Origin: Parapedobacter pyrenivorans
GTDB taxonomy: Bacteria; Bacteroidota; Bacteroidia; Sphingobacteriales; Sphingobacteriaceae
Assembly (NCBI RefSeq): GCF_014636865.1
Contig: NZ_BMER01000001.1
Span: 1,104,718 to 1,168,717, forward strand
Reading direction: 5' to 3'
Length of the DNA: 64,000 bases
How positions within the stretch are numbered: the first letter of the stretch is position 1; each line of letters begins with the position of its first letter. Positions 1-64,000 of the stretch are shown here, piece by piece. A model generated the notes under the pieces. That model ran no database searches. It was not told the DNA's origin and was given only the letters and a program-made list of their open reading frames with translations. Both the position numbers and the translations under genes were made by a program.

Positions 1-466
1 CATTGTGGTCATCGATTTTATCGATATGCACAAACCGACCAACCGCAAAGAACTGTATGCTTACCTTAAGCAATGCATGGCAACAGACCGGGCGCGGCAT
101 ACTATACTTCCGCCGAGTAAGTTTGGCTTGGTACAAATCACCCGGCAGCGTGTACGGCCGGAAATGACTATTGTGACCAATGAGAAATGCCCAGCGTGTG
201 ACGGTACCGGGGAAATACGGTCGAGCATCGTATTGATGGACGACATCGAAAATAACCTGGGATTCATCTTGCAGGAACAAAACGAAAAAGACATCACCTT
301 GTGCGTGCACCCATACATCTATGCCTATATTAAATCAGGGTTTATTTCGCGGCGAGTGAAGTGGTATTTTAAGTTTGGCCGCTGGATTAAAGTAAAGCCG
401 GTATCTTCGTATTACCTTACCGAGTTCCATTTCTTCAATGGTAAGGAAGTGGAGATAAAATTATAA
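1..466 (+). CDS. rng: Ribonuclease E/G family protein, C-terminal part (5' truncated by window edge)
   Basis: The reading frame is open from base 2, so only about the last 155 residues are visible. The fragment begins in the catalytic region with VIDFIDM, the segment that carries the second metal-binding Asp of the DNase I-like subdomain in RNase E/G. It continues to RPEMT and then CPACDGTG, the Cys pair of the zinc-link that joins two protomers. The sequence ends soon after the small domain, as in RNase G, so there is no long RNase E scaffold tail. The enzyme processes rRNA and decays mRNA by 5'-end-dependent cleavage. The gene converges on miaA and the two stops overlap by 6 bp. Family assignment is firm; the choice of rng over cafA/rne naming is conventional. 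Confidence 0.9.
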   Translation, partial: IVVIDFIDMHKPTNRKELYAYLKQCMATDRARHTILPPSKFGLVQITRQRVRPEMTIVTNEKCPACDGTGEIRSSIVLMDDIENNLGFILQEQNEKDITLCVHPYIYAYIKSGFISRRVKWYFKFGRWIKVKPVSSYYLTEFHFFNGKEVEIKL

Positions 467-1363
467 CGCATTTAAGATCTCATTCGTCCTATCGTTGGTT
501 GTTCCATTGGACAACCAGCGAATTTTGAATCCATCTTTTTCCATTTTGCGGAAATAAGTCATCTGCCGCTTGGCAAAACGATGTATTTCGGTGTTGAGGC
601 GGGAGAAAAGCGACTGATAGTCGAGCTCGCCCAACAGGTATCGGGTGATGTATTTATATTCCAACCCGTAGTAAATGAGCTTTTCTGGCGATATCCCATT
701 TTCCAATAAGCCCTTCACTTCTTCAATAAGCCCCTCGTCAAGTCGCTGAACGAGCCGTTCGGTAATTTTCCGCCTTCGTTCTTCAACCGGAGGATCGATA
801 CCAAAAAGGATTGCCTTTACCGGAGGGTAACGGGTAGGTGGCAGGGGTTGATGGCTGCACCAATCCGCAATTTCAATTGCCCGGATAAGCCGTTTTTTGG
901 TGCTGGTATCCGGTTTGAAATCCGCGGGGATGGTCAGACTCCCCAACTCCTGGGTTAAGGCATCCTTGGATAGCGGATCGAGTGAATGACGAAGCGTATT
1001 GTTCACGGGCACCATACTGTAGTCAAGTCCCTGCAATACCGATTGGATGTACAATCCTGTTCCCCCGCACAGTATAGCTCGCTTTCCTTCGTGTTGAATG
1101 GTCGTCAGCGCATGGTGGAAATCTTCCCGGTATTGGGCTACATGGTAGCGTTCTCCAGCCTCCAGTATATCGATGAGATAGTAAGGGATATCGCCATAGC
1201 TATCGAGGTCCTTGCCGGTACCGAGGTCCATACGCCGGTATACCTGCCGCGAGTCTGCACTGATCACGGCGGCATGGATTCGTTTGGCTACCGCTACGGC
1301 CAGCTCGGTCTTTCCAGAGGCAGTCGGACCGAGGATAACAAGGAGGGGATGGTTATCTTCCAT
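461..1363 (-). CDS. miaA: tRNA dimethylallyltransferase MiaA
   Basis: It transfers a dimethylallyl group from DMAPP to N6 of A37 in tRNAs reading UNN codons. The 300-residue protein has the P-loop GPTASGKT (residues 12-19), the SADSRQVY motif (35-42) that contacts A37, and GGTGLY (100-105), with the family's usual length. I prefer the ATG at 1363 (MEDNHPLLVILGP), because family members start a few residues before the P-loop. The upstream in-frame ATG at 1390 would add nine codons lying inside a strong hairpin (1373-1422). The gene lies 73 bp downstream of the Gfo/Idh gene on the same strand and may be co-transcribed with it, if the hairpin allows. Confidence 0.93.
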   Translation of the reverse strand: MEDNHPLLVILGPTASGKTELAVAVAKRIHAAVISADSRQVYRRMDLGTGKDLDSYGDIPYYLIDILEAGERYHVAQYREDFHHALTTIQHEGKRAILCGGTGLYIQSVLQGLDYSMVPVNNTLRHSLDPLSKDALTQELGSLTIPADFKPDTSTKKRLIRAIEIADWCSHQPLPPTRYPPVKAILFGIDPPVEERRRKITERLVQRLDEGLIEEVKGLLENGISPEKLIYYGLEYKYITRYLLGELDYQSLFSRLNTEIHRFAKRQMTYFRKMEKDGFKIRWLSNGTTNDRTNEILNAL

Positions 1364-1372
1364 GGGAAGAAG

Positions 1373-1422
1373 GAACCTCTCGGGTTGCATAGCAGCCCGC
1401 TACCGGGCCACCCGAGAGGTTC
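1373..1422 (-). terminator. Strong intergenic stem-loop between Gfo/Idh gene and miaA
   Basis: A perfect 13-bp inverted repeat has arms at 1373-1385 (GAACCTCTCGGGT) and 1410-1422 (ACCCGAGAGGTTC). The 24-nt interior itself contains a nested 5-bp hairpin, GCCCG/CGGGC. There is no T-run on either side, so a classical intrinsic terminator is not shown. It could be a U-less terminator, an mRNA stabiliser or an attenuator of miaA. An alternative miaA ATG at 1390 would sit in the loop. Confidence 0.6.
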
Positions 1423-1436
1423 AATGTTGACTTATT

Positions 1437-2609
1437 TTAAACGACAAATTTTGTCCATTTCTCGGCGCCTTCGCTACTGGCCACGACGTTATCGATGAAC
1501 GCCATGCCTCGTACACCTTCGTCTACCTGTGGGAAATCGAGCATCTCGGGAGTAGGCGTTTCGCCGTTGAGCTTGGCCGATACCGTAAGCGCGAAATTGC
1601 GATAGATGTTGCCAAACGCTTCCAAAAGCCCCTCTGGATGGCCCGAAGGAATGCGGGTATTATGGGTTGCAAAAGAGCTGAGCGTATAGGGTGCTTGATA
1701 GCCGTTGCCTGTGCGAATGTACTGACGGGGTTGGTCAAGTAGTTTCAAGATCAGGTTGTTCGGGTCTTCCTGGGCCCAATCGATTCCACCCTTTTCGCCG
1801 TATACCCGAATGCGAAGCGCATTTTCCTCTCCTGCGGATATCTGTGATGCGATCAGGACTCCCCTTGCACCATTGTCAAAACGCAACAACACGTTACCAT
1901 CGTCGTCCAACATCCTGCCTTCAACCAACGTAGACAGGTCAGCGCAGAGCTCGCTAATCTGTAGGCCGGTTACGTATTCGGCCAAATGCGCGGCATGTGT
2001 ACCAATATCACCCATTGAACCGCTTTTGCCTGACTTCTTGGGGTCTGTGCGCCACGCAGCTTGTGCATTTCCTTCCCGTTCGGAGAGCCGGCTCAACCAT
2101 CCTTGCGGATACTCGACCACGATTTTCCTGACTTTGCCGATTACGCCGTCTTTTATCATCGCCTTGGCCTGTTTAACCATCGGATAACCGCTGTAGGTGT
2201 GGGTGAGGCATAATAGCTTACCGGTGCGCTCCACAATTGCTTTGAGTTCCTTGGCTTCCTCCAACGTGAACGTCATCGGCTTTTCAATGACCACATGGAA
2301 ACCACTCTCCAATGCCAGTTTCGCCGGGGCATAATGGACAAAATTAGGTGTCACAATGGTGACAAAATCCATGCGCTCATCTTCGGGGAGCAGGCGCTCC
2401 TTCTCCATCATTTCCTCGTAGGTCAGGTATATGCGGTTTTCCGGAATGAAAAGTGCTTTGCCAGATTCCTGAGCTATTTCCGGGTTGATGCTAAACGCAC
2501 CGCACACCAACTCTACCAAGCCATCCATGTTGGCTGCAATACGGTGCACTGCGCCGATGAAGGCGTCTTTGCCTCCTCCAACCATGCCCATGCGAAGTTT
2601 TCTGTTCAT
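1437..2609 (-). CDS. Gfo/Idh/MocA family oxidoreductase
   Basis: This is a 390-residue NAD(P)-dependent sugar or inositol dehydrogenase-type protein. The N-terminal Rossmann fold starts with GMVGGGKDAFIG (8-19), a variant of the GxGxxG loop. The family Lys-Pro motif is seen as EKP (109-111), and GDIGTHA (200-206) supplies the His expected in the active site. The glycine loop with KDAFIG is characteristic of a Bacteroidota subgroup whose substrates I do not know. No sugar-catabolic neighbours lie beside it, so the substrate cannot be inferred. No signal peptide is present, so it should be cytoplasmic. Confidence 0.88.
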   Translation of the reverse strand: MNRKLRMGMVGGGKDAFIGAVHRIAANMDGLVELVCGAFSINPEIAQESGKALFIPENRIYLTYEEMMEKERLLPEDERMDFVTIVTPNFVHYAPAKLALESGFHVVIEKPMTFTLEEAKELKAIVERTGKLLCLTHTYSGYPMVKQAKAMIKDGVIGKVRKIVVEYPQGWLSRLSEREGNAQAAWRTDPKKSGKSGSMGDIGTHAAHLAEYVTGLQISELCADLSTLVEGRMLDDDGNVLLRFDNGARGVLIASQISAGEENALRIRVYGEKGGIDWAQEDPNNLILKLLDQPRQYIRTGNGYQAPYTLSSFATHNTRIPSGHPEGLLEAFGNIYRNFALTVSAKLNGETPTPEMLDFPQVDEGVRGMAFIDNVVASSEGAEKWTKFVV

Positions 2610-2694
2610 CTGTTTTGTTGCTTTAAAAATTTATAGGCCAATAAAATCTGCCCGAATATACTAAAAATCTGCTATTGCATCGGGGCAGAAGGCA

Positions 2695-3492
2695 TTACGC
2701 TTTCACCAGCTTGATGCTGCCGCTATTGTAGACAGGCGTATAACCCGATTTTACCCGTCCGTCGGTTGATTTTTGGACGATCTCCACGGGCAGCGTACTT
2801 TCGTAATACCGTTTCGTTGTACGTTTGTCTACCCAAAAGATCTGGGGTTCAATTTCTCCGACAATGGTAAAGCCTGTTTTGCGATAGCTGCTGCCATCAG
2901 ACCAATCCTTATCGGCATAGGTCATGATATCTCCCGGTTCGAAATCCCGCTCGAAGGCATCCAGCAGCTTGCTGAAACCACCCACCACGTGTAGTCCTTG
3001 TTTGTGGCAAAACCGGAGCAATTCAAACGAGCGGTAATCCGCCGGTTTATTCTCCATCTGCCTGCCGCCGCTGAAGACCGCCGCTGCCACCAGTTCCCCT
3101 TCATGAAACAAACCATAGCGGTACTTGCCGGGCAACGCTACCTGTAGATGGTGCTCCTGTTGGAAAGCCATTGCAACGGGTTTTTCGATACGTGCCACCA
3201 CGGTATTCCGTGCGTGGATACGTTGTGCCTTTCCCGCTAAAGCGGCAATGCGGTTGAGTAGAAGATCCGGTTTGGTAATCCAAAGATCCTCATCGATATG
3301 GATAACGCGACTATCGCTAGCTATCGGCACGCGTTTCTTGGAATCACAACGGTAATATACGACTTGGATACTATCCGGACTTGTATACAATAAACATGCA
3401 GTTTCTGACAATGCTTTTAAAGCAAATTCGGTATGCAACTTCTTTTGCAAATCCGTAAGAAACCTGTAGAAGGCGCTGTTGACATTAAACAT
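2695..3492 (-). CDS. Unrecognised protein with GNAT-like, phage Mom/Hef-associated type domain
   Basis: The 265-residue product starts at the ATG at 3492 (MFNVNSAF). A longer reading to 3624 would run into the divergent gene's 5' region and is AT-rich and low in complexity. The C-terminal half shows the order FELLRFCH, VVGGFSKLL, MTYADKDWSDGSSYRKTGF and PQIFWVD. From memory that pattern belongs to GNAT-like domains found in phage proteins (Mom-type modification enzymes and Hef-like endonuclease tails). The N-terminal half matches nothing I recognise. It is divergent from the serine hydrolase at 3575 and not in an operon. A role in DNA or base modification is possible but not shown. Confidence 0.7.
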   Translation of the reverse strand: MFNVNSAFYRFLTDLQKKLHTEFALKALSETACLLYTSPDSIQVVYYRCDSKKRVPIASDSRVIHIDEDLWITKPDLLLNRIAALAGKAQRIHARNTVVARIEKPVAMAFQQEHHLQVALPGKYRYGLFHEGELVAAAVFSGGRQMENKPADYRSFELLRFCHKQGLHVVGGFSKLLDAFERDFEPGDIMTYADKDWSDGSSYRKTGFTIVGEIEPQIFWVDKRTTKRYYESTLPVEIVQKSTDGRVKSGYTPVYNSGSIKLVKA

Positions 3493-3574
3493 GGAAGACA
3501 GGTAAATGAATACAAAAATCACAAAATTTTCAAGAGATAACGATTTTTTGTGCAAAATAGCGATATTCGTCAAT

Positions 3575-5359
3575 ATGAGAAGAATCCTCACCGTAATATC
3601 CTTTTTCTTTGCCTGCCTATGCAATAGCCTGACCTCCCACGCTCAATCCCACGTGGCGGCAAATACAAACCATACGGTTTTATTGAATAACCAAATCCGG
3701 ATTGTCCCCCTGCGCGATCTGGAAGACCGTAGTGTCGCCTATATCACCAAGCTTGCTGAACCCATAGCTGATGTGTTTGGCAATCTGCTGGCTCGCTACA
3801 CTTCGGTTGCCCGTTTTACGGTGCCGGTACAAGCAGACGCCTATGGTAGCCTCGATGAAGCATTGAAGTTCTACAATACGATTATCGTTGCTGTGGATGC
3901 CGTGGATTTGACAGAAAGACGGTTCATGCAGTTCGTTAACACGCAGGCTATAGGAAAAGAGGTGATACTCGCTGTGTTTGGAGATGGCACAAAACTGGGT
4001 GAACTGGATTTTGTCCATTTCCCGATAATATGGAATCCCGAGGCGACTGAGGCGGCTGCTGAGCATATGGCGATGTCGGTGTTTGGCGGCATGGCTTGTA
4101 CGGCTCGCCTACCGCAATCGTTTTCTGCCCGGTATGCAACAGGGGCAGGTTTTGTCACGGAGCAAATACGATTGCAATACACGGACGCCGCTGCATTAGG
4201 TCTCGATCAGACCCGTCTTGAGGCTGAAATCGATGGCATCGTTCAGGAAGCCGTTCGTGAGCGGGCTGCCCCAGGCGCGGTGGTGCTGGTTGCCAAGAAT
4301 GGTAAGGTGATTTTTGAAAAGGCTTATGGTTATCATACGTATGACCGAAATGTTCCTACGAAAACCGCTGATATTTTTGACATGGCTTCCGTGACCAAGA
4401 TCGCTGCGACAACTCCTGCGGTAATGCGCCTAAGCGAGCGCGGCGTCATCGATTTGGATAGCACCATGGGCCATTACCTGCTGCAAGCACAGGGCACCAA
4501 TAAGAATGACACCAAACTGCGGGATGTAATGCTTCATGAAGCGGGCTTTACCCCATTTATTCCATTCTACAGGGAGTTGAAGCCCGGCGATTTGAGTACG
4601 GATTCCTCTGCGGCCTATTCCGTAAAGGTAGCCGACGGCTGTTACATCCGCACGGGATATTACGAAGAGGTCATGTGGCCCATCATGCTTGAGTCCAAAC
4701 TCAATCCGACAGGCGCCTATGTATATAGCGATATCAGCATGTATGTCATGAAGGAAGTAGCCGAACACCAAACAGGTATTCCCATCCAAGACTACATTCA
4801 GCAGGAATTTTACCAACCATTGGGTATGCAGACGGCGGGCTACCTCCCCCGGAATCGCTTCCCCAAGGAACGGATCATCCCTACTGAAAACGATAAAACC
4901 TTCAGAAAGACACTGCTGCAGGGGTATGTGCACGATCAGGGTGCGGCCATGGCGGGTGGTATTGCTGGCCATGCCGGCCTGTTTGCTACGGCAAACGACC
5001 TAGCCATCTACGGGCAGTTGTTGCTCAATAGGGGCGAATATGGGGGTACGCGGTATTTCAAGGCGGAAACTGTAGATTTATTTACTTCTAAACAGTCGGC
5101 CACCAGCAGAAGGGGACTGGGATTCGACCGATCGGACCCAGATACCTCCAAACATTATCCTTCAAAACTGGCTTCAGAAGCTACGTTTGGCCATACCGGC
5201 TATACAGGCACGTGTATCTGGATTGATCCCAAGGAACAACTGATTTACATCTTCCTATCCAACCGCGTGCACCCGGTAGTGAGTACGAAGTTGTATGAGT
5301 TAAATGTGCGCAGCAGGATACAGGATGCTATCTATGAAGCGATTGCGGCTGCAAAATGA
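3575..5359 (+). CDS. Secreted serine hydrolase (class C beta-lactamase fold) with GH3 C-terminal remnant
   Basis: The 594-residue protein starts at MRRILTV with a signal peptide ending near HAQ (residue 24). Residues about 33-200 (from HTVLLNNQIRIVPLRDL) resemble the C-terminal alpha/beta domain of GH3 enzymes. Residues 220-590 form a beta-lactamase-like serine hydrolase with SxxK as SVTK (272-275), the Tyr motif YSD (384-386) and GHTG (539-542). Many Bacteroidota encode about 1000-residue GH3-beta-lactamase fusions; here the GH3 TIM barrel, with its catalytic Asp, is absent. It would act in the periplasm, perhaps on peptidoglycan. The M19 dipeptidase gene follows 4 bp later. An in-frame ATG at 3506 would put extra residues before the signal peptide and is rejected. 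Confidence 0.85.
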   Translation: MRRILTVISFFFACLCNSLTSHAQSHVAANTNHTVLLNNQIRIVPLRDLEDRSVAYITKLAEPIADVFGNLLARYTSVARFTVPVQADAYGSLDEALKFYNTIIVAVDAVDLTERRFMQFVNTQAIGKEVILAVFGDGTKLGELDFVHFPIIWNPEATEAAAEHMAMSVFGGMACTARLPQSFSARYATGAGFVTEQIRLQYTDAAALGLDQTRLEAEIDGIVQEAVRERAAPGAVVLVAKNGKVIFEKAYGYHTYDRNVPTKTADIFDMASVTKIAATTPAVMRLSERGVIDLDSTMGHYLLQAQGTNKNDTKLRDVMLHEAGFTPFIPFYRELKPGDLSTDSSAAYSVKVADGCYIRTGYYEEVMWPIMLESKLNPTGAYVYSDISMYVMKEVAEHQTGIPIQDYIQQEFYQPLGMQTAGYLPRNRFPKERIIPTENDKTFRKTLLQGYVHDQGAAMAGGIAGHAGLFATANDLAIYGQLLLNRGEYGGTRYFKAETVDLFTSKQSATSRRGLGFDRSDPDTSKHYPSKLASEATFGHTGYTGTCIWIDPKEQLIYIFLSNRVHPVVSTKLYELNVRSRIQDAIYEAIAAAK

Positions 5360-5363
5360 CCTC

Positions 5364-6524
5364 ATGATGAAGAAGAACCTGCTGTTTGTTGCTGCCTTGT
5401 TCTGGGGCTTCCAACTGTTTGGGCAGGAAGCCCAGCGTATCCATACGGATGCACTTGTCATCGATACACACAACGATGTGCTGTACCAATCGGTCATGCG
5501 GGGGAAGGATATCGGCAAACGGATTAATACCGGTCACACCGATCTTCCCCGTATCCGGGAAGGGGGAATCGACGTACAGGTTTTTGCCGTATGGTGTAAT
5601 GAGAAATACGGCAAGGGTACCGCGTTTGCGTATGCAAACAAGCAAATCGATGGTTTAATGAATGTCATTCAGAATTATCCAAGTGAAATTGCCTTGGTAA
5701 CCGATACGGAAAGCTTACAGCGAACGGTATCGCAGGGAAAGATTGCCGCTGTCATCGGGGTTGAAGGCGGGCACATGATCGAAGGTCGTATGGACTATCT
5801 GGATAGCCTTTTTTCCCGGGGTGCTCGTTATCTTACCCTTACTTGGAACAATAGCGTGGATTGGGCGACTTCGGCCACGGATGAAACCAGGCATTCAAAA
5901 AAACTGAAAAGCAAGGGGTTGAATGATTTCGGGCGGCAAGTCATCCACCGGATGAACGAATTGGGGATGATGATAGACCTCTCCCACGTGGGCCGGCAAA
6001 CGTTTTTTGATGTGATGGAAATCACAAACAAGCCCGTGCTTGTATCGCATAGTAATGCTTATGCATTGATGGCACACCCACGCAACCTGCAGGACGACCA
6101 AATTAAAGCAGTTGCCGAAAACGATGGTGTGATTTGCCTGAATTTCTATTCGGGTTTTCTTGACCCGATGCATTACACGAAGATTAACCGCCTGTATGCA
6201 AAACAGGTCACTGCACAGGACACGGTGCGGCGCTCAACCGATTCCAAATTCGATCGGTTGTCCGCAGCGGCTAAAGAGCAGCTTCGCCCTCCGCTTTCCC
6301 TGCTGCTTGACCATATCGACTATATGGTGCAACTCGCCGGGATAGACCACGTGGGTATCGGGAGCGATTTTGATGGTATATCATCCACTCCTAAGGGCCT
6401 TGACGATTGCGGTGACTTTCCACATCTTACGGAAGGATTGCTGCAACGCGGATATAGCGAAGCAGATATTCGTAAGATATTGGGTGAAAATGTGTTACGA
6501 TTGATGAAGGCACAGGAGGAATAA
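5364..6524 (+). CDS. Membrane dipeptidase, peptidase family M19
   Basis: This is a 386-residue secreted zinc dipeptidase. The signal peptide runs MMKKNLLFVAALFWGFQLFGQ. The zinc-binding HxD motif is in DTHND (His36, Asp38). Further family blocks follow: GVEGGHMIEG (bridging Glu), MIDLSHVG and PVLVSHSN (zinc His residues), and GIGSDFDG. M19 enzymes hydrolyse dipeptides, often with a D-residue at the second position. The start codon is 4 bp after the upstream hydrolase gene, so the two are almost certainly translated from one mRNA and may share a role in cell-wall peptide recycling. radA follows after 2 bp, so the same transcript probably extends into it. Confidence 0.92.
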   Translation: MMKKNLLFVAALFWGFQLFGQEAQRIHTDALVIDTHNDVLYQSVMRGKDIGKRINTGHTDLPRIREGGIDVQVFAVWCNEKYGKGTAFAYANKQIDGLMNVIQNYPSEIALVTDTESLQRTVSQGKIAAVIGVEGGHMIEGRMDYLDSLFSRGARYLTLTWNNSVDWATSATDETRHSKKLKSKGLNDFGRQVIHRMNELGMMIDLSHVGRQTFFDVMEITNKPVLVSHSNAYALMAHPRNLQDDQIKAVAENDGVICLNFYSGFLDPMHYTKINRLYAKQVTAQDTVRRSTDSKFDRLSAAAKEQLRPPLSLLLDHIDYMVQLAGIDHVGIGSDFDGISSTPKGLDDCGDFPHLTEGLLQRGYSEADIRKILGENVLRLMKAQEE

Positions 6525-6526
6525 CC

Positions 6527-7906
6527 ATGGCAAAGACGAAGACAATTTATTTTTGCCAAAGCTGCGGATATGAATCTGCGAAATGGCTCGGCAAGTGCCC
6601 ATCGTGCAACGAGTGGAATACCTTTGTGGAGGAGGTGGTGGAACGTGTAAGCGCCCGTGTGCCGGATTGGCAAACCGTGTCTGGCGTTAAGAAGCGAACA
6701 AGCAAAGCCGCAGCGATACACGAAATCGTTCATGCCGATGAGGCGCGTCGCATCACGCCCGATAAGGAGCTTAACAGGGTGTTGGGCGGAGGTATTGTGC
6801 CGGGTTCATTGGTACTTATCGGTGGTGAGCCGGGCATTGGAAAGTCTACATTGATGTTGCAGCTTGCTCTCAACATGCCGGATACAAGAACCTTGTACAT
6901 ATCGGGTGAAGAAAGCGAGCAGCAGCTTAAAATGCGTGCGGAGCGGCTTTCGCAGGCCTCCAAGGCTGACTGTTTTATCCTCACCGAAACGGCTACACAG
7001 CATATTTTCAAACAAATCAATACGGTTGCTCCCCATTTGGTCATTATCGACTCAATCCAAACACTGCATTCCGCGCATATCGACGCTGCCCCAGGAAGCG
7101 TATCTCAAGTAAGGGAATGCACCGCTGAATTGCTTCAGTTTGCCAAGGAAACGGCGATTCCGGTATTCATCGTTGGCCATATTACCAAAGACGGTGCTAT
7201 AGCTGGTCCCAAAGTGTTGGAGCACATGGTAGACACCGTATTGCAGTTTGAGGGGGATCGTCACCACGCATACCGCATCTTAAGGGCTGTGAAAAACCGG
7301 TTTGGTGCCGCTACTGAATTGGGTATCTATGAAATGCAAGGATCGGGACTTCGCGAAGTGAGCAATCCGTCAGAAATCTTGCTTTCGCAGCGCGAAGGAA
7401 ACATGAGTGGTATCGCGATTGCCGTTTTATTGGAGGGAATGCGCCCTATGCTTATCGAAGTGCAGGCTTTGGTGGGAAATTCCGCGTACGGCACCCCCCA
7501 GCGTTCATCCAACGGATTTGATACGAAGCGGATGAACATGCTGCTCGCAGTGCTTGAAAAACGTTTTGGTTTTCGACTCAGCGCCCAAGATGTTTTCCTC
7601 AATATTGCCGGAGGATTGCGTGTGGAAGATCCCGCCATTGACCTGGCGGTCATTATCGCCATTATTTCCTCACAGCAGGATATACCGGTTTCCGCAACGA
7701 TAGCCTTCGCCGGGGAAGTGGGACTTTCGGGTGAGATAAGAGCCGTGAATCGGATCGAGCAGCGTATCGCAGAAGCAGAAAAGTTGGGTTTCGAAACCAT
7801 TTACATTTCGAAGTACAATACCAAAGGACTGGATAGCAGCAAGTATCAAATCAGCATCAGGGCAGTAGCCAAAGTAGAAGAAGTATTCCAGGCGGTTTTT
7901 GGATAA
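6527..7906 (+). CDS. radA: DNA repair protein RadA (Sms)
   Basis: The 459-residue protein has the full RadA architecture. An N-terminal four-Cys zinc finger (CQSC at 10-13, CPSC at 24-27) is followed by a RecA-like ATPase with Walker A GEPGIGKST (100-108), the RadA-specific KNRFG motif near residue 260, and a C-terminal Lon-protease-like domain. RadA is a hexameric helicase that promotes branch migration during homologous recombination. The ATG is 2 bp after the dipeptidase stop, so it is the last gene of the 3575-7906 transcript. Confidence 0.97.
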   Translation: MAKTKTIYFCQSCGYESAKWLGKCPSCNEWNTFVEEVVERVSARVPDWQTVSGVKKRTSKAAAIHEIVHADEARRITPDKELNRVLGGGIVPGSLVLIGGEPGIGKSTLMLQLALNMPDTRTLYISGEESEQQLKMRAERLSQASKADCFILTETATQHIFKQINTVAPHLVIIDSIQTLHSAHIDAAPGSVSQVRECTAELLQFAKETAIPVFIVGHITKDGAIAGPKVLEHMVDTVLQFEGDRHHAYRILRAVKNRFGAATELGIYEMQGSGLREVSNPSEILLSQREGNMSGIAIAVLLEGMRPMLIEVQALVGNSAYGTPQRSSNGFDTKRMNMLLAVLEKRFGFRLSAQDVFLNIAGGLRVEDPAIDLAVIIAIISSQQDIPVSATIAFAGEVGLSGEIRAVNRIEQRIAEAEKLGFETIYISKYNTKGLDSSKYQISIRAVAKVEEVFQAVFG

Positions 7907-7937
7907 GAGTGGCCGCCACTGAAGGCAGCATAGCCCA

Positions 7938-9119
7938 TCAAATCAGCTTCTGATGCGTTTTCCACCACAGATCGGGCATTTCACCGGATACGGCCGTCTG
8001 GTAATCCTCATACCGGCAGGGAACGAGGTGGTAACGTTCATTGACCGATTTAGAACCCGAGTAGGGCACTTGCATCCACCAGCGATCTGATTTCTTGCTT
8101 TTCACAAAAACCAATTCATACGCCTCGTTATGAACGCTAGTCCGATAGATGATGTAAGCCGATTTAGGAACAAGTGGAGCATCGTGTTTGCGATTGTAGA
8201 ACCCATCAATGAAGTACCAGATCATCTGGGTTATAAGCATTGCGGTCTGTGCGCGGTTGTCAAACGCTGGATTGTATTCGTAGAAGCCGATAGAGGTGAG
8301 CTTGTCGCTCATTCCAGCATACCGGCAGATCTGGCATGCCTCGTCGCCAAATAACCCGTTGGCTGTGGCATACGCATTACCCGGTGCATCCGAAAACCGT
8401 ATGGCACCGATGTCGAAGCTTACCATATCCGCTGCACGGATAATCGGTTCAATGTGATCTACCTTGCCGGCGATGAGGCCAAGTCGCATCGCATGGAAAT
8501 AGAGCTTGTCATACATGGCAACCGACTCCTTGCTTACGAAATAGGTTTGATAAGCCAAATTGTTCAAATTAAACAGGTAATCCGGTTCGTGCAGGATGAT
8601 GTGATTGATATAGGTCTGTGAGTTGAGCGGTGCATTTTCTGTCTGGTCCTGATCGATGTCAAACCGTGAATCGACAATGGATACCTCTACCTTTTGCTCT
8701 AGCTTTTCATAGGCGAGGTATTGCGCATAGGTGATGTCCTGTCCACCGCCGATGATAATGGGAACGATACCTGATTTAATGAGTTCACCACAGACCGTTT
8801 TCACCGCTGCATAAGTATCGGCTACCCGCTCCCCGGCCCTGATGTTACCTAAGTCGGCCACCCGCAGTTTATACTCACCTTGATAAAGTACATATAAATG
8901 CTTGCGGATAATGTCGGCAGCTCCGGCACAACCCGAGTTGCCGACAGCCATTCGGTCGTCCAGCACCCCGAATAATACCAAATCAGGCTTTTCATGCTCC
9001 AAATCCGGAAAATCCTTGTCATGGATTCGTACAGAGGCCCCGATTTGGGAACGGAAAAATCCCGTATCGGGAGTGAAATCCTGAGGGTCAATGGGAGAAA
9101 AGAAAACGGATAAGGACAT
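7938..9119 (-). CDS. Arginase/formimidoylglutamase-fold protein with degenerate metal site
   Basis: The 393-residue protein has ureohydrolase-family order but altered manganese ligands. GGGHD reads GGGQD (124-128), DAHxD reads DSRFD (150-154), and SFDxDxxD reads SFDIGAI (234-240). Two metal His residues and at least one Asp are therefore lost, while some Asp ligands remain. This suggests a pseudoenzyme or a changed chemistry rather than arginase or HutG activity; no histidine-degradation or arginine genes lie nearby. The ATG at 9119 (MSLSVFF) is preferred over an upstream in-frame start. A TAATTTTG promoter box lies 21 bp upstream of it. It is divergent from the reductase gene. Confidence 0.8.
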   Translation of the reverse strand: MSLSVFFSPIDPQDFTPDTGFFRSQIGASVRIHDKDFPDLEHEKPDLVLFGVLDDRMAVGNSGCAGAADIIRKHLYVLYQGEYKLRVADLGNIRAGERVADTYAAVKTVCGELIKSGIVPIIIGGGQDITYAQYLAYEKLEQKVEVSIVDSRFDIDQDQTENAPLNSQTYINHIILHEPDYLFNLNNLAYQTYFVSKESVAMYDKLYFHAMRLGLIAGKVDHIEPIIRAADMVSFDIGAIRFSDAPGNAYATANGLFGDEACQICRYAGMSDKLTSIGFYEYNPAFDNRAQTAMLITQMIWYFIDGFYNRKHDAPLVPKSAYIIYRTSVHNEAYELVFVKSKKSDRWWMQVPYSGSKSVNERYHLVPCRYEDYQTAVSGEMPDLWWKTHQKLI

Positions 9120-9140
9120 GGTAGCTATCTGTTGTTTTGG

Positions 9141-9148
9141 CAAAATTA
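9141..9148 (-). promoter_or_regulatory. Putative -7 box for the arginase-fold gene
   Basis: Read on the minus strand this is TAATTTTG, matching the Bacteroidota -7 consensus TAnnTTTG, 21 bp before the ATG at 9119. No clear TTTG -33 element is seen at the expected distance. Confidence 0.45.
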
Positions 9149-9254
9149 CCCGACAAACTTACATAAAATGCGCATATGCCCAAAGTGCATTTTATGTGTT
9201 GTCAATTTGCCGTGGAAAATTGAAACAAACAACTAGAATGTCCATTTATTACCT

Positions 9255-9262
9255 TACTTTTG
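9255..9262 (+). promoter_or_regulatory. Putative -7 box for the reductase gene
   Basis: TACTTTTG matches TAnnTTTG. It lies downstream of the first in-frame ATG (9238) and 29 bp before a GTG (9292), and so supports the GTG as the real start. The -33 element is unclear. Confidence 0.45.
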
Positions 9263-9291
9263 AAGCATTATCATCAAACTATACTGAGACG

Positions 9292-10275
9292 GTGGTTTTA
9301 GTAACAGGCGGAACGGGTTTTCTGGGTGCGGTACTCATCAAACGGTTAATCGTGGCGGGAGTCAGCGTCCGGGCTACAAAGCGGGAAACATCCGCCATCC
9401 CTGCCGAATTGACGGGCTTGCCGGGCTTGCAGTGGGTGAATGCCGATGTCAATGATTTTTTTGCATTGGAGGATGCTTTCAAAGGCGTGACAAAGGTTTA
9501 CCATTGTGCGGCCCTGATTTCTTACCGGGTGGCCGACAAGAAGCGGTTGATAACGGTAAATGTAGAGGGTACTGCAAACATGGTAAGTTTGGCACTGGAG
9601 CATCAAGTGAGGTTGCTGCATGTCAGCTCGATAGCCGCTGTTGGGCAAGCCAAAAACAACAATGAGGCTACCGAAGGCGACCTTTGGGAATATGGGCCCG
9701 ACCAGTCGGGCTACGCCATTGCCAAGTATGAGGCTGAGATGGAAGTATGGCGGGGTATTGCCGAGGGCCTGGATGGCGTCATCGTAAATCCCGCACTTGT
9801 TATCGGGCCATCGGCGAGAGCGACGGACAGCGGTACGAGCGGATCCATTTTTGCACTGCTCCGCCGCGGACTTAATTTTTATCCCGATGGTGCAGTAGGC
9901 CTTATCGACGTGGATGATGTTGCCAAGATAATGATAGCATTGATGGATAACCCTGCAATAACGGGGCAACGTTTTTTATTGAGTAATGTAAACATGGCCC
10001 ATAAGGAACTGTTGGCAAGATGCAGTGTTTACCTGGATAGGGCAGCGCCAACGTATAGGGCCACTCCTTTTATGTTAAGCCTCGCTTGGCGGGCCGCCAA
10101 GTTTTTCTCCCTTTTTACGGGTCAGCGCCCACTCCTCACGCGTGAAGCCGCCCGGGCAGCAAGCCGGAAGTTGCGGTTCTCGAACCAGAAAGTTGTAGCC
10201 GCGACAGGTATCACATTCAAACCCATAGACGATACCCTGCGCGAAATATGTACGGAATTGTTAACAACCCAATAA
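9292..10275 (+). CDS. NAD-dependent epimerase/dehydratase family (dihydroflavonol reductase-like)
   Basis: This extended short-chain dehydrogenase has the Rossmann motif VTGGTGFLG at its N-terminus. An SS-based catalytic serine region (HVSSIAAVG) precedes the YAIAKYEAE segment, which supplies the Tyr-x-x-x-Lys pair. I place the start at the GTG at 9292 (327 residues), because the family begins directly with the nucleotide-binding strand and a TACTTTTG promoter box (9255-9262) lies inside the alternative leader from the ATG at 9238. The substrate is unknown; relatives reduce or epimerise nucleotide sugars and flavonoid-like or steroid-like compounds. The next gene starts 1 bp after the stop codon, so the two are translationally linked. 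Confidence 0.85.
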   Translation: MVLVTGGTGFLGAVLIKRLIVAGVSVRATKRETSAIPAELTGLPGLQWVNADVNDFFALEDAFKGVTKVYHCAALISYRVADKKRLITVNVEGTANMVSLALEHQVRLLHVSSIAAVGQAKNNNEATEGDLWEYGPDQSGYAIAKYEAEMEVWRGIAEGLDGVIVNPALVIGPSARATDSGTSGSIFALLRRGLNFYPDGAVGLIDVDDVAKIMIALMDNPAITGQRFLLSNVNMAHKELLARCSVYLDRAAPTYRATPFMLSLAWRAAKFFSLFTGQRPLLTREAARAASRKLRFSNQKVVAATGITFKPIDDTLREICTELLTTQ

Positions 10276-10276
10276 A

Positions 10277-11569
10277 TTGAAAAACTATTACATCATTGAT
10301 TTTGACAGTACCTTCACCCAGGTAGAAGCATTGGACGAATTGGCCCGTATTTCGCTGGCCAATCACCCGGCGAGAGAATTGGTTTATGAAGAGATTGACC
10401 GGCTTACCAACTTGTCTATGAACGGGCAGCTATCCTTCCGCGAGAGCCTGGCAGGACGGGTAAAGCTTTTGGAAGCCAACCGGGAACATCTTGCTCGGTT
10501 GATTTGGGTATTGAAAAAGAAAGTGTCCATATCCTTTTCGCGTAACAAGGAGTTTTTTAAGAAAAATGCCGATAGCGTACTGATTGTCTCGGGCGGATTC
10601 AAGGAGTTTATTTTCCCGGTTGTTATCCCCTATCACATCAAGAAGGAAAACGTCTACGCGAATACTTTTATATTTGATGACAAAGGCAACATTACCGGTT
10701 ATGACGAAAGCAACCCGCTTTCGGAAGAAGGCGGTAAGGTGAAACTCCTGCGTCAGTTGCAATTGCCCGGTAAAATTTATGGCATCGGCGATGGTTATTC
10801 AGACTTCCAATTGAAGGAATCGGGACTCATTGAGCGTTTCTTTGCTTTTACCGAAAATATAGAGCGCAAAAGTGTATCCGAGAAAGCGGACCACGTGACA
10901 CCCAGCTTCGATGAGTTTCTTTATGTGAATGATTTGCCGCGCGCCATTTCCTATCCGAAAAACCGCATTCTCTGCCTCATTGTGGGCAATGTGCCGGAAA
11001 TCGCGGCGCACATCCTGAAGCGCGATGGCTTTTCCATCCGGGTGAAGGAAACCTTTGAGGAAAAATATGTGAAAGACGTGGGCATGCTGCTGTTGGGCAA
11101 TGACGTGACGATCGATGACGACCAGTTGGCCAGGGCCGATAAGCTCAAAACCATTGGTTACCTGGGCGATAGCAAACAACACGTGAACCGTGATATCTGT
11201 AATGAGAAGGGGATTGTTCTTTTTGATGACAAAAAGGGAAAGAAACGGAATAATGAGTTTATCCCTCGACGCATGGCCGATTTTATCAATAAAGGGGATA
11301 CGTATATGAGTCGTAACTTCCCGAATCTGCCACTTCCCAAAATTGAAAGAGCGCACCGGCTACTCCACATCCATCGCAATGTGCCGGGGGTGATGGCTCA
11401 GATCAATAATGTCTTTGCCGAAAACCGGATTAACATCGTCGCACAGTTTTTAATGACCAAAGGGGATATCGGTTACGCAGTGACAGATGTGGATGCGCAA
11501 TACGACAAGCAGTTGCTTAGACAGCTCAGGCAGATAGCCAATACTGTAAAATTCAGGGTGCTGTATTGA
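10277..11569 (+). CDS. serB: Phosphoserine phosphatase fused to NAD-domain-less SerA regulatory half (ACT)
   Basis: The 430-residue protein starts at a TTG, 1 bp after the previous stop. Residues 1-210 are a HAD-IB phosphatase: DFDST (8-12), SGG (105-107), Lys154 and GDGYSD (171-176), as in SerB. Residues about 229-315 read like the first part of the substrate-binding domain of D-3-phosphoglycerate dehydrogenase (KTIGYLGDSKQHVNRDICNEKGI-type order). Residues 330-430 read like its C-terminal part (ADFINKGDTY, NFPNLPLP, HRLLHIHRNVPG) including the ACT domain. The roughly 180-residue NAD domain is missing. It should make L-serine from phosphoserine, possibly with serine feedback through the ACT domain. 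The end overlaps the convergent cyclo-ligase gene by 17 bp. Confidence 0.88.
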   Translation: MKNYYIIDFDSTFTQVEALDELARISLANHPARELVYEEIDRLTNLSMNGQLSFRESLAGRVKLLEANREHLARLIWVLKKKVSISFSRNKEFFKKNADSVLIVSGGFKEFIFPVVIPYHIKKENVYANTFIFDDKGNITGYDESNPLSEEGGKVKLLRQLQLPGKIYGIGDGYSDFQLKESGLIERFFAFTENIERKSVSEKADHVTPSFDEFLYVNDLPRAISYPKNRILCLIVGNVPEIAAHILKRDGFSIRVKETFEEKYVKDVGMLLLGNDVTIDDDQLARADKLKTIGYLGDSKQHVNRDICNEKGIVLFDDKKGKKRNNEFIPRRMADFINKGDTYMSRNFPNLPLPKIERAHRLLHIHRNVPGVMAQINNVFAENRINIVAQFLMTKGDIGYAVTDVDAQYDKQLLRQLRQIANTVKFRVLY

Positions 11570-12143
11570 ATTCCCATATACGAGTCGGGGTGATACATGC
11601 ATCCAAGGCCATGTCGTGCACCGTGATATCGCCTATGATTGTTTCGGCTTCGAACAGCGATAGGCCGATTTTCCTTACCGTTGGGCGGCATTCGGCAAGG
11701 AACCGATCATAATACCCCTTGCCATACCCCACGCGATGTCCATAGCTATCAAAAGCAAGCAGCGGTACAAATACCACGTCTATCTCTGACGGGAGTACGG
11801 CGGTTCCATTTTCCGGCTCGGGGATTCCCCAATGGTTGAGTGTTAGGACGGTAGCCTTATCCCAGATAAAATGACGCATGCCGGGGGTGCCACGCTCGGT
11901 CCTAGAAAGGACCAGTCTCATATGGGGGTATTCCTGCCTCAACCACTTAGCGATTGCATAGGTGTCTGGTTCATGGTTACCCTTAATGGGAAGAAAGAGG
12001 TGTATTGTGGCATGTACCCGTAGGTCGAGTGCCATAACCTGCGCCATCAATTGTTCGTTCAGTGACTGGAACTCTTGGGCAGCCAGGTTTATCCGCTTTT
12101 CGCGGTATATTTTTCGTAGTTCCTGTTTTGTGTATGGATGCAT
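11553..12143 (-). CDS. 5-formyltetrahydrofolate cyclo-ligase
   Basis: This is a 196-residue cytoplasmic enzyme that converts 5-formyl-THF to 5,10-methenyl-THF with ATP. N-terminal KxxxR-type residues (KQELRKIYREKR), the central IPEP segment (GIPEPENG) and the diagnostic GYGKGYYDRFL loop are all present, and the length is normal. The ATG at 12143 (MHPYTKQ) is chosen, because an upstream in-frame start would put the efp terminator (12183-12220) inside the gene. A TATCTTTG -7 box lies 18 bp upstream. Confidence 0.94.
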   Translation of the reverse strand: MHPYTKQELRKIYREKRINLAAQEFQSLNEQLMAQVMALDLRVHATIHLFLPIKGNHEPDTYAIAKWLRQEYPHMRLVLSRTERGTPGMRHFIWDKATVLTLNHWGIPEPENGTAVLPSEIDVVFVPLLAFDSYGHRVGYGKGYYDRFLAECRPTVRKIGLSLFEAETIIGDITVHDMALDACITPTRIWEFNTAP

Positions 12144-12161
12144 GATCGAGAACGTTGGGCA

Positions 12162-12169
12162 CAAAGATA
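12162..12169 (-). promoter_or_regulatory. Putative -7 box for the cyclo-ligase gene
   Basis: Minus-strand TATCTTTG, a perfect TAnnTTTG match, sits 18 bp before the ATG at 12143. It lies between the efp terminator and the gene. Confidence 0.55.
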
Positions 12170-12182
12170 CACGAGAGGGAGC

Positions 12183-12220
12183 AAAAAACATCGGCCTTGG
12201 AGCGGGGAGCCCCAAGACCG
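12183..12220 (-). terminator. Rho-independent terminator downstream of efp
   Basis: On the minus strand, CGGTCTTGG pairs with CCAAGGCCG (9 bp with one G-U; arms 12192-12200 and 12212-12220) around a GC-rich loop. A run of six T follows. Confidence 0.8.
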
Positions 12221-12254
12221 AATAATCAACCTAAACCTAAAAATTTGAATTCTT

Positions 12255-12815
12255 TTATTTCACGCGCTCGATATAGTCTCCCGAACGTGTATCTACTTTT
12301 ACCTTGTCTCCCTGATTGACAAAAAGGGGCACTTTAATCTCAACACCTGTTTCTACCGTGGCGCTTTTCAACGCATTTGTTGACGTATCGCCTTTCACGG
12401 CAGGTTCAGTATAAGTTATCTCTAATTCTACAGTTGTAGGGGCCTGTGCCATAATCGGTTCCTCACTCTCCATCGCGACCAGCACCTGCATACCCTCTTT
12501 CAAAAAACGTGCCGAACTCCCGAAAAGATGCTTCGGGATATTGAATTGTTCGAACGTATTGTTATCCATAACAACGAACGTATCCCCATCTTCGTAGAGG
12601 TACTGATAATCATTGGTTTCAACGCGCGCAATTTCTACTTCTTCATCCGTACGGAACCGGTATTCTACGAGTTTTCCGGTTTTCACATTACGCATTTTGG
12701 CTTGGTAAAATGCACGTAGATTGCCGGGGGTGCGATGAATGTACTCATCAACAGACACTAATTCGCCGTTGAAGCGCAAGATATTGCCGTTTTTTACGTC
12801 TGAAGCTTTGGCCAT
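12255..12815 (-). CDS. efp: Translation elongation factor P
   Basis: The 186-residue protein has the three-domain EF-P layout and begins MAKASDVKNG. EF-P enters the ribosomal E site to relieve stalling at polyproline. At the tip of domain I, where E. coli has PGKGQAF with the modified Lys34, this protein reads PGNLRAF (30-36). The lysine position is therefore Asn32, with Arg two residues later. This is neither the EpmA-lysylated nor the standard rhamnosylated-Arg form, and no modification gene is visible here. It is a single gene with its own terminator. Confidence 0.96.
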   Translation of the reverse strand: MAKASDVKNGNILRFNGELVSVDEYIHRTPGNLRAFYQAKMRNVKTGKLVEYRFRTDEEVEIARVETNDYQYLYEDGDTFVVMDNNTFEQFNIPKHLFGSSARFLKEGMQVLVAMESEEPIMAQAPTTVELEITYTEPAVKGDTSTNALKSATVETGVEIKVPLFVNQGDKVKVDTRSGDYIERVK

Positions 12816-12887
12816 GATTTAATTTTACAAATGTCTTAGATATGGGCGTAAATATACGAAACACGCCAACTATTTGCAAAAAACAGG

Positions 12888-12908
12888 AAAAAAGCCCGGT
12901 TAGGCTTT
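12888..12908 (-). terminator. Terminator at the end of the lpx/ABC transcript
   Basis: On the minus strand AAAGCC (12903-12908) pairs with GGCTTT (12891-12896), followed by more T residues. The left arm overlaps the last codons and stop of the ABC ATPase gene. The stem is short (6 bp), so strength is uncertain. Confidence 0.55.
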
Positions 12909-13520
12909 ATACGCAGGGATGCCGATGGTATACTCGCAAAACCCATATTCTCGCTCCTGATTAGAGCAGACGAGCAGCATGCGGTCGGCGCTGGTCTTAT
13001 CTACGAGGTGTAAATACCAATCTACGCCATCGTGGTCCAGGTTGGTTGCCGGTTCATCCAGGAGTAAAATAGGTGCCTCCGCACAACAGGCCAATGCCAA
13101 CTTTACCCGCTGTTTCATACCTGACGAAAAATACCGGATCTGTTTATTTTCGGCATGGCGTAGTCCAAGCAGGTCAGTTACTCGCTGTTCGTCGAAGCCG
13201 TGCAAGTACTTCTTGTGCGTAAAATGAAACCGGACCTGTTCGGTAAGCGTGAATTCTTCAATCAGCTCCATATAAGGCGCAGCCAAAGCAATGTACTGAT
13301 AAACACGTTCGGGATCGATGTGTTGCTCCCCAGATACGTAACGGATCTGACCGGAAGATGGCGTGAGGCTTGACGCGATGATTTGAAGTAAAGTGGACTT
13401 GCCCGAGCCATTAGGCCCCAATATCGCATAACGCCGTCCAGTTGTAAACCGGTAGTTCAAATGCCGGAAGACCCAATCTCGGTTGAATCGCCGGCCGATG
13501 TCTTCCAGTATGACTTCCAT
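12900..13520 (-). CDS. ABC transporter ATP-binding protein
   Basis: This is a 206-residue single-domain ATPase with Walker A GPNGSGKST (35-43), the signature YFSSGMKQRVKLALAC, and Walker B with D-loop ILLLDEPATNLD. It is compact, about 200 residues, like CcmA/YhbB-type ATPases. No permease gene is adjacent. It lies 3 bp downstream of lpxA at the end of the lpxD-lpxC/fabZ-lpxA run, so it is likely co-transcribed. A role in envelope export is possible, but its cognate membrane partner is not in the window. Confidence 0.9.
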   Translation of the reverse strand: MEVILEDIGRRFNRDWVFRHLNYRFTTGRRYAILGPNGSGKSTLLQIIASSLTPSSGQIRYVSGEQHIDPERVYQYIALAAPYMELIEEFTLTEQVRFHFTHKKYLHGFDEQRVTDLLGLRHAENKQIRYFSSGMKQRVKLALACCAEAPILLLDEPATNLDHDGVDWYLHLVDKTSADRMLLVCSNQEREYGFCEYTIGIPAYKA

Positions 13521-13523
13521 TAC

Positions 13524-14318
13524 CTAAAGCACGCCCTTACTTTGGCCAAACCCCTTCATTACGCCTCGATTGGAGTTCCGCACGAAATCAAGTATTTCAT
13601 CCCTGATTTCGGTAGGCTTATATTCCGCTTCAATGATGTCCAAAGCCTTGGTCAGGTTGTTGTTCTTGACAAACAGAACCCGATAAATATCCTGTATCTC
13701 ATTGATTTGGTTGGAAGAGAAGCCCCTCCTTCTTAGGCCAACGGAATTGATACCGACATAAGCCAACGGCTCGCGGGCTGCCTTTACAAACGGAGGCACG
13801 TCTTTGCGAACCAACGAACCTCCAGCAATAAATGCATGCGAACCGATGTGGCAGAATTGATGTACCGCCACCAAACCTGCTAAGACGACGTAATCACCTA
13901 CGGTAATGTGGCCGGCCAATGTACTGCTATTCGAAAAAATGCAATTGTCACCTACGATGCAATCGTGTGCGATATGGCTGTATGCTTGGATCAGGCAATT
14001 CTTGCCGATAACCGTTTTCCACTTGTCTTTGGTGCCTCTATTTATGGTAACGCATTCCCTGATGGTGGTATTATCACCGATTTCCGCAGTGGTTTCCTCG
14101 CCGTCGAATTTTAGATCTTGGGGAATGCCTGAAATAATGGCTCCGGGGAATATCCGGCAGTTCTTGCCGATGCGCGCACCATCCATGATGGTCACATTGG
14201 AACCAATCCATGTGCCTTCTTCGATCACCACATCTTTATGGATGGTAACAAAAGGTTCAATAACGACATTGCCGGCAATTCTGGCCTGCGGATGTATATA
14301 TGCTAAAGGCTGTATCAT
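13524..14318 (-). CDS. lpxA: UDP-N-acetylglucosamine acyltransferase LpxA
   Basis: The 264-residue protein catalyses the first lipid A step, transferring a 3-hydroxyacyl chain from ACP to UDP-GlcNAc. The N-terminal two-thirds is a left-handed beta-helix of hexapeptide repeats (IHPQARI, NVVIEP, GTWIGSN and so on). The catalytic His is in SHIAHDC, and a C-terminal helical region follows. The start overlaps the lpxC-fabZ stop by 4 bp (ATGA), indicating translational coupling. Order and spacing match the conserved Bacteroidota lpxD-lpxC/fabZ-lpxA cluster. Confidence 0.97.
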   Translation of the reverse strand: MIQPLAYIHPQARIAGNVVIEPFVTIHKDVVIEEGTWIGSNVTIMDGARIGKNCRIFPGAIISGIPQDLKFDGEETTAEIGDNTTIRECVTINRGTKDKWKTVIGKNCLIQAYSHIAHDCIVGDNCIFSNSSTLAGHITVGDYVVLAGLVAVHQFCHIGSHAFIAGGSLVRKDVPPFVKAAREPLAYVGINSVGLRRRGFSSNQINEIQDIYRVLFVKNNNLTKALDIIEAEYKPTEIRDEILDFVRNSNRGVMKGFGQSKGVL

Positions 14319-15724
14319 GATGCCTGGCTCTCTTTTACTTTTACAATCTGGGCCATCAATTCTGCTTCCACTACGATTTTATCACCGACCATGCCGACCC
14401 CTTTCATCTGTGCAATGCCCCTGCGGATGGGTTCCAGCAAATCACAGCGGAAGATAATCGTATCCCCCGGATTAACCTGAGCCTTGAATCGGGCATTCTC
14501 GATCTTTAGAAATAATGTTAAATAATTCTCGGGGTCTGGTACCGTGCTTAATACCAATACGCCGCCGGTTTGTGCCATTGCTTCAATCTGCAATACACCG
14601 GGAAAAACCGGTGCTCCCGGAAAATGCCCCAAGAACAAGTCCTCGTTCATCGTGACATTCTTCAGTCCCACCACGTGTGTCTTGGTCAGTTCTAAGATCT
14701 TGTCGATCATCAAGAAAGGTTGCCGATGCGGCAAGATATTCATGATTTGAACCGTATCATACAGGGGCGGCATATTCGGGTCGTATATTTTTACGTACCT
14801 GCGCCCCTTTTCCTTTCTGATTTGGGCCTTTATCTTCTTGGCAAATGCCACGTTGGCCGCATGGCCAGGCCTGGCAGCCATGATATGGCCCTTAATGGGA
14901 CGTCCCACCAACGCTAGGTCACCGATCATGTCCAGCAGCTTGTGCCGTGCAGGTTCGTTTTGATGGCGAAGTTCGATATTGTCCAATATGCCCTCTTTCG
15001 CCACGTCGATGTCTTCCCTGTTGAATAGTGTAGCCAAGTGCCGTAATTCATCTTTGCTCACCTCACGGTCCACCACGACAATAGCATTGTTGAGGTCGCC
15101 ACCTTTAATGAGGTTATTTTGCAACAACATTTCCAGTTCGTGCAGGAAACAAAACGTTCGGGATGACGCAATGTCTTTGGAAAATTCATCGATATTACTG
15201 ATCGATGCATGCTGGCTACCCAACACTGGGGAGTTGAAATCGATCATGCAAGTAAAACGGTATCCATCCAAAGGCATGGCTACCATTTCGACTTTTCTAT
15301 CCGGTTCGGTATGGTGTATGTTGTGTGGAATTTCGTAATAGTCGCGATCGGCTCCCTGATCCACATAACCTGTTTGTTCAATGGCCTTTACAAATGGTGC
15401 AGAGCTTCCATCCATAATGGGGACTTCCGGTCCGTCGATGTCTATAAGTACGTTGTCTATTTGGAGGCCCACCAAAGCTGCCATCAAGTGCTCGATGGTG
15501 CTCACGCTTGCTCCGTTTTGGGAGATCGTCGTACCGCGCGAAGTGTCCGACACGTTATCCGCATCCACCAAGACCGTCGGTTGGTTTTCCAGATCGACCC
15601 GTCTGAACTTGTACCAATGGTGTTCGGATGCCGGTTTTAAGGTCATGGTCACAGGTTTGCCGGTGTGTAGCCCTACCCCTGAAATGATGATTTCTGATTT
15701 GATTGTTCGTTGTTTTACGTTCAT
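14315..15724 (-). CDS. lpxC: Bifunctional LpxC deacetylase / FabZ dehydratase fusion
   Basis: A 469-residue fusion known from Bacteroidota. The LpxC part, about residues 1-310, removes the acetyl group of UDP-3-O-acyl-GlcNAc. It shows the zinc His in STIEHLMAAL and the His/Asp pair in RHKLLDMIGDL. The FabZ part, about residues 325-469, is a hot-dog 3-hydroxyacyl-ACP dehydratase with the catalytic His in LPHRQPFLMID and the Glu in VFPGVLQIEAMAQ. Fusing the two links lipid A commitment with fatty acid elongation. The start is the ATG at 15724 (MNVKQRT); a TTG three codons earlier is less likely. Confidence 0.97.
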   Translation of the reverse strand: MNVKQRTIKSEIIISGVGLHTGKPVTMTLKPASEHHWYKFRRVDLENQPTVLVDADNVSDTSRGTTISQNGASVSTIEHLMAALVGLQIDNVLIDIDGPEVPIMDGSSAPFVKAIEQTGYVDQGADRDYYEIPHNIHHTEPDRKVEMVAMPLDGYRFTCMIDFNSPVLGSQHASISNIDEFSKDIASSRTFCFLHELEMLLQNNLIKGGDLNNAIVVVDREVSKDELRHLATLFNREDIDVAKEGILDNIELRHQNEPARHKLLDMIGDLALVGRPIKGHIMAARPGHAANVAFAKKIKAQIRKEKGRRYVKIYDPNMPPLYDTVQIMNILPHRQPFLMIDKILELTKTHVVGLKNVTMNEDLFLGHFPGAPVFPGVLQIEAMAQTGGVLVLSTVPDPENYLTLFLKIENARFKAQVNPGDTIIFRCDLLEPIRRGIAQMKGVGMVGDKIVVEAELMAQIVKVKESQAS

Positions 15725-15742
15725 CGCTGTCAATTGGCTTAT

Positions 15743-15756
15743 CCGTCAGTTGACGG
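15743..15756. repeat. Short perfect inverted repeat between lpxD and lpxC-fabZ
   Basis: CCGTCA-GT-TGACGG is a 6-bp palindrome with a 2-bp centre, in the 49-bp gap between lpxD and lpxC-fabZ. It could be a small hairpin or a protein site; nothing decides. Confidence 0.35.
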
Positions 15757-15773
15757 AAGGAAAGCGCTTGGTT

Positions 15774-16811
15774 TTATTTCGATAGTTCTTTAGTTAACAA
15801 TTGTTCCAACTCCTCAAGGCGGCGCTCTAACTCCGGTAGGCGCGAGTAGACCACCTGTGAGCGCATCTGTGCATTAAATGCTGCTGCTGGGGCACCTGAC
15901 CATTTTTTCCCTTCCTCGGCAATCGTACGATTAACACCCGATTTGGCTTGTATCTGACTGCCGTTGGCAATGCTTATATGGCCCACGATGCCTACCTGTC
16001 CGCCAATAACGGCATTCTCGCCGATTTTGGTACTTCCAGAAATACCCGACTGGGCGGCGATGACCGTGTTTTTCCCGATTTCTACATTGTGTGCCACTTG
16101 GATAAGATTGTCCAGTTTCACACCTTTTCGAATGATTGTCGAACCCATCGTTGCGCGATCAATCACCGAATTTGCACCTATTTCCACGTCGTCTTCGATA
16201 ATTACATTGCCGATTTGACTGATCTTGGTGTATGTGCCGTTTTCTTGAGGAGCAAATCCGAAGCCGTCGCTGCCAACAACCGTGCCCGAGTGGATAATGA
16301 CACGTTCCCCGATATTACAATCAAAATAGACCGATACACCAGGAAACAAAGTGCTATCATTGCCTATTTTGGCGTTATCGCCAATATATACATGGGGATA
16401 TATCTTACAATTGTCACCGATAACAGCTCCTTTATCGATATAGGCGAAAGCACCAACATAGGCGTTTTTGCCAATTTTTGCACTCGGATGGATAAAGGCG
16501 CGCTCCTCGATACCGGTTTTATCTAAACGCATTTTGTTGTACAATTCCAGCAGCGTAGAAAATGCTAAATAAGCATTTTTTACCCGGACGATTGTGCCCG
16601 CTACCGGCCGGTCCAATTTCAAGTCTTCATTGACAATGATGACCGATGCCTTTGTAGTATAAAGGTATTGTTCGTATTTTGGGTTAGACAAAAAGGAGAG
16701 GGAACCACTTGATGCGTCCTCGATTTTGGCCAATTGCTCCACCATCACATCGGGGTTTCCTTCAACGGAACCGTTTACGAGCGTTGCTATTTGATGTGCG
16801 GAAAATTGCAT
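15774..16811 (-). CDS. lpxD: UDP-3-O-(3-hydroxyacyl)glucosamine N-acyltransferase LpxD
   Basis: This 345-residue protein catalyses the third lipid A step. It has an N-terminal uridine-binding domain (SAHQIATLVNGSVEGNPDVMV) and then many hexapeptide repeats (SAKIGKNAYVGAFAYI and onward). The catalytic His lies in IQVAHNVEIG. A C-terminal helix with LPELERRLEELEQLL follows. The ATG at 16811 (MQFSAH) is chosen; the TTG two codons earlier lies in the putative -7 box. lpxC-fabZ follows after 49 bp, and lpxD is the first gene of the cluster. Confidence 0.96.
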   Translation of the reverse strand: MQFSAHQIATLVNGSVEGNPDVMVEQLAKIEDASSGSLSFLSNPKYEQYLYTTKASVIIVNEDLKLDRPVAGTIVRVKNAYLAFSTLLELYNKMRLDKTGIEERAFIHPSAKIGKNAYVGAFAYIDKGAVIGDNCKIYPHVYIGDNAKIGNDSTLFPGVSVYFDCNIGERVIIHSGTVVGSDGFGFAPQENGTYTKISQIGNVIIEDDVEIGANSVIDRATMGSTIIRKGVKLDNLIQVAHNVEIGKNTVIAAQSGISGSTKIGENAVIGGQVGIVGHISIANGSQIQAKSGVNRTIAEEGKKWSGAPAAAFNAQMRSQVVYSRLPELERRLEELEQLLTKELSK

Positions 16812-16814
16812 CTG

Positions 16815-16847
16815 CAAATGTATAAGTTTAAACGATAACTATTCAAA
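16815..16847 (-). promoter_or_regulatory. Putative promoter of lpxD, near-leaderless
   Basis: On the minus strand TTTG (16847-16844) is followed after 21 bp by TACATTTG (16822-16815), a good -33/-7 pair. The ATG at 16811 comes only 3 bp after the -7 box, so the mRNA would start at or next to the start codon. Confidence 0.5.
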
Positions 16848-16860
16848 TTTTTACTGGCTA

Positions 16861-18108
16861 TCAGCCTATTGATGACGGAATACCGACCAATTCCTTTGGA
16901 AACGATACGGCAAACTTCTGCACTTTCTTAGATAAAGTCTCCAAATTGGATAGATCCGATGCTTCCGCAATGTCTTGTATACTCCCGTCCTTCATTAAAA
17001 TCTTAATCGTACTGTTGTTTGGTTCGTACGCACTGTTCTCAATTGATTGCACCCACACGTAGTAATCTGCCTCAGCGGTATCAATACCGAAATAGTCTAC
17101 AGCTTGACTTTTCAAATCAGCTATCAGCTGTTCTTCTGGAACAGCACCATGCAACTCCGTGTGATACAAAGATCTTGCGATGAGCCGTGAACATAGCATA
17201 CGCAAAATATGGTCGTCATGATATGCCCAAGTTTTTACAGCAGACCAAATATCGGTATCGTCTAGACGCGAAAAATGAGCTAAATGAGACACATCTTCGG
17301 TGAAATTCTGCCGGGTTATCTTGTTGCGCAAAAAATGTTCCAAGGATGGCGAAGCAAAGAGCGATACACCGTTTTCATACAGCGCCTTCGCTCGCTGGAG
17401 AATTTTAAGCAGCATCTGTTCGGCACTTAATACCGTTTTGTGCAGATAAACCTGCCAATACATCAGCCGACGTGCAATGAGGAATTTCTCGACCGAATAG
17501 ATGCCTTTCTGTTCGATGACAAGTTCGTTGTCAACGACATGCAACATTTTTATGATGCGATCAAAACTGATAACCCCTTCGGCCACACCCGTAAAAAAGC
17601 TGTCGCGGCTGAGGTAGTCCATCCGGTCAATATCAAGCTGCCCAGAAACCAGCTGGTAAAGGAATTTTTTCTGATGGCGGTTATTGAAAATCATAATGGC
17701 GAGATCGAGCCGCCCCCCAACTGCTTCATTGAGCTCATCCATCATCAACGTAGAAAGCCACTCATGCGAAACCCCTTCTACCAAGGTGTGCTCCAAGGAG
17801 TGGGAAAAAGGGCCATGCCCGATGTCGTGCAATAAAATGGCTGCCAACACGGCCTCCTCTTCCTCGTCAGAAATTGCGACATCCTTGCCACGCAGCGTTT
17901 CAATGGCCAGCGCCATCAGATGCATAGCCCCCAATGCATGCTGGAAGCGGGTATGTAATGCACCAGGATAAACCAGATGCGTCATGCTCACCTGTTTGAT
18001 ATAACGTAGACGTTGGAAATAGGGGTGCTGTATCAGGTCAAAAATGAAGCCAGACGGAATGGAAATAAATCCATAAACGGGATCGTTGATTATTTTCTTT
18101 TTATTCAA
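16861..18108 (-). CDS. HD-domain phosphohydrolase (dNTP triphosphohydrolase-like)
   Basis: The 415-residue protein starts at a TTG; an in-frame stop lies just upstream, and MNKKKIINDPVYGF is the usual family N-terminus. The metal-binding HD superfamily residues are His57 in RFQHALG, His94-Asp95 in LLHDIGHGPFSH and a later Asp in QLDIDRMDYLSRDSF. This pattern matches the SAMHD1/YwfO-like group of HD hydrolases acting on (d)NTPs. It is divergent from porX, with a TATCTTTG box upstream. The exact substrate is not deducible. Confidence 0.9.
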   Translation of the reverse strand: MNKKKIINDPVYGFISIPSGFIFDLIQHPYFQRLRYIKQVSMTHLVYPGALHTRFQHALGAMHLMALAIETLRGKDVAISDEEEEAVLAAILLHDIGHGPFSHSLEHTLVEGVSHEWLSTLMMDELNEAVGGRLDLAIMIFNNRHQKKFLYQLVSGQLDIDRMDYLSRDSFFTGVAEGVISFDRIIKMLHVVDNELVIEQKGIYSVEKFLIARRLMYWQVYLHKTVLSAEQMLLKILQRAKALYENGVSLFASPSLEHFLRNKITRQNFTEDVSHLAHFSRLDDTDIWSAVKTWAYHDDHILRMLCSRLIARSLYHTELHGAVPEEQLIADLKSQAVDYFGIDTAEADYYVWVQSIENSAYEPNNSTIKILMKDGSIQDIAEASDLSNLETLSKKVQKFAVSFPKELVGIPSSIG

Positions 18109-18158
18109 TCGCTGCTTTCAATGCGGAGGGTGCTTTTGCCCGCCGCAGTTGTACCGTG

Positions 18159-18166
18159 CAAAGATA
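18159..18166 (-). promoter_or_regulatory. Putative -7 box for the HD hydrolase gene
   Basis: Minus-strand TATCTTTG, a perfect TAnnTTTG match, sits 50 bp upstream of the TTG start at 18108, within the 165-bp divergent region shared with porX. Confidence 0.5.
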
Positions 18167-18273
18167 CGTTAAGCCGCTGTTAATTTATGTTAAAAATGTC
18201 GATACAGGCAAACTTTTCGCTATGTTCGCCATTATTTTGATGTAGAAAAGATTATATTATTTGAGGAGTTGGA

Positions 18274-19827
18274 ATGCAAGAGACGAATATACTTTGGGCA
18301 GATGATGAAATTGATTTGCTGAAACCCCACATCATGCTGTTGAATGAGAAGGGATATGGAGTAAAGACGGTAACCAATGGCAATGATGCGGTTGATGCGT
18401 TTAAAAAAGGATTTTATGATTTGGTTTTTCTGGATGAAAACATGCCGGGCCTCACGGGGTTGGAAACCCTTTCGGAGCTGAAGAACATCAATCCTGCCGT
18501 ACCCATGGTATTGGTCACCAAGAATGAGGAAGAGCACTTGATGGAGGATGCCATAGGCTCCAAAATCGATGATTACCTGATTAAGCCGGTCAACCCCAAG
18601 CAAATACTGCTTACCATCAAGAAACTGACCGAAAACAAACGGTTGATCAGTGAAAAAACATCCATGGCGTATCAGCAGGATTTCCGGAATCTGGGCATGA
18701 TCCTGAATGATAATCTGGACTATGAACAGTGGGCGGATGTATACAAAAAACTGATTTACTGGGAACTGTCGCTTGAAAAGCTAGAAGACGCGGGCATGCA
18801 CGAGGTATTAACGCTGCAAAAGGCTGAAGCCAATATGCAGTTTTTCAAGTTTATCGAAAAAAAGTATCTCCAATGGGTGAAGGAGCCTGAAAAAGGCCCA
18901 GTAATGTCACACCAATTGTTTCGGAAGAAGGTTTTTCCAACGCTGCAAGATAATAGACCTACTTTTTTCTTCCTAATTGACAACCTCCGGTACGACCAAT
19001 GGCGTGTGATCAATGAAGTCATCACGAATTATTTCCGACTTGAAGAAGAGGACAGCTACTACAGCATCCTCCCTACCGCTACACAGTACGCGCGCAACGC
19101 AATATTCAGTGGACTGATGCCCTTAGAGATGGAGCGCCAGCATCCGGATATATGGCAAAATGATGAGGACGAAGGGGGTAAAAACCTACATGAGGATAAG
19201 TTTCTCACCGACCAAATCAAGCGGATTTACCGAAAGGAATGTAAGCACTCCTATACCAAAGTGCTCACCCTCGAACAGGGACGCGACGTGGCTGAAAACC
19301 TCAGCAACCTGATGGGTAATGATCTCAATGTATTGGTCTATAATTTTGTCGACATGCTTTCCCACGCTCGTACCGATATGGCCATGATTCGTGAATTAGC
19401 CAATGATGAGGCTGCCTATCGCTCACTCACGCTTTCTTGGTTTGAGCATTCCCCGCTTTTAGATGCATTGAAGTGGCTTTCGCAAAAACCGGTGCGGGTA
19501 ATCATCACCACCGATCACGGAACTATTCGGGTAAAGCGTGCGAGCAAGGTTATTGGAGATCGTAATACCAATACCAATTTGCGTTATAAACAAGGTAAAA
19601 ACCTCAACTACATTGCGAAAGATGTATTCCATGTCAAAAATCCGCATGATGCGATGTTGCCGAAGCTTCACGTCAGCTCCAGCTTCATTTTTGCCAAAGA
19701 AGACACTTACTTTGTATACCCCAATAATTACAATCATTTTGTCAATTACTTCAATGAAACGTTCCAGCATGGCGGCATATCATTGGAAGAGGTGATTATT
19801 CCTTTCGCAACATACACCACCAAATAG
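18274..19827 (+). CDS. porX: PorX-type response regulator with PglZ domain (type IX secretion regulator)
   Basis: The 517-residue protein has an N-terminal receiver domain with acidic Asp10/Asp11, phospho-acceptor Asp54 in VFLDENMPG and the conserved Lys near residue 85 (LVTKNEEE). A C-terminal PglZ (alkaline phosphatase superfamily) domain, from about residue 200, includes FFFLIDNLRYDQW and TTDHGT metal-site segments. PorX with sensor kinase PorY controls type IX secretion genes in Bacteroidota, and PglZ-domain phosphodiesterase activity on oligonucleotides has been reported for PorX. A strong GAGGAG ribosome-binding site lies 5 bp before the ATG, unusual for this phylum. porY is not in the window. 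Confidence 0.94.
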   Translation: MQETNILWADDEIDLLKPHIMLLNEKGYGVKTVTNGNDAVDAFKKGFYDLVFLDENMPGLTGLETLSELKNINPAVPMVLVTKNEEEHLMEDAIGSKIDDYLIKPVNPKQILLTIKKLTENKRLISEKTSMAYQQDFRNLGMILNDNLDYEQWADVYKKLIYWELSLEKLEDAGMHEVLTLQKAEANMQFFKFIEKKYLQWVKEPEKGPVMSHQLFRKKVFPTLQDNRPTFFFLIDNLRYDQWRVINEVITNYFRLEEEDSYYSILPTATQYARNAIFSGLMPLEMERQHPDIWQNDEDEGGKNLHEDKFLTDQIKRIYRKECKHSYTKVLTLEQGRDVAENLSNLMGNDLNVLVYNFVDMLSHARTDMAMIRELANDEAAYRSLTLSWFEHSPLLDALKWLSQKPVRVIITTDHGTIRVKRASKVIGDRNTNTNLRYKQGKNLNYIAKDVFHVKNPHDAMLPKLHVSSSFIFAKEDTYFVYPNNYNHFVNYFNETFQHGGISLEEVIIPFATYTTK

Positions 19828-19836
19828 CAAAAACCG

Positions 19837-19844
19837 TATTTTTG
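19837..19844 (+). promoter_or_regulatory. Putative -7 box immediately before tsaE
   Basis: TATTTTTG matches TAnnTTTG and ends 5 bp before the tsaE ATG at 19850, which would give a leaderless or nearly leaderless transcript. No -33 TTTG is evident. Confidence 0.4.
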
Positions 19845-19849
19845 CGGTA

Positions 19850-20269
19850 ATGGTCTTAGAAGTTGATAACTTGCGTGAATTGCCAGGTGCCGCTGCACGC
19901 GTATTGGCAGCAGCTGGTAGTTGCCGCGTGCTGTTGTTTTATGGCGAAATGGGATCGGGAAAAACCACACTGATTAAGGCAATGTGCGAGCAATTAGGGG
20001 TTACGGGCGTCACGTCGAGCCCTACTTTCGCCATTGTCAATGAATATCATTCGGCGGAAGGCCCTTTATATCATTTCGATTTTTATCGGATTAAGTCCGA
20101 ACAAGAAGCATTTGATTTGGGTTACGAAGAATACTTCTATTCTGGGAGGTATTGTTTCGTGGAGTGGCCAGAGAAAATCAGCGGTTTATTGCCCGCTGGT
20201 GCCATACGGGTAGACATTGTTGCGCTAACCGATGGTCGTCGGAGTATCACCGTGGACGGGCAGCCGTAG
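19850..20269 (+). CDS. tsaE: tRNA threonylcarbamoyladenosine biosynthesis ATPase TsaE
   Basis: The 139-residue protein has the family layout: Walker A GEMGSGKTT (32-40), the Thr-Ser switch segment VTSSPTFAIVNEYH, then LYHFDFYRI and the Walker B-like CFVEWPEKI. TsaE hydrolyses ATP to drive turnover of the TsaD-TsaB complex that installs t6A37 on ANN-decoding tRNAs. tsaB and tsaD are not in the window. It follows porX by 22 bp but has its own possible promoter box. Confidence 0.95.
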   Translation: MVLEVDNLRELPGAAARVLAAAGSCRVLLFYGEMGSGKTTLIKAMCEQLGVTGVTSSPTFAIVNEYHSAEGPLYHFDFYRIKSEQEAFDLGYEEYFYSGRYCFVEWPEKISGLLPAGAIRVDIVALTDGRRSITVDGQP

Positions 20270-20283
20270 CGCAGGACGGGATA

Positions 20284-20311
20284 TTGCTTCAAGGCTTTTT
20301 TTGTACCTTTG
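20284..20311 (+). promoter_or_regulatory. Promoter of map
   Basis: A -33 TTG (20284-20286) is followed after 17 bp by TACCTTTG (20304-20311), a perfect TAnnTTTG. The map ATG lies 14 bp further on. Confidence 0.6.
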
Positions 20312-20325
20312 GGAAATTTAAGCGC

Positions 20326-21090
20326 ATGTCAATAACAAGCGAATCAGAATGGGTCGGAATACAGCAAGTCAGTGAAGCCGTTGCATTAACGCTTAAGCAA
20401 ATGCGCGCGTATGCTGAGCCGGGTATGACCACCAAACAGTTGGATAATTTCGGGCGGCAGCTGCTCGAACGGTACGGCGCTAGGTCTGCACCAGCCGTAT
20501 CCTATGGTTTTCCTGGGTGGACTTGCATTAGCCTGAATGGCGAAATTGCACACGGAATACCTAGCGATGATCGGATAATGCATGAAGGGGACCTGGTAAA
20601 TATCGATGTTTCGGCGGAGCTTAACGGCTTTTGGGCAGACAATGGCGGATCATTTGTACTGGGGCAAGATATCGGCAACCATCAGCGGTTGGTAGACGCT
20701 TCCAAAAGGATTTTGCAAAAGGCCATCGGTCACATAAGCGGTGGAGTTCGTATTGCGGAAATTGGGCGATTGATTGAACAGGAAGCAAAGAAAGCCGGAT
20801 ATACGGTCATCAAGAACCTTACGGGACATGGCGTAGGAAGGCGCCTGCATGAAGAGCCCCATGAAATAGCCAATTATTACGACCGGTCTAATAAAACCCG
20901 ATTCAGAAGGAATTCCGTGGTTGCCGTGGAGACATTTATTTCAAGCCGCTCTACTTTTGCTGATACATTGGAAGACGGGTGGACGCTTGTTGGCAACAGG
21001 GGTGGTTTTGTCGCACAGCATGAGCATACCCTTGTTGTTACGGATGGCCGTCCCATTGTTTTGACGGTAAAGAATGGAATCTGGGATTGA
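20326..21090 (+). CDS. map: Type I methionine aminopeptidase
   Basis: The 254-residue metallopeptidase removes the initiator Met. The five metal ligands of the pita-bread fold are all present: Asp94 (VNIDVS), Asp105 (WADNG), His168 (GHGVG), Glu202 (AVETFIS) and Glu233 (QHEHT). The substrate-pocket His is in NGEIAHGIP. The ATG at 20326 follows a clean promoter. The gene is not in the ribosomal protein operon, so it may be a second map copy; some Bacteroidota carry two, but the other copy is not visible here. holB begins 22 bp downstream. Confidence 0.93.
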   Translation: MSITSESEWVGIQQVSEAVALTLKQMRAYAEPGMTTKQLDNFGRQLLERYGARSAPAVSYGFPGWTCISLNGEIAHGIPSDDRIMHEGDLVNIDVSAELNGFWADNGGSFVLGQDIGNHQRLVDASKRILQKAIGHISGGVRIAEIGRLIEQEAKKAGYTVIKNLTGHGVGRRLHEEPHEIANYYDRSNKTRFRRNSVVAVETFISSRSTFADTLEDGWTLVGNRGGFVAQHEHTLVVTDGRPIVLTVKNGIWD

Positions 21091-21112
21091 CAAAATGGAC
21101 CTTAGTTAGCCT

Positions 21113-22276
21113 ATGCTATTTAAAGAAATTGTCGGACAGGAACACGTAAAGCAACACCTTCTCAATACGGTACGCGAAAACCGGGTAAGCCATGCGCAGC
21201 TTTTCCTTGGCCCCGAAGGAAGCGGAAGCTTGGCATTGGCTGTTGCGTATGCCCAATACATCAACTGCGAGAACAGACAGACGAACGACAGTTGCGGGGC
21301 CTGCACCTCCTGCCGCAAATACAACAAGCTCATTCACCCCGACCTGCATTTGTCATACCCCTTCTTTGCCAAACATAAAGAAGATACCGCCGCTACATAC
21401 GTAGAGGAGTGGCGGCGGGCTTTTTTGGGCAACCCATACCTGGGCCTTAGTTATTGGCGAGACCAACTGGATGCTGAAAACAAGCAAGCTAACATCAATA
21501 TTGCAGAGGCACACCACATCATCAAGAAGCTAAGTCTTAAAGCCTTTGAAGCAACATACAAAGTGCTCATTATGTGGTTGCCGGAGTATTTGGACGCCCA
21601 GGGCAATGCGCTGCTGAAACTGATCGAAGAGCCACCGGCCAACACGTTGTTTCTGCTGGTTGCAGAAAACCCGGATCGAATATTGAATACCATTATTTCA
21701 CGGACCCAGTTGGTAAAGATAAACCGGCTCGATAATGAGCAGGTAAGCCGATATTTGATGGATACGCAGCAATTGACGGAACATCAGGCTAATGAGATTG
21801 CATTTATTAGTAATGGAAATCTTCAGCAGGCCATCAATCTTTTGGGGGAGGACACCCGGGGCCACTTCGATTTAATGGTGCGCTGGCTACGTCACTGCGT
21901 TATGGATGCAGGGTCTGCATTGATCAAAATATGCGAAGAGGAATTGTCGAAATTAGGGCGTGAAAATCAAAAAAGTTTCTTACTTTACGCCATTAATATG
22001 ATGAGGCAGGTGGTGTTACTCAAGGCGGATGCGTCTCCATTAGTGCATTTACCAAGTGCCGAATTGGATTTTGCTCGGAAGTTTAGCCAGCACTATCCGG
22101 TGCAGCAGATTGGAGAGGCTATCCGCTTATTTGAAGAGGCACACTATCATATAGAACGCAATGCGAATCCAAAAATATTATTTTTAGATTTATCTTTGCA
22201 ATTGGTTTTAATATATAAATATCAAACGTTCCGCCAACAGGCGGACTCAACATATATCGATAATTATGGGATGTAG
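21113..22276 (+). CDS. holB: DNA polymerase III delta' subunit (HolB-like)
   Basis: The 387-residue clamp-loader subunit begins MLFKEIVGQEHVKQHL. The Walker A position reads GPEGSGSLALA (33-43), without the Lys, as in delta' subunits that bind but do not hydrolyse ATP. Zinc-binding Cys residues are at 52, 61, 64 and 67 (CGACTSC). Segments DAQGNALLKLIEEPPANTLFLL and ISRTQL, with the sensor-type SRT, complete the AAA+ part. It loads the sliding clamp at the replication fork. The stop overlaps the ricT start by 11 bp. Confidence 0.93.
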   Translation: MLFKEIVGQEHVKQHLLNTVRENRVSHAQLFLGPEGSGSLALAVAYAQYINCENRQTNDSCGACTSCRKYNKLIHPDLHLSYPFFAKHKEDTAATYVEEWRRAFLGNPYLGLSYWRDQLDAENKQANINIAEAHHIIKKLSLKAFEATYKVLIMWLPEYLDAQGNALLKLIEEPPANTLFLLVAENPDRILNTIISRTQLVKINRLDNEQVSRYLMDTQQLTEHQANEIAFISNGNLQQAINLLGEDTRGHFDLMVRWLRHCVMDAGSALIKICEEELSKLGRENQKSFLLYAINMMRQVVLLKADASPLVHLPSAELDFARKFSQHYPVQQIGEAIRLFEEAHYHIERNANPKILFLDLSLQLVLIYKYQTFRQQADSTYIDNYGM

Positions 22277-23594
22277 CAGTTGCTCATCCGGCGGTGGGTG
22301 TGGCAGCACACCCGCAGGTTGCCAGAATAATGGCGCTTGCATGACCAGCGGATGTAATAAGTTAGATGTATACGATTGGCTGGCCCATATGGACATGCCA
22401 ACAAATTATAAACCCTTCAACATTGTTGAGGTCCGATTTAAGGGGTCGCGCAAGGAATTTTATATCAATCATGAAAACCTATACCTAGAGATGGGTGAAA
22501 TGGTGGTTGTGGAGCCCAGTACGGGCGGATATGACATCGGGCACATATCAATGACGGGCGAATTGGTGCGGCTGCAATTGAAGAAGAACAAAGTCGATGC
22601 AACCAGCGTAGCCAAAAAGATATACCGAAAGGTTACCGATACCGATATCAAGAAATGGCAGGCCGCTAAAGACCTGGAGTGGGAAACCATGCACCGCGCC
22701 CGCAAATTGGCACTTGATCTGGGTTTGTCGATGAAAATCAGCGACGTGGACTATCAGGGCGATAAGTCAAAGGCCACGTTTTATTACACCGCAGATGGAC
22801 GGGTCGATTTCAGGGAACTCATCAAACGCATGGCCGAAGCCTTCCGAATCCGCATAGAAATGCGGCAAATCGGTATGCGGCAGGAAGCCAGCAGACTAGG
22901 CGGTATCGGTTCCTGCGGCAGAGAACTATGCTGTTCTACGTGGCTTACTGATTTCAAAACCGTATCAACATCGGCAGCCCGCTATCAAAACTTGTCACTC
23001 AATACCTTGAAACTTGCCGGCCAATGTGGAAAGCTTAAATGCTGCCTCAACTATGAGCTGGATAGTTACATGGATGCCCTTAAAGACATTCCCAACAACA
23101 TAGAGCGGATAGAAACACAAAAAGGTACGGCCTACCTTCAGAAAACCGATATTTTCAAAAAACTAATGTGGTTTAGTTATCCCGGTGAGGAAAATTGGAT
23201 TCCGCTGACCACCAATCGGGTAAAGGAAATTCACCAATTGAATAAAGATGGCGTGAAGCCGGAAGAAATCGGAGCCGTGGTCATGGAAGTAGTCGAGGAA
23301 AAGCCCGTCATTTACGACTATGAAAACGTAGTAGGGCAGGATAGCCTTACCCGCTTGGATGATCGGAACAAGAAGAAGCGGCGGAGCAAAAGCAAAAGGA
23401 AGCCCGATGGAAAACGGCCGGCCCCGCCGCAACAGCAGGACAAACCCGGAAATAAAGCGAAGCCGGCACGCCCTGCTGCACCCTCGAACGAGAAGAAAGC
23501 ACCTGATGCTCAAGCTAAACCAAAAAAGCGATTTCGCGGAAACAATCGAAAGGGGAAGCCAGGAGGGCAGCAACAGGGGGGGCAAGATAGCTAA
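22266..23594 (+). CDS. ricT: PSP1-domain protein, RicT/YaaT-like
   Basis: The 442-residue protein opens with a cysteine-rich tail (Cys at 3, 6, 12, 19, 25 and 30). A PSP1 domain follows with the diagnostic GIGSCGRELCCSTWL and QCGKLKCCLNYELD segments. The last 75 residues are a Lys/Pro/Gln-rich, probably disordered tail. In Bacillus, RicT (YaaT) works with RicA and RicF in an Fe-S complex that affects RNase Y-dependent mRNA maturation. The extra N-terminal cysteines suggest further metal or cluster binding. The order holB-ricT-gldH is common in gliding Bacteroidota; whether RicT acts in motility is unproven. Confidence 0.9.
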   Translation: MGCSSCSSGGGCGSTPAGCQNNGACMTSGCNKLDVYDWLAHMDMPTNYKPFNIVEVRFKGSRKEFYINHENLYLEMGEMVVVEPSTGGYDIGHISMTGELVRLQLKKNKVDATSVAKKIYRKVTDTDIKKWQAAKDLEWETMHRARKLALDLGLSMKISDVDYQGDKSKATFYYTADGRVDFRELIKRMAEAFRIRIEMRQIGMRQEASRLGGIGSCGRELCCSTWLTDFKTVSTSAARYQNLSLNTLKLAGQCGKLKCCLNYELDSYMDALKDIPNNIERIETQKGTAYLQKTDIFKKLMWFSYPGEENWIPLTTNRVKEIHQLNKDGVKPEEIGAVVMEVVEEKPVIYDYENVVGQDSLTRLDDRNKKKRRSKSKRKPDGKRPAPPQQQDKPGNKAKPARPAAPSNEKKAPDAQAKPKKRFRGNNRKGKPGGQQQGGQDS

Positions 23595-23599
23595 TCAAG

Positions 23600-24076
23600 A
23601 TGCGCCATTGCCAATCAGCGATACAGGTTTTTTATGGTGTGGGTTTCTTCTTGGTATTGTCATGTACTGATGTTGCCGTAGTGGACCAACATATTGCCAT
23701 TGACAGTCATGCATGGCATTACGATGACCGGCCCCGCGTGGTCGCACACATCACGGATACGACCAGACCGTATAATATTTATCTCAATCTCAGGCATACA
23801 CCGGACTATCAATATTCGAATATTTTTATATTGTTGCACCAACATCAGCCCCAAGGGCGTGATACGACCGAACGGTTTGAACTGCGTCTTGCCGAACCTG
23901 ATGGGCGCTGGCTAGGGCGTGGTACGGGGAGCGTATATGCCCACCAGCAGTTGATCAAGGAAAACGTACGATTCCCGGATACGGGGAGCTATGTATTTGG
24001 ACTTGAACAAAACATGCGCGACAATCCGCTCCGTGAAATCAGTGATGTTGGCCTCCGAATCGAACCAGTCGAATGA
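23600..24076 (+). CDS. gldH: Gliding motility lipoprotein GldH
   Basis: The 158-residue protein has a signal peptide ending in the lipobox LVLSC (Cys22). The body matches GldH: an early YDDRP segment, YNIYLNLRHTPDYQYSNIFI, then ERFELRLAEPDGRWLGRGTGS, and a terminal V-G-LRIE strand. GldH is required for gliding in Flavobacterium but is also widespread in non-gliders. It follows ricT by 5 bp. With porX nearby, it indicates a strain with type IX secretion; the core gldKLMN genes are outside the window. Confidence 0.9.
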   Translation: MRHCQSAIQVFYGVGFFLVLSCTDVAVVDQHIAIDSHAWHYDDRPRVVAHITDTTRPYNIYLNLRHTPDYQYSNIFILLHQHQPQGRDTTERFELRLAEPDGRWLGRGTGSVYAHQQLIKENVRFPDTGSYVFGLEQNMRDNPLREISDVGLRIEPVE

Positions 24077-24093
24077 TATAGAGCGCCTAAAAC

Positions 24094-24285
24094 ATGGAAA
24101 AATTGCAGAAAATCATTCTCCATCCCTATTTCAGTTACGGCTATGTCTTCGTCGTGATTTTTTGCATCTTTAGTCTGCTTGCCCTTCCTCAGGGGCATCC
24201 ACTGATTACCTTGGGGGTTGCTTCTGGTCTAGTCATGTTTGCTTTGCAACGGTACCGAAAATACCTGCTGAAGCGGCGGAACTGA
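24094..24285 (+). CDS. Small membrane protein, unknown
   Basis: A 63-residue protein with one or two hydrophobic segments (about 14-32 and 36-50) and a strongly basic C-terminus (RYRKYLLKRRN), consistent with a positive-inside cytoplasmic tail. It starts 17 bp after gldH on the same strand, so it is likely co-transcribed. I do not recognise a family. Confidence 0.65.
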   Translation: MEKLQKIILHPYFSYGYVFVVIFCIFSLLALPQGHPLITLGVASGLVMFALQRYRKYLLKRRN

Positions 24286-24431
24286 TGATTAACAATTACT
24301 ACCGCAAACAAAAAATCTCGTTTGTTGTTGTTTCTCTTGGCAGTCGGATGCGACCACACGTCCGATAGCACTTTTCTGGTCATGACAGCCTCATGACTAC
24401 CAATGCCAATTATTAATAAACACACATCAAT

Positions 24432-27400
24432 ATGAGAACAAGTGTATTATTTTGTCGGTGCGTAGGCGGTTACGCTGGCGCGCTGTTGCTGTTGCTATGG
24501 GCAACGACCGGATATACGCAAACCGGCGGTATCCAAGGTAAAGTAGTGGATGAAAGTCAGGCACCCTTGGCCGGAGCATCCGTGCACATTGCGGAACTCA
24601 ATAGGCAGGCCGGAACGAACGAACAAGGCCTGTATACGTTCACGGACGTTCCCGATGGCACGTATGTAGTTACCGTATCGTTTATCGGCTATGAGCAGGC
24701 AGAGCAAACCGTTACGGTATCGGGGTCGGTACAAACCATTGATTTTGAATTAGTACCAAGCGGCGAAAACCTAGATGAAGTGGTGGTTATCGGCTATGGC
24801 ACTACGCGAAAGCGGGATCTGACTGGTTCAGTAGCATCGGTACAGGCTAAGGATTTCAACAAAGGCGTGATTGCAGCTCCCGACCAGTTGATACAAGGGC
24901 GCACAGCAGGGGTAATGGTCATCAATAATACGGGACAGCCGGGCGGATCCACGACCGTGCGGATTCGAGGAAATTCATCCATCCGCGCCAGCAATAATCC
25001 GTTGTTTGTGGTGGACGGCATCCCGCTGTCGGGCACATCGGCTCGCCCCGGAGGTAGGGGAGGCTACGGGTCTGACGGTGGAAATCCTCTCAGTTACCTT
25101 AATCCCAACGACATCGCCAGCATGGACATCTTGAAAGATGCGTCGGCAACGGCGATCTACGGGTCGCGGGGTGCCAACGGTGTGGTCATTATCACTACTA
25201 AGCGTGGCCGATCGGGTACCCCCACGCTGAATGTGGTCGCGTCAACAGGTTTCTCCAACTTGTTGAAGAAGCCGGAAGTGTTGAGTGCAAGTCAGTTCCG
25301 GCAGGCCCTCCAAGCCTATGGGTTGGAAGGAGATTCCACAGACTTCGGCGGAGACGAGTATGCCTTCGATGCCATTACCCGGGCGGCCATGACCCAAAAC
25401 TATTCGATAGACATTTCCGGCGGCAATGAAGACGGCCGATACCGTATATCCGCCGGTTACTTAGACCAGAACGGCATCATTGAAACTTCACGGTTCAAAA
25501 AATACACGGCCAATGTGAGTAGCAACTTCAGGTTTCTGGAAAGTAAACGCTTGGGACTTGACATTAATATCTTGGCGGCACAGACCGACGAAAATATCGC
25601 GCCTATCGATGTTGGCGTGGGCTTTACCGGGAATGTGATTTCCCAGGCGCTGCAGTGGAACCCAACACTCCCACTGAGAGGCAGCAATGGCGAGTTGACT
25701 TTTCAGTCTTCCGACCTTAGAAATCCACTCACGACATTGGCCGCGTATAAAGACAACTCGAAGGTCAATACGATTTTAGCCAGCTTTGCTCCATCCTTCA
25801 AAATTACCGAAGAACTGGAATACAAATTGATGTACAGCCTTACCCACCAAGCCGGTCGTCGGACCGGCAGGTTTATCGCTGGGATGATCAATCCGAACGA
25901 TATCAATAACGGCGGCGCATTCATCGGCAATGATACCGAGACCAACCACCAACTGACCCATACGCTGTCTTTTAATAAAGAAATAGCGATGGACTTAAAC
26001 TTGAATGCCGTAGTGGGATATGAGTACCTGAGTTATGATACCCGATGGAATTCGGTAAGCGGAACTGGTTTTTCTGATCTGGGGGATATTGACTATTTTG
26101 ACTACTTAAGGTACTCCATTGCCAACAATAGGGATATCAATTCGTTCAGAAGCCCAACCAATGAACTCCAATCTTATTTTGCCCGGATAGCCTTTAATTA
26201 TCGGGACCGGTACCTACTTACTGGTACAATCCGTAGGGACGGATCGACAAAATTTGGAGAAAACAATAAATACGCCAACTTCCCTTCGGTCGCATTTGCG
26301 TGGAATTTGTCCAACGAGGATTTCCTGCAAGGTAACACGCACATCAGCAATCTTAAGTTGCGCTTGGGATGGGGGCAGACGGGTAATCAGGAGTTTCCCT
26401 CGGGGGCTTCAAAAGACCGTTATATATTTGAGCCACAGAGTATCGTACAGGCCAATTTCGGCAATCCGGACTTAAGGTGGGAAAGTTCTTCGACCATCAA
26501 TGCCGGTGTCGATTTCGGATTTTTCCAAAACAGACTTTCCGGTTCGGTGGATTATTTCCGCAAAACAACTACAGATGCGCTATTTGAACAAACGCTTGCT
26601 CAGCCAGCACCCAGAGGCCGGATATGGGTGAATCTGGATGGCGAAATCATCAACGAGGGTGTGGAGTTGGCTTTGATGGGCAACATTATTCAGCAGGAGA
26701 ATTGGAACTGGAATCTGGGTGTGAACGCCACCTATTTGGAGAACAAGGTAAGCGGTCTATTAGGTTATTACGAAACGGCGCAGCTCCGGGGGCAGGGCTT
26801 CTCCGGTGTGCTGGGTCAACGAATGGTGAGTGGCCAACCGCTTAACGTATGGTATTTAGCCAGGTTCGAAGGAATAGATCCGACAACGGGAACCAGCAGG
26901 TATCAGGGGCTTGACGGGACGGCAGGCACCGACGTGGACCCGGCATTGAATAAGTTTTACCTGGGCAGCCCCAACCCCAAGTACCTGTTGGGTATCTCCA
27001 CTGACGTGAGCTATAAACGGTTGACGGCCACTATCAACATGCACGGGGCTTTTGGCCATTACCTGTTCAACAACACCATGGCCACCGTTTTGGGGGTGAA
27101 TAACTTATCGAACCGGAATATCGGTCACGTGTTCTTCGATCCACAGGCGGTCGAGTCTACGTCAAATTCCGCATCGCCTTCCAATCGTTATCTTGAAAAA
27201 GGAGATTTTATGAAAATGTCAAACCTGACCTTGAGTTATAACGTGGGCAATATTGGTAGTGCCATTAGAAACCTGAACGTATCCCTTACTGGCCAGAATT
27301 TATTTATCCTAACGGGTTACAATGGGTTTGACCCGGAAGTGAATACAGACGGTGCATCTGAAGATATACCCTCATTGGGAATCGAATATATCCCCTACCC

Positions 27401-27443
27401 GCCGGCCAGGACGTTTCTTTTAGGTATTAATTTTTCACTATAG
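24432..27443 (+). CDS. SusC/RagA family TonB-linked outer membrane protein
   Basis: This is a 1003-residue transporter. A signal peptide ends near YTQT. A carboxypeptidase-regulatory-like beta-sandwich follows (GKVVDESQAPLAGASVHI), then the TonB-box-like DEVVVIGYGT and a plug domain with the SusC hallmark IRGNSSIRASNNPLFVVDGI. The 22-strand barrel ends in FLLGINFSL. With SusD, 14 bp downstream, it imports oligosaccharides or other nutrients across the outer membrane. No enzyme genes and no sigma/anti-sigma pair flank it, so this is an orphan pair and the substrate is unknown. Confidence 0.96.
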   Translation: MRTSVLFCRCVGGYAGALLLLLWATTGYTQTGGIQGKVVDESQAPLAGASVHIAELNRQAGTNEQGLYTFTDVPDGTYVVTVSFIGYEQAEQTVTVSGSVQTIDFELVPSGENLDEVVVIGYGTTRKRDLTGSVASVQAKDFNKGVIAAPDQLIQGRTAGVMVINNTGQPGGSTTVRIRGNSSIRASNNPLFVVDGIPLSGTSARPGGRGGYGSDGGNPLSYLNPNDIASMDILKDASATAIYGSRGANGVVIITTKRGRSGTPTLNVVASTGFSNLLKKPEVLSASQFRQALQAYGLEGDSTDFGGDEYAFDAITRAAMTQNYSIDISGGNEDGRYRISAGYLDQNGIIETSRFKKYTANVSSNFRFLESKRLGLDINILAAQTDENIAPIDVGVGFTGNVISQALQWNPTLPLRGSNGELTFQSSDLRNPLTTLAAYKDNSKVNTILASFAPSFKITEELEYKLMYSLTHQAGRRTGRFIAGMINPNDINNGGAFIGNDTETNHQLTHTLSFNKEIAMDLNLNAVVGYEYLSYDTRWNSVSGTGFSDLGDIDYFDYLRYSIANNRDINSFRSPTNELQSYFARIAFNYRDRYLLTGTIRRDGSTKFGENNKYANFPSVAFAWNLSNEDFLQGNTHISNLKLRLGWGQTGNQEFPSGASKDRYIFEPQSIVQANFGNPDLRWESSSTINAGVDFGFFQNRLSGSVDYFRKTTTDALFEQTLAQPAPRGRIWVNLDGEIINEGVELALMGNIIQQENWNWNLGVNATYLENKVSGLLGYYETAQLRGQGFSGVLGQRMVSGQPLNVWYLARFEGIDPTTGTSRYQGLDGTAGTDVDPALNKFYLGSPNPKYLLGISTDVSYKRLTATINMHGAFGHYLFNNTMATVLGVNNLSNRNIGHVFFDPQAVESTSNSASPSNRYLEKGDFMKMSNLTLSYNVGNIGSAIRNLNVSLTGQNLFILTGYNGFDPEVNTDGASEDIPSLGIEYIPYPPARTFLLGINFSL

Positions 27444-27457
27444 CAAAAAGAGAAATC

Positions 27458-29008
27458 ATGAACGCTTTTAAATTATATCGTACTCTTTTTTTGGTTATCG
27501 CGGGATTGGCAATCTCCTGTACCGATTTAGACGAGCAGCTCCGAAGTGAGTTGGAGCAAGGGGTGTCGACCGTGAATACGGCCGATTTATTGATTGGAGC
27601 CTACACTGCGCTGAATGAACCTTACCAGCAAGAACAGCGGTGGGTGTTGGAAGAGATTTCCACCGATGCGGCCATCGCCCCCACTCGCGGCGGCGACTGG
27701 GATGACAATGGGATGCACCGGGCCATCCATCTTCATACATGGAATGCTGATAATGGTTACATGAATAACACGTTCAACAGGCTATTGACCGTGCAATTCC
27801 AGGCATCCAACGTATTGCGTAATAATCCTTCGGCCCAACAAGCGGCAGAGGCAAGGTTTATTCGAGCACTCAGCATGTATGATGTGTTAAATCTTTGGGG
27901 AGTAGTACCCTATCGGGAAGACTTGGAAGATTTTCGCACCAATCCAACCACGTTGCAAGCCCAAGAAGCCATTGACTTTATTACCCGTGAACTGGATGAG
28001 ATTATGAACGATCTACCAAGTACGGGAGCAGCGTATGTTGCTAACCAAAATGCCGCCCGTACGTTATCAATGAAACTATATTTGAACAAGGCAGTATTCC
28101 TCAATAGACAAAGCCCCACGTTCGAAGCAGCTGATATGAACCAAGTGATCGAATTAGCTAATCAAATTGCCGCCAGCAACCGGTATACCATCTCGGCTCC
28201 CGGCCATTATTTCGATAATTTTTCGCCGAATAATCATGCTGTGTCCACAGAAAACATCTTTACATTGTATAATGAGAACGGAGTACGAGGAGGCAATGTT
28301 GATCGGACATGGAACACGGTGGCGCACTACAACATGGTTCCAGGCGGATGGAACGGCTGGTGTACACTTTCAGATTACTATGACCTGTATGAGGAAGGTG
28401 ACGAACGGCTGGGTATCTACTACGATTATCCCGCTGATACGATGGATAATCCAGATCAACGGAAAAATGTAGGTTTCTTTATTGGACAACAATACAACAT
28501 GAATACCGGCCGACCGTTGAACGCGCGGAACCCTTCAAGTCAGCCACTTTCATTCACGCGAGAAATCACCATCCGGACATCGGGTAGCACGTTGGAAACA
28601 GCGGGCATCCGCGTCATGAAATACGCCTTTGATTACAGCGTGCCGTCTGGCCAACGTAATAATGATTGGGTCGTGTTCCGGTATGCCGATGTTTTGCTGA
28701 TGAAAGCTGAAGCTATCTTACGCGGCGGTACCGGTGCACCGTCTGAAGCACTGACCTTAGTGAATACCATACGGACCAACCGCGGTATCGCACCATTTAC
28801 CACCCTCACGTTGGATGATTTAATCGACGAGCGCGGCCGTGAGCTTTATTGGGAAGGTTGGAGAAGGCAAGATTTGATCCGTTTTGGCAAGTTCTTAGAG
28901 CCGGGGTTGGTAAGGACTACCGCATCCGAGCCGCATCGGTTAGTATATCCAATACCAAGCCAACAATTGGCGGTTAATGCTAATCTCGAACAAAATCCAG
29001 GATACTAA
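27458..29008 (+). CDS. SusD/RagB family nutrient-binding lipoprotein
   Basis: The 516-residue surface lipoprotein has a lipobox (LAISC, Cys21) after a signal peptide, then TPR-like helices (ARFIRALSMYDVLNLWG, the typical SusD segment). The C-terminal RagB/SusD block reads LIDERGRELYWEGWRRQDLIRFGKF. It is translated 14 bp after its SusC partner and forms the substrate-capturing lid of the pair. The ligand cannot be deduced. A terminator follows at 29042-29073. Confidence 0.96.
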   Translation: MNAFKLYRTLFLVIAGLAISCTDLDEQLRSELEQGVSTVNTADLLIGAYTALNEPYQQEQRWVLEEISTDAAIAPTRGGDWDDNGMHRAIHLHTWNADNGYMNNTFNRLLTVQFQASNVLRNNPSAQQAAEARFIRALSMYDVLNLWGVVPYREDLEDFRTNPTTLQAQEAIDFITRELDEIMNDLPSTGAAYVANQNAARTLSMKLYLNKAVFLNRQSPTFEAADMNQVIELANQIAASNRYTISAPGHYFDNFSPNNHAVSTENIFTLYNENGVRGGNVDRTWNTVAHYNMVPGGWNGWCTLSDYYDLYEEGDERLGIYYDYPADTMDNPDQRKNVGFFIGQQYNMNTGRPLNARNPSSQPLSFTREITIRTSGSTLETAGIRVMKYAFDYSVPSGQRNNDWVVFRYADVLLMKAEAILRGGTGAPSEALTLVNTIRTNRGIAPFTTLTLDDLIDERGRELYWEGWRRQDLIRFGKFLEPGLVRTTASEPHRLVYPIPSQQLAVNANLEQNPGY

Positions 29009-29041
29009 AAAAGAGTAAAACACCTAAATTTCGTTATTTCC

Positions 29042-29073
29042 AAAAAGCCGCTTCATTATGAGGTGGCTTTTTT
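29042..29073 (+). terminator. Rho-independent terminator after the first susC/susD pair
   Basis: AAAAGCCGCTTC pairs with GAGGTGGCTTTT (12 bp with two G-U pairs) around ATTAT, ending in a T-run. Confidence 0.85.
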
Positions 29074-29138
29074 GGCTTGCTCAACTCGGCTTTTGAAAAT
29101 TTTGTTACTGATTATCAAATAGATGTGATTTTATATAC

Positions 29139-29157
29139 TACTATGTATTGCATAGTA
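29139..29157. promoter_or_regulatory. Probable PadR operator (inverted repeat)
   Basis: TACTATG-TATTG-CATAGTA is a perfect 7-bp inverted repeat placed 15-33 bp upstream of the padR -7 box, overlapping the -33 region. PadR proteins commonly repress their own gene from AT-rich palindromes, so this is a strong autoregulation candidate. Confidence 0.5.
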
Positions 29158-29171
29158 CAAACTAAAACATA

Positions 29172-29179
29172 TATCTTTG
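29172..29179 (+). promoter_or_regulatory. -7 box of the padR-pspC operon
   Basis: TATCTTTG, a perfect TAnnTTTG match, ends 4 bp before the padR ATG, predicting a leaderless or nearly leaderless mRNA. Confidence 0.55.
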
Positions 29180-29183
29180 TATT

Positions 29184-29594
29184 ATGATAGTAGATAACAC
29201 GCAAACCCAAATGAGGAAAGGGATACTGGAATACTGTATCCTTTCAATTATCTCGCGGGGCGAGATATATGCCTCAGACATCATCGGCGAGCTCAAGAAA
29301 GCGCGACTGCTGGTGGTAGAGGGTACCTTATATCCCCTGCTCACCCGCCTCAAAAACAACGGACTCCTTAGCTATGTATGGAAGGAATCCACCTCGGGCC
29401 CGCCGCGCAAATATTACCAGATCACGCCAGCGGGCACGGAAGTACTCAACAAACTGGATACCACTTGGGAAGAACTTGTTTTCGCCGTGCAGACATCCCT
29501 GGAAGGGCGTGTGGAGGGCGGGACAGTTGCTGAAGCAAAACAGGCAACCGATGAGCAGAGCGATGTCGGAACAACATCGGACGAAGGGCAATAG
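29184..29594 (+). CDS. PadR family transcriptional regulator
   Basis: The 136-residue protein has the PadR winged helix: GILEYCILSIISRGEIYASDII, then LLVVEGTLYPLLTRLKNNGLL (recognition helix region) and the wing with PPRKYYQITPAG. The last 30 residues are an acidic, probably disordered tail. The gene is 58 bp upstream of a PspC-domain membrane protein, a pairing frequent in Bacteroidota, where the regulator is thought to control its neighbour. The inverted repeat at 29139-29157 is its likely operator. Confidence 0.93.
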   Translation: MIVDNTQTQMRKGILEYCILSIISRGEIYASDIIGELKKARLLVVEGTLYPLLTRLKNNGLLSYVWKESTSGPPRKYYQITPAGTEVLNKLDTTWEELVFAVQTSLEGRVEGGTVAEAKQATDEQSDVGTTSDEGQ

Positions 29595-29652
29595 CGATTT
29601 AGAGACATCAATATTTGACAGACATTAAACAAACTATAAAAACCACAAGAAA

Positions 29653-31299
29653 ATGAACAGGACCATCATCATTAATATAAACGGCATTGTCTTCCACATT
29701 GAAGAAGATGCTTATGAAGTGCTCCGCTCCTATATGATAGATGTGAAGAAGCATTTCGGACATTCGGCCGATAGCCACGAAATCGTCGGCGATATCGAAA
29801 ATCGCATCGCCGAGATGTTCAACGATCGCATCATTCAAGGCAAAAAAGAAGTCATTACCATGCAAGACGTCAATGATGTCATTGCCCAAATGGGGCGGGT
29901 GAGCGATTTCGAGGCGGGCGAACAGGAAGAAGGTTACACATCTGCGGATGCGTATGACTTTCCACCCGTGAGTGGGCAGCGCAAGCTGATGCGCGATCCG
30001 GACGATAAGGTGTTCGGTGGCGTATGTAGTGGATTGGGGCATTATTTTGCCATAGAGGCCCGGTGGATCAGGCTTATCCTGGTGTTGCTGTTTGTCTTCG
30101 GCGGTACCGGTCTCCTGCTGTATGTTATCCTCTGGATTGTGATGCCGCTAGCCCGTACCCGTGCAGACCGGATGGCCATGCGCGGGGAGGCACCAAACCT
30201 GCAGAATTTCAAACGTAGCTTTCAGGAGGAGATGGAGGGCCTCCGCTCAAATTTTACCGGAGCCGAGGAAGGTCTTAAACGCGGACTCAACTCGGCTGGG
30301 AGTTTTTTGGTGAAGGCATTTATCGTCTTGGCAAAGGTCATCGGTGTATTGTTCATTGTCGGATTATGCGGCGGATTGGTCGTATTGGCGATTAGCATCA
30401 TTGCGTCTTTCGGCTTCCTTGGAAGCGATACGAACATGGCCATGTTTCCGCTCAATGTCATCGAGCCGGCTTATCGAAGCCCAATGCTCGTCAGCGCGCT
30501 TTTTGTCGCTATCATTCCTTTCGTAGCATTGGTGGCACTGATCATCCGGATATTGTTCAACAAATCTGCAATGGGGCAGTACACCGGCTTTACGCTATTG
30601 GCTGTCTGGCTGATTGCGGTGGGGTTCACAACGGTATATGCAGTTCGCACCGCTAACGATTTCCGGGAAGAGAGCACCGTTGTCGAAGAACGTTCGCTGG
30701 AAAAGCAACCCATATACCACTTGTCGAAAAACGACATAACGGTTATCCGGTTACAAAATGACTCGACCGACCGGACTTCACTGATCCGGCAACGGGCCGT
30801 TGTCCGCAACCGCACCATGATGGAATGGCAAAGCCGCATGTATATGCGCATCGTAAAAGTGGATTCCACACAGCTTCCTTCCCTGACGTATGAATATTCG
30901 GCACGTGGGGCAACTTATGAAGGCGCAGCCGCGCGTGCGGGTAAGATCAATTATCATTTCCAGCAGCAGGCAGACAGGCTGGTTTTCGACAGTCACTTTA
31001 ACCTGGCCAACGGGGATCTGATGCGTGATCAGCAGCTATACCTCAAGTTGAATATGCCCGTGGGGGCAAAGCTAGTCATTGATAGAGACCTGCAGCGGCA
31101 TATTTCGGACTTGCCATTCAGCCAATGTGAGAAGAATCATGAACATGCCAACGGAAATATACCAGATAAGACCGAGTGGACGATGACGGAATCAGGCTTG
31201 AAATGCGCGATGGCACCTCCACCAGCAGAAGCCCCTGCAATCATCGATACTGTCCGCATAGACAGCCAGGTTATTGACTCGGTTGCGACAAATGAATAA
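29653..31299 (+). CDS. PspC-domain membrane protein
   Basis: The 548-residue protein starts with a cytoplasmic region (about 1-100) containing IIININGIVFHIEEDAYEVL and DIENRIAEMF, found upstream of PspC domains in this phylum. The PspC domain itself (about 112-172) has KLMRDPDDKVFGGVCSGLGHYF and a transmembrane helix. Further membrane helices lie at about 220-250, 275-300 and 310-330. The C-terminal 200 residues are probably extracytoplasmic. PspC proteins take part in envelope-stress responses in Proteobacteria; in Bacteroidota the role is untested. It is co-transcribed with padR. Confidence 0.88.
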   Translation: MNRTIIININGIVFHIEEDAYEVLRSYMIDVKKHFGHSADSHEIVGDIENRIAEMFNDRIIQGKKEVITMQDVNDVIAQMGRVSDFEAGEQEEGYTSADAYDFPPVSGQRKLMRDPDDKVFGGVCSGLGHYFAIEARWIRLILVLLFVFGGTGLLLYVILWIVMPLARTRADRMAMRGEAPNLQNFKRSFQEEMEGLRSNFTGAEEGLKRGLNSAGSFLVKAFIVLAKVIGVLFIVGLCGGLVVLAISIIASFGFLGSDTNMAMFPLNVIEPAYRSPMLVSALFVAIIPFVALVALIIRILFNKSAMGQYTGFTLLAVWLIAVGFTTVYAVRTANDFREESTVVEERSLEKQPIYHLSKNDITVIRLQNDSTDRTSLIRQRAVVRNRTMMEWQSRMYMRIVKVDSTQLPSLTYEYSARGATYEGAAARAGKINYHFQQQADRLVFDSHFNLANGDLMRDQQLYLKLNMPVGAKLVIDRDLQRHISDLPFSQCEKNHEHANGNIPDKTEWTMTESGLKCAMAPPPAEAPAIIDTVRIDSQVIDSVATNE

Positions 31300-31656
31300 G
31301 CGGTGTCCATTCGTCACGCCAGAAGCACTATTGGTCAATGTTATTTTTGGGTGAAAAGCAGAATAGCTTCTTTTGTGCAACCGGTGAAAGTAACGACGTT
31401 GAAATTAATTGCGGATGCGATGCAACTTTTGGGCTTGTCCAAGCGTCATATGGACAAACACAGGGTTAAAAGAATAAACACCACATAATGCCGGTGCAGA
31501 AATAACGGAAGCTCACAGACACGACAATACAAAAAACTGGAACGGCTGCCGTACGCGGCTAAAGAAATAAACGGTACACAACGAACAGATTAATAGTCAA
31601 TTAGAAGGCGTTTGGCTTTTTGATAAGGGGAATCTCTGTACCAACGGATAACAAGG
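31300..31656. other. 357-bp intergenic region, no convincing gene
   Basis: It separates the PspC gene from the TonB-dependent receptor. A TATTTTTG sequence (31342-31349) fits the -7 consensus and could start a long-leader transcript for the receptor. A GTG-started frame of 61 codons (31303-31488) is open but has no recognisable features. No clear terminator is seen. Confidence 0.5.
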
Positions 31657-34086
31657 ATGAAACACATTTATATCGTTTTTACCATTCTATTGACTACTTT
31701 TTGTGCCCGAACATATGCGCAGCAAGCGTCCATTTCAGGCAGGGTGGTTGATGAGCAACAAAAACCACTTGACCTGGCAACAGTAAACTTGCTGAATGCA
31801 ACTGATTCCTCCGTGGTGAGGACTATATTTCCTGACGAGCAGGGTAACTTTGCATTCCTGGGCGTCCAATACGGCGAGTATCGCATTTCGGCTGTGCTTG
31901 TGGGATATGAAGATGCAAGCAGTGAGGTCTTGAAGATTACCTCGGAAGTAGGTAGCAAGGAAATCCCCGCTTTGATACTCCGAAATGAAAACACAGTACT
32001 TGCCGAAGTCGCAGTGACAGCCCCCCAGCGCCCACTGGTGGAGCGCAAACCGGATATGCTTGTGGTCAATGTAGAAAACTCCACATTGGCGGCGGGCAAT
32101 ACAGCCATGGATATTCTGGAACGATCTCCGGGCGTAACCGTGGATAAAGATGACAACATCAGCCTTATGGGCAAGCAGGGTGTCACCGTCATGATCGATG
32201 GCAAACTAACTCACCTTTCGGCAGATCAGCTGGCCAACTTCCTCCGCAATACGGATGGCAACACCATCAAATCCATCGAACTGATTACCAATCCATCGTC
32301 TAAATATGACGCTTCAGGTACCGCAGGGATGATCAATATCGTGCTCAAAAAAAACCGGATGGCGGGTACCAATGGATCGGTAACGGTTGGTGCAGGCTAC
32401 GGATTTGGCCATAAGGCCAATACATCGCTCAATCTTAATCACAAAGAAGGTCCGCTTAATGTATATGGTATCTATAGCTATATGAATAATCGGGGTGGCA
32501 ATGAATTCGATATTTTCCGTTCCATTGTGCAACCGGGTGGTGCCAACACGGATTTCCAGCAATACACTGATTTTATACGGCACAATTCCAGTCACTCCTA
32601 CCGTGCCGGCATAGACTACCAGACATCCGACCGCAATGTGATTGGCGTTTCGACGAATGGCTACGCCAGTGGCAATGACAATGACAATTCGAGCAATACG
32701 TTGATTGGCCGGACTGTCCTGTCGCCCGATTCCACGCTGGCCACTTCTTCCATTTTTGATGGGAATTATACGAGCTTGGCGGTCAATGTAAATAATCAGT
32801 TTAACATAGACAGCAATGGCCGTAAATTGGTGGCAGACGTAGACATCTCCCGGTTTTCGAACTACAACAAAGCGAATTACAGCAATACGCTCTACCTGCC
32901 TTCGGGCGATATGAAAGATGAGCCTCTGGTATCACGCAGTGATATGCCGACCATTATCGATATCCGGGTGGCAAAGGTGGATTATACCCACCCATTTGGA
33001 AAGGACAATAAGCTGGAAGCCGGTATGAAATACAGCAATGTGGCGTCAGATAACGATATGCGGTTTGAAAATCAGGTAGATGGCGTGTGGCAGAACGCAG
33101 CGAACCGGACCAACCACTTCGTATATGAAGAACAGGTATCTGCAGCCTACCTCAATTACCATACGCAACTGGGGAAATGGGGCGTCCAAGCAGGGCTGCG
33201 TAGCGAATATACCGTGTCAGACGGCAATTCCATTACCTTGGGCAACCGCATCAAGCGCGATTATATCGATTTCTTCCCCAGCGTGTTTGTCAATTACAAC
33301 CTTTCAGACAACCACCAGATGGGCGTTTCGTACAGCAAGCGTATCAACAGGCCAAACTACGGCAATCTCAATCCCTTTGAGTATTTCCTCGATCAATATA
33401 CGTTTGAACGCGGCAATCCATATTTACGACCGGAATACACCCATGCGTTCGATTTTTCATACACGTTGCTGCAACGATATAATTTGAGTGCCGGCTATAG
33501 TCGCACGAATGACGTCATCGCCGAGTCGATGAACCAAAATGACGAAACCAAACAGACGTGGGTATCGCGGGATAACCTGGCCAAGCAGGACATCTGGTAT
33601 GCCAATGTCAACGCACCGGTAAAGATTGCCAAGTGGTGGGATACCAATACCAACCTCAATGCCTTCTACATGGCGTTTGATGGGGTATTGAATGGGCAGC
33701 AACTCGATCAGGGGCAATTTGCCTGGCAATTGCGCAGCAACCATACCTTTACGATTTGGCCCACATTCACGGCAGAGGTATCGGCCAACTACCAATCGTC
33801 TTTGATTTACAGCGTCTACCGAATCGGAGCTCAATGGTCTATCGATGCCGGATTAAACAAGTCGTTTTACAACAAAAAAGCAAACCTCAAGTTTTCGGTC
33901 AGCGACATCTTCGATACCCGTATTCAGGACGTGCGCACTCGGTTTGCGGGATTGCATGCCATTATCAATCAGAAAAATGAAACAAGGGTTGCGCGGCTTA
34001 CCCTCACCTACAACTTTGGGACCCTCAAAAACGGCGCCCGCCGTGAGACCCAGAGTGAGGAAAAAAGCCGTATAAATATGCCTTAG
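31657..34086 (+). CDS. Outer membrane beta-barrel / TonB-dependent receptor
   Basis: The 809-residue protein has a signal peptide ending near TYAQ. A carboxypeptidase-regulatory-like domain follows (ISGRVVDEQQKPLDLATVNLL), then a plug-like region (DILERSPGVTVDKDDNISLMGKQG, IELITNPSSKYDASGTAGMINIVLKKN). A large beta-barrel with INRPNYGNLNPFEYF and GNPYLRPEYTHAFD completes it. This is the Bacteroidota OMP_b-brl-3 type, usually without SusD. No iron, vitamin or sugar gene is next to it, so the cargo is unknown. A strong terminator follows. Confidence 0.93.
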   Translation: MKHIYIVFTILLTTFCARTYAQQASISGRVVDEQQKPLDLATVNLLNATDSSVVRTIFPDEQGNFAFLGVQYGEYRISAVLVGYEDASSEVLKITSEVGSKEIPALILRNENTVLAEVAVTAPQRPLVERKPDMLVVNVENSTLAAGNTAMDILERSPGVTVDKDDNISLMGKQGVTVMIDGKLTHLSADQLANFLRNTDGNTIKSIELITNPSSKYDASGTAGMINIVLKKNRMAGTNGSVTVGAGYGFGHKANTSLNLNHKEGPLNVYGIYSYMNNRGGNEFDIFRSIVQPGGANTDFQQYTDFIRHNSSHSYRAGIDYQTSDRNVIGVSTNGYASGNDNDNSSNTLIGRTVLSPDSTLATSSIFDGNYTSLAVNVNNQFNIDSNGRKLVADVDISRFSNYNKANYSNTLYLPSGDMKDEPLVSRSDMPTIIDIRVAKVDYTHPFGKDNKLEAGMKYSNVASDNDMRFENQVDGVWQNAANRTNHFVYEEQVSAAYLNYHTQLGKWGVQAGLRSEYTVSDGNSITLGNRIKRDYIDFFPSVFVNYNLSDNHQMGVSYSKRINRPNYGNLNPFEYFLDQYTFERGNPYLRPEYTHAFDFSYTLLQRYNLSAGYSRTNDVIAESMNQNDETKQTWVSRDNLAKQDIWYANVNAPVKIAKWWDTNTNLNAFYMAFDGVLNGQQLDQGQFAWQLRSNHTFTIWPTFTAEVSANYQSSLIYSVYRIGAQWSIDAGLNKSFYNKKANLKFSVSDIFDTRIQDVRTRFAGLHAIINQKNETRVARLTLTYNFGTLKNGARRETQSEEKSRINMP

Positions 34087-34113
34087 TGTGTTTGGGCATA
34101 TAAATTTGTGGTT

Positions 34114-34149
34114 CGCCGCCGCTGATGGGAATCGGCGGCGGTTTTTTTT
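34114..34149 (+). terminator. Rho-independent terminator after the TonB-dependent receptor gene
   Basis: CGCCGCCG (34114-34121) and CGGCGGCG (34133-34140) form an 8-bp GC stem, followed by eight T. Confidence 0.9.
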
Positions 34150-34429
34150 AATTCCCCGGTTATGCCTAACGTGTAACCATCCAACGCTAGAAAGACTCCA
34201 CATTGATTCCTAAAAACATTAAAAATTTAGTCGTCTATTATTAATAGGTAATAAGTAAATTATCCGTGTTTTCCCCTATGATCTCCCTATTAAACACGTA
34301 TTACCTCCCTATTATTACTTTTAAATATTAAGTTTCAGTAAGGTGTTATTTGCCGATCATTCGCCCACGTTTCCGAGGACCTTTTCTGTTCTCATCGAAA
34401 TCCTTATGTTTGCGTAAGCATGATGCGGA
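34150..34429. promoter_or_regulatory. AT-rich region upstream of the PUL regulator, with paired direct repeats
   Basis: The 10-bp sequence CTCCCTATTA occurs at 34283-34292 and 34305-34314, spaced 22 bp start to start (two helical turns). An AT palindrome CTATT-ATT-AATAG lies upstream near 34235. A -7 box TATGTTTG is at 34405-34412, 17 bp before the regulator's ATG. Confidence 0.45.
34405..34412 (+). promoter_or_regulatory. -7 box of the PUL regulator gene
   Basis: TATGTTTG matches TAnnTTTG, 17 bp before the ATG at 34430; the -33 element is not clear. Confidence 0.5.
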
Positions 34430-37321
34430 ATGGATAGGGTCAAACCAGTGATAGCAACCATTTTTACACTTACTTGCCTTGCCTTGGGTACCATTGGCTG
34501 GGCACAGGACATCCAACGCATTGGTTCTCCTCTGGTACAGCAGTATACCAAATCCGACTACAAGGCGGGCAACCAGAACTGGGCGGTAGCCACGGGGAAA
34601 AACGGAATCATGTATGTCGCCAATGCCGATGGGCTATTGGTGTTCGACGGGCAGTACTGGACGTTACACCAACTGCCCAATAAAAGTACGGTAAGAAGCG
34701 TGGCCATAGACAGTAGCGGTAGGATTTATACGGGTGGTCTTGCTGAATTCGGGTATTGGGAGGATTCCGGCTACGAACAGATGCGTTATCAGTCGATCAG
34801 CCGGTTGTTGGATGATGGGGAGCGGGTACGGGATGAGGTGTGGAAAATCATCATTGACGGCGAACGCGTCTTCTTCCAGACGTTTTCGACGTTATACATC
34901 TACGAGAATAATAGCCTGCATACCGTGAGAGGCGGTGGCCAGCCCTTTCTTTTCTTGCATCAGGTACGTGGGCGCACATTTATTGAGCTAATCCCCTCCG
35001 GCCTCCACGAACTAACCGGAGACAAGCTCGTGCCACTAAAGGACAAGGATGTATTGCATGGCGCAAACATCCTGACCATGCTGCCCTATAAGGATGATGA
35101 GATCCTTATCGGTACGTCCAAATCGGGGTTGTTTTTGATGGACAGCACGGGCACGATACGGAAATGGGATAACGCTGCCGACCGCGTGCTTCGGGAGGCT
35201 CAGCTAAACAATGGCCTGCATGTGCTGGGTAACTATTACGCATTTGGCACCATACTCCAAGGCGTGGTAGTTATCGACGAGGAAGGCCATATCGTACAAC
35301 ACGTTCATAAAGGCAATGGCCTGCAGAACAACACGGTGCTCGGTATGCAGCTGGATTTTCAGCAGAATATCTGGGTGGGGCTCGACAATGGAATCGATCG
35401 AATTGAAATCCATGCTCCATTATATTACTATGCAGATAATACGGGCAGTATCGGTACAGTATATGCTGCCCGCATATTCGAAGGCAATATCTACTTGGGT
35501 ACCAATCAAGGATTGTTCTATAGCCCGTGGTCGGTGGGTGAAAGCTATCATCCCTTTACCTTTGCGTTGGTTGAAGGCTCGCAAGGTCAGGTATGGGATC
35601 TCACCGTGGCAAATGGTGAGCTGCTTTGTGGGCACAACGATGGTACGTACAAGGTGTTGGACAATCGGCTTGTAAAGTTATCGTCCGTCACCGGAGGTTG
35701 GATTCTGCGGCCGGCCGCAGGTAGACCCCATATGTTGTTGCAAGGCACGTATACGGGGTTGGCGGTCTTTGAGCGGGAGGCAGGGGAATGGCGGTTTTCT
35801 CATCGCGTGAGCGGTTACAACGACCCCACACAATTTATTATGCCCGTTTCAGACAACAAGGTTTGGGCAAGTGGTTATAAGGGATTGCGGTTGCTCACAC
35901 TGGATGCGGAGCTTCGGCAGATCGAGGAGGTTCAGGTTTATGATACGGCCAGCGGGTTGCCGCTAAGTACCTTTACCAATGTGATGGAACTTGCGGGAAA
36001 ACCTGTGTTTGCGACAGATAGTGGATTCTATCGCTACGACGAACTCACGGACAGGTTTTATCCATATGATCAATTAAATATACAGCTGGGCTCATTTGCA
36101 TTTTCCAATAAAATCACCCATGCAGATAACGATCGGTATTGGTTTATCAACCGTGCACGGATTTCACTTGTCCATTTTGGAGCTAAAGGTGCAGTCCAGG
36201 TAGACTCTACCCAATTTGCCACGTTGAACGGCCGGATGATAAAATTTTATGAAAACATCAACCGGGTCAAAGATGATGTCTACCTGATTAGCCTTGACGA
36301 CGGCTTTGCTATTTATCAAGCAGACGATTCACTGACCGCCAAAAATCGGTTGCCATCCCCGCTTATTCGTGCAGTCAATAATATCACGGACAGTCTTTCG
36401 GACAGGTGGTACGCGGCGGGCATTGATCCCGAAATTCCGTACCGGCACAACAATATCCGCATCAGTTATGCTTTGCCCTGGTATAGTGCCATACCTTTGC
36501 GTTATCAGTTTTACCTCGAGGGATACTCCCGCACATGGTCCGATTGGAGTGAGGCCGCTCAAAAAGAATTTACCAACCTGCGGCAGGGGAAGTACCTGTT
36601 TAAGGTACGAGCGATGGCTCCGGATGGCACAATATCGGGTATTGCTGCGCTGCAATTTACGATCCTGCCCCCATGGTGGCTCTCTTGGGGGGCATTTCTC
36701 GTGTATGCCTTGCTCTTTGTATTCCTGCTGGTTGCCGGGCGTGGATGGTATCGTCGTAAAATCCAGAAGCACCGCGAGCTAATACAGGCCAATATGGCCA
36801 AGAAGCAACGAGAAATATTGGCTAAAGAAGCGGAGGAAAGCGAACAGCGGCTCATCAAGCTCAAGAACGAACAGCTGGAACGGGATTTGGCGAGCAAAAG
36901 CAGGGAGTTGGCAAATACCGCCATGAGTATTGTGTACAAAAATGAACTGTTGAATAATGTGCATGACGAACTGCTGGAGCTCCATGATAGCGAGGGGCGG
37001 AAGCTGTCTAATGAGCAACTGCGCAAAATCAACAAGATCATTGAGGACGCCCGCAGTGACGAGCGGGATTGGAACGTCTTCGAGGAGAGCTTCAACGAAG
37101 CGCATGAGAACTTTTTCAAGAAACTCAAGGCCGACTATCCCGAATTGGTGCCAAACGATTTGAAACTCTGTGCCTATCTGCGGATGAACATGAGCAGCAA
37201 GGAGATTGCATCACTGCTCAATATTACGACGCGGGGCGTGGAAATAAGACGCTACCGATTGCGCAAGAAATTGAGCCTTGCGCAAAGTAAGAACCTTACT
37301 GAATTTCTAATAGAGGTCTGA
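34430..37321 (+). CDS. SusR-like membrane regulator: sensor beta-propeller, Y_Y_Y domain, TM, LuxR-type HTH
   Basis: The 963-residue protein has a signal peptide (to about residue 25) and a long periplasmic sensor of beta-propeller repeats (about 30-660, with NGIMYVANADGLLVFDG and IWVGLDNGIDRIE). A Y_Y_Y domain (about 670-745, YQFYLEGYSRTWSDW), one transmembrane helix (about 748-772) and a coiled coil (about 780-880) follow. It ends in a LuxR-type helix-turn-helix (MSSKEIASLLNITTRGVEIRRYRLRKKL). It has no kinase or receiver domain, so it is a one-protein sensor like SusR rather than a hybrid two-component system. It lies directly upstream of susC and should switch on the PUL when its oligosaccharide binds. 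Confidence 0.92.
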   Translation: MDRVKPVIATIFTLTCLALGTIGWAQDIQRIGSPLVQQYTKSDYKAGNQNWAVATGKNGIMYVANADGLLVFDGQYWTLHQLPNKSTVRSVAIDSSGRIYTGGLAEFGYWEDSGYEQMRYQSISRLLDDGERVRDEVWKIIIDGERVFFQTFSTLYIYENNSLHTVRGGGQPFLFLHQVRGRTFIELIPSGLHELTGDKLVPLKDKDVLHGANILTMLPYKDDEILIGTSKSGLFLMDSTGTIRKWDNAADRVLREAQLNNGLHVLGNYYAFGTILQGVVVIDEEGHIVQHVHKGNGLQNNTVLGMQLDFQQNIWVGLDNGIDRIEIHAPLYYYADNTGSIGTVYAARIFEGNIYLGTNQGLFYSPWSVGESYHPFTFALVEGSQGQVWDLTVANGELLCGHNDGTYKVLDNRLVKLSSVTGGWILRPAAGRPHMLLQGTYTGLAVFEREAGEWRFSHRVSGYNDPTQFIMPVSDNKVWASGYKGLRLLTLDAELRQIEEVQVYDTASGLPLSTFTNVMELAGKPVFATDSGFYRYDELTDRFYPYDQLNIQLGSFAFSNKITHADNDRYWFINRARISLVHFGAKGAVQVDSTQFATLNGRMIKFYENINRVKDDVYLISLDDGFAIYQADDSLTAKNRLPSPLIRAVNNITDSLSDRWYAAGIDPEIPYRHNNIRISYALPWYSAIPLRYQFYLEGYSRTWSDWSEAAQKEFTNLRQGKYLFKVRAMAPDGTISGIAALQFTILPPWWLSWGAFLVYALLFVFLLVAGRGWYRRKIQKHRELIQANMAKKQREILAKEAEESEQRLIKLKNEQLERDLASKSRELANTAMSIVYKNELLNNVHDELLELHDSEGRKLSNEQLRKINKIIEDARSDERDWNVFEESFNEAHENFFKKLKADYPELVPNDLKLCAYLRMNMSSKEIASLLNITTRGVEIRRYRLRKKLSLAQSKNLTEFLIEV

Positions 37322-37663
37322 TTCAACTTTCACACGCCTTTCAACACCTCTATTTCACTACATCATTACCTCTCATACTAAATAGTGTATCCTGTACACA
37401 GTTGAATCTGAAGTGAGTAGCTGTGTATAGGATTTAATAATTTGATTATTAGGTAATTACGTATGTTGTGCGGGTTGGGTTGAGAAATTTTTAGCTAGGT
37501 GATGTAGGGATGTGTAGGCCTTTTTTTTGCCGCATCGGTCGATACATCACATTTTTGTAAAACATATGAAGCCTTTAATCGGTTTCATATGAGCCAATTA
37601 ATGTTAGCATTTGCTGGCTGGAGGACAACACACACAATTATTAAAAACCAAATTGAGAACAAC
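37322..37663. promoter_or_regulatory. Regulatory region upstream of the PUL susC
   Basis: This 342-bp region contains an imperfect 13-bp inverted repeat (ATCCTGTACACAG at 37390-37402, CTGTGTATAGGAT at 37422-37434, one mismatch, 19-bp spacer). A second, perfect 8-bp repeat lies nearer the gene (CATATGAA 37563-37570, TTCATATG 37584-37591). These are the best candidates for binding by the upstream regulator. No clean TAnnTTTG promoter is seen. Confidence 0.45.
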
Positions 37664-40600
37664 ATGAGGAATTTATTTACATGCTTCTTACTACTCTGCA
37701 TGTTTCCTGGTTTTGCGCAAGCGCAACAAGGCAGAGTAAGTGGCAAGGTGACCGATGCGCTCACATCCGGGGGAATACCTGGGGTGACCGTGATGGTGCA
37801 AGGGTCTACTGAAGTCACACAGACGGATGCGGCAGGGAACTATTCCATTGAGGCGGCGGCTACGGATACGTTGGTCTTCCGTTCATTGGGGTTCGCTTTA
37901 CAGGAGGTGGCGGTTGCCAGTCGGACTACAGTCGACGTGGTATTGGAGGCTGAGGGGACCGAGTTGGACGAGGTTGTTGTAGTGGGTTACGGTACGCAGC
38001 GGCAACGCGACCTAACCACAGCTGTGGCTACCGTTCGGGCAGACGACATCGCAAAAACGCCAAACGCCCAAGCCATGCAGTCTTTGCAGGGACGGGTTGC
38101 CGGTGTGCAGATCGTAAGTAACGGTGCGCCAGGTGCATCGCCTACTGTACGGCTGCGGGGTATCGGCTCCTTCGAAGGAAATGCTGCGCCGCTCTATGTG
38201 GTCGACGGGATGTTTTTTGACAACATCGATTTCTTAAATCCCAATGATATCGAGACAATATCCGTATTGAAGGATGCTTCGGCATCGGCGATTTATGGGG
38301 TACGGGCCGGGAATGGCGTGGTGCTGATTGAAACTAAATCGGGAGCCTACAACAAACCGGGCGAAATCATCTACGATGCGTACTACGGCATACAAAATCC
38401 GCAAAACGTGCTGAAAATGGCTAATACCCAGCAGTTTGTCCGGTACATTAACGAAACCGGGAGCGCAGCCGATATTGCCTTGATACAAAACGCTATGCAG
38501 CGGTATGGCCGCAGCCGGGTAGACCCCAGTATACCCGATGTCAACACCGATTGGTACAACGAGATCATGAGCCCCGCTCCCATCCAAAACCACAACCTTT
38601 CGTTTACCGGTGGCAGTGAGAGCACGCGCTATTCTATCGGCGGTAGCTATTTCAACCAGGAAGGGCTCCTGGATTTGCAGCGCAACGATTACCGACGGTT
38701 GAACTTCCGTGTAAAAGTGGATAGCAAGGTAAAAGATTGGCTGAATGTTGGCGGCAACTTCAACGTAAGTACGGCCCGGCAATACAACGGCGAAAATACC
38801 GCTTGGTTCCGTTCTTATTTTGCGGTACCGATTCTGCCGGTGTTTGACGACGGGAATGCCAACGCCGCACCAGTGAAATATGCCAACGCACAGCAGATCG
38901 GCTACCGCGGCAGCCAAAACCCGTTCTTCCCATTGGAATATATCGATAACCGTAATCACGTGGCTAAATTGCTGGGTAATTTCCATGCGGAGGTCAATGT
39001 TTGGGAAAACAAGCTCAAATTCCGCACGCAGTATAATTATGGGCTTGGCTTCGTCAATACGCGGCGCGTCGATTTTGAATACAATGACGGGGTTACGCAA
39101 CACCAATCGGCCATTCGGCGAAGGAATACGTCGAGTCTTGACCAGGTATGGGACAATTTCCTAACCTATGATGATAATTATGGTAAGCATAACCTGAATG
39201 TGGTGCTGGGGCAGTCTTATCGGAGTGAGTATGCCGAATTACTTTATGCCAGGGGAACCGGCATTGCGCCGGCTCCCTCCCGTGCAGCTGAACAGTTTTG
39301 GTATCTCTCCAATGCCACCGAATTCGACGTTGATGGAATCGGTGATGCGAATGATGGTGACGATAAAGCAATTAATGCCAACCTGCAATTCTTCTCGTTC
39401 TTTGGTCGGGCAGCCTATAACTACGATAATCGTTACCTATTATACGGTACATTCCGGCGAGACGGCAACAATAAATTTCAGAAGACGTGGGGTAACTTTG
39501 CTACTGTGGGTGCCGGATGGGTACTGTCTGAAGAGGACTTCTTCGATGTGGAAGGTGTCGATTTCTTGAAATTCCGGGTATCATGGGGACAGTTGGGTAA
39601 CGACGCGATCAGTCCTTCGGTGGGGCTTCCCACGGTAGAGGAAAATAATGGTGCGATCGATGGAACGCGGGTAATCGGTAGGCGGCTGAATCCGACTTTC
39701 GACCTGATCACTCAATGGGAAACTACGGTAGAGAAAAACTTCGGTCTGGATGCGCAGTTCCTGAATAATCGACTGTCGCTGGAAGCCGATTACTTTATCC
39801 GCGACACGCGCAACCTGGCGGTGACCATCGTGCCGCCGGTATTTGCATCTGCCGAACGCCGGAGTGTGGGTGAGATCCGCAATCAAGGGCTGGAGCTCAA
39901 CCTCAATTGGCGCGACAACCTGTCAGCGGATTTTTCTTATAACATCGGTGGAAATATCGCTACACTGAAAAATAAAGTGCTGGGGCTCGGTGGCGCTGAT
40001 GGTCTGAATGCTGGCTCGGCTGAATTCCGGCAGCGGTCCATCATTGGGCACCCGTACCAAGCATTCTATGGCTATGAAGTAACTGGAGTGTTCGACAATA
40101 CACAAGAAATTCAAAACACCTACAATGCGGACTTCATTGCTTCCAAAAGTTTGATACCCGGCGATTTGATTTTTAAGGACCAAAACGGCGATGGCATTAT
40201 CGACGATAAAGACCGCGTGGTATTGGGCTCTTACATGCCGGATTTCACATGGGGCGCCAATCTGGGTTTCCGGTATAAGAAACTGGAATTTGCGGCGTTG
40301 CTGCAAGGGCAAACCGGATATAACATACTGAATCGTAAGCGCGGTGAAATGATTTTCACCAACGATACCAATATCGATGCCGATCTGGCCACCAATTTAT
40401 GGGCGGAAGGTCGACCTTCGTCGAAGAATTATCCATCGGCGTCCGGCTTGCGGAGGGCGTGGAATCAGGTCATGAGTAGCTATTTCGTGGAAGAGGGTTC
40501 TTACTTCAGGTTGCAGAATGTACGTCTGTCTTATTCATTCTTGGGTAAGGAAATCAATGGCGTGACCTGGCCGGAAGCCCGGGTCACCCTCACTGCGGAG

Positions 40601-40717
40601 CGGCCCTTGACGGTATTTAAATACAACGGCTTTAACCCGGAAGTTGCGGATGGCGTGGACCGCGAAGTGTATCCCATACCGGCTATCTATACCTTGGGTG
40701 TAACCATTAAACTGTAA
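37664..40717 (+). CDS. SusC/RagA family TonB-linked outer membrane protein (PUL)
   Basis: The 1017-residue protein has a signal peptide MRNLFTCFLLLCMFPGFAQA. A carboxypeptidase-like domain (GKVTDALTSGGIPGVTV) precedes DEVVVVGYGTQRQRDLT and a plug with VRLRGIGSFEGNAAPLYVVDG. The barrel ends YTLGVTIKL. The ATG at 37664 is chosen because the signal peptide begins there. It is the importer of the 37664-52327 polysaccharide operon and lies 19 bp before its SusD. Confidence 0.97.
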   Translation: MRNLFTCFLLLCMFPGFAQAQQGRVSGKVTDALTSGGIPGVTVMVQGSTEVTQTDAAGNYSIEAAATDTLVFRSLGFALQEVAVASRTTVDVVLEAEGTELDEVVVVGYGTQRQRDLTTAVATVRADDIAKTPNAQAMQSLQGRVAGVQIVSNGAPGASPTVRLRGIGSFEGNAAPLYVVDGMFFDNIDFLNPNDIETISVLKDASASAIYGVRAGNGVVLIETKSGAYNKPGEIIYDAYYGIQNPQNVLKMANTQQFVRYINETGSAADIALIQNAMQRYGRSRVDPSIPDVNTDWYNEIMSPAPIQNHNLSFTGGSESTRYSIGGSYFNQEGLLDLQRNDYRRLNFRVKVDSKVKDWLNVGGNFNVSTARQYNGENTAWFRSYFAVPILPVFDDGNANAAPVKYANAQQIGYRGSQNPFFPLEYIDNRNHVAKLLGNFHAEVNVWENKLKFRTQYNYGLGFVNTRRVDFEYNDGVTQHQSAIRRRNTSSLDQVWDNFLTYDDNYGKHNLNVVLGQSYRSEYAELLYARGTGIAPAPSRAAEQFWYLSNATEFDVDGIGDANDGDDKAINANLQFFSFFGRAAYNYDNRYLLYGTFRRDGNNKFQKTWGNFATVGAGWVLSEEDFFDVEGVDFLKFRVSWGQLGNDAISPSVGLPTVEENNGAIDGTRVIGRRLNPTFDLITQWETTVEKNFGLDAQFLNNRLSLEADYFIRDTRNLAVTIVPPVFASAERRSVGEIRNQGLELNLNWRDNLSADFSYNIGGNIATLKNKVLGLGGADGLNAGSAEFRQRSIIGHPYQAFYGYEVTGVFDNTQEIQNTYNADFIASKSLIPGDLIFKDQNGDGIIDDKDRVVLGSYMPDFTWGANLGFRYKKLEFAALLQGQTGYNILNRKRGEMIFTNDTNIDADLATNLWAEGRPSSKNYPSASGLRRAWNQVMSSYFVEEGSYFRLQNVRLSYSFLGKEINGVTWPEARVTLTAERPLTVFKYNGFNPEVADGVDREVYPIPAIYTLGVTIKL

Positions 40718-40736
40718 AGCATTAAGGAAAGACATT

Positions 40737-42272
40737 ATGAAAGCGATACGAAATATCCAATACGGGGCGATGGTATTCTTTGGACTATTGCTCGGCACAT
40801 CGTGTAGCGGTTTATTGGATGAACCGCTCGAAAATGAGCAGATTGCTGAGGGAACGGACTATACACAAACACAGAACATGGTGTTGATGCTGTATGGTGC
40901 TTACAATCAATTGTATGACTTTGGGTGGGAAGTTTACCCAACCCTCAGTGTACGGGGAGATGATATTGACATCGGCGGGCGCGGTGACCAACCGCTGTTT
41001 GCACAGGCCGATAGTTTTCGGTACGACCGCAATTTCTGGGCGATGAATAACTCGTGGACCAGCCTCTACAGTGATTTGATTTATTGGCAGGGAGCCATCG
41101 AGGAAATCCAGAAATACGAAGCGGCAGGCGCCAATGTGACAACGGCGCAGCAATACATTGCGGAGATCAAGGTGATGCAGGGCTTTGAGTTCCTGCAATT
41201 AGCCCGTCTTTGGGGGAGGATATTGATACCGACGTCTTCCCAACCTTCTGAGCTGCTCAACGTGGAGTTGTCTAGCTTTGAATCGGTTATGCAGCATATA
41301 TCGGCGCTGATGGATGAAGCGATTCCACTACTGCCGGATGTACGGCCAAACCAGCGTTCGGATGTCCGTGGCGGGGTTACCCGTTACACGGCACTTGCTG
41401 TGAAGGCGATGGCCAACCTCGAACTAAAAAACTATCCCGCAGTCGCCGATGCCACCGGCCAGATCATTAATAGTGGACTGTTTATTTTGGAGCCCGATTT
41501 TTATCATTTGTTTAAACTCCGTGGTAAGCTCAATGACGAAAACCTATTGGAGTTCCAGTATTCGGACTATGGCACGGGATCGGGTGCCTCCAACAAATAC
41601 TTGTGGGATTTCTTTGGCCCGACGAGCTGGACACCCGCACGAAGCGGCTCCAGCGGCGGCTGGGGTTTTTGGGAACCTAGTATGAAGTATATCCAGTTCA
41701 TGCTCGACCGCGGTGAGCGCGAGCGCCTCGAATCAACCGTGATTTTCACGCCGGATGGCATCACGGATTTGCGCAATGCGTACCCCGACGCACCCAGCTG
41801 GATATCGAATACCACCGCGGATGGCGATGTGTTTAACAACAGTGTCCGGACCAAATTCTACAGTGGTAAACACTACTGGCCGTCAACCATGCTGACAGCC
41901 GGTCGCACGGCATACGGCGAAAATAAAAACTTTACCGTTATCCGGTATGCAGAAGTGTTGTTGATGCACGCTGAGGCCTTGACCAGCGGTGCCACAAGCT
42001 CGGTGATGACGGCGGATGCTGCGGTAAACGCTGTACGTAATCGGGTGGGCCTCGGGCCATTGAGCGGTGTTACACTCGATCAGGTGCTGGATGAAAAATT
42101 TGCGGAATTCGCAGGCGAGTGGGGTATCCGGTTTTATGACGTGGTGCGCCATGACCGCACGGCCGAACTATCCTATGGTGGGCGTACGTATGATGCAGGC
42201 ACGGATCGGTTCTATCCTTATCCATTGGACCAACAGGATCTACTGCCACAGTTGAGGGACGAAAATCAGTAG
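40737..42272 (+). CDS. SusD/RagB family lipoprotein (PUL)
   Basis: The 511-residue lipoprotein has lipobox LGTSC (Cys23). Helical segments include IKVMQGFEFLQLARLWG, and the C-terminal SusD block reads VLDEKFAEFAGEWGIRFYDVVRHDR. It is translated just after its SusC partner and should bind the incoming oligosaccharide at the cell surface. Confidence 0.97.
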   Translation: MKAIRNIQYGAMVFFGLLLGTSCSGLLDEPLENEQIAEGTDYTQTQNMVLMLYGAYNQLYDFGWEVYPTLSVRGDDIDIGGRGDQPLFAQADSFRYDRNFWAMNNSWTSLYSDLIYWQGAIEEIQKYEAAGANVTTAQQYIAEIKVMQGFEFLQLARLWGRILIPTSSQPSELLNVELSSFESVMQHISALMDEAIPLLPDVRPNQRSDVRGGVTRYTALAVKAMANLELKNYPAVADATGQIINSGLFILEPDFYHLFKLRGKLNDENLLEFQYSDYGTGSGASNKYLWDFFGPTSWTPARSGSSGGWGFWEPSMKYIQFMLDRGERERLESTVIFTPDGITDLRNAYPDAPSWISNTTADGDVFNNSVRTKFYSGKHYWPSTMLTAGRTAYGENKNFTVIRYAEVLLMHAEALTSGATSSVMTADAAVNAVRNRVGLGPLSGVTLDQVLDEKFAEFAGEWGIRFYDVVRHDRTAELSYGGRTYDAGTDRFYPYPLDQQDLLPQLRDENQ

Positions 42273-42301
42273 ACCAATTAGAAACTTAATTAAGCATTGA
42301 A

Positions 42302-43366
42302 ATGAAAAATATCATTAAACTGCTCATCTTGCTGCTTGTTGCCGCGTCGTGCCAAGAGGGCTATATCGACGACATCAAACCCGTACAACCCGGAGCAGAC
42401 GAATCGGCCCCCGAGGTAACGATCGGCTATCCGTCGACAGCCGTTGTGCTGATTCCCTTTACAGAGGAATCAACACAGATCAATTTCGAATTTGAGGTAA
42501 AGGACGATATCGAGATTACGTCGATTTCCGTTGCACTCAATGGAAGCCCACTGACCACACTGGATAGTTTCAAAGACTACCGGCGGGTAGCGGCAGCGCA
42601 TCTTAGTGAAACACTGCCCATTGGCGACTACACGGTTGACGTCACCGCCACCGACGCATCTGGCAAGAGTACGACCAAAAGCTATGATTTCGAAATCAGC
42701 AATGTATATCAAGCCAAATACGACGGTGAAATCTTATACATGCCGTTCGAGGGCGATGTTTACCTCGATCTTTTGGAGAATATCAGTGCCACCAAAGTGG
42801 GAAGCCCGGGTTTTGCCGCAGGCAAGTCGGGTCGCGCCTATGCCGGTGCTACCGCTGGCTACTTGACGCTGCCCGCTGCCGATGTAATCAGCGACGAGTT
42901 CAGCGCATCGTTCTGGTATAAAGTGAATGCCGTGCCAGACCGCGCGGGTATTTTGACGGTGAGCCCTCCAGACCCAACGAACAATAATCGGACAAGCGGT
43001 TTCCGTTTATTCCGGGAAGCAGCGGGTGCTAAGCAACGAATCAAACTCAATGTCGGCAATGGCACCGGAGACAACTGGTTTGATGGCGGTGCTGCGGCGG
43101 ATATTGATGCAGGTAGCGATTGGGTACATGTTGCGTTTACGATTGCTGGTGACCAATGTACCGTGTACATCAACGGCAATGTGGTAAGCCAGGGAGCCTA
43201 TCCCGGAGTTAGCTGGGCAAATAGTGATGTCCTCACCATCGGTTCAGGCGCACCCAATTTTACCGAATGGGGTCACCTATCAGACCTGAGTTTGATAGAC
43301 GAACTGCGTATTTTCGACAAAGCATTGACACAGGAAGAGATACAACAGATTGTTGAAGATAATTAG
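42302..43366 (+). CDS. LamG/concanavalin-like surface lipoprotein (glycan-binding, SusE-position)
   Basis: The 354-residue lipoprotein (lipobox VAASC, Cys17) has an immunoglobulin-like domain (about 40-135, EFEVKDDIEITSISVALNGS). A LamG-type jelly roll follows (about 145-350: MPFEGDVYLDLL, FSASFWYKVN, HVAFTIAGDQCTVYINGN, IDELRIFDKALTQEEI). It stands where SusE/SusF-type surface glycan-binding proteins are encoded, 29 bp after susD. No catalytic residues are evident, so binding of the polysaccharide is the likely job. Confidence 0.88.
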   Translation: MKNIIKLLILLLVAASCQEGYIDDIKPVQPGADESAPEVTIGYPSTAVVLIPFTEESTQINFEFEVKDDIEITSISVALNGSPLTTLDSFKDYRRVAAAHLSETLPIGDYTVDVTATDASGKSTTKSYDFEISNVYQAKYDGEILYMPFEGDVYLDLLENISATKVGSPGFAAGKSGRAYAGATAGYLTLPAADVISDEFSASFWYKVNAVPDRAGILTVSPPDPTNNNRTSGFRLFREAAGAKQRIKLNVGNGTGDNWFDGGAAADIDAGSDWVHVAFTIAGDQCTVYINGNVVSQGAYPGVSWANSDVLTIGSGAPNFTEWGHLSDLSLIDELRIFDKALTQEEIQQIVEDN

Positions 43367-43376
43367 TAGTCAGCAG

Positions 43377-45359
43377 ATGAGCATGGGCGTACCGATACGA
43401 TTGGTTTGTTTTATAGTTGTTGCCTATTTATTGGCAGGGTGTAAGAAAAATCAGGTCGGTACGCTCACGCTTTCACAGGTGTCGGTTGGTGAGGTGACCC
43501 TTGCACTCGATGGAACGGTTGTAGACGGGTTGCCGCTAGACCGGAGTATCACCGTGGTGTTTTCGCAGCCGGTAGATCAATCCACTGCCAATGCGGCCAT
43601 TTCCCTAAGCCACGATGGCGAGCCTGTAGCAGTAAGTTTGGCGTTCCTTTCGGGCGGGGCTAGTGTGGTAGTGCACCCCAGTGGCCCATTGCGTAGTAAC
43701 ACAACGTATAAACTGGCAGTCTCCGAACAACTTCGGGGTACAGATGGCAGCCGTGGACCAGGCTATGATATCCAGTTCAAAACCATGATGGAAGACCTGC
43801 AGGTGGCAGCCATCGAGGTGGGTGGCGAAAATATAGGGCAGGATAACGTGCTGGCCAGTATACCCCTCGAATTGCAAATGACCCTTCGGTTTTCTAGCCC
43901 ACTTGATAAGGCGACTGTGCAACAGGCTTTCACATTGGTGGGGGCAGCAGGCACGGCCAATATGCAGCTGAATATCGCTGCCGACGGGCAATCGGTTACG
44001 CTGGTGAGCAGTACTCCACTGAAAGGGCTTACCAAATATGAGCTGCGTATTTCGGATGCGTTAATGGGGGCAGGGGGCGAGCGCTTTTCGGGATTGACCA
44101 AGACACTCTTCACCGCAATTGATCCTGTACCAAAGTTTCCGGTTGTCCCGGATGAGGAATTGCTTACCCTGGTACAACGGCAAACATTCAATTATTTCTG
44201 GGATTTTGCGCATCCCGCCAGCGGTATGGCCCGTGAGCGCAATACCTCGGGTGATTTGGTGACCAGCGGTGGTTCCGGTTTTGGCATCATGGCGTTGATC
44301 GTGGGCATGGAAAGGGGATTTATTTCGCGTAGCCAGGGTGTTGCACGACTAGCGCGCATTGTCAGTTTCCTTGAAACGGCCGACCGTTTCCACGGTGCTT
44401 GGTCACACTGGATTAACGGCAATACCGGCGCGGTAATGCCGTTTAGTGCCAACGACAATGGCGGCGATCTGGTGGAAACATCACTGCTGATGCAAGGGCT
44501 GATCACCGTGCGGCAGTATCTGGTAACTTCCACACCAGCCGAAAAGCAGCTCATCGACCGCATCAATGTGCTTTGGCAGACTGTGGAATGGGATTGGTAC
44601 AGACGGGATGGTCAGGATGTATTGTACTGGCATTGGTCGCCGGATAAAGGCTGGGCAATGAACCTCCCTATCCGTGGATGGAATGAGAGTCTGATTACTT
44701 ACGTATTGGCTGCTGCGTCACCGACACACAGTATCCCCAAGACCATTTATGACAGTGGCTGGGCGAGGGACGGTGATATGCGCAACGGGGCAATCTATGA
44801 GGGTATCGCGCTGCCACTAGGCGTGGAGTATGGCGGTCCGCTGTTTTTAAGCCAATATTCGTTCCTTGGCATCGACCCGAGGGGCCTAAGCGACCAATAT
44901 GCCAATTATTGGACGCAAAATGTAAACCATACGTTAATTAATTATGAATATAGTGTCCGAAATCCGCGGAACTATATCGGTTACGGTGAGAACGCTTGGG
45001 GACTCACAGCGAGTGATAACCACGAAGGCTATTCGGCACATTCACCCACCAACGACTTGGGAGTAATCACACCAACCGCCGCGCTTTCGGCGTTTCCGTA
45101 TACCCCGGATAAATCGATGGATGCACTGAAGTTTTTCTACTACGCATTGGGCGATAGGCTTTGGGGGCCTTATGGGTTTCATGACGCCTTTAACATTACC
45201 CAGCAATGGTTTGCTGATTCTTACCTCGCTATTGACCAGGGGCCAATCATCGTAATGATTGAAAACCACCGCACGGGCTTGCTTTGGGACTTGTTTATGA
45301 GCGCACCCGAAATCAAGGCTGGACTGCGTAAATTGGGATTTGATAGCCCGAAACTTTAA
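43377..45359 (+). CDS. GH144-type beta-1,2-glucanase with two N-terminal Ig-like domains
   Basis: The 660-residue lipoprotein (lipobox LLAGC, Cys22) has two Ig-like domains of the Big_5 type (about 27-130 and 133-235). Residues about 250-660 form the (alpha/alpha)6 'glucoamylase' domain that defines GH144 (ERNTSGDLVTSGGSGFG, ADRFHGAWSHW, NDNGGDLVET, DWYRRDGQDVLYWHW). GH144 members characterised so far are endo-beta-1,2-glucanases or act on beta-1,2-gluco-oligosaccharides. The Ig-like domains probably space the enzyme away from the outer membrane. The ATG at 43377 follows the LamG gene by 10 bp. The next gene encodes a paralogue without the Ig-like part. Confidence 0.87.
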   Translation: MSMGVPIRLVCFIVVAYLLAGCKKNQVGTLTLSQVSVGEVTLALDGTVVDGLPLDRSITVVFSQPVDQSTANAAISLSHDGEPVAVSLAFLSGGASVVVHPSGPLRSNTTYKLAVSEQLRGTDGSRGPGYDIQFKTMMEDLQVAAIEVGGENIGQDNVLASIPLELQMTLRFSSPLDKATVQQAFTLVGAAGTANMQLNIAADGQSVTLVSSTPLKGLTKYELRISDALMGAGGERFSGLTKTLFTAIDPVPKFPVVPDEELLTLVQRQTFNYFWDFAHPASGMARERNTSGDLVTSGGSGFGIMALIVGMERGFISRSQGVARLARIVSFLETADRFHGAWSHWINGNTGAVMPFSANDNGGDLVETSLLMQGLITVRQYLVTSTPAEKQLIDRINVLWQTVEWDWYRRDGQDVLYWHWSPDKGWAMNLPIRGWNESLITYVLAAASPTHSIPKTIYDSGWARDGDMRNGAIYEGIALPLGVEYGGPLFLSQYSFLGIDPRGLSDQYANYWTQNVNHTLINYEYSVRNPRNYIGYGENAWGLTASDNHEGYSAHSPTNDLGVITPTAALSAFPYTPDKSMDALKFFYYALGDRLWGPYGFHDAFNITQQWFADSYLAIDQGPIIVMIENHRTGLLWDLFMSAPEIKAGLRKLGFDSPKL

Positions 45360-45372
45360 TAACGACTGATTG

Positions 45373-46725
45373 ATGAAAAATACAATAACAACGATATTAC
45401 TAATTACAGTCATTGCATTTGCCGGCTGCAACGGTACACCACAAAAGGGTACAAATAATAACGATGCCACCCTGCCGGATGACTCACTGCTCACGCTGGT
45501 GCAACGCCAAACCTTCCAGTATTTCTGGGAAGGTGCGGAGCCCGTGTCGGGCCTCGCCCGTGAACGCATCCACATCGATGGTGAATACCCGCAGAACGAT
45601 AAAGAGGTCGTGACCATCGGAGGCAGTGGATTCGGCTTGATGACTTTATTGGTGGGTATAGAACGCAATTTCATCACACGGCAAGCCGGTGTCGAACGGT
45701 TCGAACAAGTGATCGGCTACCTTGAAAAGGCCGACCGGTTCCATGGCGCATGGCCGCATTGGTTGGATGGGCCTACAGGCAAGGCCAAGCCGTTTAGCAA
45801 GAATGACAATGGTGGCGACCTTGTGGAAACCGCCTTTATGGCGCAAGCGTTGATTTGCGTAAGGGAATACTTCCAGCAGGGTAATGAACATGAAAAGCAA
45901 TTGGCTGCACGCGCCGATACCCTCTGGAAATCCATTGAATGGGATTGGTACCGCCAAGGTGGGCAAAACGTGCTTTACTGGCATTGGAGCCCCACGGCGG
46001 GCTGGGCGGCCAACCATCCCATCAGGGGCTATGATGAGTGCCTGATCACGTATGTCCTTGCTGCCTCCTCGCCCACCCATGGTGTGCCCGCAGCGGTGTA
46101 TCACGAGGGGTGGGCACGTAGCGGTGCCATCAAATCGACCGCGGAACGGTATGGGCACCCGCTTATCCTCAAGCACAATGTGCCGGATAGCAATGGCGTG
46201 GGACCATTGTTCTGGTCTCACTATTCCTACCTTGGGTTGGATCCCCGTGGACTAGAAGACGAGTATGCGGATTATTGGGAGCTAAACCGTAATCATGCAC
46301 TCATCCATCACGACTACGCCGTCGAAAATCCGAAAGGCTTTAAAGGGTATGGTAAGCAGGCGTGGGGATTTACGGCGAGCTATTCCAGCAATGGTTATTC
46401 GGCGCACAATCCCGATAATGATCTGGGTGTCATTTCGCCCACCGCTGCGTTGTCGTCATTTCCATATACGCCCGAGTACAGTATGGAGGTGATGCGGTAT
46501 CTTTATGAGCAACTCGGAGACAAAATTTGGGGCAAGTATGGGTTTTATGATGCTTACAGTGAGACCGATAATTGGTTTCCGCAACGCTACCTGGCTATCG
46601 ACCAAGGGCCGATAACCGTGATGATTGAAAACCATCGGACGGGATTGCTTTGGAAGTTATTCATGGGGGCACCCGAAATCAAGGATGGATTGAAGAAACT
46701 GGGGTTTAAAAGCCCGAACATATAG
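45373..46725 (+). CDS. GH144-type beta-1,2-glucanase / sophorohydrolase-like lipoprotein
   Basis: The 450-residue lipoprotein (lipobox AFAGC, Cys19) consists almost wholly of a GH144-type domain. It shares with the preceding protein LLTLVQRQTF, GGSGFG, ADRFHGAW, NDNGGDLVET, LYWHWSP, SPTHGVP, SHYSYLGLDPRGL and IDQGPITVMIENHRTGLLW. The two are tandem paralogues and may divide labour between endo-cleavage at the surface and release of short products such as sophorose. Which one does which cannot be told from sequence alone. Confidence 0.87.
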   Translation: MKNTITTILLITVIAFAGCNGTPQKGTNNNDATLPDDSLLTLVQRQTFQYFWEGAEPVSGLARERIHIDGEYPQNDKEVVTIGGSGFGLMTLLVGIERNFITRQAGVERFEQVIGYLEKADRFHGAWPHWLDGPTGKAKPFSKNDNGGDLVETAFMAQALICVREYFQQGNEHEKQLAARADTLWKSIEWDWYRQGGQNVLYWHWSPTAGWAANHPIRGYDECLITYVLAASSPTHGVPAAVYHEGWARSGAIKSTAERYGHPLILKHNVPDSNGVGPLFWSHYSYLGLDPRGLEDEYADYWELNRNHALIHHDYAVENPKGFKGYGKQAWGFTASYSSNGYSAHNPDNDLGVISPTAALSSFPYTPEYSMEVMRYLYEQLGDKIWGKYGFYDAYSETDNWFPQRYLAIDQGPITVMIENHRTGLLWKLFMGAPEIKDGLKKLGFKSPNI

Positions 46726-46734
46726 TGACAGACA

Positions 46735-48501
46735 ATGAGATATCCTGTAAAATACCTTTGGCTGATCGTTACCACGTGGGTACTGTGTGCTGGGATGAGT
46801 GGTGCTCAAACGCCTCGTACCTATTGCAACCCGATCAACATCGACTACGGTTATACACCCATTCCCAATTTTTCCGAATGGGGGCGACATCGTGCGACGG
46901 CCGACCCGGTTATCGTGAATTATAAAGGGGACTATTATTTGTTCAGCACCAACCAGTGGGGGTATTGGTGGAGCAGCGACCTATCCAACTGGAATTTTGT
47001 ATCCAAGAAATTCCTGCGGCCGTGGAACGGCGATGTATACGACGAGCTGTGTGCTCCGGCCGTGGGTATTGTTGACGATACCATGCTGGTATTCGGGTCT
47101 ACCTACACCGACAAGTTTACGCTGTGGATGAGTACGAATCCCAAAGAAAACCAGTGGCAACCACTCATAGACTCCTTTTCCATCGGTGGCTGGGATCCTG
47201 ATTTCTTTACGGATGACAATGGCCGTTTCTATATGTACAACGGCAGTAGCAACCGCTATCCACTCTATGGTGTCGAACTGGATCGCCAAACCTTCGAGCC
47301 CCTTGGAGCACGTAAGGAACTGTATTTCCTCGAAGACTGGCGCTACGGTTGGCAGCGTTTCGGCGAATACATGGACAATACTTTTCTCGACCCCTTTATC
47401 GAAGGGGCCCACATGACCAAACATAACGGTAAGTACTACCTGCAATATGCAGCGCCGGGTACCGAATTCAGCGGCTACGCCGATGGTGTGGCAGTGGGTG
47501 ATAGCCCGTTGGGGCCGTTTACTACACAGTCGGATCCCCTAAGTTACAAGCCGGGTGGATTTGCTCGTGGGGCTGGCCATGGTGCTACCTTTCAGGATAA
47601 CGACGGTAATTACTGGCATGTCGCTACGATTGCCCTTGGTGTGAAAAATAATTTTGAACGGCGATTGGGCATGTGGCCCGCCGGGTTTGATAAAGACGAC
47701 ATCATGTATTGCAATACGGCATTTGGCGATTATCCGCATTACTTGCCGGATGGTCCCGCTGACCACCGCGAGAGCCGGTTTACGGGTTGGATGCTGCTCA
47801 ATTACAACAAGCCCGTACAGGTATCGTCCATGCTGGGAGCAGCCTATCCAGCTAACCATGCGGTAGACGAAAGCATGAAAACCTACTGGAGTGCCGCCAC
47901 GGGCGACCGCGGCGAATGGATACAGAGTGATTTGGGTGAGGTGAGCACGGTGCATGCCGTGCAGATCAACTATGCGGATCAGGATGCCGACAGTGCTTTT
48001 CTTGGCAAAATGGAGGGCATTTATCACCAGTATATTCTGTCTTATTCCGAAGACGGCCGTAAGTGGAAGGTACTTAAAGACGAAAGCCAGAACGATATGG
48101 ACGTCCCACATGAGTACGTGGAATTGGAAAATCCGGTGAAAGCCCGATACATCAAATTGGAAAATATCCACATGCCCACAGGTAAATTTGCCGTCAGTGG
48201 CTTCCGCGTGTTCGGCAAGGGACAGGGGGTCAAGCCAGCTTCGGTCAACGATTTCATCATTCTACGGACGGAAAAAGACAAGCGCAGTGCTTGGCTGAAA
48301 TGGAGCCCGGTGGACAACGCCTACGCATATAACATTTATACGGGCTTGGCACCCGACAAGTTGTATAACTGCATTATGGTACACGGTACCAATGAATATT
48401 ATTATAAAGCGATGGACAGCCAGCAACCTTATTACTTCAGCATCGAAGCCGTCAATGAGAATGGGGTGTCGGTAAGAAGTGAAGTAAAACGTGTTGATTA
48501 G
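46735..48501 (+). CDS. GH43-like glycoside hydrolase with F5/8 type C (discoidin) domain
   Basis: The 588-residue secreted protein has a signal peptide to about residue 24, then a five-bladed beta-propeller with the GH43 acidic triad. General base Asp57 is in ATADPVIV, modulating Asp154 in GGWDPDFF and general acid Glu223 in FIEGAHMTKHNGKYYL. Residues about 360-490 form a discoidin-like module (GEWIQSDLGEVSTVHAVQINY, ARYIKLENIHMPTGKFAVSGFRVFG) and the end is fibronectin III-like. GH43 enzymes mostly release arabinofuranosyl, xylosyl or galactofuranosyl units. Such units are not part of plain beta-1,2-glucan, so this enzyme hints at a decorated substrate. Confidence 0.83.
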   Translation: MRYPVKYLWLIVTTWVLCAGMSGAQTPRTYCNPINIDYGYTPIPNFSEWGRHRATADPVIVNYKGDYYLFSTNQWGYWWSSDLSNWNFVSKKFLRPWNGDVYDELCAPAVGIVDDTMLVFGSTYTDKFTLWMSTNPKENQWQPLIDSFSIGGWDPDFFTDDNGRFYMYNGSSNRYPLYGVELDRQTFEPLGARKELYFLEDWRYGWQRFGEYMDNTFLDPFIEGAHMTKHNGKYYLQYAAPGTEFSGYADGVAVGDSPLGPFTTQSDPLSYKPGGFARGAGHGATFQDNDGNYWHVATIALGVKNNFERRLGMWPAGFDKDDIMYCNTAFGDYPHYLPDGPADHRESRFTGWMLLNYNKPVQVSSMLGAAYPANHAVDESMKTYWSAATGDRGEWIQSDLGEVSTVHAVQINYADQDADSAFLGKMEGIYHQYILSYSEDGRKWKVLKDESQNDMDVPHEYVELENPVKARYIKLENIHMPTGKFAVSGFRVFGKGQGVKPASVNDFIILRTEKDKRSAWLKWSPVDNAYAYNIYTGLAPDKLYNCIMVHGTNEYYYKAMDSQQPYYFSIEAVNENGVSVRSEVKRVD

Positions 48502-48513
48502 TTTGAAGAAGAA

Positions 48514-50010
48514 ATGAAAAAGATCGGTCTATTTTTCGGGTTTTGCTGGTGGTGTGCAGCTTCATTCGGCCAATCTACGGATAAGCCCTATAATGTGGTT
48601 TTCATTTTGAGCGATGACCACCGATACGACTTTATGGGATTCATGGATAAAGTGCCGGATCTGGAAACTCCAAACATGGATCGCATGGCTCAGGAAGGCG
48701 CCCATCTCCAAAACGCATTTGTTTCCACGGCGCTATGTTCTCCCAGCAGGGCATCCATCCTTACGGGGCAGTACGCCCATACACACACGATTGTGGATAA
48801 CAATGCGCCCTTGCCGGAGGGCCTGACATTCTTCCCGCAGTATCTGCAGGAAAAGGGATATAAAACCGGATTTTTCGGAAAATGGCATATGGGGAATAAA
48901 GACGGTGGCGTGCAGCCCGGCTTTGATCAATGGGTGAGCTTTCGCGACCAAGGCGTATATTACTCACCCACCTTCAACATCAATGGAAAGGAGGTCAAAC
49001 AGCCGGAGGGAAGTTATACCACCGATTTGTTGACAGACTACGCCATCGATTGGCTAAAGACGCTCAATAGCGATCAGCCATTTTTCCTTTACCTTTCGCA
49101 CAAGGGGGTGCACGCAGAGTTTGCCCCAGCGGAAAGGCATCGCGGCACTTATAAAGACATGCCCATTATCTGCCCGCCCTCCATGTACCTCACCGCTACG
49201 GATAGCAGTAGGCGCGTGGGTATTGAAACACCGTATGACGGACCCGTGAACCTTGACGGTATTCCGGATTGGGTACGTAAGCAGCGTTACAGCTGGCATG
49301 GGGTGGATTATATGTATGACGGACAGATTATCTTCGAGGATTTTTATCGACAATACTGCGAAACCCTGCGCAGCGTAGACGAAAGCATCGGTTCGGTAAT
49401 TGCATGGCTCGAACAGCAGGGCTTGGCGGAAAACACCCTGGTTATTTACATGGGCGACAATGGTTTCCTGTTCGGCGAGCAGGGGTTGATCGACAAACGT
49501 AACGCATACGAAGCGTCGATGCGGGTGCCGCTATTGGCGTGGTCACCCCAATTCATTAAACCACATACGCAGATCGAGCAAATGGTGATGAATGTAGATA
49601 TCGGCCCCACTATTCTCGATGTCGCAGGCATGGCCAAGCCGGCGCAGATGCAGGGCTATTCCTTTTTGCCGCTATTGCAAGGCAAATCCCTTGATGAATG
49701 GCGCGAGAAGGTCTTCTATGAATACTATTGGGAATGGGCATTTCCGCAGACCCCTACCATTTTTGCCGTCCGCACAGACCGCTACAAATACATTTTCAAT
49801 CAGGGACTTTGGGATACCAATGAACTGTATGATCTGCAGGCCGATCCATATGAGATGAATAACCTCATCCGAGACCCTGCTTCACAGGAAATCGCCGGCC
49901 AGCTGAAGAAAGAACTATGGGATTGGATGGAGTCCACGGATGGCATGCAGATACCGTTGAAAAAGATTTATCAGAAACGTAACGATCACCGCTTTCGCGG
50001 AACGTATTAA
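48514..50010 (+). CDS. Sulfatase (formylglycine-dependent, family S1)
   Basis: The 498-residue secreted protein has a signal peptide ending near SFGQ (residue 20). Metal-binding Asp34-Asp35 are in ILSDDHRYD, and the CSPSR motif (75-79) has a Cys that is converted to formylglycine. Further S1 blocks are GFFGKWHMG, LYLSHKGVHAEF and YMGDNGFLFGEQGLIDKRNAYEASMRVPL. It looks closest to the GlcNAc-6-sulfatase and arylsulfatase-like groups, but the substrate is not certain. The maturase (anSME or FGE) is not in the window. In this locus it may remove sulfate or another acidic ester from the glycan. Confidence 0.92.
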   Translation: MKKIGLFFGFCWWCAASFGQSTDKPYNVVFILSDDHRYDFMGFMDKVPDLETPNMDRMAQEGAHLQNAFVSTALCSPSRASILTGQYAHTHTIVDNNAPLPEGLTFFPQYLQEKGYKTGFFGKWHMGNKDGGVQPGFDQWVSFRDQGVYYSPTFNINGKEVKQPEGSYTTDLLTDYAIDWLKTLNSDQPFFLYLSHKGVHAEFAPAERHRGTYKDMPIICPPSMYLTATDSSRRVGIETPYDGPVNLDGIPDWVRKQRYSWHGVDYMYDGQIIFEDFYRQYCETLRSVDESIGSVIAWLEQQGLAENTLVIYMGDNGFLFGEQGLIDKRNAYEASMRVPLLAWSPQFIKPHTQIEQMVMNVDIGPTILDVAGMAKPAQMQGYSFLPLLQGKSLDEWREKVFYEYYWEWAFPQTPTIFAVRTDRYKYIFNQGLWDTNELYDLQADPYEMNNLIRDPASQEIAGQLKKELWDWMESTDGMQIPLKKIYQKRNDHRFRGTY

Positions 50011-50032
50011 TACAGGCCAAAATTTTTGAAAC

Positions 50033-52327
50033 ATGCGTACACAGACTTCGCTGCTCATTTTAATTGCCGTAATGATTGGCACAGGTACACATCTCGTAAA
50101 CGCGCAACAACGCGACACAAGCATGGATAATTTTATTGATGGACTGATGGGGCAGATGACCATCGATGAGAAAATCGGTCAACTCAACCTGGTTACCGCG
50201 GGAGAGGTGACTACCGGTTCGATTGTTAGCACCGATGTGGAGACCAAGATCAAGACAGGCAAAATAGGTGGGATATTCAGTATGACGAGCGTACCGCGTA
50301 TCCGGGCGGCGCAGGAGCTGGCCGTAAACCATTCGCGGTTAAAGATACCGATCATTTTCGGTCTGGACGTCATCCATGGTTATAAAACGATTTTTCCCAT
50401 TCCATTGGGACTTGCCGCTACATGGGATATGGACCTGATCCGGGAGACGGCACGCATCGCCGCTAAGGAGGCGTCTGCTGATGGGCTGAATTGGACGTTT
50501 TCGCCCATGGTAGACATCTCGCGCGATGCCCGTTGGGGGCGTATTTCCGAAGGCAGCGGTGAAGACACTTACCTGAGTTCACGTATCGCTGAGGCTATGG
50601 TGCATGGCTACCAGGGTAATGACCTTTCCGCGGACAATACGCTGATGGCGTGTGTGAAGCATTTTGCACTTTACGGCGCGGCGGAAGCCGGACGTGACTA
50701 CAACACCACTGACATGAGCCTGCATCGCATGTATAATGAGTACCTACCACCTTACAAAGCGGCTATCGATGCGGGTGCCGGTAGTGTAATGACGGCCTTC
50801 AACGATATAAACGGTGTGCCAGCCACAGCCAATAAATGGCTCATGACTGATGTGCTCCGTAACGAATGGGGATTCGACGGCTTCGTAGTAACAGATTACA
50901 CGGCGGTCAACGAGCTTATCGACCATGGGCTAGGTAACCTACAGGAGGTGTCCGCGCTTTCACTCAAGGCTGGGGTGGAAATGGACATGGTCGGTGAAGG
51001 ATTCCTCACCACGCTGAAGAAGTCACTGGATGAGGGAAAGGTCGGCGAAGCGGATATCGATCGGGCTTGCCGACTTGTTTTGGAGGCTAAATACAAATTA
51101 GGATTGTTTGAAGATCCATTCCGCTATTGCGATGAAGCACGCGCGGCACAGACCATCCTCCACCCCACGCATTTGGCAAAGGCCCGCGAAGCGGCTGGAA
51201 AGTCATTCGTATTGCTCAAAAATGATGGGCAACTGCTGCCCTTAAAGAAAGCGGGTACTGTAGCACTTATTGGTCCACTCGCGAATACAGGCAGTAACAT
51301 GCCGGGCACGTGGAGTGTGAGCGCCGACTTGGAAAACACGCCTTCGCTGCTGGAAGGGATGCGAGCGGCATTGGGCGAACAGGTCAATATCGTTTACCAC
51401 CAAGGTTCCAACCTGCTGGCGGACTCTGCTTATCAGGAACGAGCAACACTATTTGGCCGGACCATTCCGCGCGATGAGCGCCCCGAAGCTGAGATCATCG
51501 CCGAGGCGCTGGAGGTAGCTAAGCAGGCCGATGTTGTGGTTGCAGCATTGGGGGAAAGCTCGGAGATGAGCGGCGAGGCTTCCAGCCGTACGGACATCGG
51601 CATCCCGGCAGTGCAGCAACGGTTGCTAATCGAGTTGTTAAAAACCGGTAAACCGGTCGTATTGGTATTGTTTACGGGCCGGCCGCTTACGCTCACGTGG
51701 GAAAATGAACATGTACCGGCGATCTTAAACGCATGGTTTGGAGGCACAGAAACAGGCAAGGCCGTGGCTGATGTACTGTTTGGTGATGTGAATCCGTCGG
51801 GAAAACTGCCGGCTACATTTCCGCAACATGTGGGTCAACTGCCGCTGTATTATAGCCATAAAAATACCGGTCGGCCATTGGCTGATGGGCAATGGTTCCA
51901 GAAATTCCGTTCGAACTATCTCGACGTAAGCAACGATCCGCTTTATCCTTTTGGGTACGGACTAAGCTATACCACGTTTACCTACGGCGAACTTATGCTG
52001 AGTACCGATACGCTTCAACGGAGCGGGAAGATGCAGGTAAGCGTAGAAGTAAGCAACACGGGCGAATACGCAGGTGAGGAGGTTGTACAGCTGTACATCC
52101 GCGATTTGGTAGGGTCGGTAACCCGGCCTGTCAAAGAGCTCAAAGGGTTCCGGAAAATCCAACTGGTACCCGGTCAGTCACAACGGGTAGTCTTTGACCT
52201 CACTGAAGAAGACCTCAAATTTTATAATGCGGATTTGGAACATGTAGCCGAAGCCGGCGAATTTATCGTCTTCGTGGGAACGAATTCACGCGATGTACAA
52301 GAGAAACGCTTTTTCCTGAAGGATTAG
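50033..52327 (+). CDS. GH3 beta-glucosidase (BglX-like)
   Basis: The 764-residue periplasmic enzyme has a signal peptide to about residue 25. The GH3 barrel includes KHF (209-211) and nucleophile Asp288 in FDGFVVTDYT. The alpha/beta sandwich follows, then a C-terminal fibronectin III-like domain (ELKGFRKIQLVPGQSQRVVFDL). Unlike the truncated protein at 3575 it is complete. In the known Bacteroides beta-1,2-glucan locus a GH3 enzyme hydrolyses sophorose and short beta-1,2-oligosaccharides, so that is its expected role here. It is the last gene of the PUL and abuts the convergent esterase gene. Confidence 0.94.
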   Translation: MRTQTSLLILIAVMIGTGTHLVNAQQRDTSMDNFIDGLMGQMTIDEKIGQLNLVTAGEVTTGSIVSTDVETKIKTGKIGGIFSMTSVPRIRAAQELAVNHSRLKIPIIFGLDVIHGYKTIFPIPLGLAATWDMDLIRETARIAAKEASADGLNWTFSPMVDISRDARWGRISEGSGEDTYLSSRIAEAMVHGYQGNDLSADNTLMACVKHFALYGAAEAGRDYNTTDMSLHRMYNEYLPPYKAAIDAGAGSVMTAFNDINGVPATANKWLMTDVLRNEWGFDGFVVTDYTAVNELIDHGLGNLQEVSALSLKAGVEMDMVGEGFLTTLKKSLDEGKVGEADIDRACRLVLEAKYKLGLFEDPFRYCDEARAAQTILHPTHLAKAREAAGKSFVLLKNDGQLLPLKKAGTVALIGPLANTGSNMPGTWSVSADLENTPSLLEGMRAALGEQVNIVYHQGSNLLADSAYQERATLFGRTIPRDERPEAEIIAEALEVAKQADVVVAALGESSEMSGEASSRTDIGIPAVQQRLLIELLKTGKPVVLVLFTGRPLTLTWENEHVPAILNAWFGGTETGKAVADVLFGDVNPSGKLPATFPQHVGQLPLYYSHKNTGRPLADGQWFQKFRSNYLDVSNDPLYPFGYGLSYTTFTYGELMLSTDTLQRSGKMQVSVEVSNTGEYAGEEVVQLYIRDLVGSVTRPVKELKGFRKIQLVPGQSQRVVFDLTEEDLKFYNADLEHVAEAGEFIVFVGTNSRDVQEKRFFLKD

Positions 52328-52957
52328 TCAGCTAAATACCAGTTCGTTGGCTAATAGTGTTTCGTCTGCACTGATGCTGTGTGGCTTTCCGGGATAGATT
52401 TCCGTGGTGACAGCTGCGCCCAAATCCCGAAGGATAACCACACTTTCCTCAATCCGGTGTAAGGGAACATGTGGATCGTTGTCGCCCGATGTAAGCAGAA
52501 CGGGAGTGCCCGCGAAATCACCCTGATAGTTCGATTGGGTCAGTGATTTGCCGATAAGTCCGCCGGTGAAGGCAACGATTCCCCCATAGCGCTTAGCATG
52601 GCGAGCTACATATTCCAGCGTGAGGCACGCACCCTGGGAAAAGCCTAGGAAATAGAGGTTTTCCGACTGGATACCCAGTTTGACGGTTTCGGCCACGACC
52701 TCTTCCACCAACGCCAATGCCGATCCCAGTGCGGGTTGATTCGTGTCCACGGGAGCAAGGAAGCTATAGGGATACCATGAATTATTGGTCGCTTGGGGCG
52801 CAAGCAGCAAGGCGCCCTCCAGCTGTAAGTGACGCTGGAGGGAAAGTATACCTTGTGCAGTGCTGCCTCTCCCATGGAGCAGTACCACCGCCTTTTTGGC
52901 GTGTGCAGCCAATTTGCCTGCTTGTATAAATTGTTTCTCGTGTGTGTACATGATCAT
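52328..52957 (-). CDS. Alpha/beta hydrolase (carboxylesterase, MhqD-like)
   Basis: The 209-residue cytoplasmic hydrolase of the phospholipase/carboxylesterase family has its nucleophile Ser107 in GFSQGA, Asp161 in SGDNDPHVPL and His193 in GKPHSI. Its start overlaps the stop of the upstream dioxygenase-like gene by one base. In Bacillus the homologous pair MhqD/MhqO is induced by quinones and methylhydroquinone, so the pair probably handles aromatic or quinone-type electrophiles. Confidence 0.88.
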   Translation of the reverse strand: MIMYTHEKQFIQAGKLAAHAKKAVVLLHGRGSTAQGILSLQRHLQLEGALLLAPQATNNSWYPYSFLAPVDTNQPALGSALALVEEVVAETVKLGIQSENLYFLGFSQGACLTLEYVARHAKRYGGIVAFTGGLIGKSLTQSNYQGDFAGTPVLLTSGDNDPHVPLHRIEESVVILRDLGAAVTTEIYPGKPHSISADETLLANELVFS

Positions 52958-53895
52958 TAATCCAATTGCGGTAAAACCTGCTCAATACGATCGCGGTACC
53001 CTTCATATTGCGGCGGCAGTTTCAAGCCGCTTCCCAATTCGGACACGGCCTCATCGGTTGCAAACCCCGGATTATCCGTAGCGATTTCAAACAATACGCC
53101 ACCCGGTTCGCGGAAATAGAGGGAATAGAAGTAATTGCGGTCTATTTTTTCGGTAATGTGAAGTCCCTGTTCGATCACCTTTTCTCTGAAATGCATCAGG
53201 GTAGTCTCATCTTTGACGCGGAATGCCACGTGGTGTACCGACCCGCCGGCCACCACCCCAATAGCTTCACCCGGCGCTTCAACGATATCCACAAGGGAGG
53301 CCTCCTTTACGGCATCGGTGATAAACCGGTGCCGGTTTACTTCATGTGTCAGCGAGTGGTAGCCAAAAATCTCGGTGAGCACCCGCGCCGTAGCGTCCAT
53401 TTTATTCGTGGTAATGGTGATGTGGTGGAAGCCACGGATTGCATGTTCGACATTCACCGCATCGGTTTGCCACGGCATGCGCGTATCCGGTGTTTGCGGT
53501 ACGGTGAGCTCCAGTTTGAGTCCGTCGGGGTCGAGAAAGGTCAGGTATTGTTCACCAAATTTCTCAGCCACATTATTGAGGATAACATTGTTGGCTTCGA
53601 GGCGTTGTTTCCAAAAATCAAGGCTTCCGGATGGCACAGCATAGCCAATTTCGGTGACCTGTTGGGTACCCCGCCGCCCCTGCCTCACGCGATTACCCCA
53701 CGGAAAGAAGGTGAGGATGGTGCCCGGAGTGCCTACCTCGTTACCGAAATAGAAATGGTAGGTTTCGGGATCGTCAAAGTTGACGGTCTTTTTGACCAAC
53801 CGTAGGCCCAGCACGCGTGTATAGAAATCGTAGTTGCGCTTGGCATCGCTGGCGATGGCGGTGATGTGATGTAAACCCAAGATCCTGTTGTCCAT
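52957..53895 (-). CDS. Ring-cleaving dioxygenase-like VOC protein (MhqO-like)
   Basis: The 312-residue protein has two glyoxalase/extradiol-dioxygenase repeats. The first starts LGLHHITAIASDA and the second IRGFHHITITTNKMDA, each contributing a metal His. GTILTFFPWG and PGGVLFEIATDNPGF (with a metal Glu) follow. This matches the MhqO/YkcA subgroup of vicinal-oxygen-chelate enzymes. It is the first gene of a two-gene operon with the esterase; a TACCTTTG promoter box lies 40 bp upstream. Confidence 0.9.
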   Translation of the reverse strand: MDNRILGLHHITAIASDAKRNYDFYTRVLGLRLVKKTVNFDDPETYHFYFGNEVGTPGTILTFFPWGNRVRQGRRGTQQVTEIGYAVPSGSLDFWKQRLEANNVILNNVAEKFGEQYLTFLDPDGLKLELTVPQTPDTRMPWQTDAVNVEHAIRGFHHITITTNKMDATARVLTEIFGYHSLTHEVNRHRFITDAVKEASLVDIVEAPGEAIGVVAGGSVHHVAFRVKDETTLMHFREKVIEQGLHITEKIDRNYFYSLYFREPGGVLFEIATDNPGFATDEAVSELGSGLKLPPQYEGYRDRIEQVLPQLD

Positions 53896-53935
53896 GATAT
53901 TGTTCCTTTCTTTTCTTTATTGGTACAAAGGTAAG

Positions 53936-53943
53936 GCGGCCCG
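53936..53943 (-). promoter_or_regulatory. -7 box of the mhqO-mhqD-like operon
   Basis: Minus-strand TACCTTTG matches TAnnTTTG, 40 bp upstream of the ATG at 53895. Confidence 0.5.
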
Positions 53944-54025
53944 TTTCCTCCTACATTAATCTAGGACAAGAATCGAACGGAATGGTTTTCGGCAATGAAA
54001 TATATGTTTCCAATGCAAATTTAGG

Positions 54026-54033
54026 TAAGTTTG
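54026..54033 (+). promoter_or_regulatory. -7 box immediately before the MutS-like gene
   Basis: TAAGTTTG matches TAnnTTTG and ends 3 bp before the ATG at 54037, predicting a leaderless transcript. Confidence 0.45.
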
Positions 54034-54036
54034 TGA

Positions 54037-55368
54037 ATGGGTGATTTTTATCTGGATAAGCAGACGATCGCTGACCTGCAATTGTTTGATGACAGTAAGG
54101 GCAGTGTCTTCGCATGTTTTAACCAAACCATTACCTACGGTGGGGAAGATGCCCTGCGCGACCTTTTTGGCAAACCGCTCACCGATCGCGATCGCCTCCA
54201 GAAGCGTACGTCAACTATTAGATTCTTGATGGACAACGTGGAGGAGCTTGTATTTGATAAAACTGCGGTGGATTTTGTGGATTATTACCTGAAACGGCCC
54301 GACCGACCTAAGTCATTTTCGGTCTACACGGGTATTCGCAATGCCGTTTTGCATTTTTTTTCGCCCAACCAGGCTTACTACACCAAGCGCCGGGGTATCG
54401 CGGAATTATTCGACATGTTGGCCTTCATCGCAAAACTTTGTGAAGCTTATCCCCCCGTTGCTGATAGCCCATTGCTGGCGGACCTTCGGGAGTCTCTTGG
54501 AAAGCTAACCAGACACCCTTTACTTGCGGTGTATGTAGCGATGCCCCAGAAGCGCATCAAGCGATATGCTGTGGAGCGAATGGATTTCTTGCTGCGAAAA
54601 AAATACCACGAGGAGGCTCTTGCACTGCTGGAGAAGGTCTATATGTTGGATGCCTACTACGCCATTGCAAAGGCTTCCAAAACCATGCATCTCACGTTTC
54701 CTGAATTCCATGAAAATGAAAGCGTGGTGGTGGAAGACGTTTTCCATCCGTTAATCGGCAACCCCGTGGCAAATAGCTTATCGCTTACCGGCGGTCAGCG
54801 GGTAAACTTCGTAACCGGTGCCAATATGTCGGGAAAATCTACGTTGATGAAGGCTATGGGCATTGCGGTTTACCTTGCCCATTTGGGTTTTCCAGTGCCT
54901 GCTGCGCGGATGCGGACATGCATACTGGAGGGACTCGTCACCACGATTAACTTAGCGGACAATATCAATGAGGGCTATAGCCATTTTTATAACGAAGTGA
55001 AGCGGGTGAAGCTCGTCGCGGAGCAGATTCGTCAATCTAACCGCCTACTTGTCATTTTTGATGAGCTGTTTCGCGGCACCAACGTCAAGGATGCCTACGA
55101 TGGCTCACTCCGTATTCTGCAGGCATTTTCCGGACTCAATAAAGGCTTTTTTGTCATTTCTACGCATATCGTTGAGGTCGCCCATGCGCTTGCTTCAAAT
55201 GAAAAGATTAAATTCAACTACCTACCAACCCACATCGCCGATGGAAAGCCGGTATTTGACTACCGCCTGCGTGAAGGCATTACGGACGATCGCATCGGTC
55301 TATGGATATTGAAGAATGAAGGGGTCTTTGAGTTGTTGGAGGGAGATCTGCCGACGGCAATAAATTGA
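54037..55368 (+). CDS. MutS-related ATPase (core and ATPase domains only)
   Basis: The 443-residue protein has a lever/clamp-like helical core (about 20-230) and the MutS ATPase domain: Walker A GANMSGKST (about 261-269), the LADNINEGYSHF segment, Walker B with LLVIFDELFRGTN, and STHIVEVA. The mismatch-recognition domain I of true MutS, with its Phe-x-Glu motif, is missing. It is therefore not a canonical mismatch repair protein; Bacteroidota often carry such a short paralogue of unknown role. An AAA-type gene follows 11 bp later and may share the transcript. Confidence 0.9.
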   Translation: MGDFYLDKQTIADLQLFDDSKGSVFACFNQTITYGGEDALRDLFGKPLTDRDRLQKRTSTIRFLMDNVEELVFDKTAVDFVDYYLKRPDRPKSFSVYTGIRNAVLHFFSPNQAYYTKRRGIAELFDMLAFIAKLCEAYPPVADSPLLADLRESLGKLTRHPLLAVYVAMPQKRIKRYAVERMDFLLRKKYHEEALALLEKVYMLDAYYAIAKASKTMHLTFPEFHENESVVVEDVFHPLIGNPVANSLSLTGGQRVNFVTGANMSGKSTLMKAMGIAVYLAHLGFPVPAARMRTCILEGLVTTINLADNINEGYSHFYNEVKRVKLVAEQIRQSNRLLVIFDELFRGTNVKDAYDGSLRILQAFSGLNKGFFVISTHIVEVAHALASNEKIKFNYLPTHIADGKPVFDYRLREGITDDRIGLWILKNEGVFELLEGDLPTAIN

Positions 55369-55379
55369 TTTGAAAATTC

Positions 55380-55934
55380 ATGAACAAAACAGCCAATACC
55401 AATTTGATCATTGTTACCGGAGGGCCGGGTATGGGCAAAACTTCCGTTATCAACCACTTGGAGACTTTAGGCTATCGGTGTATGCATGAGTCGGGTCGCA
55501 CGATTATCCGTCATCAATTGGAAACTGGCGGTACCAACCTGCCTTGGATGAACCGCGAAGGTTATGCAAATGACATGTTTAAACAAGCCCTATTGGATTA
55601 CAGTGCTGCGGTGGAAAGTGGATTACTGACGTTCTTCGATCGCGGTCTCCCGGATGCCATCGGCTACTTGACACTGTGTGGTTTGCCGGTGCCGAAGGCG
55701 ATGTCCACTGCTGCCGAACAATATCGTTATTTCCCAAAGGTATTCATTACCCCACCCTGGGAGGCCATCTATCATGGCGATGACGAACGGAAACAATCTT
55801 TTGCCGAAGCTGTGGCGACGTACGAGGTGATGGTGGACACGTATGGAAAGTTGGGGTATAAGCTCGTGGAGTTGCCCAAGCTGTCTATTGAGGAGCGGGT
55901 AAAGTTTATGATAGACTCATTATCTTACAGCTGA
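55380..55934 (+). CDS. AAA_28-type P-loop NTPase
   Basis: The 184-residue protein has Walker A GGPGMGKTS (14-22), then YRCMHESGRTIIRHQ and LTFFDRGLPDAIGYL, the blocks of the AAA_28 (TTD14-like, nucleoside-kinase-like) family. Function in bacteria is unclear; the fold suggests a kinase or phosphoinositide- or nucleotide-binding role. It is downstream of the MutS-like gene by 11 bp and convergent with the unknown lipoprotein gene. Confidence 0.85.
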   Translation: MNKTANTNLIIVTGGPGMGKTSVINHLETLGYRCMHESGRTIIRHQLETGGTNLPWMNREGYANDMFKQALLDYSAAVESGLLTFFDRGLPDAIGYLTLCGLPVPKAMSTAAEQYRYFPKVFITPPWEAIYHGDDERKQSFAEAVATYEVMVDTYGKLGYKLVELPKLSIEERVKFMIDSLSYS

Positions 55935-55939
55935 TCCGA

Positions 55940-57010
55940 TCACTGATATTGGATATAAATCGGCTGGGGTGTGAGCTTTAGCACTTCTTCTAATGTCATC
56001 ATCCGGTGGGGTGTCGGTATCAAATCATTTTTGTAAAAGAATTTGAATCCCGTAAATTGGATAGGTTCACGGAAAACATAGGTATGATACGTGTTTTTTT
56101 TCAGGGCGGGAGCACCCCAACCATCCATATCGATGACAACCTGTACTTCCGGCCGTAACGTTACCTGATCGTAATTTTTTACCATTCCCTGTGTAAAACG
56201 ATGGACAACCAATACTTTTGGTGGCAAGCTATGCACCCGCACGAGTTCTGCGAGATGCGCTGTGGCAAAATTGATGTCTGCGGCCGAAAAATGGCCAATC
56301 CGTTTGCCGGGGGGCAGGTCGTCTTTCATGGAAAATTCGGGGTCTATACCCAGATGCACATGCGGCATGCGAAGAAACGTATCCAAACGAGGGAGCTCTG
56401 CCTCCAGCGTGCTAAATCCAACCTGAATGTCGAGAAACACGAGGGCGTCGCGCTTTTCTGCAATGCGGAGCACGGAGTCGATCTGGCTAAACGGCATGCG
56501 GGCACGGTATTTGCCATCGCGGCCGGCACTTCCCTGGGCGGTCACAGCAATGTAATGTAACGCCGGAATAGCTTCGGTGGCCGTATCGGCAGTGTTCCAG
56601 GCTGCCACCTCCTTGTCGAGTTTTGCTAGCATTTCCTTGGGTGGCAGTTCACCCAGGATTCCCATCCTCGCCGAATAGAGATTGCCATAAAAAGCCACTA
56701 TACGCTTGTAAGGTAAAATCGCGCCCTGATGAGGTAAAGGTTGGTCGGCCACGGGCCAGCGCCCTGTAGTATCACCGTTGGCCAATACCTCGAGCTTGGC
56801 TTGGTATGACGCAGCATCGATACCCAAAGGCTCTGCTGCTGTTGTATCCGCTGTCGCCACGGAATCCTGCACGGATCCATCTACGGGCTCCTGGGCAGAT
56901 GCCTCGGTTACATAGCCGCCATTAGTTGTGGACTGGCAAGCACTGAAAAATAACGACAGGCTTAAGCCGACAAGGCACAATCTAAGATAACGGGTAGACA
57001 TCGTATTCAT
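55940..57010 (-). CDS. Unknown lipoprotein, probable TIM-barrel fold
   Basis: The 356-residue lipoprotein has a lipobox ending FFSAC (about residue 24 from MNTMSTRY). A Ser/Asp/Thr-rich linker (about 25-60) precedes a globular region whose alternating strands look barrel-like: RIVAFYGNLYSARMG, ALHYIAVTAQGSAG, ALVFLDIQVG, VHLGIDPEFSM, KVLVVHRFTQGM and VQVVIDMDGWG. The GIDPEF and VVHRF patterns recall uncharacterised secreted proteins of actinobacteria, from memory only. No catalytic assignment is made. It is divergent from the Crp-family gene with a 66-bp gap; the ATG at 57001 is an alternative start. Confidence 0.75.
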   Translation of the reverse strand: MNTMSTRYLRLCLVGLSLSLFFSACQSTTNGGYVTEASAQEPVDGSVQDSVATADTTAAEPLGIDAASYQAKLEVLANGDTTGRWPVADQPLPHQGAILPYKRIVAFYGNLYSARMGILGELPPKEMLAKLDKEVAAWNTADTATEAIPALHYIAVTAQGSAGRDGKYRARMPFSQIDSVLRIAEKRDALVFLDIQVGFSTLEAELPRLDTFLRMPHVHLGIDPEFSMKDDLPPGKRIGHFSAADINFATAHLAELVRVHSLPPKVLVVHRFTQGMVKNYDQVTLRPEVQVVIDMDGWGAPALKKNTYHTYVFREPIQFTGFKFFYKNDLIPTPHRMMTLEEVLKLTPQPIYIQYQ

Positions 57011-57049
57011 CCCTGCAAAGAAACACAAAAAAAGGAAATATATAATCCT

Positions 57050-57057
57050 TATGTTTG
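57050..57057 (+). promoter_or_regulatory. -7 box of the Crp/Fnr-family gene, with adjoining palindrome
   Basis: TATGTTTG matches TAnnTTTG, 19 bp before the ATG. It runs into TGTTG-TG-CAACA (57056-57067), an inverted repeat at the expected transcription start and a possible autoregulatory site. Confidence 0.45.
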
Positions 57058-57076
57058 TTGTGCAACACGGTTCCTT

Positions 57077-57661
57077 ATGTTTACATCCATCAATGACTAC
57101 GTAAATCGTTGCGGTGCCTTTTCGCCGGAAGATATTGCGGTATTCAACAGTCTGCTCAAGCCCAAATCCATCAAGAAGAAACAACTGCTGCTACGTGAAG
57201 GCGAAATATGCGATTTCGAGGCTTACATTGTAAAGGGGTGCCTCCGTACTTTTTATATCGATGAAAATGGAAGCGAGGTCATTCTCCAGTTTTCGGTGGA
57301 GGACTGGTGGGTGGGTGACATTGGTAGTTTCCATGAGCGTACACCCACTTTGTTGTATGTCGAAGCAATGGAGGACAGCGACCTGCTGATGCTCAATCCG
57401 GCCCGCAAGGAAGAATTGCTAGCCAGGGTACCCCAGTTCGAACGGGTGTTCCGATTGATGATTCAACGTCACTTATCGGCATTAGAACACCGTCTTATCC
57501 GCACGATTGCCAAAACAGCCGAAGAGCGCTATGTGGAATTTATAAAACAATATCCAAAGATTGCCTTGCGGGTACCGCAACACTACATTGCATCCTATTT
57601 GGGTATGACACCCGAATTCTTGAGCAAAGTGCGACGGCGACTGGCTACGCGCAGAGATTGA
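57077..57661 (+). CDS. Crp/Fnr family transcriptional regulator
   Basis: The 194-residue protein has an N-terminal cyclic-nucleotide-binding-like beta-roll (about 20-120: LREGEICDFEAYIVKGCLRTFYIDENGSEVILQF) and a C-terminal region with RVPQHYIASYLGMTPEFLSKVRRRL, a winged-helix recognition helix. The sequence lacks the Arg/Ser pair of the Crp cAMP pocket, so cAMP binding is doubtful, as in most Bacteroidota relatives. No Fe-S cysteines of Fnr are present. Its target is unknown. A terminator follows at 57703-57745. Confidence 0.9.
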   Translation: MFTSINDYVNRCGAFSPEDIAVFNSLLKPKSIKKKQLLLREGEICDFEAYIVKGCLRTFYIDENGSEVILQFSVEDWWVGDIGSFHERTPTLLYVEAMEDSDLLMLNPARKEELLARVPQFERVFRLMIQRHLSALEHRLIRTIAKTAEERYVEFIKQYPKIALRVPQHYIASYLGMTPEFLSKVRRRLATRRD

Positions 57662-57702
57662 TCAGTTTTCCGGTTGCCTGGAGATTTTAATGGACTATAT
57701 GC

Positions 57703-57745
57703 AAAAAAAACGGCGCCAAGTACCTTTCTTAGTGCCGTCTTTTGC
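57703..57745 (+). terminator. Rho-independent terminator after the Crp/Fnr-family gene
   Basis: ACGGCGCCAAG pairs imperfectly with CTTAGTGCCGT around TACCTTT, flanked by A-run and T-run, so it may work in both directions. Confidence 0.75.
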
Positions 57746-58240
57746 TTAAAAATTAAACAAATAAAATAGGTTTATAACTGGTTAGCGAGTTTTTTCCTAG
57801 TTTAAAGACTTGGAAGTCTATCATCAATTTATGTTTACAATATCGAGTAATTCACGATTCATTGACTTCTTGCAAAACAAGCTAAAAGCGTTTGAATCAA
57901 ACCATTTCCCCTGTCGTGGCTACAAACGTAATAATATAAACGATTACAGCAAAGGTTTTTTTTAAAAATAAGTGAGTCAACACTTACCCTACGATGAGCT
58001 TTACCCTTTTAGCAGCGGGGAAACGTTCTGACTGGTATTTTTAACTTGGCCTTAAATTCCTGGCAAAGCGGATAATTTGCAACAATATTAAGGTGTCCGG
58101 ACTTCCATTGCGGGAATTTATCGATAACATACGCGCTAATACCAAGCATTTTACTAAGTTTGGCGTTGAAATAAGGCCTGTATGAGCTGCTGTTCAATAA
58201 TTCATACAAGCCTCATCATCGAAAAAACAAATCTAGAACG
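57746..58240. other. AT-rich intergenic region upstream of argH, no convincing gene
   Basis: About 495 bp with base composition visibly more AT-rich than the neighbours. A minus-strand frame (58009-58209, TTG start, 66 codons) resembles no family I know. No clear TAnnTTTG promoter for argH is visible. It may be the remnant of a lost gene or hold an untranslated leader. Confidence 0.5.
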
Positions 58241-59581
58241 ATGAAAATTTGGCAAAAAAATACCGATGTAAACTCATTTGTAGAGGCATTTACCGTAGGC
58301 AACGACCGCGTGTTAGACCTGGAGTTAGCCTCGGCGGATATCTTGGGCTCGCTGGCGCACACCCGGATGCTGCACCACATCGGACTCTTAGATAGCACGG
58401 ACCTGGCTTCGGTACAGGCCGGTCTTAAGGCATTGTATCGGGAGGTGGAGGCTGGCCTATTTGTAATCGAAGATGGGGTCGAAGATGTACACTCTCAGGT
58501 GGAACTCCTGCTCACCAAGCGCATCGGTGAGGCGGGTAAGAAAATACACAGCGGCCGCTCGCGCAACGATCAGGTGCTCGTGGATCTCAAGCTGTTTTTC
58601 CGTGTAGAGATCGAAAGCCTGGTAAAAAGTACGCAAGCATTGTTTGATCGGTTGATGGCCTTGAGTGAGCAGCATAAAGCGGTGCTCTTACCCGGCTATA
58701 CGCACTTGCAGATCGCCATGCCTTCTTCGTTTGGGCTCTGGTTTGGCGCTTATGCGGAGAGCTTGGTTGATGACTTGGCGGTGTTGCAGGCGGCGTGGAA
58801 GGTATGTAATAAAAATCCGCTGGGTTCGGCAGCAGGTTACGGATCTTCTTTTCCGCTCAATCGCCGGATGACTACCGAGTTGCTCGGTTTTGACGACCTC
58901 AATTACAATGTGGTGTACGCGCAGATGGGCCGGGGAAAGACCGAACGCATCCTGGCTCAGGGCATGAGCGCAATCGCGGCTACATTGGCCAGGTTTGCGA
59001 TGGATGTATGTCTTTATATCAATCAGAATTTTGGATTTATTTCCTTTCCGGATCACCTGACCACCGGATCGAGCATTATGCCCCACAAGAAAAATCCCGA
59101 TGTTTTTGAATTGGTGCGCGGGCGCTGCAACAAAATACAGGCACTCCCCAACGAAATTGCATTGATGACTACAAATCTCCCGTCGGGCTATCACCGTGAT
59201 TTACAGTTGCTCAAGGAGAATCTCTTTCCGGCGTTTCGGTCACTGAATGAATGTTTGGAGATCACAACGTTCATGCTTGAGCATATTCGTATCAAGGAAG
59301 GCATCTTGGATGATCCCAAGTACGACTACCTGTTTAGCGTGGAGGTAGTGAATGATGAGGTGCTTAAAGGCGTGCCATTCAGGGAGGCATACCGTAATAT
59401 TGGTTTGGCAATCGAAGCCGGTACGTTTAAGCCGCAAAAGGCGGTAAACCATACCCACGAAGGCAGTATTGGCAACTTGTGCAATAGCGAAATCCGACAA
59501 GCTTTTGGCCAAGCAGTAGGAAGTTTCGGCTTCGATCGTGTCCATGAAGCGTTGAGCAAGCTATTGGCGGACAGCCAATAG
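58241..59581 (+). CDS. argH: Argininosuccinate lyase
   Basis: The 446-residue enzyme of the fumarase/aspartase superfamily cleaves argininosuccinate to arginine and fumarate, the last step of arginine synthesis. Family blocks are SRNDQVLVDLKLF, PGYTHLQIAMPSSFG and the signature GSSIMPHKKNPD (about 276-287), which carries the mobile catalytic Ser loop. No other arg genes are adjacent, although argG often precedes argH elsewhere. The stop lies 19 bp from the convergent galM stop. Confidence 0.96.
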   Translation: MKIWQKNTDVNSFVEAFTVGNDRVLDLELASADILGSLAHTRMLHHIGLLDSTDLASVQAGLKALYREVEAGLFVIEDGVEDVHSQVELLLTKRIGEAGKKIHSGRSRNDQVLVDLKLFFRVEIESLVKSTQALFDRLMALSEQHKAVLLPGYTHLQIAMPSSFGLWFGAYAESLVDDLAVLQAAWKVCNKNPLGSAAGYGSSFPLNRRMTTELLGFDDLNYNVVYAQMGRGKTERILAQGMSAIAATLARFAMDVCLYINQNFGFISFPDHLTTGSSIMPHKKNPDVFELVRGRCNKIQALPNEIALMTTNLPSGYHRDLQLLKENLFPAFRSLNECLEITTFMLEHIRIKEGILDDPKYDYLFSVEVVNDEVLKGVPFREAYRNIGLAIEAGTFKPQKAVNHTHEGSIGNLCNSEIRQAFGQAVGSFGFDRVHEALSKLLADSQ

Positions 59582-59600
59582 CCGCAGCTACATGCTGCGC

Positions 59601-60674
59601 TTATTTCAACACGGAAAACCGATACCTGGTCTCGGACTGAAATACTTGGCCGGGCAGAAGCAACGTGCTCGGAAAGTCGGGGTGGTTGGGCGCATCCGGA
59701 AAATGCTGGGTTTCGAGACAGAATGCACCATATTTCCCGTATGGATTCCCCTGTCGCCCTATGTCTTTCCCATTGAGGAAGTTGCCCGTGTAGAGCTGTA
59801 GGCCGGGCTCGGTGGTCAATACATCGAGCCGGATACCCGTGAGGGGCGAATGAATGGTGGCTGCAAGGGTAGGAATGCCTCCTGTAGCCGGATTCAACAC
59901 ATAATTGTGATCATAGCCGCCGTTTGCGCCAGCCAACTGGTCATTTGCCGTTTTGATATCCTGCCCGATGGATTTAGGTCCCCTAAAATCAAAAGGCGTA
60001 TTTTCTACAGCCTCCACGACGCCGGTAGGAATTTGCGTCTCGTCTACCGGGAGGTACTTATCAGCAGGTATCTCCAGGATGTGGTCGAGCACATCACCAT
60101 TTCCCTCGCCATTGAGGTTGAAAAAAGCATGGTTGGTGAGGTTGATTACGGTAGGTTTGTCGGTTTCGGCCCGGTAAGAGATAACCAGTTCGTTTTCATC
60201 GGTGAGTCGGTATTTAACCATCACCGATAGCCTGCCCGGAAATCCCTCTTCACCGTCGGTAGATACGTAGTAAAAATCGACCTTTTCTTTATACACCACA
60301 CGCCGGTCCCACACCTTGCTATGGAATCCGCCGGCTCCGCCATGCAGTGCATTCGGCCCGTTGTTGGGTTGGACAGAAAAAGTCTCCCCATCGATGGTGA
60401 AGCGGCCACTTGCAATCCGATTGGCGAACCGGCCCACAGTTACGCCATGATAAGGCTCTTGCGCGGAGAGGTAGCCTTGTATACTATCGAACCCCAGCAC
60501 GACATCCGTAGGGTCGCCCTGCTTGTCGGGTACGATTAAGCTCACGATGCGGGCGCCATAGTCCGAAAGGGCCACGGCTACCCCCCTATTGTTTTCCAGA
60601 ACAATCAGGTGTGTATGCTTACCAGAAATCTGATGGTCGAAAAGGTGCTCCTCAGGTAGTTTGTAGGGTTTCAT
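59601..60674 (-). CDS. galM: Aldose 1-epimerase (galactose mutarotase)
   Basis: This 357-residue beta-sandwich enzyme interconverts the alpha and beta anomers of galactose and glucose. Family blocks are GRFANRIASGRF, NGPNALHGGAGGFHSKVWD (substrate His), VINLTNHAFFNLNG (catalytic His) and FCLETQHFPDAPNHPDFPS (catalytic Glu). No signal peptide is seen, so it acts in the cytoplasm. It is 15 bp downstream of galK in one operon, feeding alpha-galactose to the kinase. Confidence 0.96.
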   Translation of the reverse strand: MKPYKLPEEHLFDHQISGKHTHLIVLENNRGVAVALSDYGARIVSLIVPDKQGDPTDVVLGFDSIQGYLSAQEPYHGVTVGRFANRIASGRFTIDGETFSVQPNNGPNALHGGAGGFHSKVWDRRVVYKEKVDFYYVSTDGEEGFPGRLSVMVKYRLTDENELVISYRAETDKPTVINLTNHAFFNLNGEGNGDVLDHILEIPADKYLPVDETQIPTGVVEAVENTPFDFRGPKSIGQDIKTANDQLAGANGGYDHNYVLNPATGGIPTLAATIHSPLTGIRLDVLTTEPGLQLYTGNFLNGKDIGRQGNPYGKYGAFCLETQHFPDAPNHPDFPSTLLLPGQVFQSETRYRFSVLK

Positions 60675-60689
60675 AAATCAGGTTCGTTT

Positions 60690-61868
60690 TTAATCGTTGT
60701 TTATTAGACTGGTGCCGTCCGATATCTTTGCGACGTAGACCTGTGCTTCCCGGCCGGTTTTCTTGGCGTACGCTTCGGCTATCTCGCTTACCACTTCTTG
60801 CACGCTGCTGGCTTTCACTAAGTTGATGGTACAGCCGCCGAACCCGCCGCCCATCATGCGGGCACCCAGCACGGCATCGTTGCCCCTTGCCAGGTCGACT
60901 AAAATGTCGAGCTCACCGCAGCTTACTTCATATCGGTGTTGGAGCCCGTCATGTGTCTCAAACATCCGCTTTCCGAACGTTTCAAAATCATCCTTTTTCA
61001 GGTCTTCACATCCATCCCGTAGGCGTTGGATTTCGGAAACCACGTAGTGGCAGCGGTTGTATACCACCTCGTCTATCGGCTTCACATACTGCTCCAATTG
61101 CGCAAGGGTGGCATCACGAAGGCTTTTCACATCAGGACAATGCTTTTGAATAAGCGTTACGCCATATTCACACTGCTCACGGCGCTCGTTGTAGGCGGAG
61201 GAGGCCAGTGAGTGTTTCACTTGTGTGTCGAATAGCACAATCCGCAAATCTGGATTGTTGAAGGGTATATACTCGTGAGTGAAGTCCGCGCAATCCAACT
61301 TGATGAGCCGTTGTTCCTTTCCGAATACGCTCGCAAATTGATCCATTAACCCACATTTAACACCCACAAACTCGTTCTCGGCGGCCTGCGCAACGAGGGC
61401 GATGTCCAACGGTTGGATATCCAGTTGAAACAGTTCGTTGAGTGCAAATGCAGTAGCACACTCCAGTGCTGCGGACGAAGAAAGCCCCGCGCCCTGAGGG
61501 ATGTCCCCACCAAATGCCAGATTGAACCCACCCAACGTATGGCTTCGTTTGATCAGCTGCTGCACCACGCCAAGAATATAATCAGGCCATAGCAGCGGAG
61601 ACCGTGCCAGGGTGTCTAATGTCGCTGTGTGGGACTGCTGTTGATCCAAGGAGTATAGCTGTATAGCGTTATCTTCACGTTTGCCAATAGCTAAGATGAT
61701 GTTTTTGTCTATGGCAGCCGGCAGTACCAGCCCGTTATTATAGTCGGTATGTTCGCCGATTAGGTTTACCCGTCCGGGAGATCGCACCAATATAGGCGTG
61801 CCATCAAAAAGCTCGTTATATTTTTCATATACTGAATCCCGCAGGGAAGTTGCCGTTGTCATGTCCAT
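60690..61868 (-). CDS. galK: Galactokinase
   Basis: This 392-residue GHMP kinase phosphorylates alpha-D-galactose at C1 in the Leloir pathway. The galactokinase signature GRVNLIGEHTDYNNG, the ATP loop GAGLSSSAALE, CGLMDQFASVFG and the C-terminal GARMMGGGFGGCTI are all present. The ATG at 61868 fits the promoter; 61862 (MTTATS) is an alternative, and a longer reading to 61976 would cover the promoter. galT or an equivalent uridylyltransferase is not in the window. Confidence 0.95.
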   Translation of the reverse strand: MDMTTATSLRDSVYEKYNELFDGTPILVRSPGRVNLIGEHTDYNNGLVLPAAIDKNIILAIGKREDNAIQLYSLDQQQSHTATLDTLARSPLLWPDYILGVVQQLIKRSHTLGGFNLAFGGDIPQGAGLSSSAALECATAFALNELFQLDIQPLDIALVAQAAENEFVGVKCGLMDQFASVFGKEQRLIKLDCADFTHEYIPFNNPDLRIVLFDTQVKHSLASSAYNERREQCEYGVTLIQKHCPDVKSLRDATLAQLEQYVKPIDEVVYNRCHYVVSEIQRLRDGCEDLKKDDFETFGKRMFETHDGLQHRYEVSCGELDILVDLARGNDAVLGARMMGGGFGGCTINLVKASSVQEVVSEIAEAYAKKTGREAQVYVAKISDGTSLINND

Positions 61869-61892
61869 TTGCCGTCCTATAAAATCGAGCGC

Positions 61893-61924
61893 TAAAAGTA
61901 CAATAAAAAACAGGCCGGTGCAAA
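61893..61924 (-). promoter_or_regulatory. Promoter of the galK-galM operon
   Basis: On the minus strand TTTG (61924-61921) is followed after 20 bp by TACTTTTA (61900-61893), one base from the TAnnTTTG consensus. The ATG is 24 bp downstream. Confidence 0.5.
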
Positions 61925-61941
61925 CGGTTGCCTGAACGGAA

Positions 61942-62760
61942 TCATGCCGCTTCGGTTTTCTTTTTCCATTTCCCAATCATCCATATAAAAATCAGGAAGC
62001 AAAGTAATGTGATTAAATAACTTATCGCGTTCTGTAGCAATGACGGATACTGCTTGGGGGCGGTAATGATAAACAGGGCATCGTTGGACGGCTGGGTATT
62101 GATACCGCCTGTGCTTGAAGAAAACAAATTGTGCGCCGCCCAATTATTGCCTAAATGAATACCGATTGGAAAGTACAAACTTCCTGATTTTAGCAATGCC
62201 GTCGAAAACAGCCAATGCCCAAATCCTGTTGTTATCAGCCCGAACATCATGCCGTAGTTTCCCCAAGCATTAAATGCGATCCAGTGCCATATCACAAAAA
62301 GGAAAGCAAAAATCAAATTAGCCCCTAGGATTCCTGCCTGATCAACCGTCCGTTTAAAACAATATCCCCTAAAGATAAGCTCTTCGACAAGCACTGCCGG
62401 AAGAAGTAGCAATGCACCCTTAGTTATCAATAGGTATTCCGCATGCGTATTAACCCGGATGTGCATTCCATTATGGAGCATTTGTGTACTAAATAGTACG
62501 CTGAAAAACAAAATGCCGATAATGATCCCCAAAGGAAGGAAATGGATACGCCTGCGTTTGAAGTTAAGGCCAAGTTCCGATAAATTCTGACTCTCCCGCC
62601 GATATAACAGCCAGCTGAAGAGCAACAGCAGCAGTGCCGACAAAAGGCTTACGCCCGTCGAGTAATCTAGGAGTAAGCTTGGCACAAAGGGAACCGCAAA
62701 AAAGAGAATGGACAGAAGTGATATCGTAATTACCGGTTTGGTGTTAAGTAGTTTTTCCAT
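61942..62760 (-). CDS. CPBP family intramembrane metalloprotease
   Basis: The 272-residue protein has about seven hydrophobic segments and the CPBP/Abi motifs: Glu126-Glu127 with Arg131 in VEELIFRGY, His159 in FVIWHW, and His202/Asn205 in IHLGNNWAAHN. Relatives include the CAAX prenyl protease Rce1 and bacterial bacteriocin-immunity or maturation proteases. It is divergent from an XRE-type membrane-anchored regulator with back-to-back promoters, so it is probably controlled by it. The physiological substrate is unknown. Confidence 0.92.
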   Translation of the reverse strand: MEKLLNTKPVITISLLSILFFAVPFVPSLLLDYSTGVSLLSALLLLLFSWLLYRRESQNLSELGLNFKRRRIHFLPLGIIIGILFFSVLFSTQMLHNGMHIRVNTHAEYLLITKGALLLLPAVLVEELIFRGYCFKRTVDQAGILGANLIFAFLFVIWHWIAFNAWGNYGMMFGLITTGFGHWLFSTALLKSGSLYFPIGIHLGNNWAAHNLFSSSTGGINTQPSNDALFIITAPKQYPSLLQNAISYLITLLCFLIFIWMIGKWKKKTEAA

Positions 62761-62767
62761 CGTAAAG

Positions 62768-62795
62768 CAAATGTACTATCTTTGGGTAGCTCAAA
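62768..62795 (-). promoter_or_regulatory. Promoter of the CPBP protease gene
   Basis: Minus-strand TTTG (62795-62792), 16 bp, then TACATTTG (62775-62768). The ATG at 62760 is 7 bp past the box. It lies one base from the divergent -7 box of the XRE gene. Confidence 0.5.
62777..62784 (+). promoter_or_regulatory. -7 box of the XRE regulator gene
   Basis: TATCTTTG, a perfect TAnnTTTG match on the plus strand, is separated by one base from the opposing -7 box of the protease gene. Confidence 0.5.
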
Positions 62796-62799
62796 CGGG

Positions 62800-62817
62800 C
62801 GTCATTTCACAATGACG
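62800..62817. promoter_or_regulatory. Candidate XRE operator (inverted repeat)
   Basis: CGTCATT-TCAC-AATGACG is a perfect 7-bp inverted repeat with a 4-bp centre, just downstream of the expected start of the XRE transcript. It is suitable for a dimeric helix-turn-helix protein, or as a leader hairpin. Confidence 0.45.
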
Positions 62818-62858
62818 TATATATGGCGTCCCGTGTCGCATCTTTCACTGCAAAAACG

Positions 62859-63323
62859 ATGGGCAATTACCATAAAGAGAAAATTTCCAACCTGGTGAAG
62901 GAAGGCCGCGCAAGCAAAGGGTATACGCAGCGAGAGCTTTCCGAAATCATTGGCGTAAGCCTGAGATCCATACAGCGAATTGAAAATGCAGACGTGTTGC
63001 CGCGGGCATATACATTAAAATTATTATCACAGCACCTCGGTCTCCCGCCAGATATATGGCACGAAAACAACCCCACTCCCGACAAGACACTAGCCCAGCA
63101 ATCCGGACTTGAATCATTTCACTTCAGCGCTTCCGATCGGCGGCAGCTCAATCATAGACAAAGGCTTATTCTTACTTTTGGTATTGGAATCCTATTGACG
63201 TTACTTTTGGCGGCATTTTTAACGCAGTCCTCCGCTTTCCCCGAAACGGATTTTGAATTTTTGTTGCTGTTGACGAGCACAATATGCCTTTATACATTAA
63301 TCCTTCTTTTCATCTGGAAGTAG
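62859..63323 (+). CDS. XRE-type HTH regulator with two transmembrane helices
   Basis: The 154-residue protein has an N-terminal Cro/CI helix-turn-helix (about 7-60: YTQRELSEIIGVSLRSIQRIE). After a linker, two hydrophobic helices follow (about 103-125 and 133-153), so the DNA-binding domain would be tethered to the inner membrane. The start at 62859 (MGNYHKEKIS) fits family N-termini; the ATG at 62823 would add 12 residues. It is divergent from the CPBP protease, which as an intramembrane enzyme could act on this anchored regulator. That link is inference. Confidence 0.85.
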   Translation: MGNYHKEKISNLVKEGRASKGYTQRELSEIIGVSLRSIQRIENADVLPRAYTLKLLSQHLGLPPDIWHENNPTPDKTLAQQSGLESFHFSASDRRQLNHRQRLILTFGIGILLTLLLAAFLTQSSAFPETDFEFLLLLTSTICLYTLILLFIWK

Positions 63324-63503
63324 CCGAGTTGTTTCAACACCCAGCTGCATCGTTTTTATCAACTTTTATTTAAAAATAGTGCGGATGGGCTTTTCTAGAT
63401 GAAACCAGAAATGAGCGTCGGCGGTGCAATCCAAGGCACTGCGGGTCACGGGATAACAAGATGATACGCTACAACAAACGGAAAAAGACCCCGGCGAAAA
63501 TGT
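63324..63503. other. Intergenic region between the XRE gene and the tRNA-GIY-YIG unit
   Basis: About 180 bp with no recognisable gene, terminator or promoter. It ends at the palindrome that bounds the repeat unit. Confidence 0.4.
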
Positions 63504-63522
63504 GATGCATATAATATGCATC
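63504..63522. repeat. Boundary palindrome of the tRNA-GIY-YIG unit
   Basis: GATGCATAT-A-ATATGCATC is a perfect 9-bp inverted repeat. Its right arm overlaps the first seven bases of direct repeat copy A. Confidence 0.7.
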
Positions 63523-63591
63523 GGTTTAAAAAAGGAACACCCGCCGAAGGGCGGGTGTTTGTGGGAGCTACTGGGTTCGAACCAGTGACCC
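63516..63591 (-). repeat. 76-bp direct repeat, copy A (tRNA-Val 3' half plus terminator)
   Basis: It is identical base for base to 63864-63939. It contains ATGCATC, the terminator hairpin and the acceptor/T-arm half of tRNA-Val. Confidence 0.95.
63528..63559 (-). terminator. Rho-independent terminator, copy A
   Basis: On the minus strand AACACCCGCC-CTTC-GGCGGGTGTT forms a 10-bp stem with a 4-nt loop, followed after CC by six T. Confidence 0.9.
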
Positions 63592-63632
63592 TCCCGACAG
63601 TATGTCGGGATGCTCTGAGCCAGCTAAGTTCC
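63562..63632 (-). pseudogene. Defective tRNA-Val copy with palindromic anticodon arm
   Basis: The 3' half (acceptor strand, T arm) is identical to the intact tRNA-Val gene at 63910-63984. The anticodon arm is replaced by TCCCGACAGTATGTCGGGA (63592-63610), a perfect 8-bp palindrome whose 3-nt loop reads TAC on the tRNA strand, the Val anticodon. The D arm lacks five bases (one AGCTC unit). The 5' acceptor strand is degenerate (GGAAC for GGGAGC) and cannot pair properly. It should not be a functional tRNA. Confidence 0.85.
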
Positions 63633-63869
63633 TGCGATTAGATTTTCCACCATTCTTCGGCTCTTCCATGATTTTATTTCACGTTCGCGGGCCATTGCCG
63701 CAGTCTTGGAAGTGATGGCTTCGTGGTATACCAAGTGCCAATCGTCGGCTTTTCCGGTGAAGCCCCTGTGCTGGGAATTGTGGCGCCTGAGCCGTTGAAG
63801 AATGTCCTTGCATGCGCCGATGTAGTAGCGGTCGAGCCTCGTCGAATAGATGATATACAGGTAATGCAT
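63624..63869 (-). CDS. Small GIY-YIG endonuclease embedded in duplicated tRNA-Val sequence
   Basis: The 81-residue protein is a stand-alone GIY-YIG nuclease domain of the UPF0213/YhbQ type. The GIY motif reads YII (5-7), the YIG motif YIG (16-18), catalytic Arg26 is in DILQRLRRHN and metal Glu64 in REREIKSW. The start codon lies inside direct repeat copy B, 7 bp past the tRNA terminator's T-run. The stop TAG is formed by the tRNA D-arm junction of the defective copy. All catalytic residues look intact. No promoter is seen apart from read-through from the tRNA. Confidence 0.88.
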   Translation of the reverse strand: MHYLYIIYSTRLDRYYIGACKDILQRLRRHNSQHRGFTGKADDWHLVYHEAITSKTAAMAREREIKSWKSRRMVENLIAGT

Positions 63870-63939
63870 CGGTTTAAAAAAGGAACACCCGCCGAAGGGC
63901 GGGTGTTTGTGGGAGCTACTGGGTTCGAACCAGTGACCC
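63864..63939 (-). repeat. 76-bp direct repeat, copy B (3' half of intact tRNA-Val plus terminator)
   Basis: It is identical to 63516-63591; the copies are 348 bp apart start to start and enclose the GIY-YIG gene. Confidence 0.95.
63876..63907 (-). terminator. Rho-independent terminator of tRNA-Val, copy B
   Basis: The same 10-bp stem, CTTC loop and six-T run as copy A; it starts just past the discriminator base of the intact tRNA. Confidence 0.92.
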
Positions 63940-63984
63940 CCTGCTTGTAAGGCAGGTGCTCTGAACCAGCTGAGCTAAGCTCCC
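63910..63984 (-). tRNA. tRNA-Val (anticodon TAC)
   Basis: The 75-nt cloverleaf on the minus strand has acceptor GGGAGCT/AGCTCCC, D arm GCTC/GAGC, anticodon stem CCTGC/GCAGG with loop CTTACAA (anticodon TAC), T arm ACTGG/CCAGT with loop TTCGAAC, and discriminator A. CCA is not encoded. It is the intact partner of the defective copy downstream. Confidence 0.97.
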
Positions 63985-64000
63985 ATTTGTTTTGCTCTTT

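What the first reader, a model, noticed from the sequence alone, without database searches (positions are those of the whole stretch)
63504..63984. GIY-YIG endonuclease gene inserted between an intact and a defective tRNA-Val inside 76-bp direct repeats
Reading the minus strand: intact tRNA-Val, its terminator, a small GIY-YIG gene, a broken tRNA-Val, and a second perfect copy of the same terminator. The two 76-bp repeats (63864-63939 and 63516-63591) are identical. The simplest reading is a mobile unit of nuclease gene plus tRNA 3' half plus terminator that inserts behind tRNA genes and restores the 3' flank, like a homing element that spares its tRNA host. I recall Bacteroidota GIY-YIG reading frames whose ends read into tRNA sequence, so the unit may be widespread, but I know of no description of it as an element.
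Basis: partly seen in the sequence, partly recalled or inferred. Interest (0 to 1): 0.78.

Follow-up and report, generated by a model that had tools for sequence, protein, structure and literature searches.

The report
tRNA-targeting GIY-YIG homing-like elements
A tiny gene for a probable DNA-cutting enzyme sits beside an intact tRNA gene and a broken, palindrome-marked copy of that same tRNA, and the same arrangement recurs in many Bacteroidota genomes on many different tRNA genes, which looks like an undescribed kind of homing element that lives on tRNA genes and leaves them working.

Summary
On the minus strand: intact tRNA-Val(UAC), terminator, 81-aa GIY-YIG gene, tRNA-Val remnant, identical terminator. 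The remnant's 17-nt anticodon stem-loop is replaced by a perfect palindrome. A second remnant (tRNA 5' half plus palindrome) lies just beyond the window end, between promoter and intact tRNA.

Of 153 related arrays, 122 have an intact tRNA within 250 bp upstream (median 50 bp). Where a remnant was significant, 102 of 108 match the isotype of the intact tRNA (permutations: mean 15.2, maximum 28). Twelve isotypes occur upstream. Nuclease relatedness follows isotype (24 changes on the tree; shuffled mean 87.8). The same tRNA site is filled in some genomes and empty in others. Catalytic residues are kept.

Best reading: a free-standing homing-like element on tRNA genes. Cutting by the nuclease has not been shown. 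The closest known system is phage T4/T6 SegB. Eight literature searches found no description. How the element moves, how it spares the intact tRNA, and why a palindrome marks each remnant are open.

The parts
63909..63984 (-). intact tRNA-Val, anticodon UAC
   Evidence: ARAGORN; Rfam tRNA 71.6 bits; the only full-length match in its genome at E <= 1e-10
63876..63907 (-). terminator of the intact tRNA: 24-nt hairpin 63884-63907 and T run; 6 nt lie between the T run and the ORF's start codon
   Evidence: 85 of 96 arrays have a terminator-like hairpin in this gap
63624..63869 (-). GIY-YIG nuclease ORF, 81 aa, catalytic domain only (residues 1-71)
   Evidence: Pfam PF01541 E 1.9e-16; purifying selection and conserved catalytic residues in the family
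63561..63630 (-). tRNA-Val remnant: degenerate 5' part, palindrome in place of the anticodon stem-loop, intact 3' part
   Evidence: sequence; local alignment to the intact tRNA, positions 14-76
63592..63610 (.). perfect palindrome TCCCGACATACTGTCGGGA replacing 17 nt (tRNA positions 29-45)
63528..63559 (-). second copy of the terminator: hairpin 63536-63559 and T run
63864..63939 (-). 76-bp direct repeat, copy 1: tRNA 3' part, terminator, into the ORF start
   Evidence: read directly
63516..63591 (-). 76-bp direct repeat, copy 2: remnant 3' part, terminator
   Evidence: read directly

Best explanation
A free-standing homing-endonuclease-like element that lives on tRNA genes. SHOWN by sequence: one small GIY-YIG nuclease gene, an intact tRNA beside it, a palindrome-marked partial copy of that same tRNA on the far side (in about a quarter of arrays also a partial copy 5' of the intact tRNA), tandem arrays, isotype-specific nuclease clades, and filled and empty states of the same site. 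INFERRED: the nuclease, made at a low level by read-through of the tRNA terminator, cuts its tRNA gene in an unoccupied chromosome. Recombinational repair from an occupied copy then installs the ORF and a partial tRNA copy next to a complete tRNA. The palindrome destroys the cut site in the partial copies, so they persist. Further cutting of the intact tRNA, repaired from the repeats around it, yields tandem arrays, losses and near-identical terminators. The host survives because one complete tRNA remains, and loss by recombination between marked copies would leave a dead tRNA.
For: 122 of 153 arrays have an intact tRNA within 250 bp upstream; 102 of 108 significant remnants are of the same isotype, permutation mean 15.2. 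Isotype labels need 24 changes on the nuclease tree against a shuffled mean of 87.8; the nearest other ORF has the same isotype in 116 of 130. A palindrome bordered by tRNA remnant was called in 100 of 122 (a few are natural stems or terminators). Where both borders map (77), the replaced length is 17 nt in 20, 5 in 20, 8 in 14 and 10 in 6. Perfect arms of 6 or more: 84 of 91 remnants, 29 of 91 intact tRNAs. Filled and empty sites. 47 of 153 arrays hold 2 or more ORFs or ORF fragments. Met-tRNA nucleases are 66-70% identical between different classes, while Val nucleases within the window's genus are 57-71% identical to the window's, which suggests horizontal transfer. dN/dS is 0.05-0.21 in the 29 of 106 pairs where it could be computed; Y16, E62 and K66 are kept in 134 of 134 ORFs.
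Against: Nothing shows that the protein cuts DNA. It is about 80 aa, with no DNA-binding domain seen beyond the GIY-YIG domain. The intact tRNA beside the nuclease is identical to that of an empty relative, so self-cutting must be tolerated or limited in some unseen way. The palindrome's place clusters on the nuclease tree (21 changes against 43.4 shuffled) but hardly beyond what isotype explains (22 of 300 within-isotype shuffles as low). In some Gly, Asp and Leu loci the 5'-side and 3'-side copies are marked at different arms, which one cut site does not explain. 14 of 122 arrays have no significant remnant, 6 of 108 remnants best match another isotype, and 5 of 153 arrays have neither tRNA nor remnant. 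5 of the 17 family genomes with a Val-type marked copy have no nuclease hit.
Confidence: 0.6

Rival explanations
1. Local amplification only: the nuclease sits by the tRNA and causes segmental duplication of its own neighbourhood, as SegB does in T6. Partial tRNA copies are duplication debris and the element does not move between cells.
For: Tandem units, many of about 340-390 bp; 3' flanks far more alike within a locus (mean score 0.70, n 72) than between loci of one isotype (0.25, n 324); the SegB precedent. Both terminators of the filled site L257 equal that of an empty relative.
Against: Filled and empty versions of the same site in one genus; cross-class identity as high as within-genus identity; duplication alone does not explain the palindrome.
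Confidence: 0.17
2. RNA-level system: the nuclease or the palindrome-bearing tRNA fragments act on tRNA or its processing, for example as a tRNA-cutting toxin with uncuttable decoy tRNAs, or as regulatory hairpins.
For: 5'-side partial copies lie between promoter and tRNA; hairpins often replace whole tRNA stem-loops exactly (17 nt in 20 of 77); the own 5'-side copy folds better than all 200 shuffles.
Against: GIY-YIG enzymes known to me cut DNA (recalled). The own 3'-side remnant has a degenerate 5' part, and Rfam reports no tRNA there. The protein's solved relatives by sequence are UPF0213 proteins and SLX1, the latter a branched-DNA nuclease (recalled).
Confidence: 0.12
3. The palindrome is the mobile item, a REP-like repeat that lands in spare tRNA copies; the GIY-YIG gene is a bystander.
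For: In 9 of 10 hand-picked element-bearing genomes the palindrome pattern exceeds its reversed control, for example 83 against 0; these counts include the elements' own copies and any terminators of that form.
Against: The excess is slight in the window's genome (8 against 2, two of the 8 from this locus) and absent in G062 (6 against 6), although both carry the element. Where mapped, palindromes sit at discrete tRNA positions.
Confidence: 0.07

Closest known systems
SegB of phages T4/T6 (free-standing GIY-YIG homing endonuclease in the tRNA cluster; PMC13096335 and PMC2988022, passages read)
   Same: Free-standing GIY-YIG gene among tRNA genes; cuts inside tRNA genes; its reported motif RAWTSGAAC is, read on the other strand, a T-loop sequence (my reading), the region marked in many remnants here; drives tandem amplification of tRNA plus nuclease; the reported microhomology between tRNA 5' end and nuclease 3' end recalls the overlap here.
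   Different: SegB is in phages, is reported not to favour particular tRNA isotypes, and the word palindrom does not occur in the 2026 paper. Here the genes are in bacterial genomes, about 80 aa, isotype-specific and found across many Bacteroidota families.
Integrative elements at tRNA genes (tyrosine recombinase islands; PMC9897764, outline and passages read)
   Same: One complete and one partial tRNA copy flank the insert.
   Different: No integrase in the own element; insert of a few hundred bp; the partial copy bears a palindrome; tandem units.
Group I introns with homing endonucleases in tRNA genes (PMC3984707, search listing only)
   Same: Homing nuclease tied to a tRNA gene; 5 of 23 A1 members weakly match the NCBIfam group I intron endonuclease model (best E 8.4e-5).
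   Different: The tRNA is not interrupted and the nuclease lies outside it; no intron family in the Rfam scan of the own locus.
UPF0213 small GIY-YIG proteins and SLX1 (solved structures 1zg2, 1ywl, 7wme)
   Same: Nearest solved sequences.
   Different: I did not test UPF0213 genes for tRNA neighbours; three weaker Bacteroidota hits of another small GIY-YIG subfamily had none.

Membership tests
GIY-YIG nuclease superfamily | Pfam PF01541 match above the curated cut-off | tested here: met
   60.5 bits against 22.6
GIY-YIG nuclease superfamily | conserved Tyr, Tyr, Gly, Arg and Glu of the catalytic set (set recalled) | tested here: met
   Y5 132, Y16 134, G18 131, R26 133, E62 134 of 134 full-length ORFs
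Free-standing homing endonuclease (Seg type) | nuclease gene between genes, not in an intron or intein | tested here: met
   own ORF 39 bp behind an uninterrupted tRNA; 122 of 153 arrays within 250 bp
Free-standing homing endonuclease (Seg type) | cuts the allele lacking the element | not testable with these tools
   needs purified protein
Free-standing homing endonuclease (Seg type) | occupied and empty alleles of one site exist | tested here: met
   tRNA-Val site in 9 genomes; tRNA-Phe site, 1 filled and 21 empty of 22 readable
Free-standing homing endonuclease (Seg type) | preferential inheritance or transfer | not testable with these tools
   only indirect: cross-class identity
tRNA-integrating island | site-specific recombinase gene in the element | tested here: not met
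   between the two own tRNA copies the only other ORFs of 50 aa or more overlap the GIY-YIG frame
Group I intron | intron interrupting the tRNA | tested here: not met
   the own tRNA is uninterrupted; no intron family in the Rfam scan of the own locus; other loci not scanned with Rfam

The most novel reading that the evidence does not exclude
A phylum-wide class of minimal mobile elements, each one roughly 80-aa nuclease plus tRNA-derived ends closed by a palindrome, has split into lineages specialised on single tRNA isotypes. It takes essential tRNA genes hostage: the working tRNA lies inside the element's repeats, while the outer copies are dead and immune to cutting, so loss of the element endangers the host.
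Probability: 0.42. Interest if true: 0.88.

Novelty: new variant of a known kind. Interest (0 to 1): 0.8.

Why it matters
If right, tRNA genes of a major bacterial phylum are the standing target of a nuclease family whose role has gone undescribed, as far as these searches reach. It would give a natural set of isotype-specific tRNA-gene cutters from one fold, explain some pseudo-tRNA calls and tandem tRNA fragments, and provide a bacterial counterpart of SegB-driven amplification. The question of how a selfish nuclease persists beside an uncut essential target becomes directly testable.

Tried and rejected
Rejected: a plain old tandem tRNA array with an unrelated nuclease (same-isotype remnants, isotype clades); a tyrosine-recombinase island (no integrase in the own element); a genome-wide repeat as the source of the palindrome in the window's genome (8 against 2).

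Led nowhere: a first blind isotype test used a tRNA library contaminated by remnants that ARAGORN calls as tRNAs (86 of 106 concordant); it was redone with a cleaned library. A test whether palindromes decay more slowly than flanking tRNA letters was spoilt by terminators being picked as the palindrome and is not used. Within-isotype dependence of palindrome place on nuclease clade is weak. A tree of the neighbouring regulator gene in the genus (7 genomes) puts the two empty genomes it holds together, so it does not tell loss from never gained. Terminator origin (element or host) stayed open. A looser count of 5'-side copies (48 of 127) was replaced by a stricter one (36 of 120).

Limits of sampling: loci came from similarity to the window protein or to alignment A1, and the lists were capped. 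The 249 of 395 genomes include an unknown share of a related subfamily without tRNA (L216, L220, L221); as a count of tRNA-linked genes they are an upper bound in that respect, although at most 13 candidates per genome were scored. One search used 156 of the 180 loci then held (24 left out as duplicates or unrelated own-genome hits). L019 and L048 appear to be the same genome and both stayed in. 5 of 158 arrays were dropped for short downstream sequence. The 60 loci were picked by hand from the listed matches, about one per genome; those partly because they hold several copies. In the tree rows without an upstream tRNA took their label from the remnant, and L089 was set to Leu by hand. One search's 91 remnants are those of the 108 whose 3' end could be placed. 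Copies per array count ORF fragments too.

Full report
WHAT IS THERE. Reading the minus strand of the window end, the order is: intact tRNA-Val(UAC) 63984-63909, a terminator, an ORF of 81 aa (63869-63624) with a GIY-YIG domain (Pfam 60.5 bits, cut-off 22.6), a tRNA-Val remnant (about 63630-63561), and a second copy of the terminator. The remnant's 3' part is perfect and its 5' part degenerate. In place of the 17-nt anticodon stem-loop stands the perfect palindrome TCCCGACATACTGTCGGGA. The ORF's stop codon lies in the remnant's D-arm. Beyond the window end, between the tRNA promoter and the intact tRNA, lies another copy: the tRNA 5' half, TCCCGACATACAGTCGGGA, seven more tRNA bases, and a spacer. 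The genome has one such nuclease gene at E <= 1 and one full-length tRNA-Val of this kind at E <= 1e-10.

RECURRENCE. In the window's family, 63 of 151 genomes hold a relative at E <= 1e-8. In a phylum-wide sample, 249 of 395 match profile A1 at E <= 1e-7; a related subfamily without tRNA also matches, so this overstates tRNA-linked genes by an unknown amount. I analysed 241 ORFs or fragments in 156 loci. They form 158 arrays, 153 of them testable. 122 of 153 have an intact tRNA within 250 bp upstream on the same strand, at a median of 50 bp. 108 of these 122 have a significant tRNA remnant downstream, and in 102 of 108 its best match is the isotype of the intact tRNA; permuted pairs give a mean of 15.2 and a maximum of 28. 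Against this, 14 of 122 have no significant remnant and 6 of 108 match another isotype (Ala, Pro, Lys, Phe and two Leu loci, several with few library rows). Of the 31 without an upstream tRNA, 26 have a remnant or tRNA downstream and 5 have neither. Upstream isotypes: Val 28, Asn 20, Phe 17, Asp 16, Ala 12, Gly 11, Leu 6, Met 5, Arg 4, and one each of Thr, Pro and Lys. As a check on weaker matches I hand-picked 20 hits not yet fetched, with E between about 3e-11 and 1e-8. By my reading, 17 of 20 lie by a tRNA or a remnant (up to about 440 bp away; not all remnants significant). Three (L216, L220, L221) belong to another small GIY-YIG subfamily and have no tRNA.

ISOTYPE SPECIALISATION. On a tree of 134 ORFs, isotype labels need 24 changes (least possible 13; shuffled mean 87.8, none of 200 as low). 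The nearest other ORF has the same isotype in 116 of 130 cases; a few near-identical rows help this number. The tree has few columns and many weak forks.

THE PALINDROME. A palindrome bordered by tRNA remnant was called in 100 of the 122 arrays with an upstream tRNA; a few of these are the remnant's own stems or terminators (for example L083, L031, L026, L089). Of the 92 with a well-matched left border, 81 have the form YCC...GGR and 69 hold CCCGA...TCGGG. Where both borders map (77), the stretch replaced is 17 nt in 20 (one of them, L083, is the remnant's own T stem), 5 nt in 20, 8 nt in 14 and 10 nt in 6. The other 17-nt cases replace a whole anticodon or T stem-loop; the 5-nt cases are mostly in the T-loop; the 8-nt cases are in the T arm of Asp and Gly. 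Perfect arms of 6 or more occur in 84 of 91 remnants and in 29 of 91 intact tRNAs; mean longest arm 7.16, 5.80 and 4.43 for remnant, intact tRNA and shuffled remnant. The place clusters on the nuclease tree (21 changes against 43.4 shuffled, 81 rows), but once isotypes are held fixed the excess is weak (22 of 300 shuffles as low). In several Gly, Asp and Leu loci the 5'-side and 3'-side copies are marked at different arms. The palindrome pattern exceeds its reversed control in 9 of 10 hand-picked element-bearing genomes and slightly in the window's genome (8 against 2).

COPIES ON BOTH SIDES, ARRAYS AND MIRROR FORMS. A 5'-side marked copy was called in 36 of 120 arrays; from the listing 5 of these are natural stems of duplicate intact tRNAs. 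In G003 of the same genus, seven such copies stand in tandem, mostly in 78-bp units, between promoter and tRNA (L189). 47 of 153 arrays have 2 or more ORFs or fragments; G112 has eight nuclease copies, seven of them 358 bp apart. The exact Val-type marked pattern occurs in 17 of 151 family genomes; 5 of the 17 (G003, G013, G103, G118, G128) have no nuclease hit, so marked copies can outlive the gene or its assembly. In L230, L171, L168, L142 and L160 the ORF lies on the 5' side of the intact tRNA, after a palindrome-bearing 5' fragment; L138 and L211 have an ORF 5' of an intact tRNA-Pro.

SAME SITE, FILLED AND EMPTY. In nine genomes of the genus, tRNA-Val is clean in G078, G028 and G045. It carries the element in the own genome, G093 and G068, probably in G057 (contig ends inside the ORF), and only 5'-side remnants in G087 and G003 (G003's contig ends at the terminator). 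The neighbouring NtrC-like gene confirms synteny well for seven of the nine; in G045 it matched over a short stretch only, and in G068 not at all within the fetched DNA. The tRNA of empty G078 is identical to the own one. In another genus, fetched 30 loci (the cap), all with one identical tRNA-Phe; 23 of them share upstream synteny, 22 are readable downstream (two over only 325 and 455 bp), 1 with the element (L257) and 21 without. The element-bearing copy of G315 (L095) was not among these 30. L257 and the empty L256 are 86% identical over 1.5 kb upstream.

IS THE NUCLEASE FUNCTIONAL? Y16, E62 and K66 are kept in 134 of 134 ORFs, R26 and H30 in 133. Among 106 pairs of 62-98% identity, the 29 with unsaturated synonymous sites give dN/dS of 0.05-0.21. 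Solved relatives by sequence are UPF0213 proteins and SLX1. In the window the ORF has no room for its own promoter behind the terminator; in the family 85 of 96 gaps hold a terminator-like hairpin, and the start codon lies a median 16 nt (0-80) after the first T run. Expression by terminator read-through is an inference.

MECHANISM. See Best explanation. Shown: anatomy, isotype specificity, filled and empty sites, arrays, purifying selection. Inferred: cutting of the tRNA gene, repair-driven insertion, and the palindrome as protection of the partial copies. Horizontal transfer is supported but not proven: Met-type nucleases are 66-70% identical between classes, while Val-type nucleases of the window's genus are 57-71% identical to the window's, the 57% being a fragment. 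Open: why the intact tRNA is not destroyed, why a palindrome, and whose terminator is duplicated.

KNOWN SYSTEMS. SegB of T-even phages is closest. From the passages read in PMC13096335, it cuts inside tRNA genes, its motif RAWTSGAAC was found at 23 of 83 sites, it drives tandem amplification of tRNA-Tyr plus a truncated segB, and microhomology exists between the tRNA 5' end and the segB 3' end. PMC2988022 (passages) lists segB between tRNA-Arg and tRNA-Ile. PMC9897764 (outline and passages) explains partial tRNA genes by integrating elements or CRISPR activity and does not contain the term GIY-YIG. PMC1564403 (passages) does not contain the words Bacteroid, Cytophaga, COG2827 or UPF0213. The listings of literature searches brought no description of this arrangement that I could recognise. 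The library lacks most subscription papers, so absence from print is not shown. Phage and plasmid collections gave 1 and 10 weak matches, none from Bacteroidota.

VERDICT. A real, recurrent, apparently undescribed tRNA-gene element with a GIY-YIG nuclease: a new variant of the free-standing homing endonuclease kind until cutting and transfer are tested.

Noticed in passing
L061 (JAGOJO010000081.1), within about 1 kb downstream of tRNA-Val: Tandem mini-units of roughly 110 bp without any ORF (marked tRNA 3' part plus terminator) between tRNA-Val and the GIY-YIG gene; they look like non-autonomous copies.
   Followed up: no
L189 (G003), positions about 950-1500: Seven tandem copies of a palindrome-marked tRNA-Val 5' half between promoter and intact tRNA.
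   Followed up: partly
L019, L023, L024, L025, L032, L075: ARAGORN calls palindrome-marked remnants as tRNAs of other isotypes (Tyr-ata, Phe-aaa, Leu-taa, Gln-ttg, Stop-tta), a possible source of false tRNA annotations.
   Followed up: partly
L216, L220, L221: Another small GIY-YIG subfamily in the same host family (motif like IYILTN...LYxGVTxDL) without tRNA neighbours.
   Followed up: no
L074, L085, L053, L077: Some partial tRNA copies carry two palindromes at different arms.
   Followed up: no
G315, G370, G296, G437 (whole genomes): Palindromes of the form YCCCGA-N0-7-TCGGGR occur 39-83 times against 0-2 for the reversed control; mostly not examined.
   Followed up: no
L191 (G087:C23:243558-243607): A 50-bp, 98% identical copy of the tRNA-Val 3' part (positions 27-76) away from the tRNA-Val locus; could be an attachment site or a stray remnant.
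   Followed up: no
window 12518-12538: A second palindrome of the TCCCGA...TCGGGA form in the window, where ARAGORN finds no tRNA.
   Followed up: no
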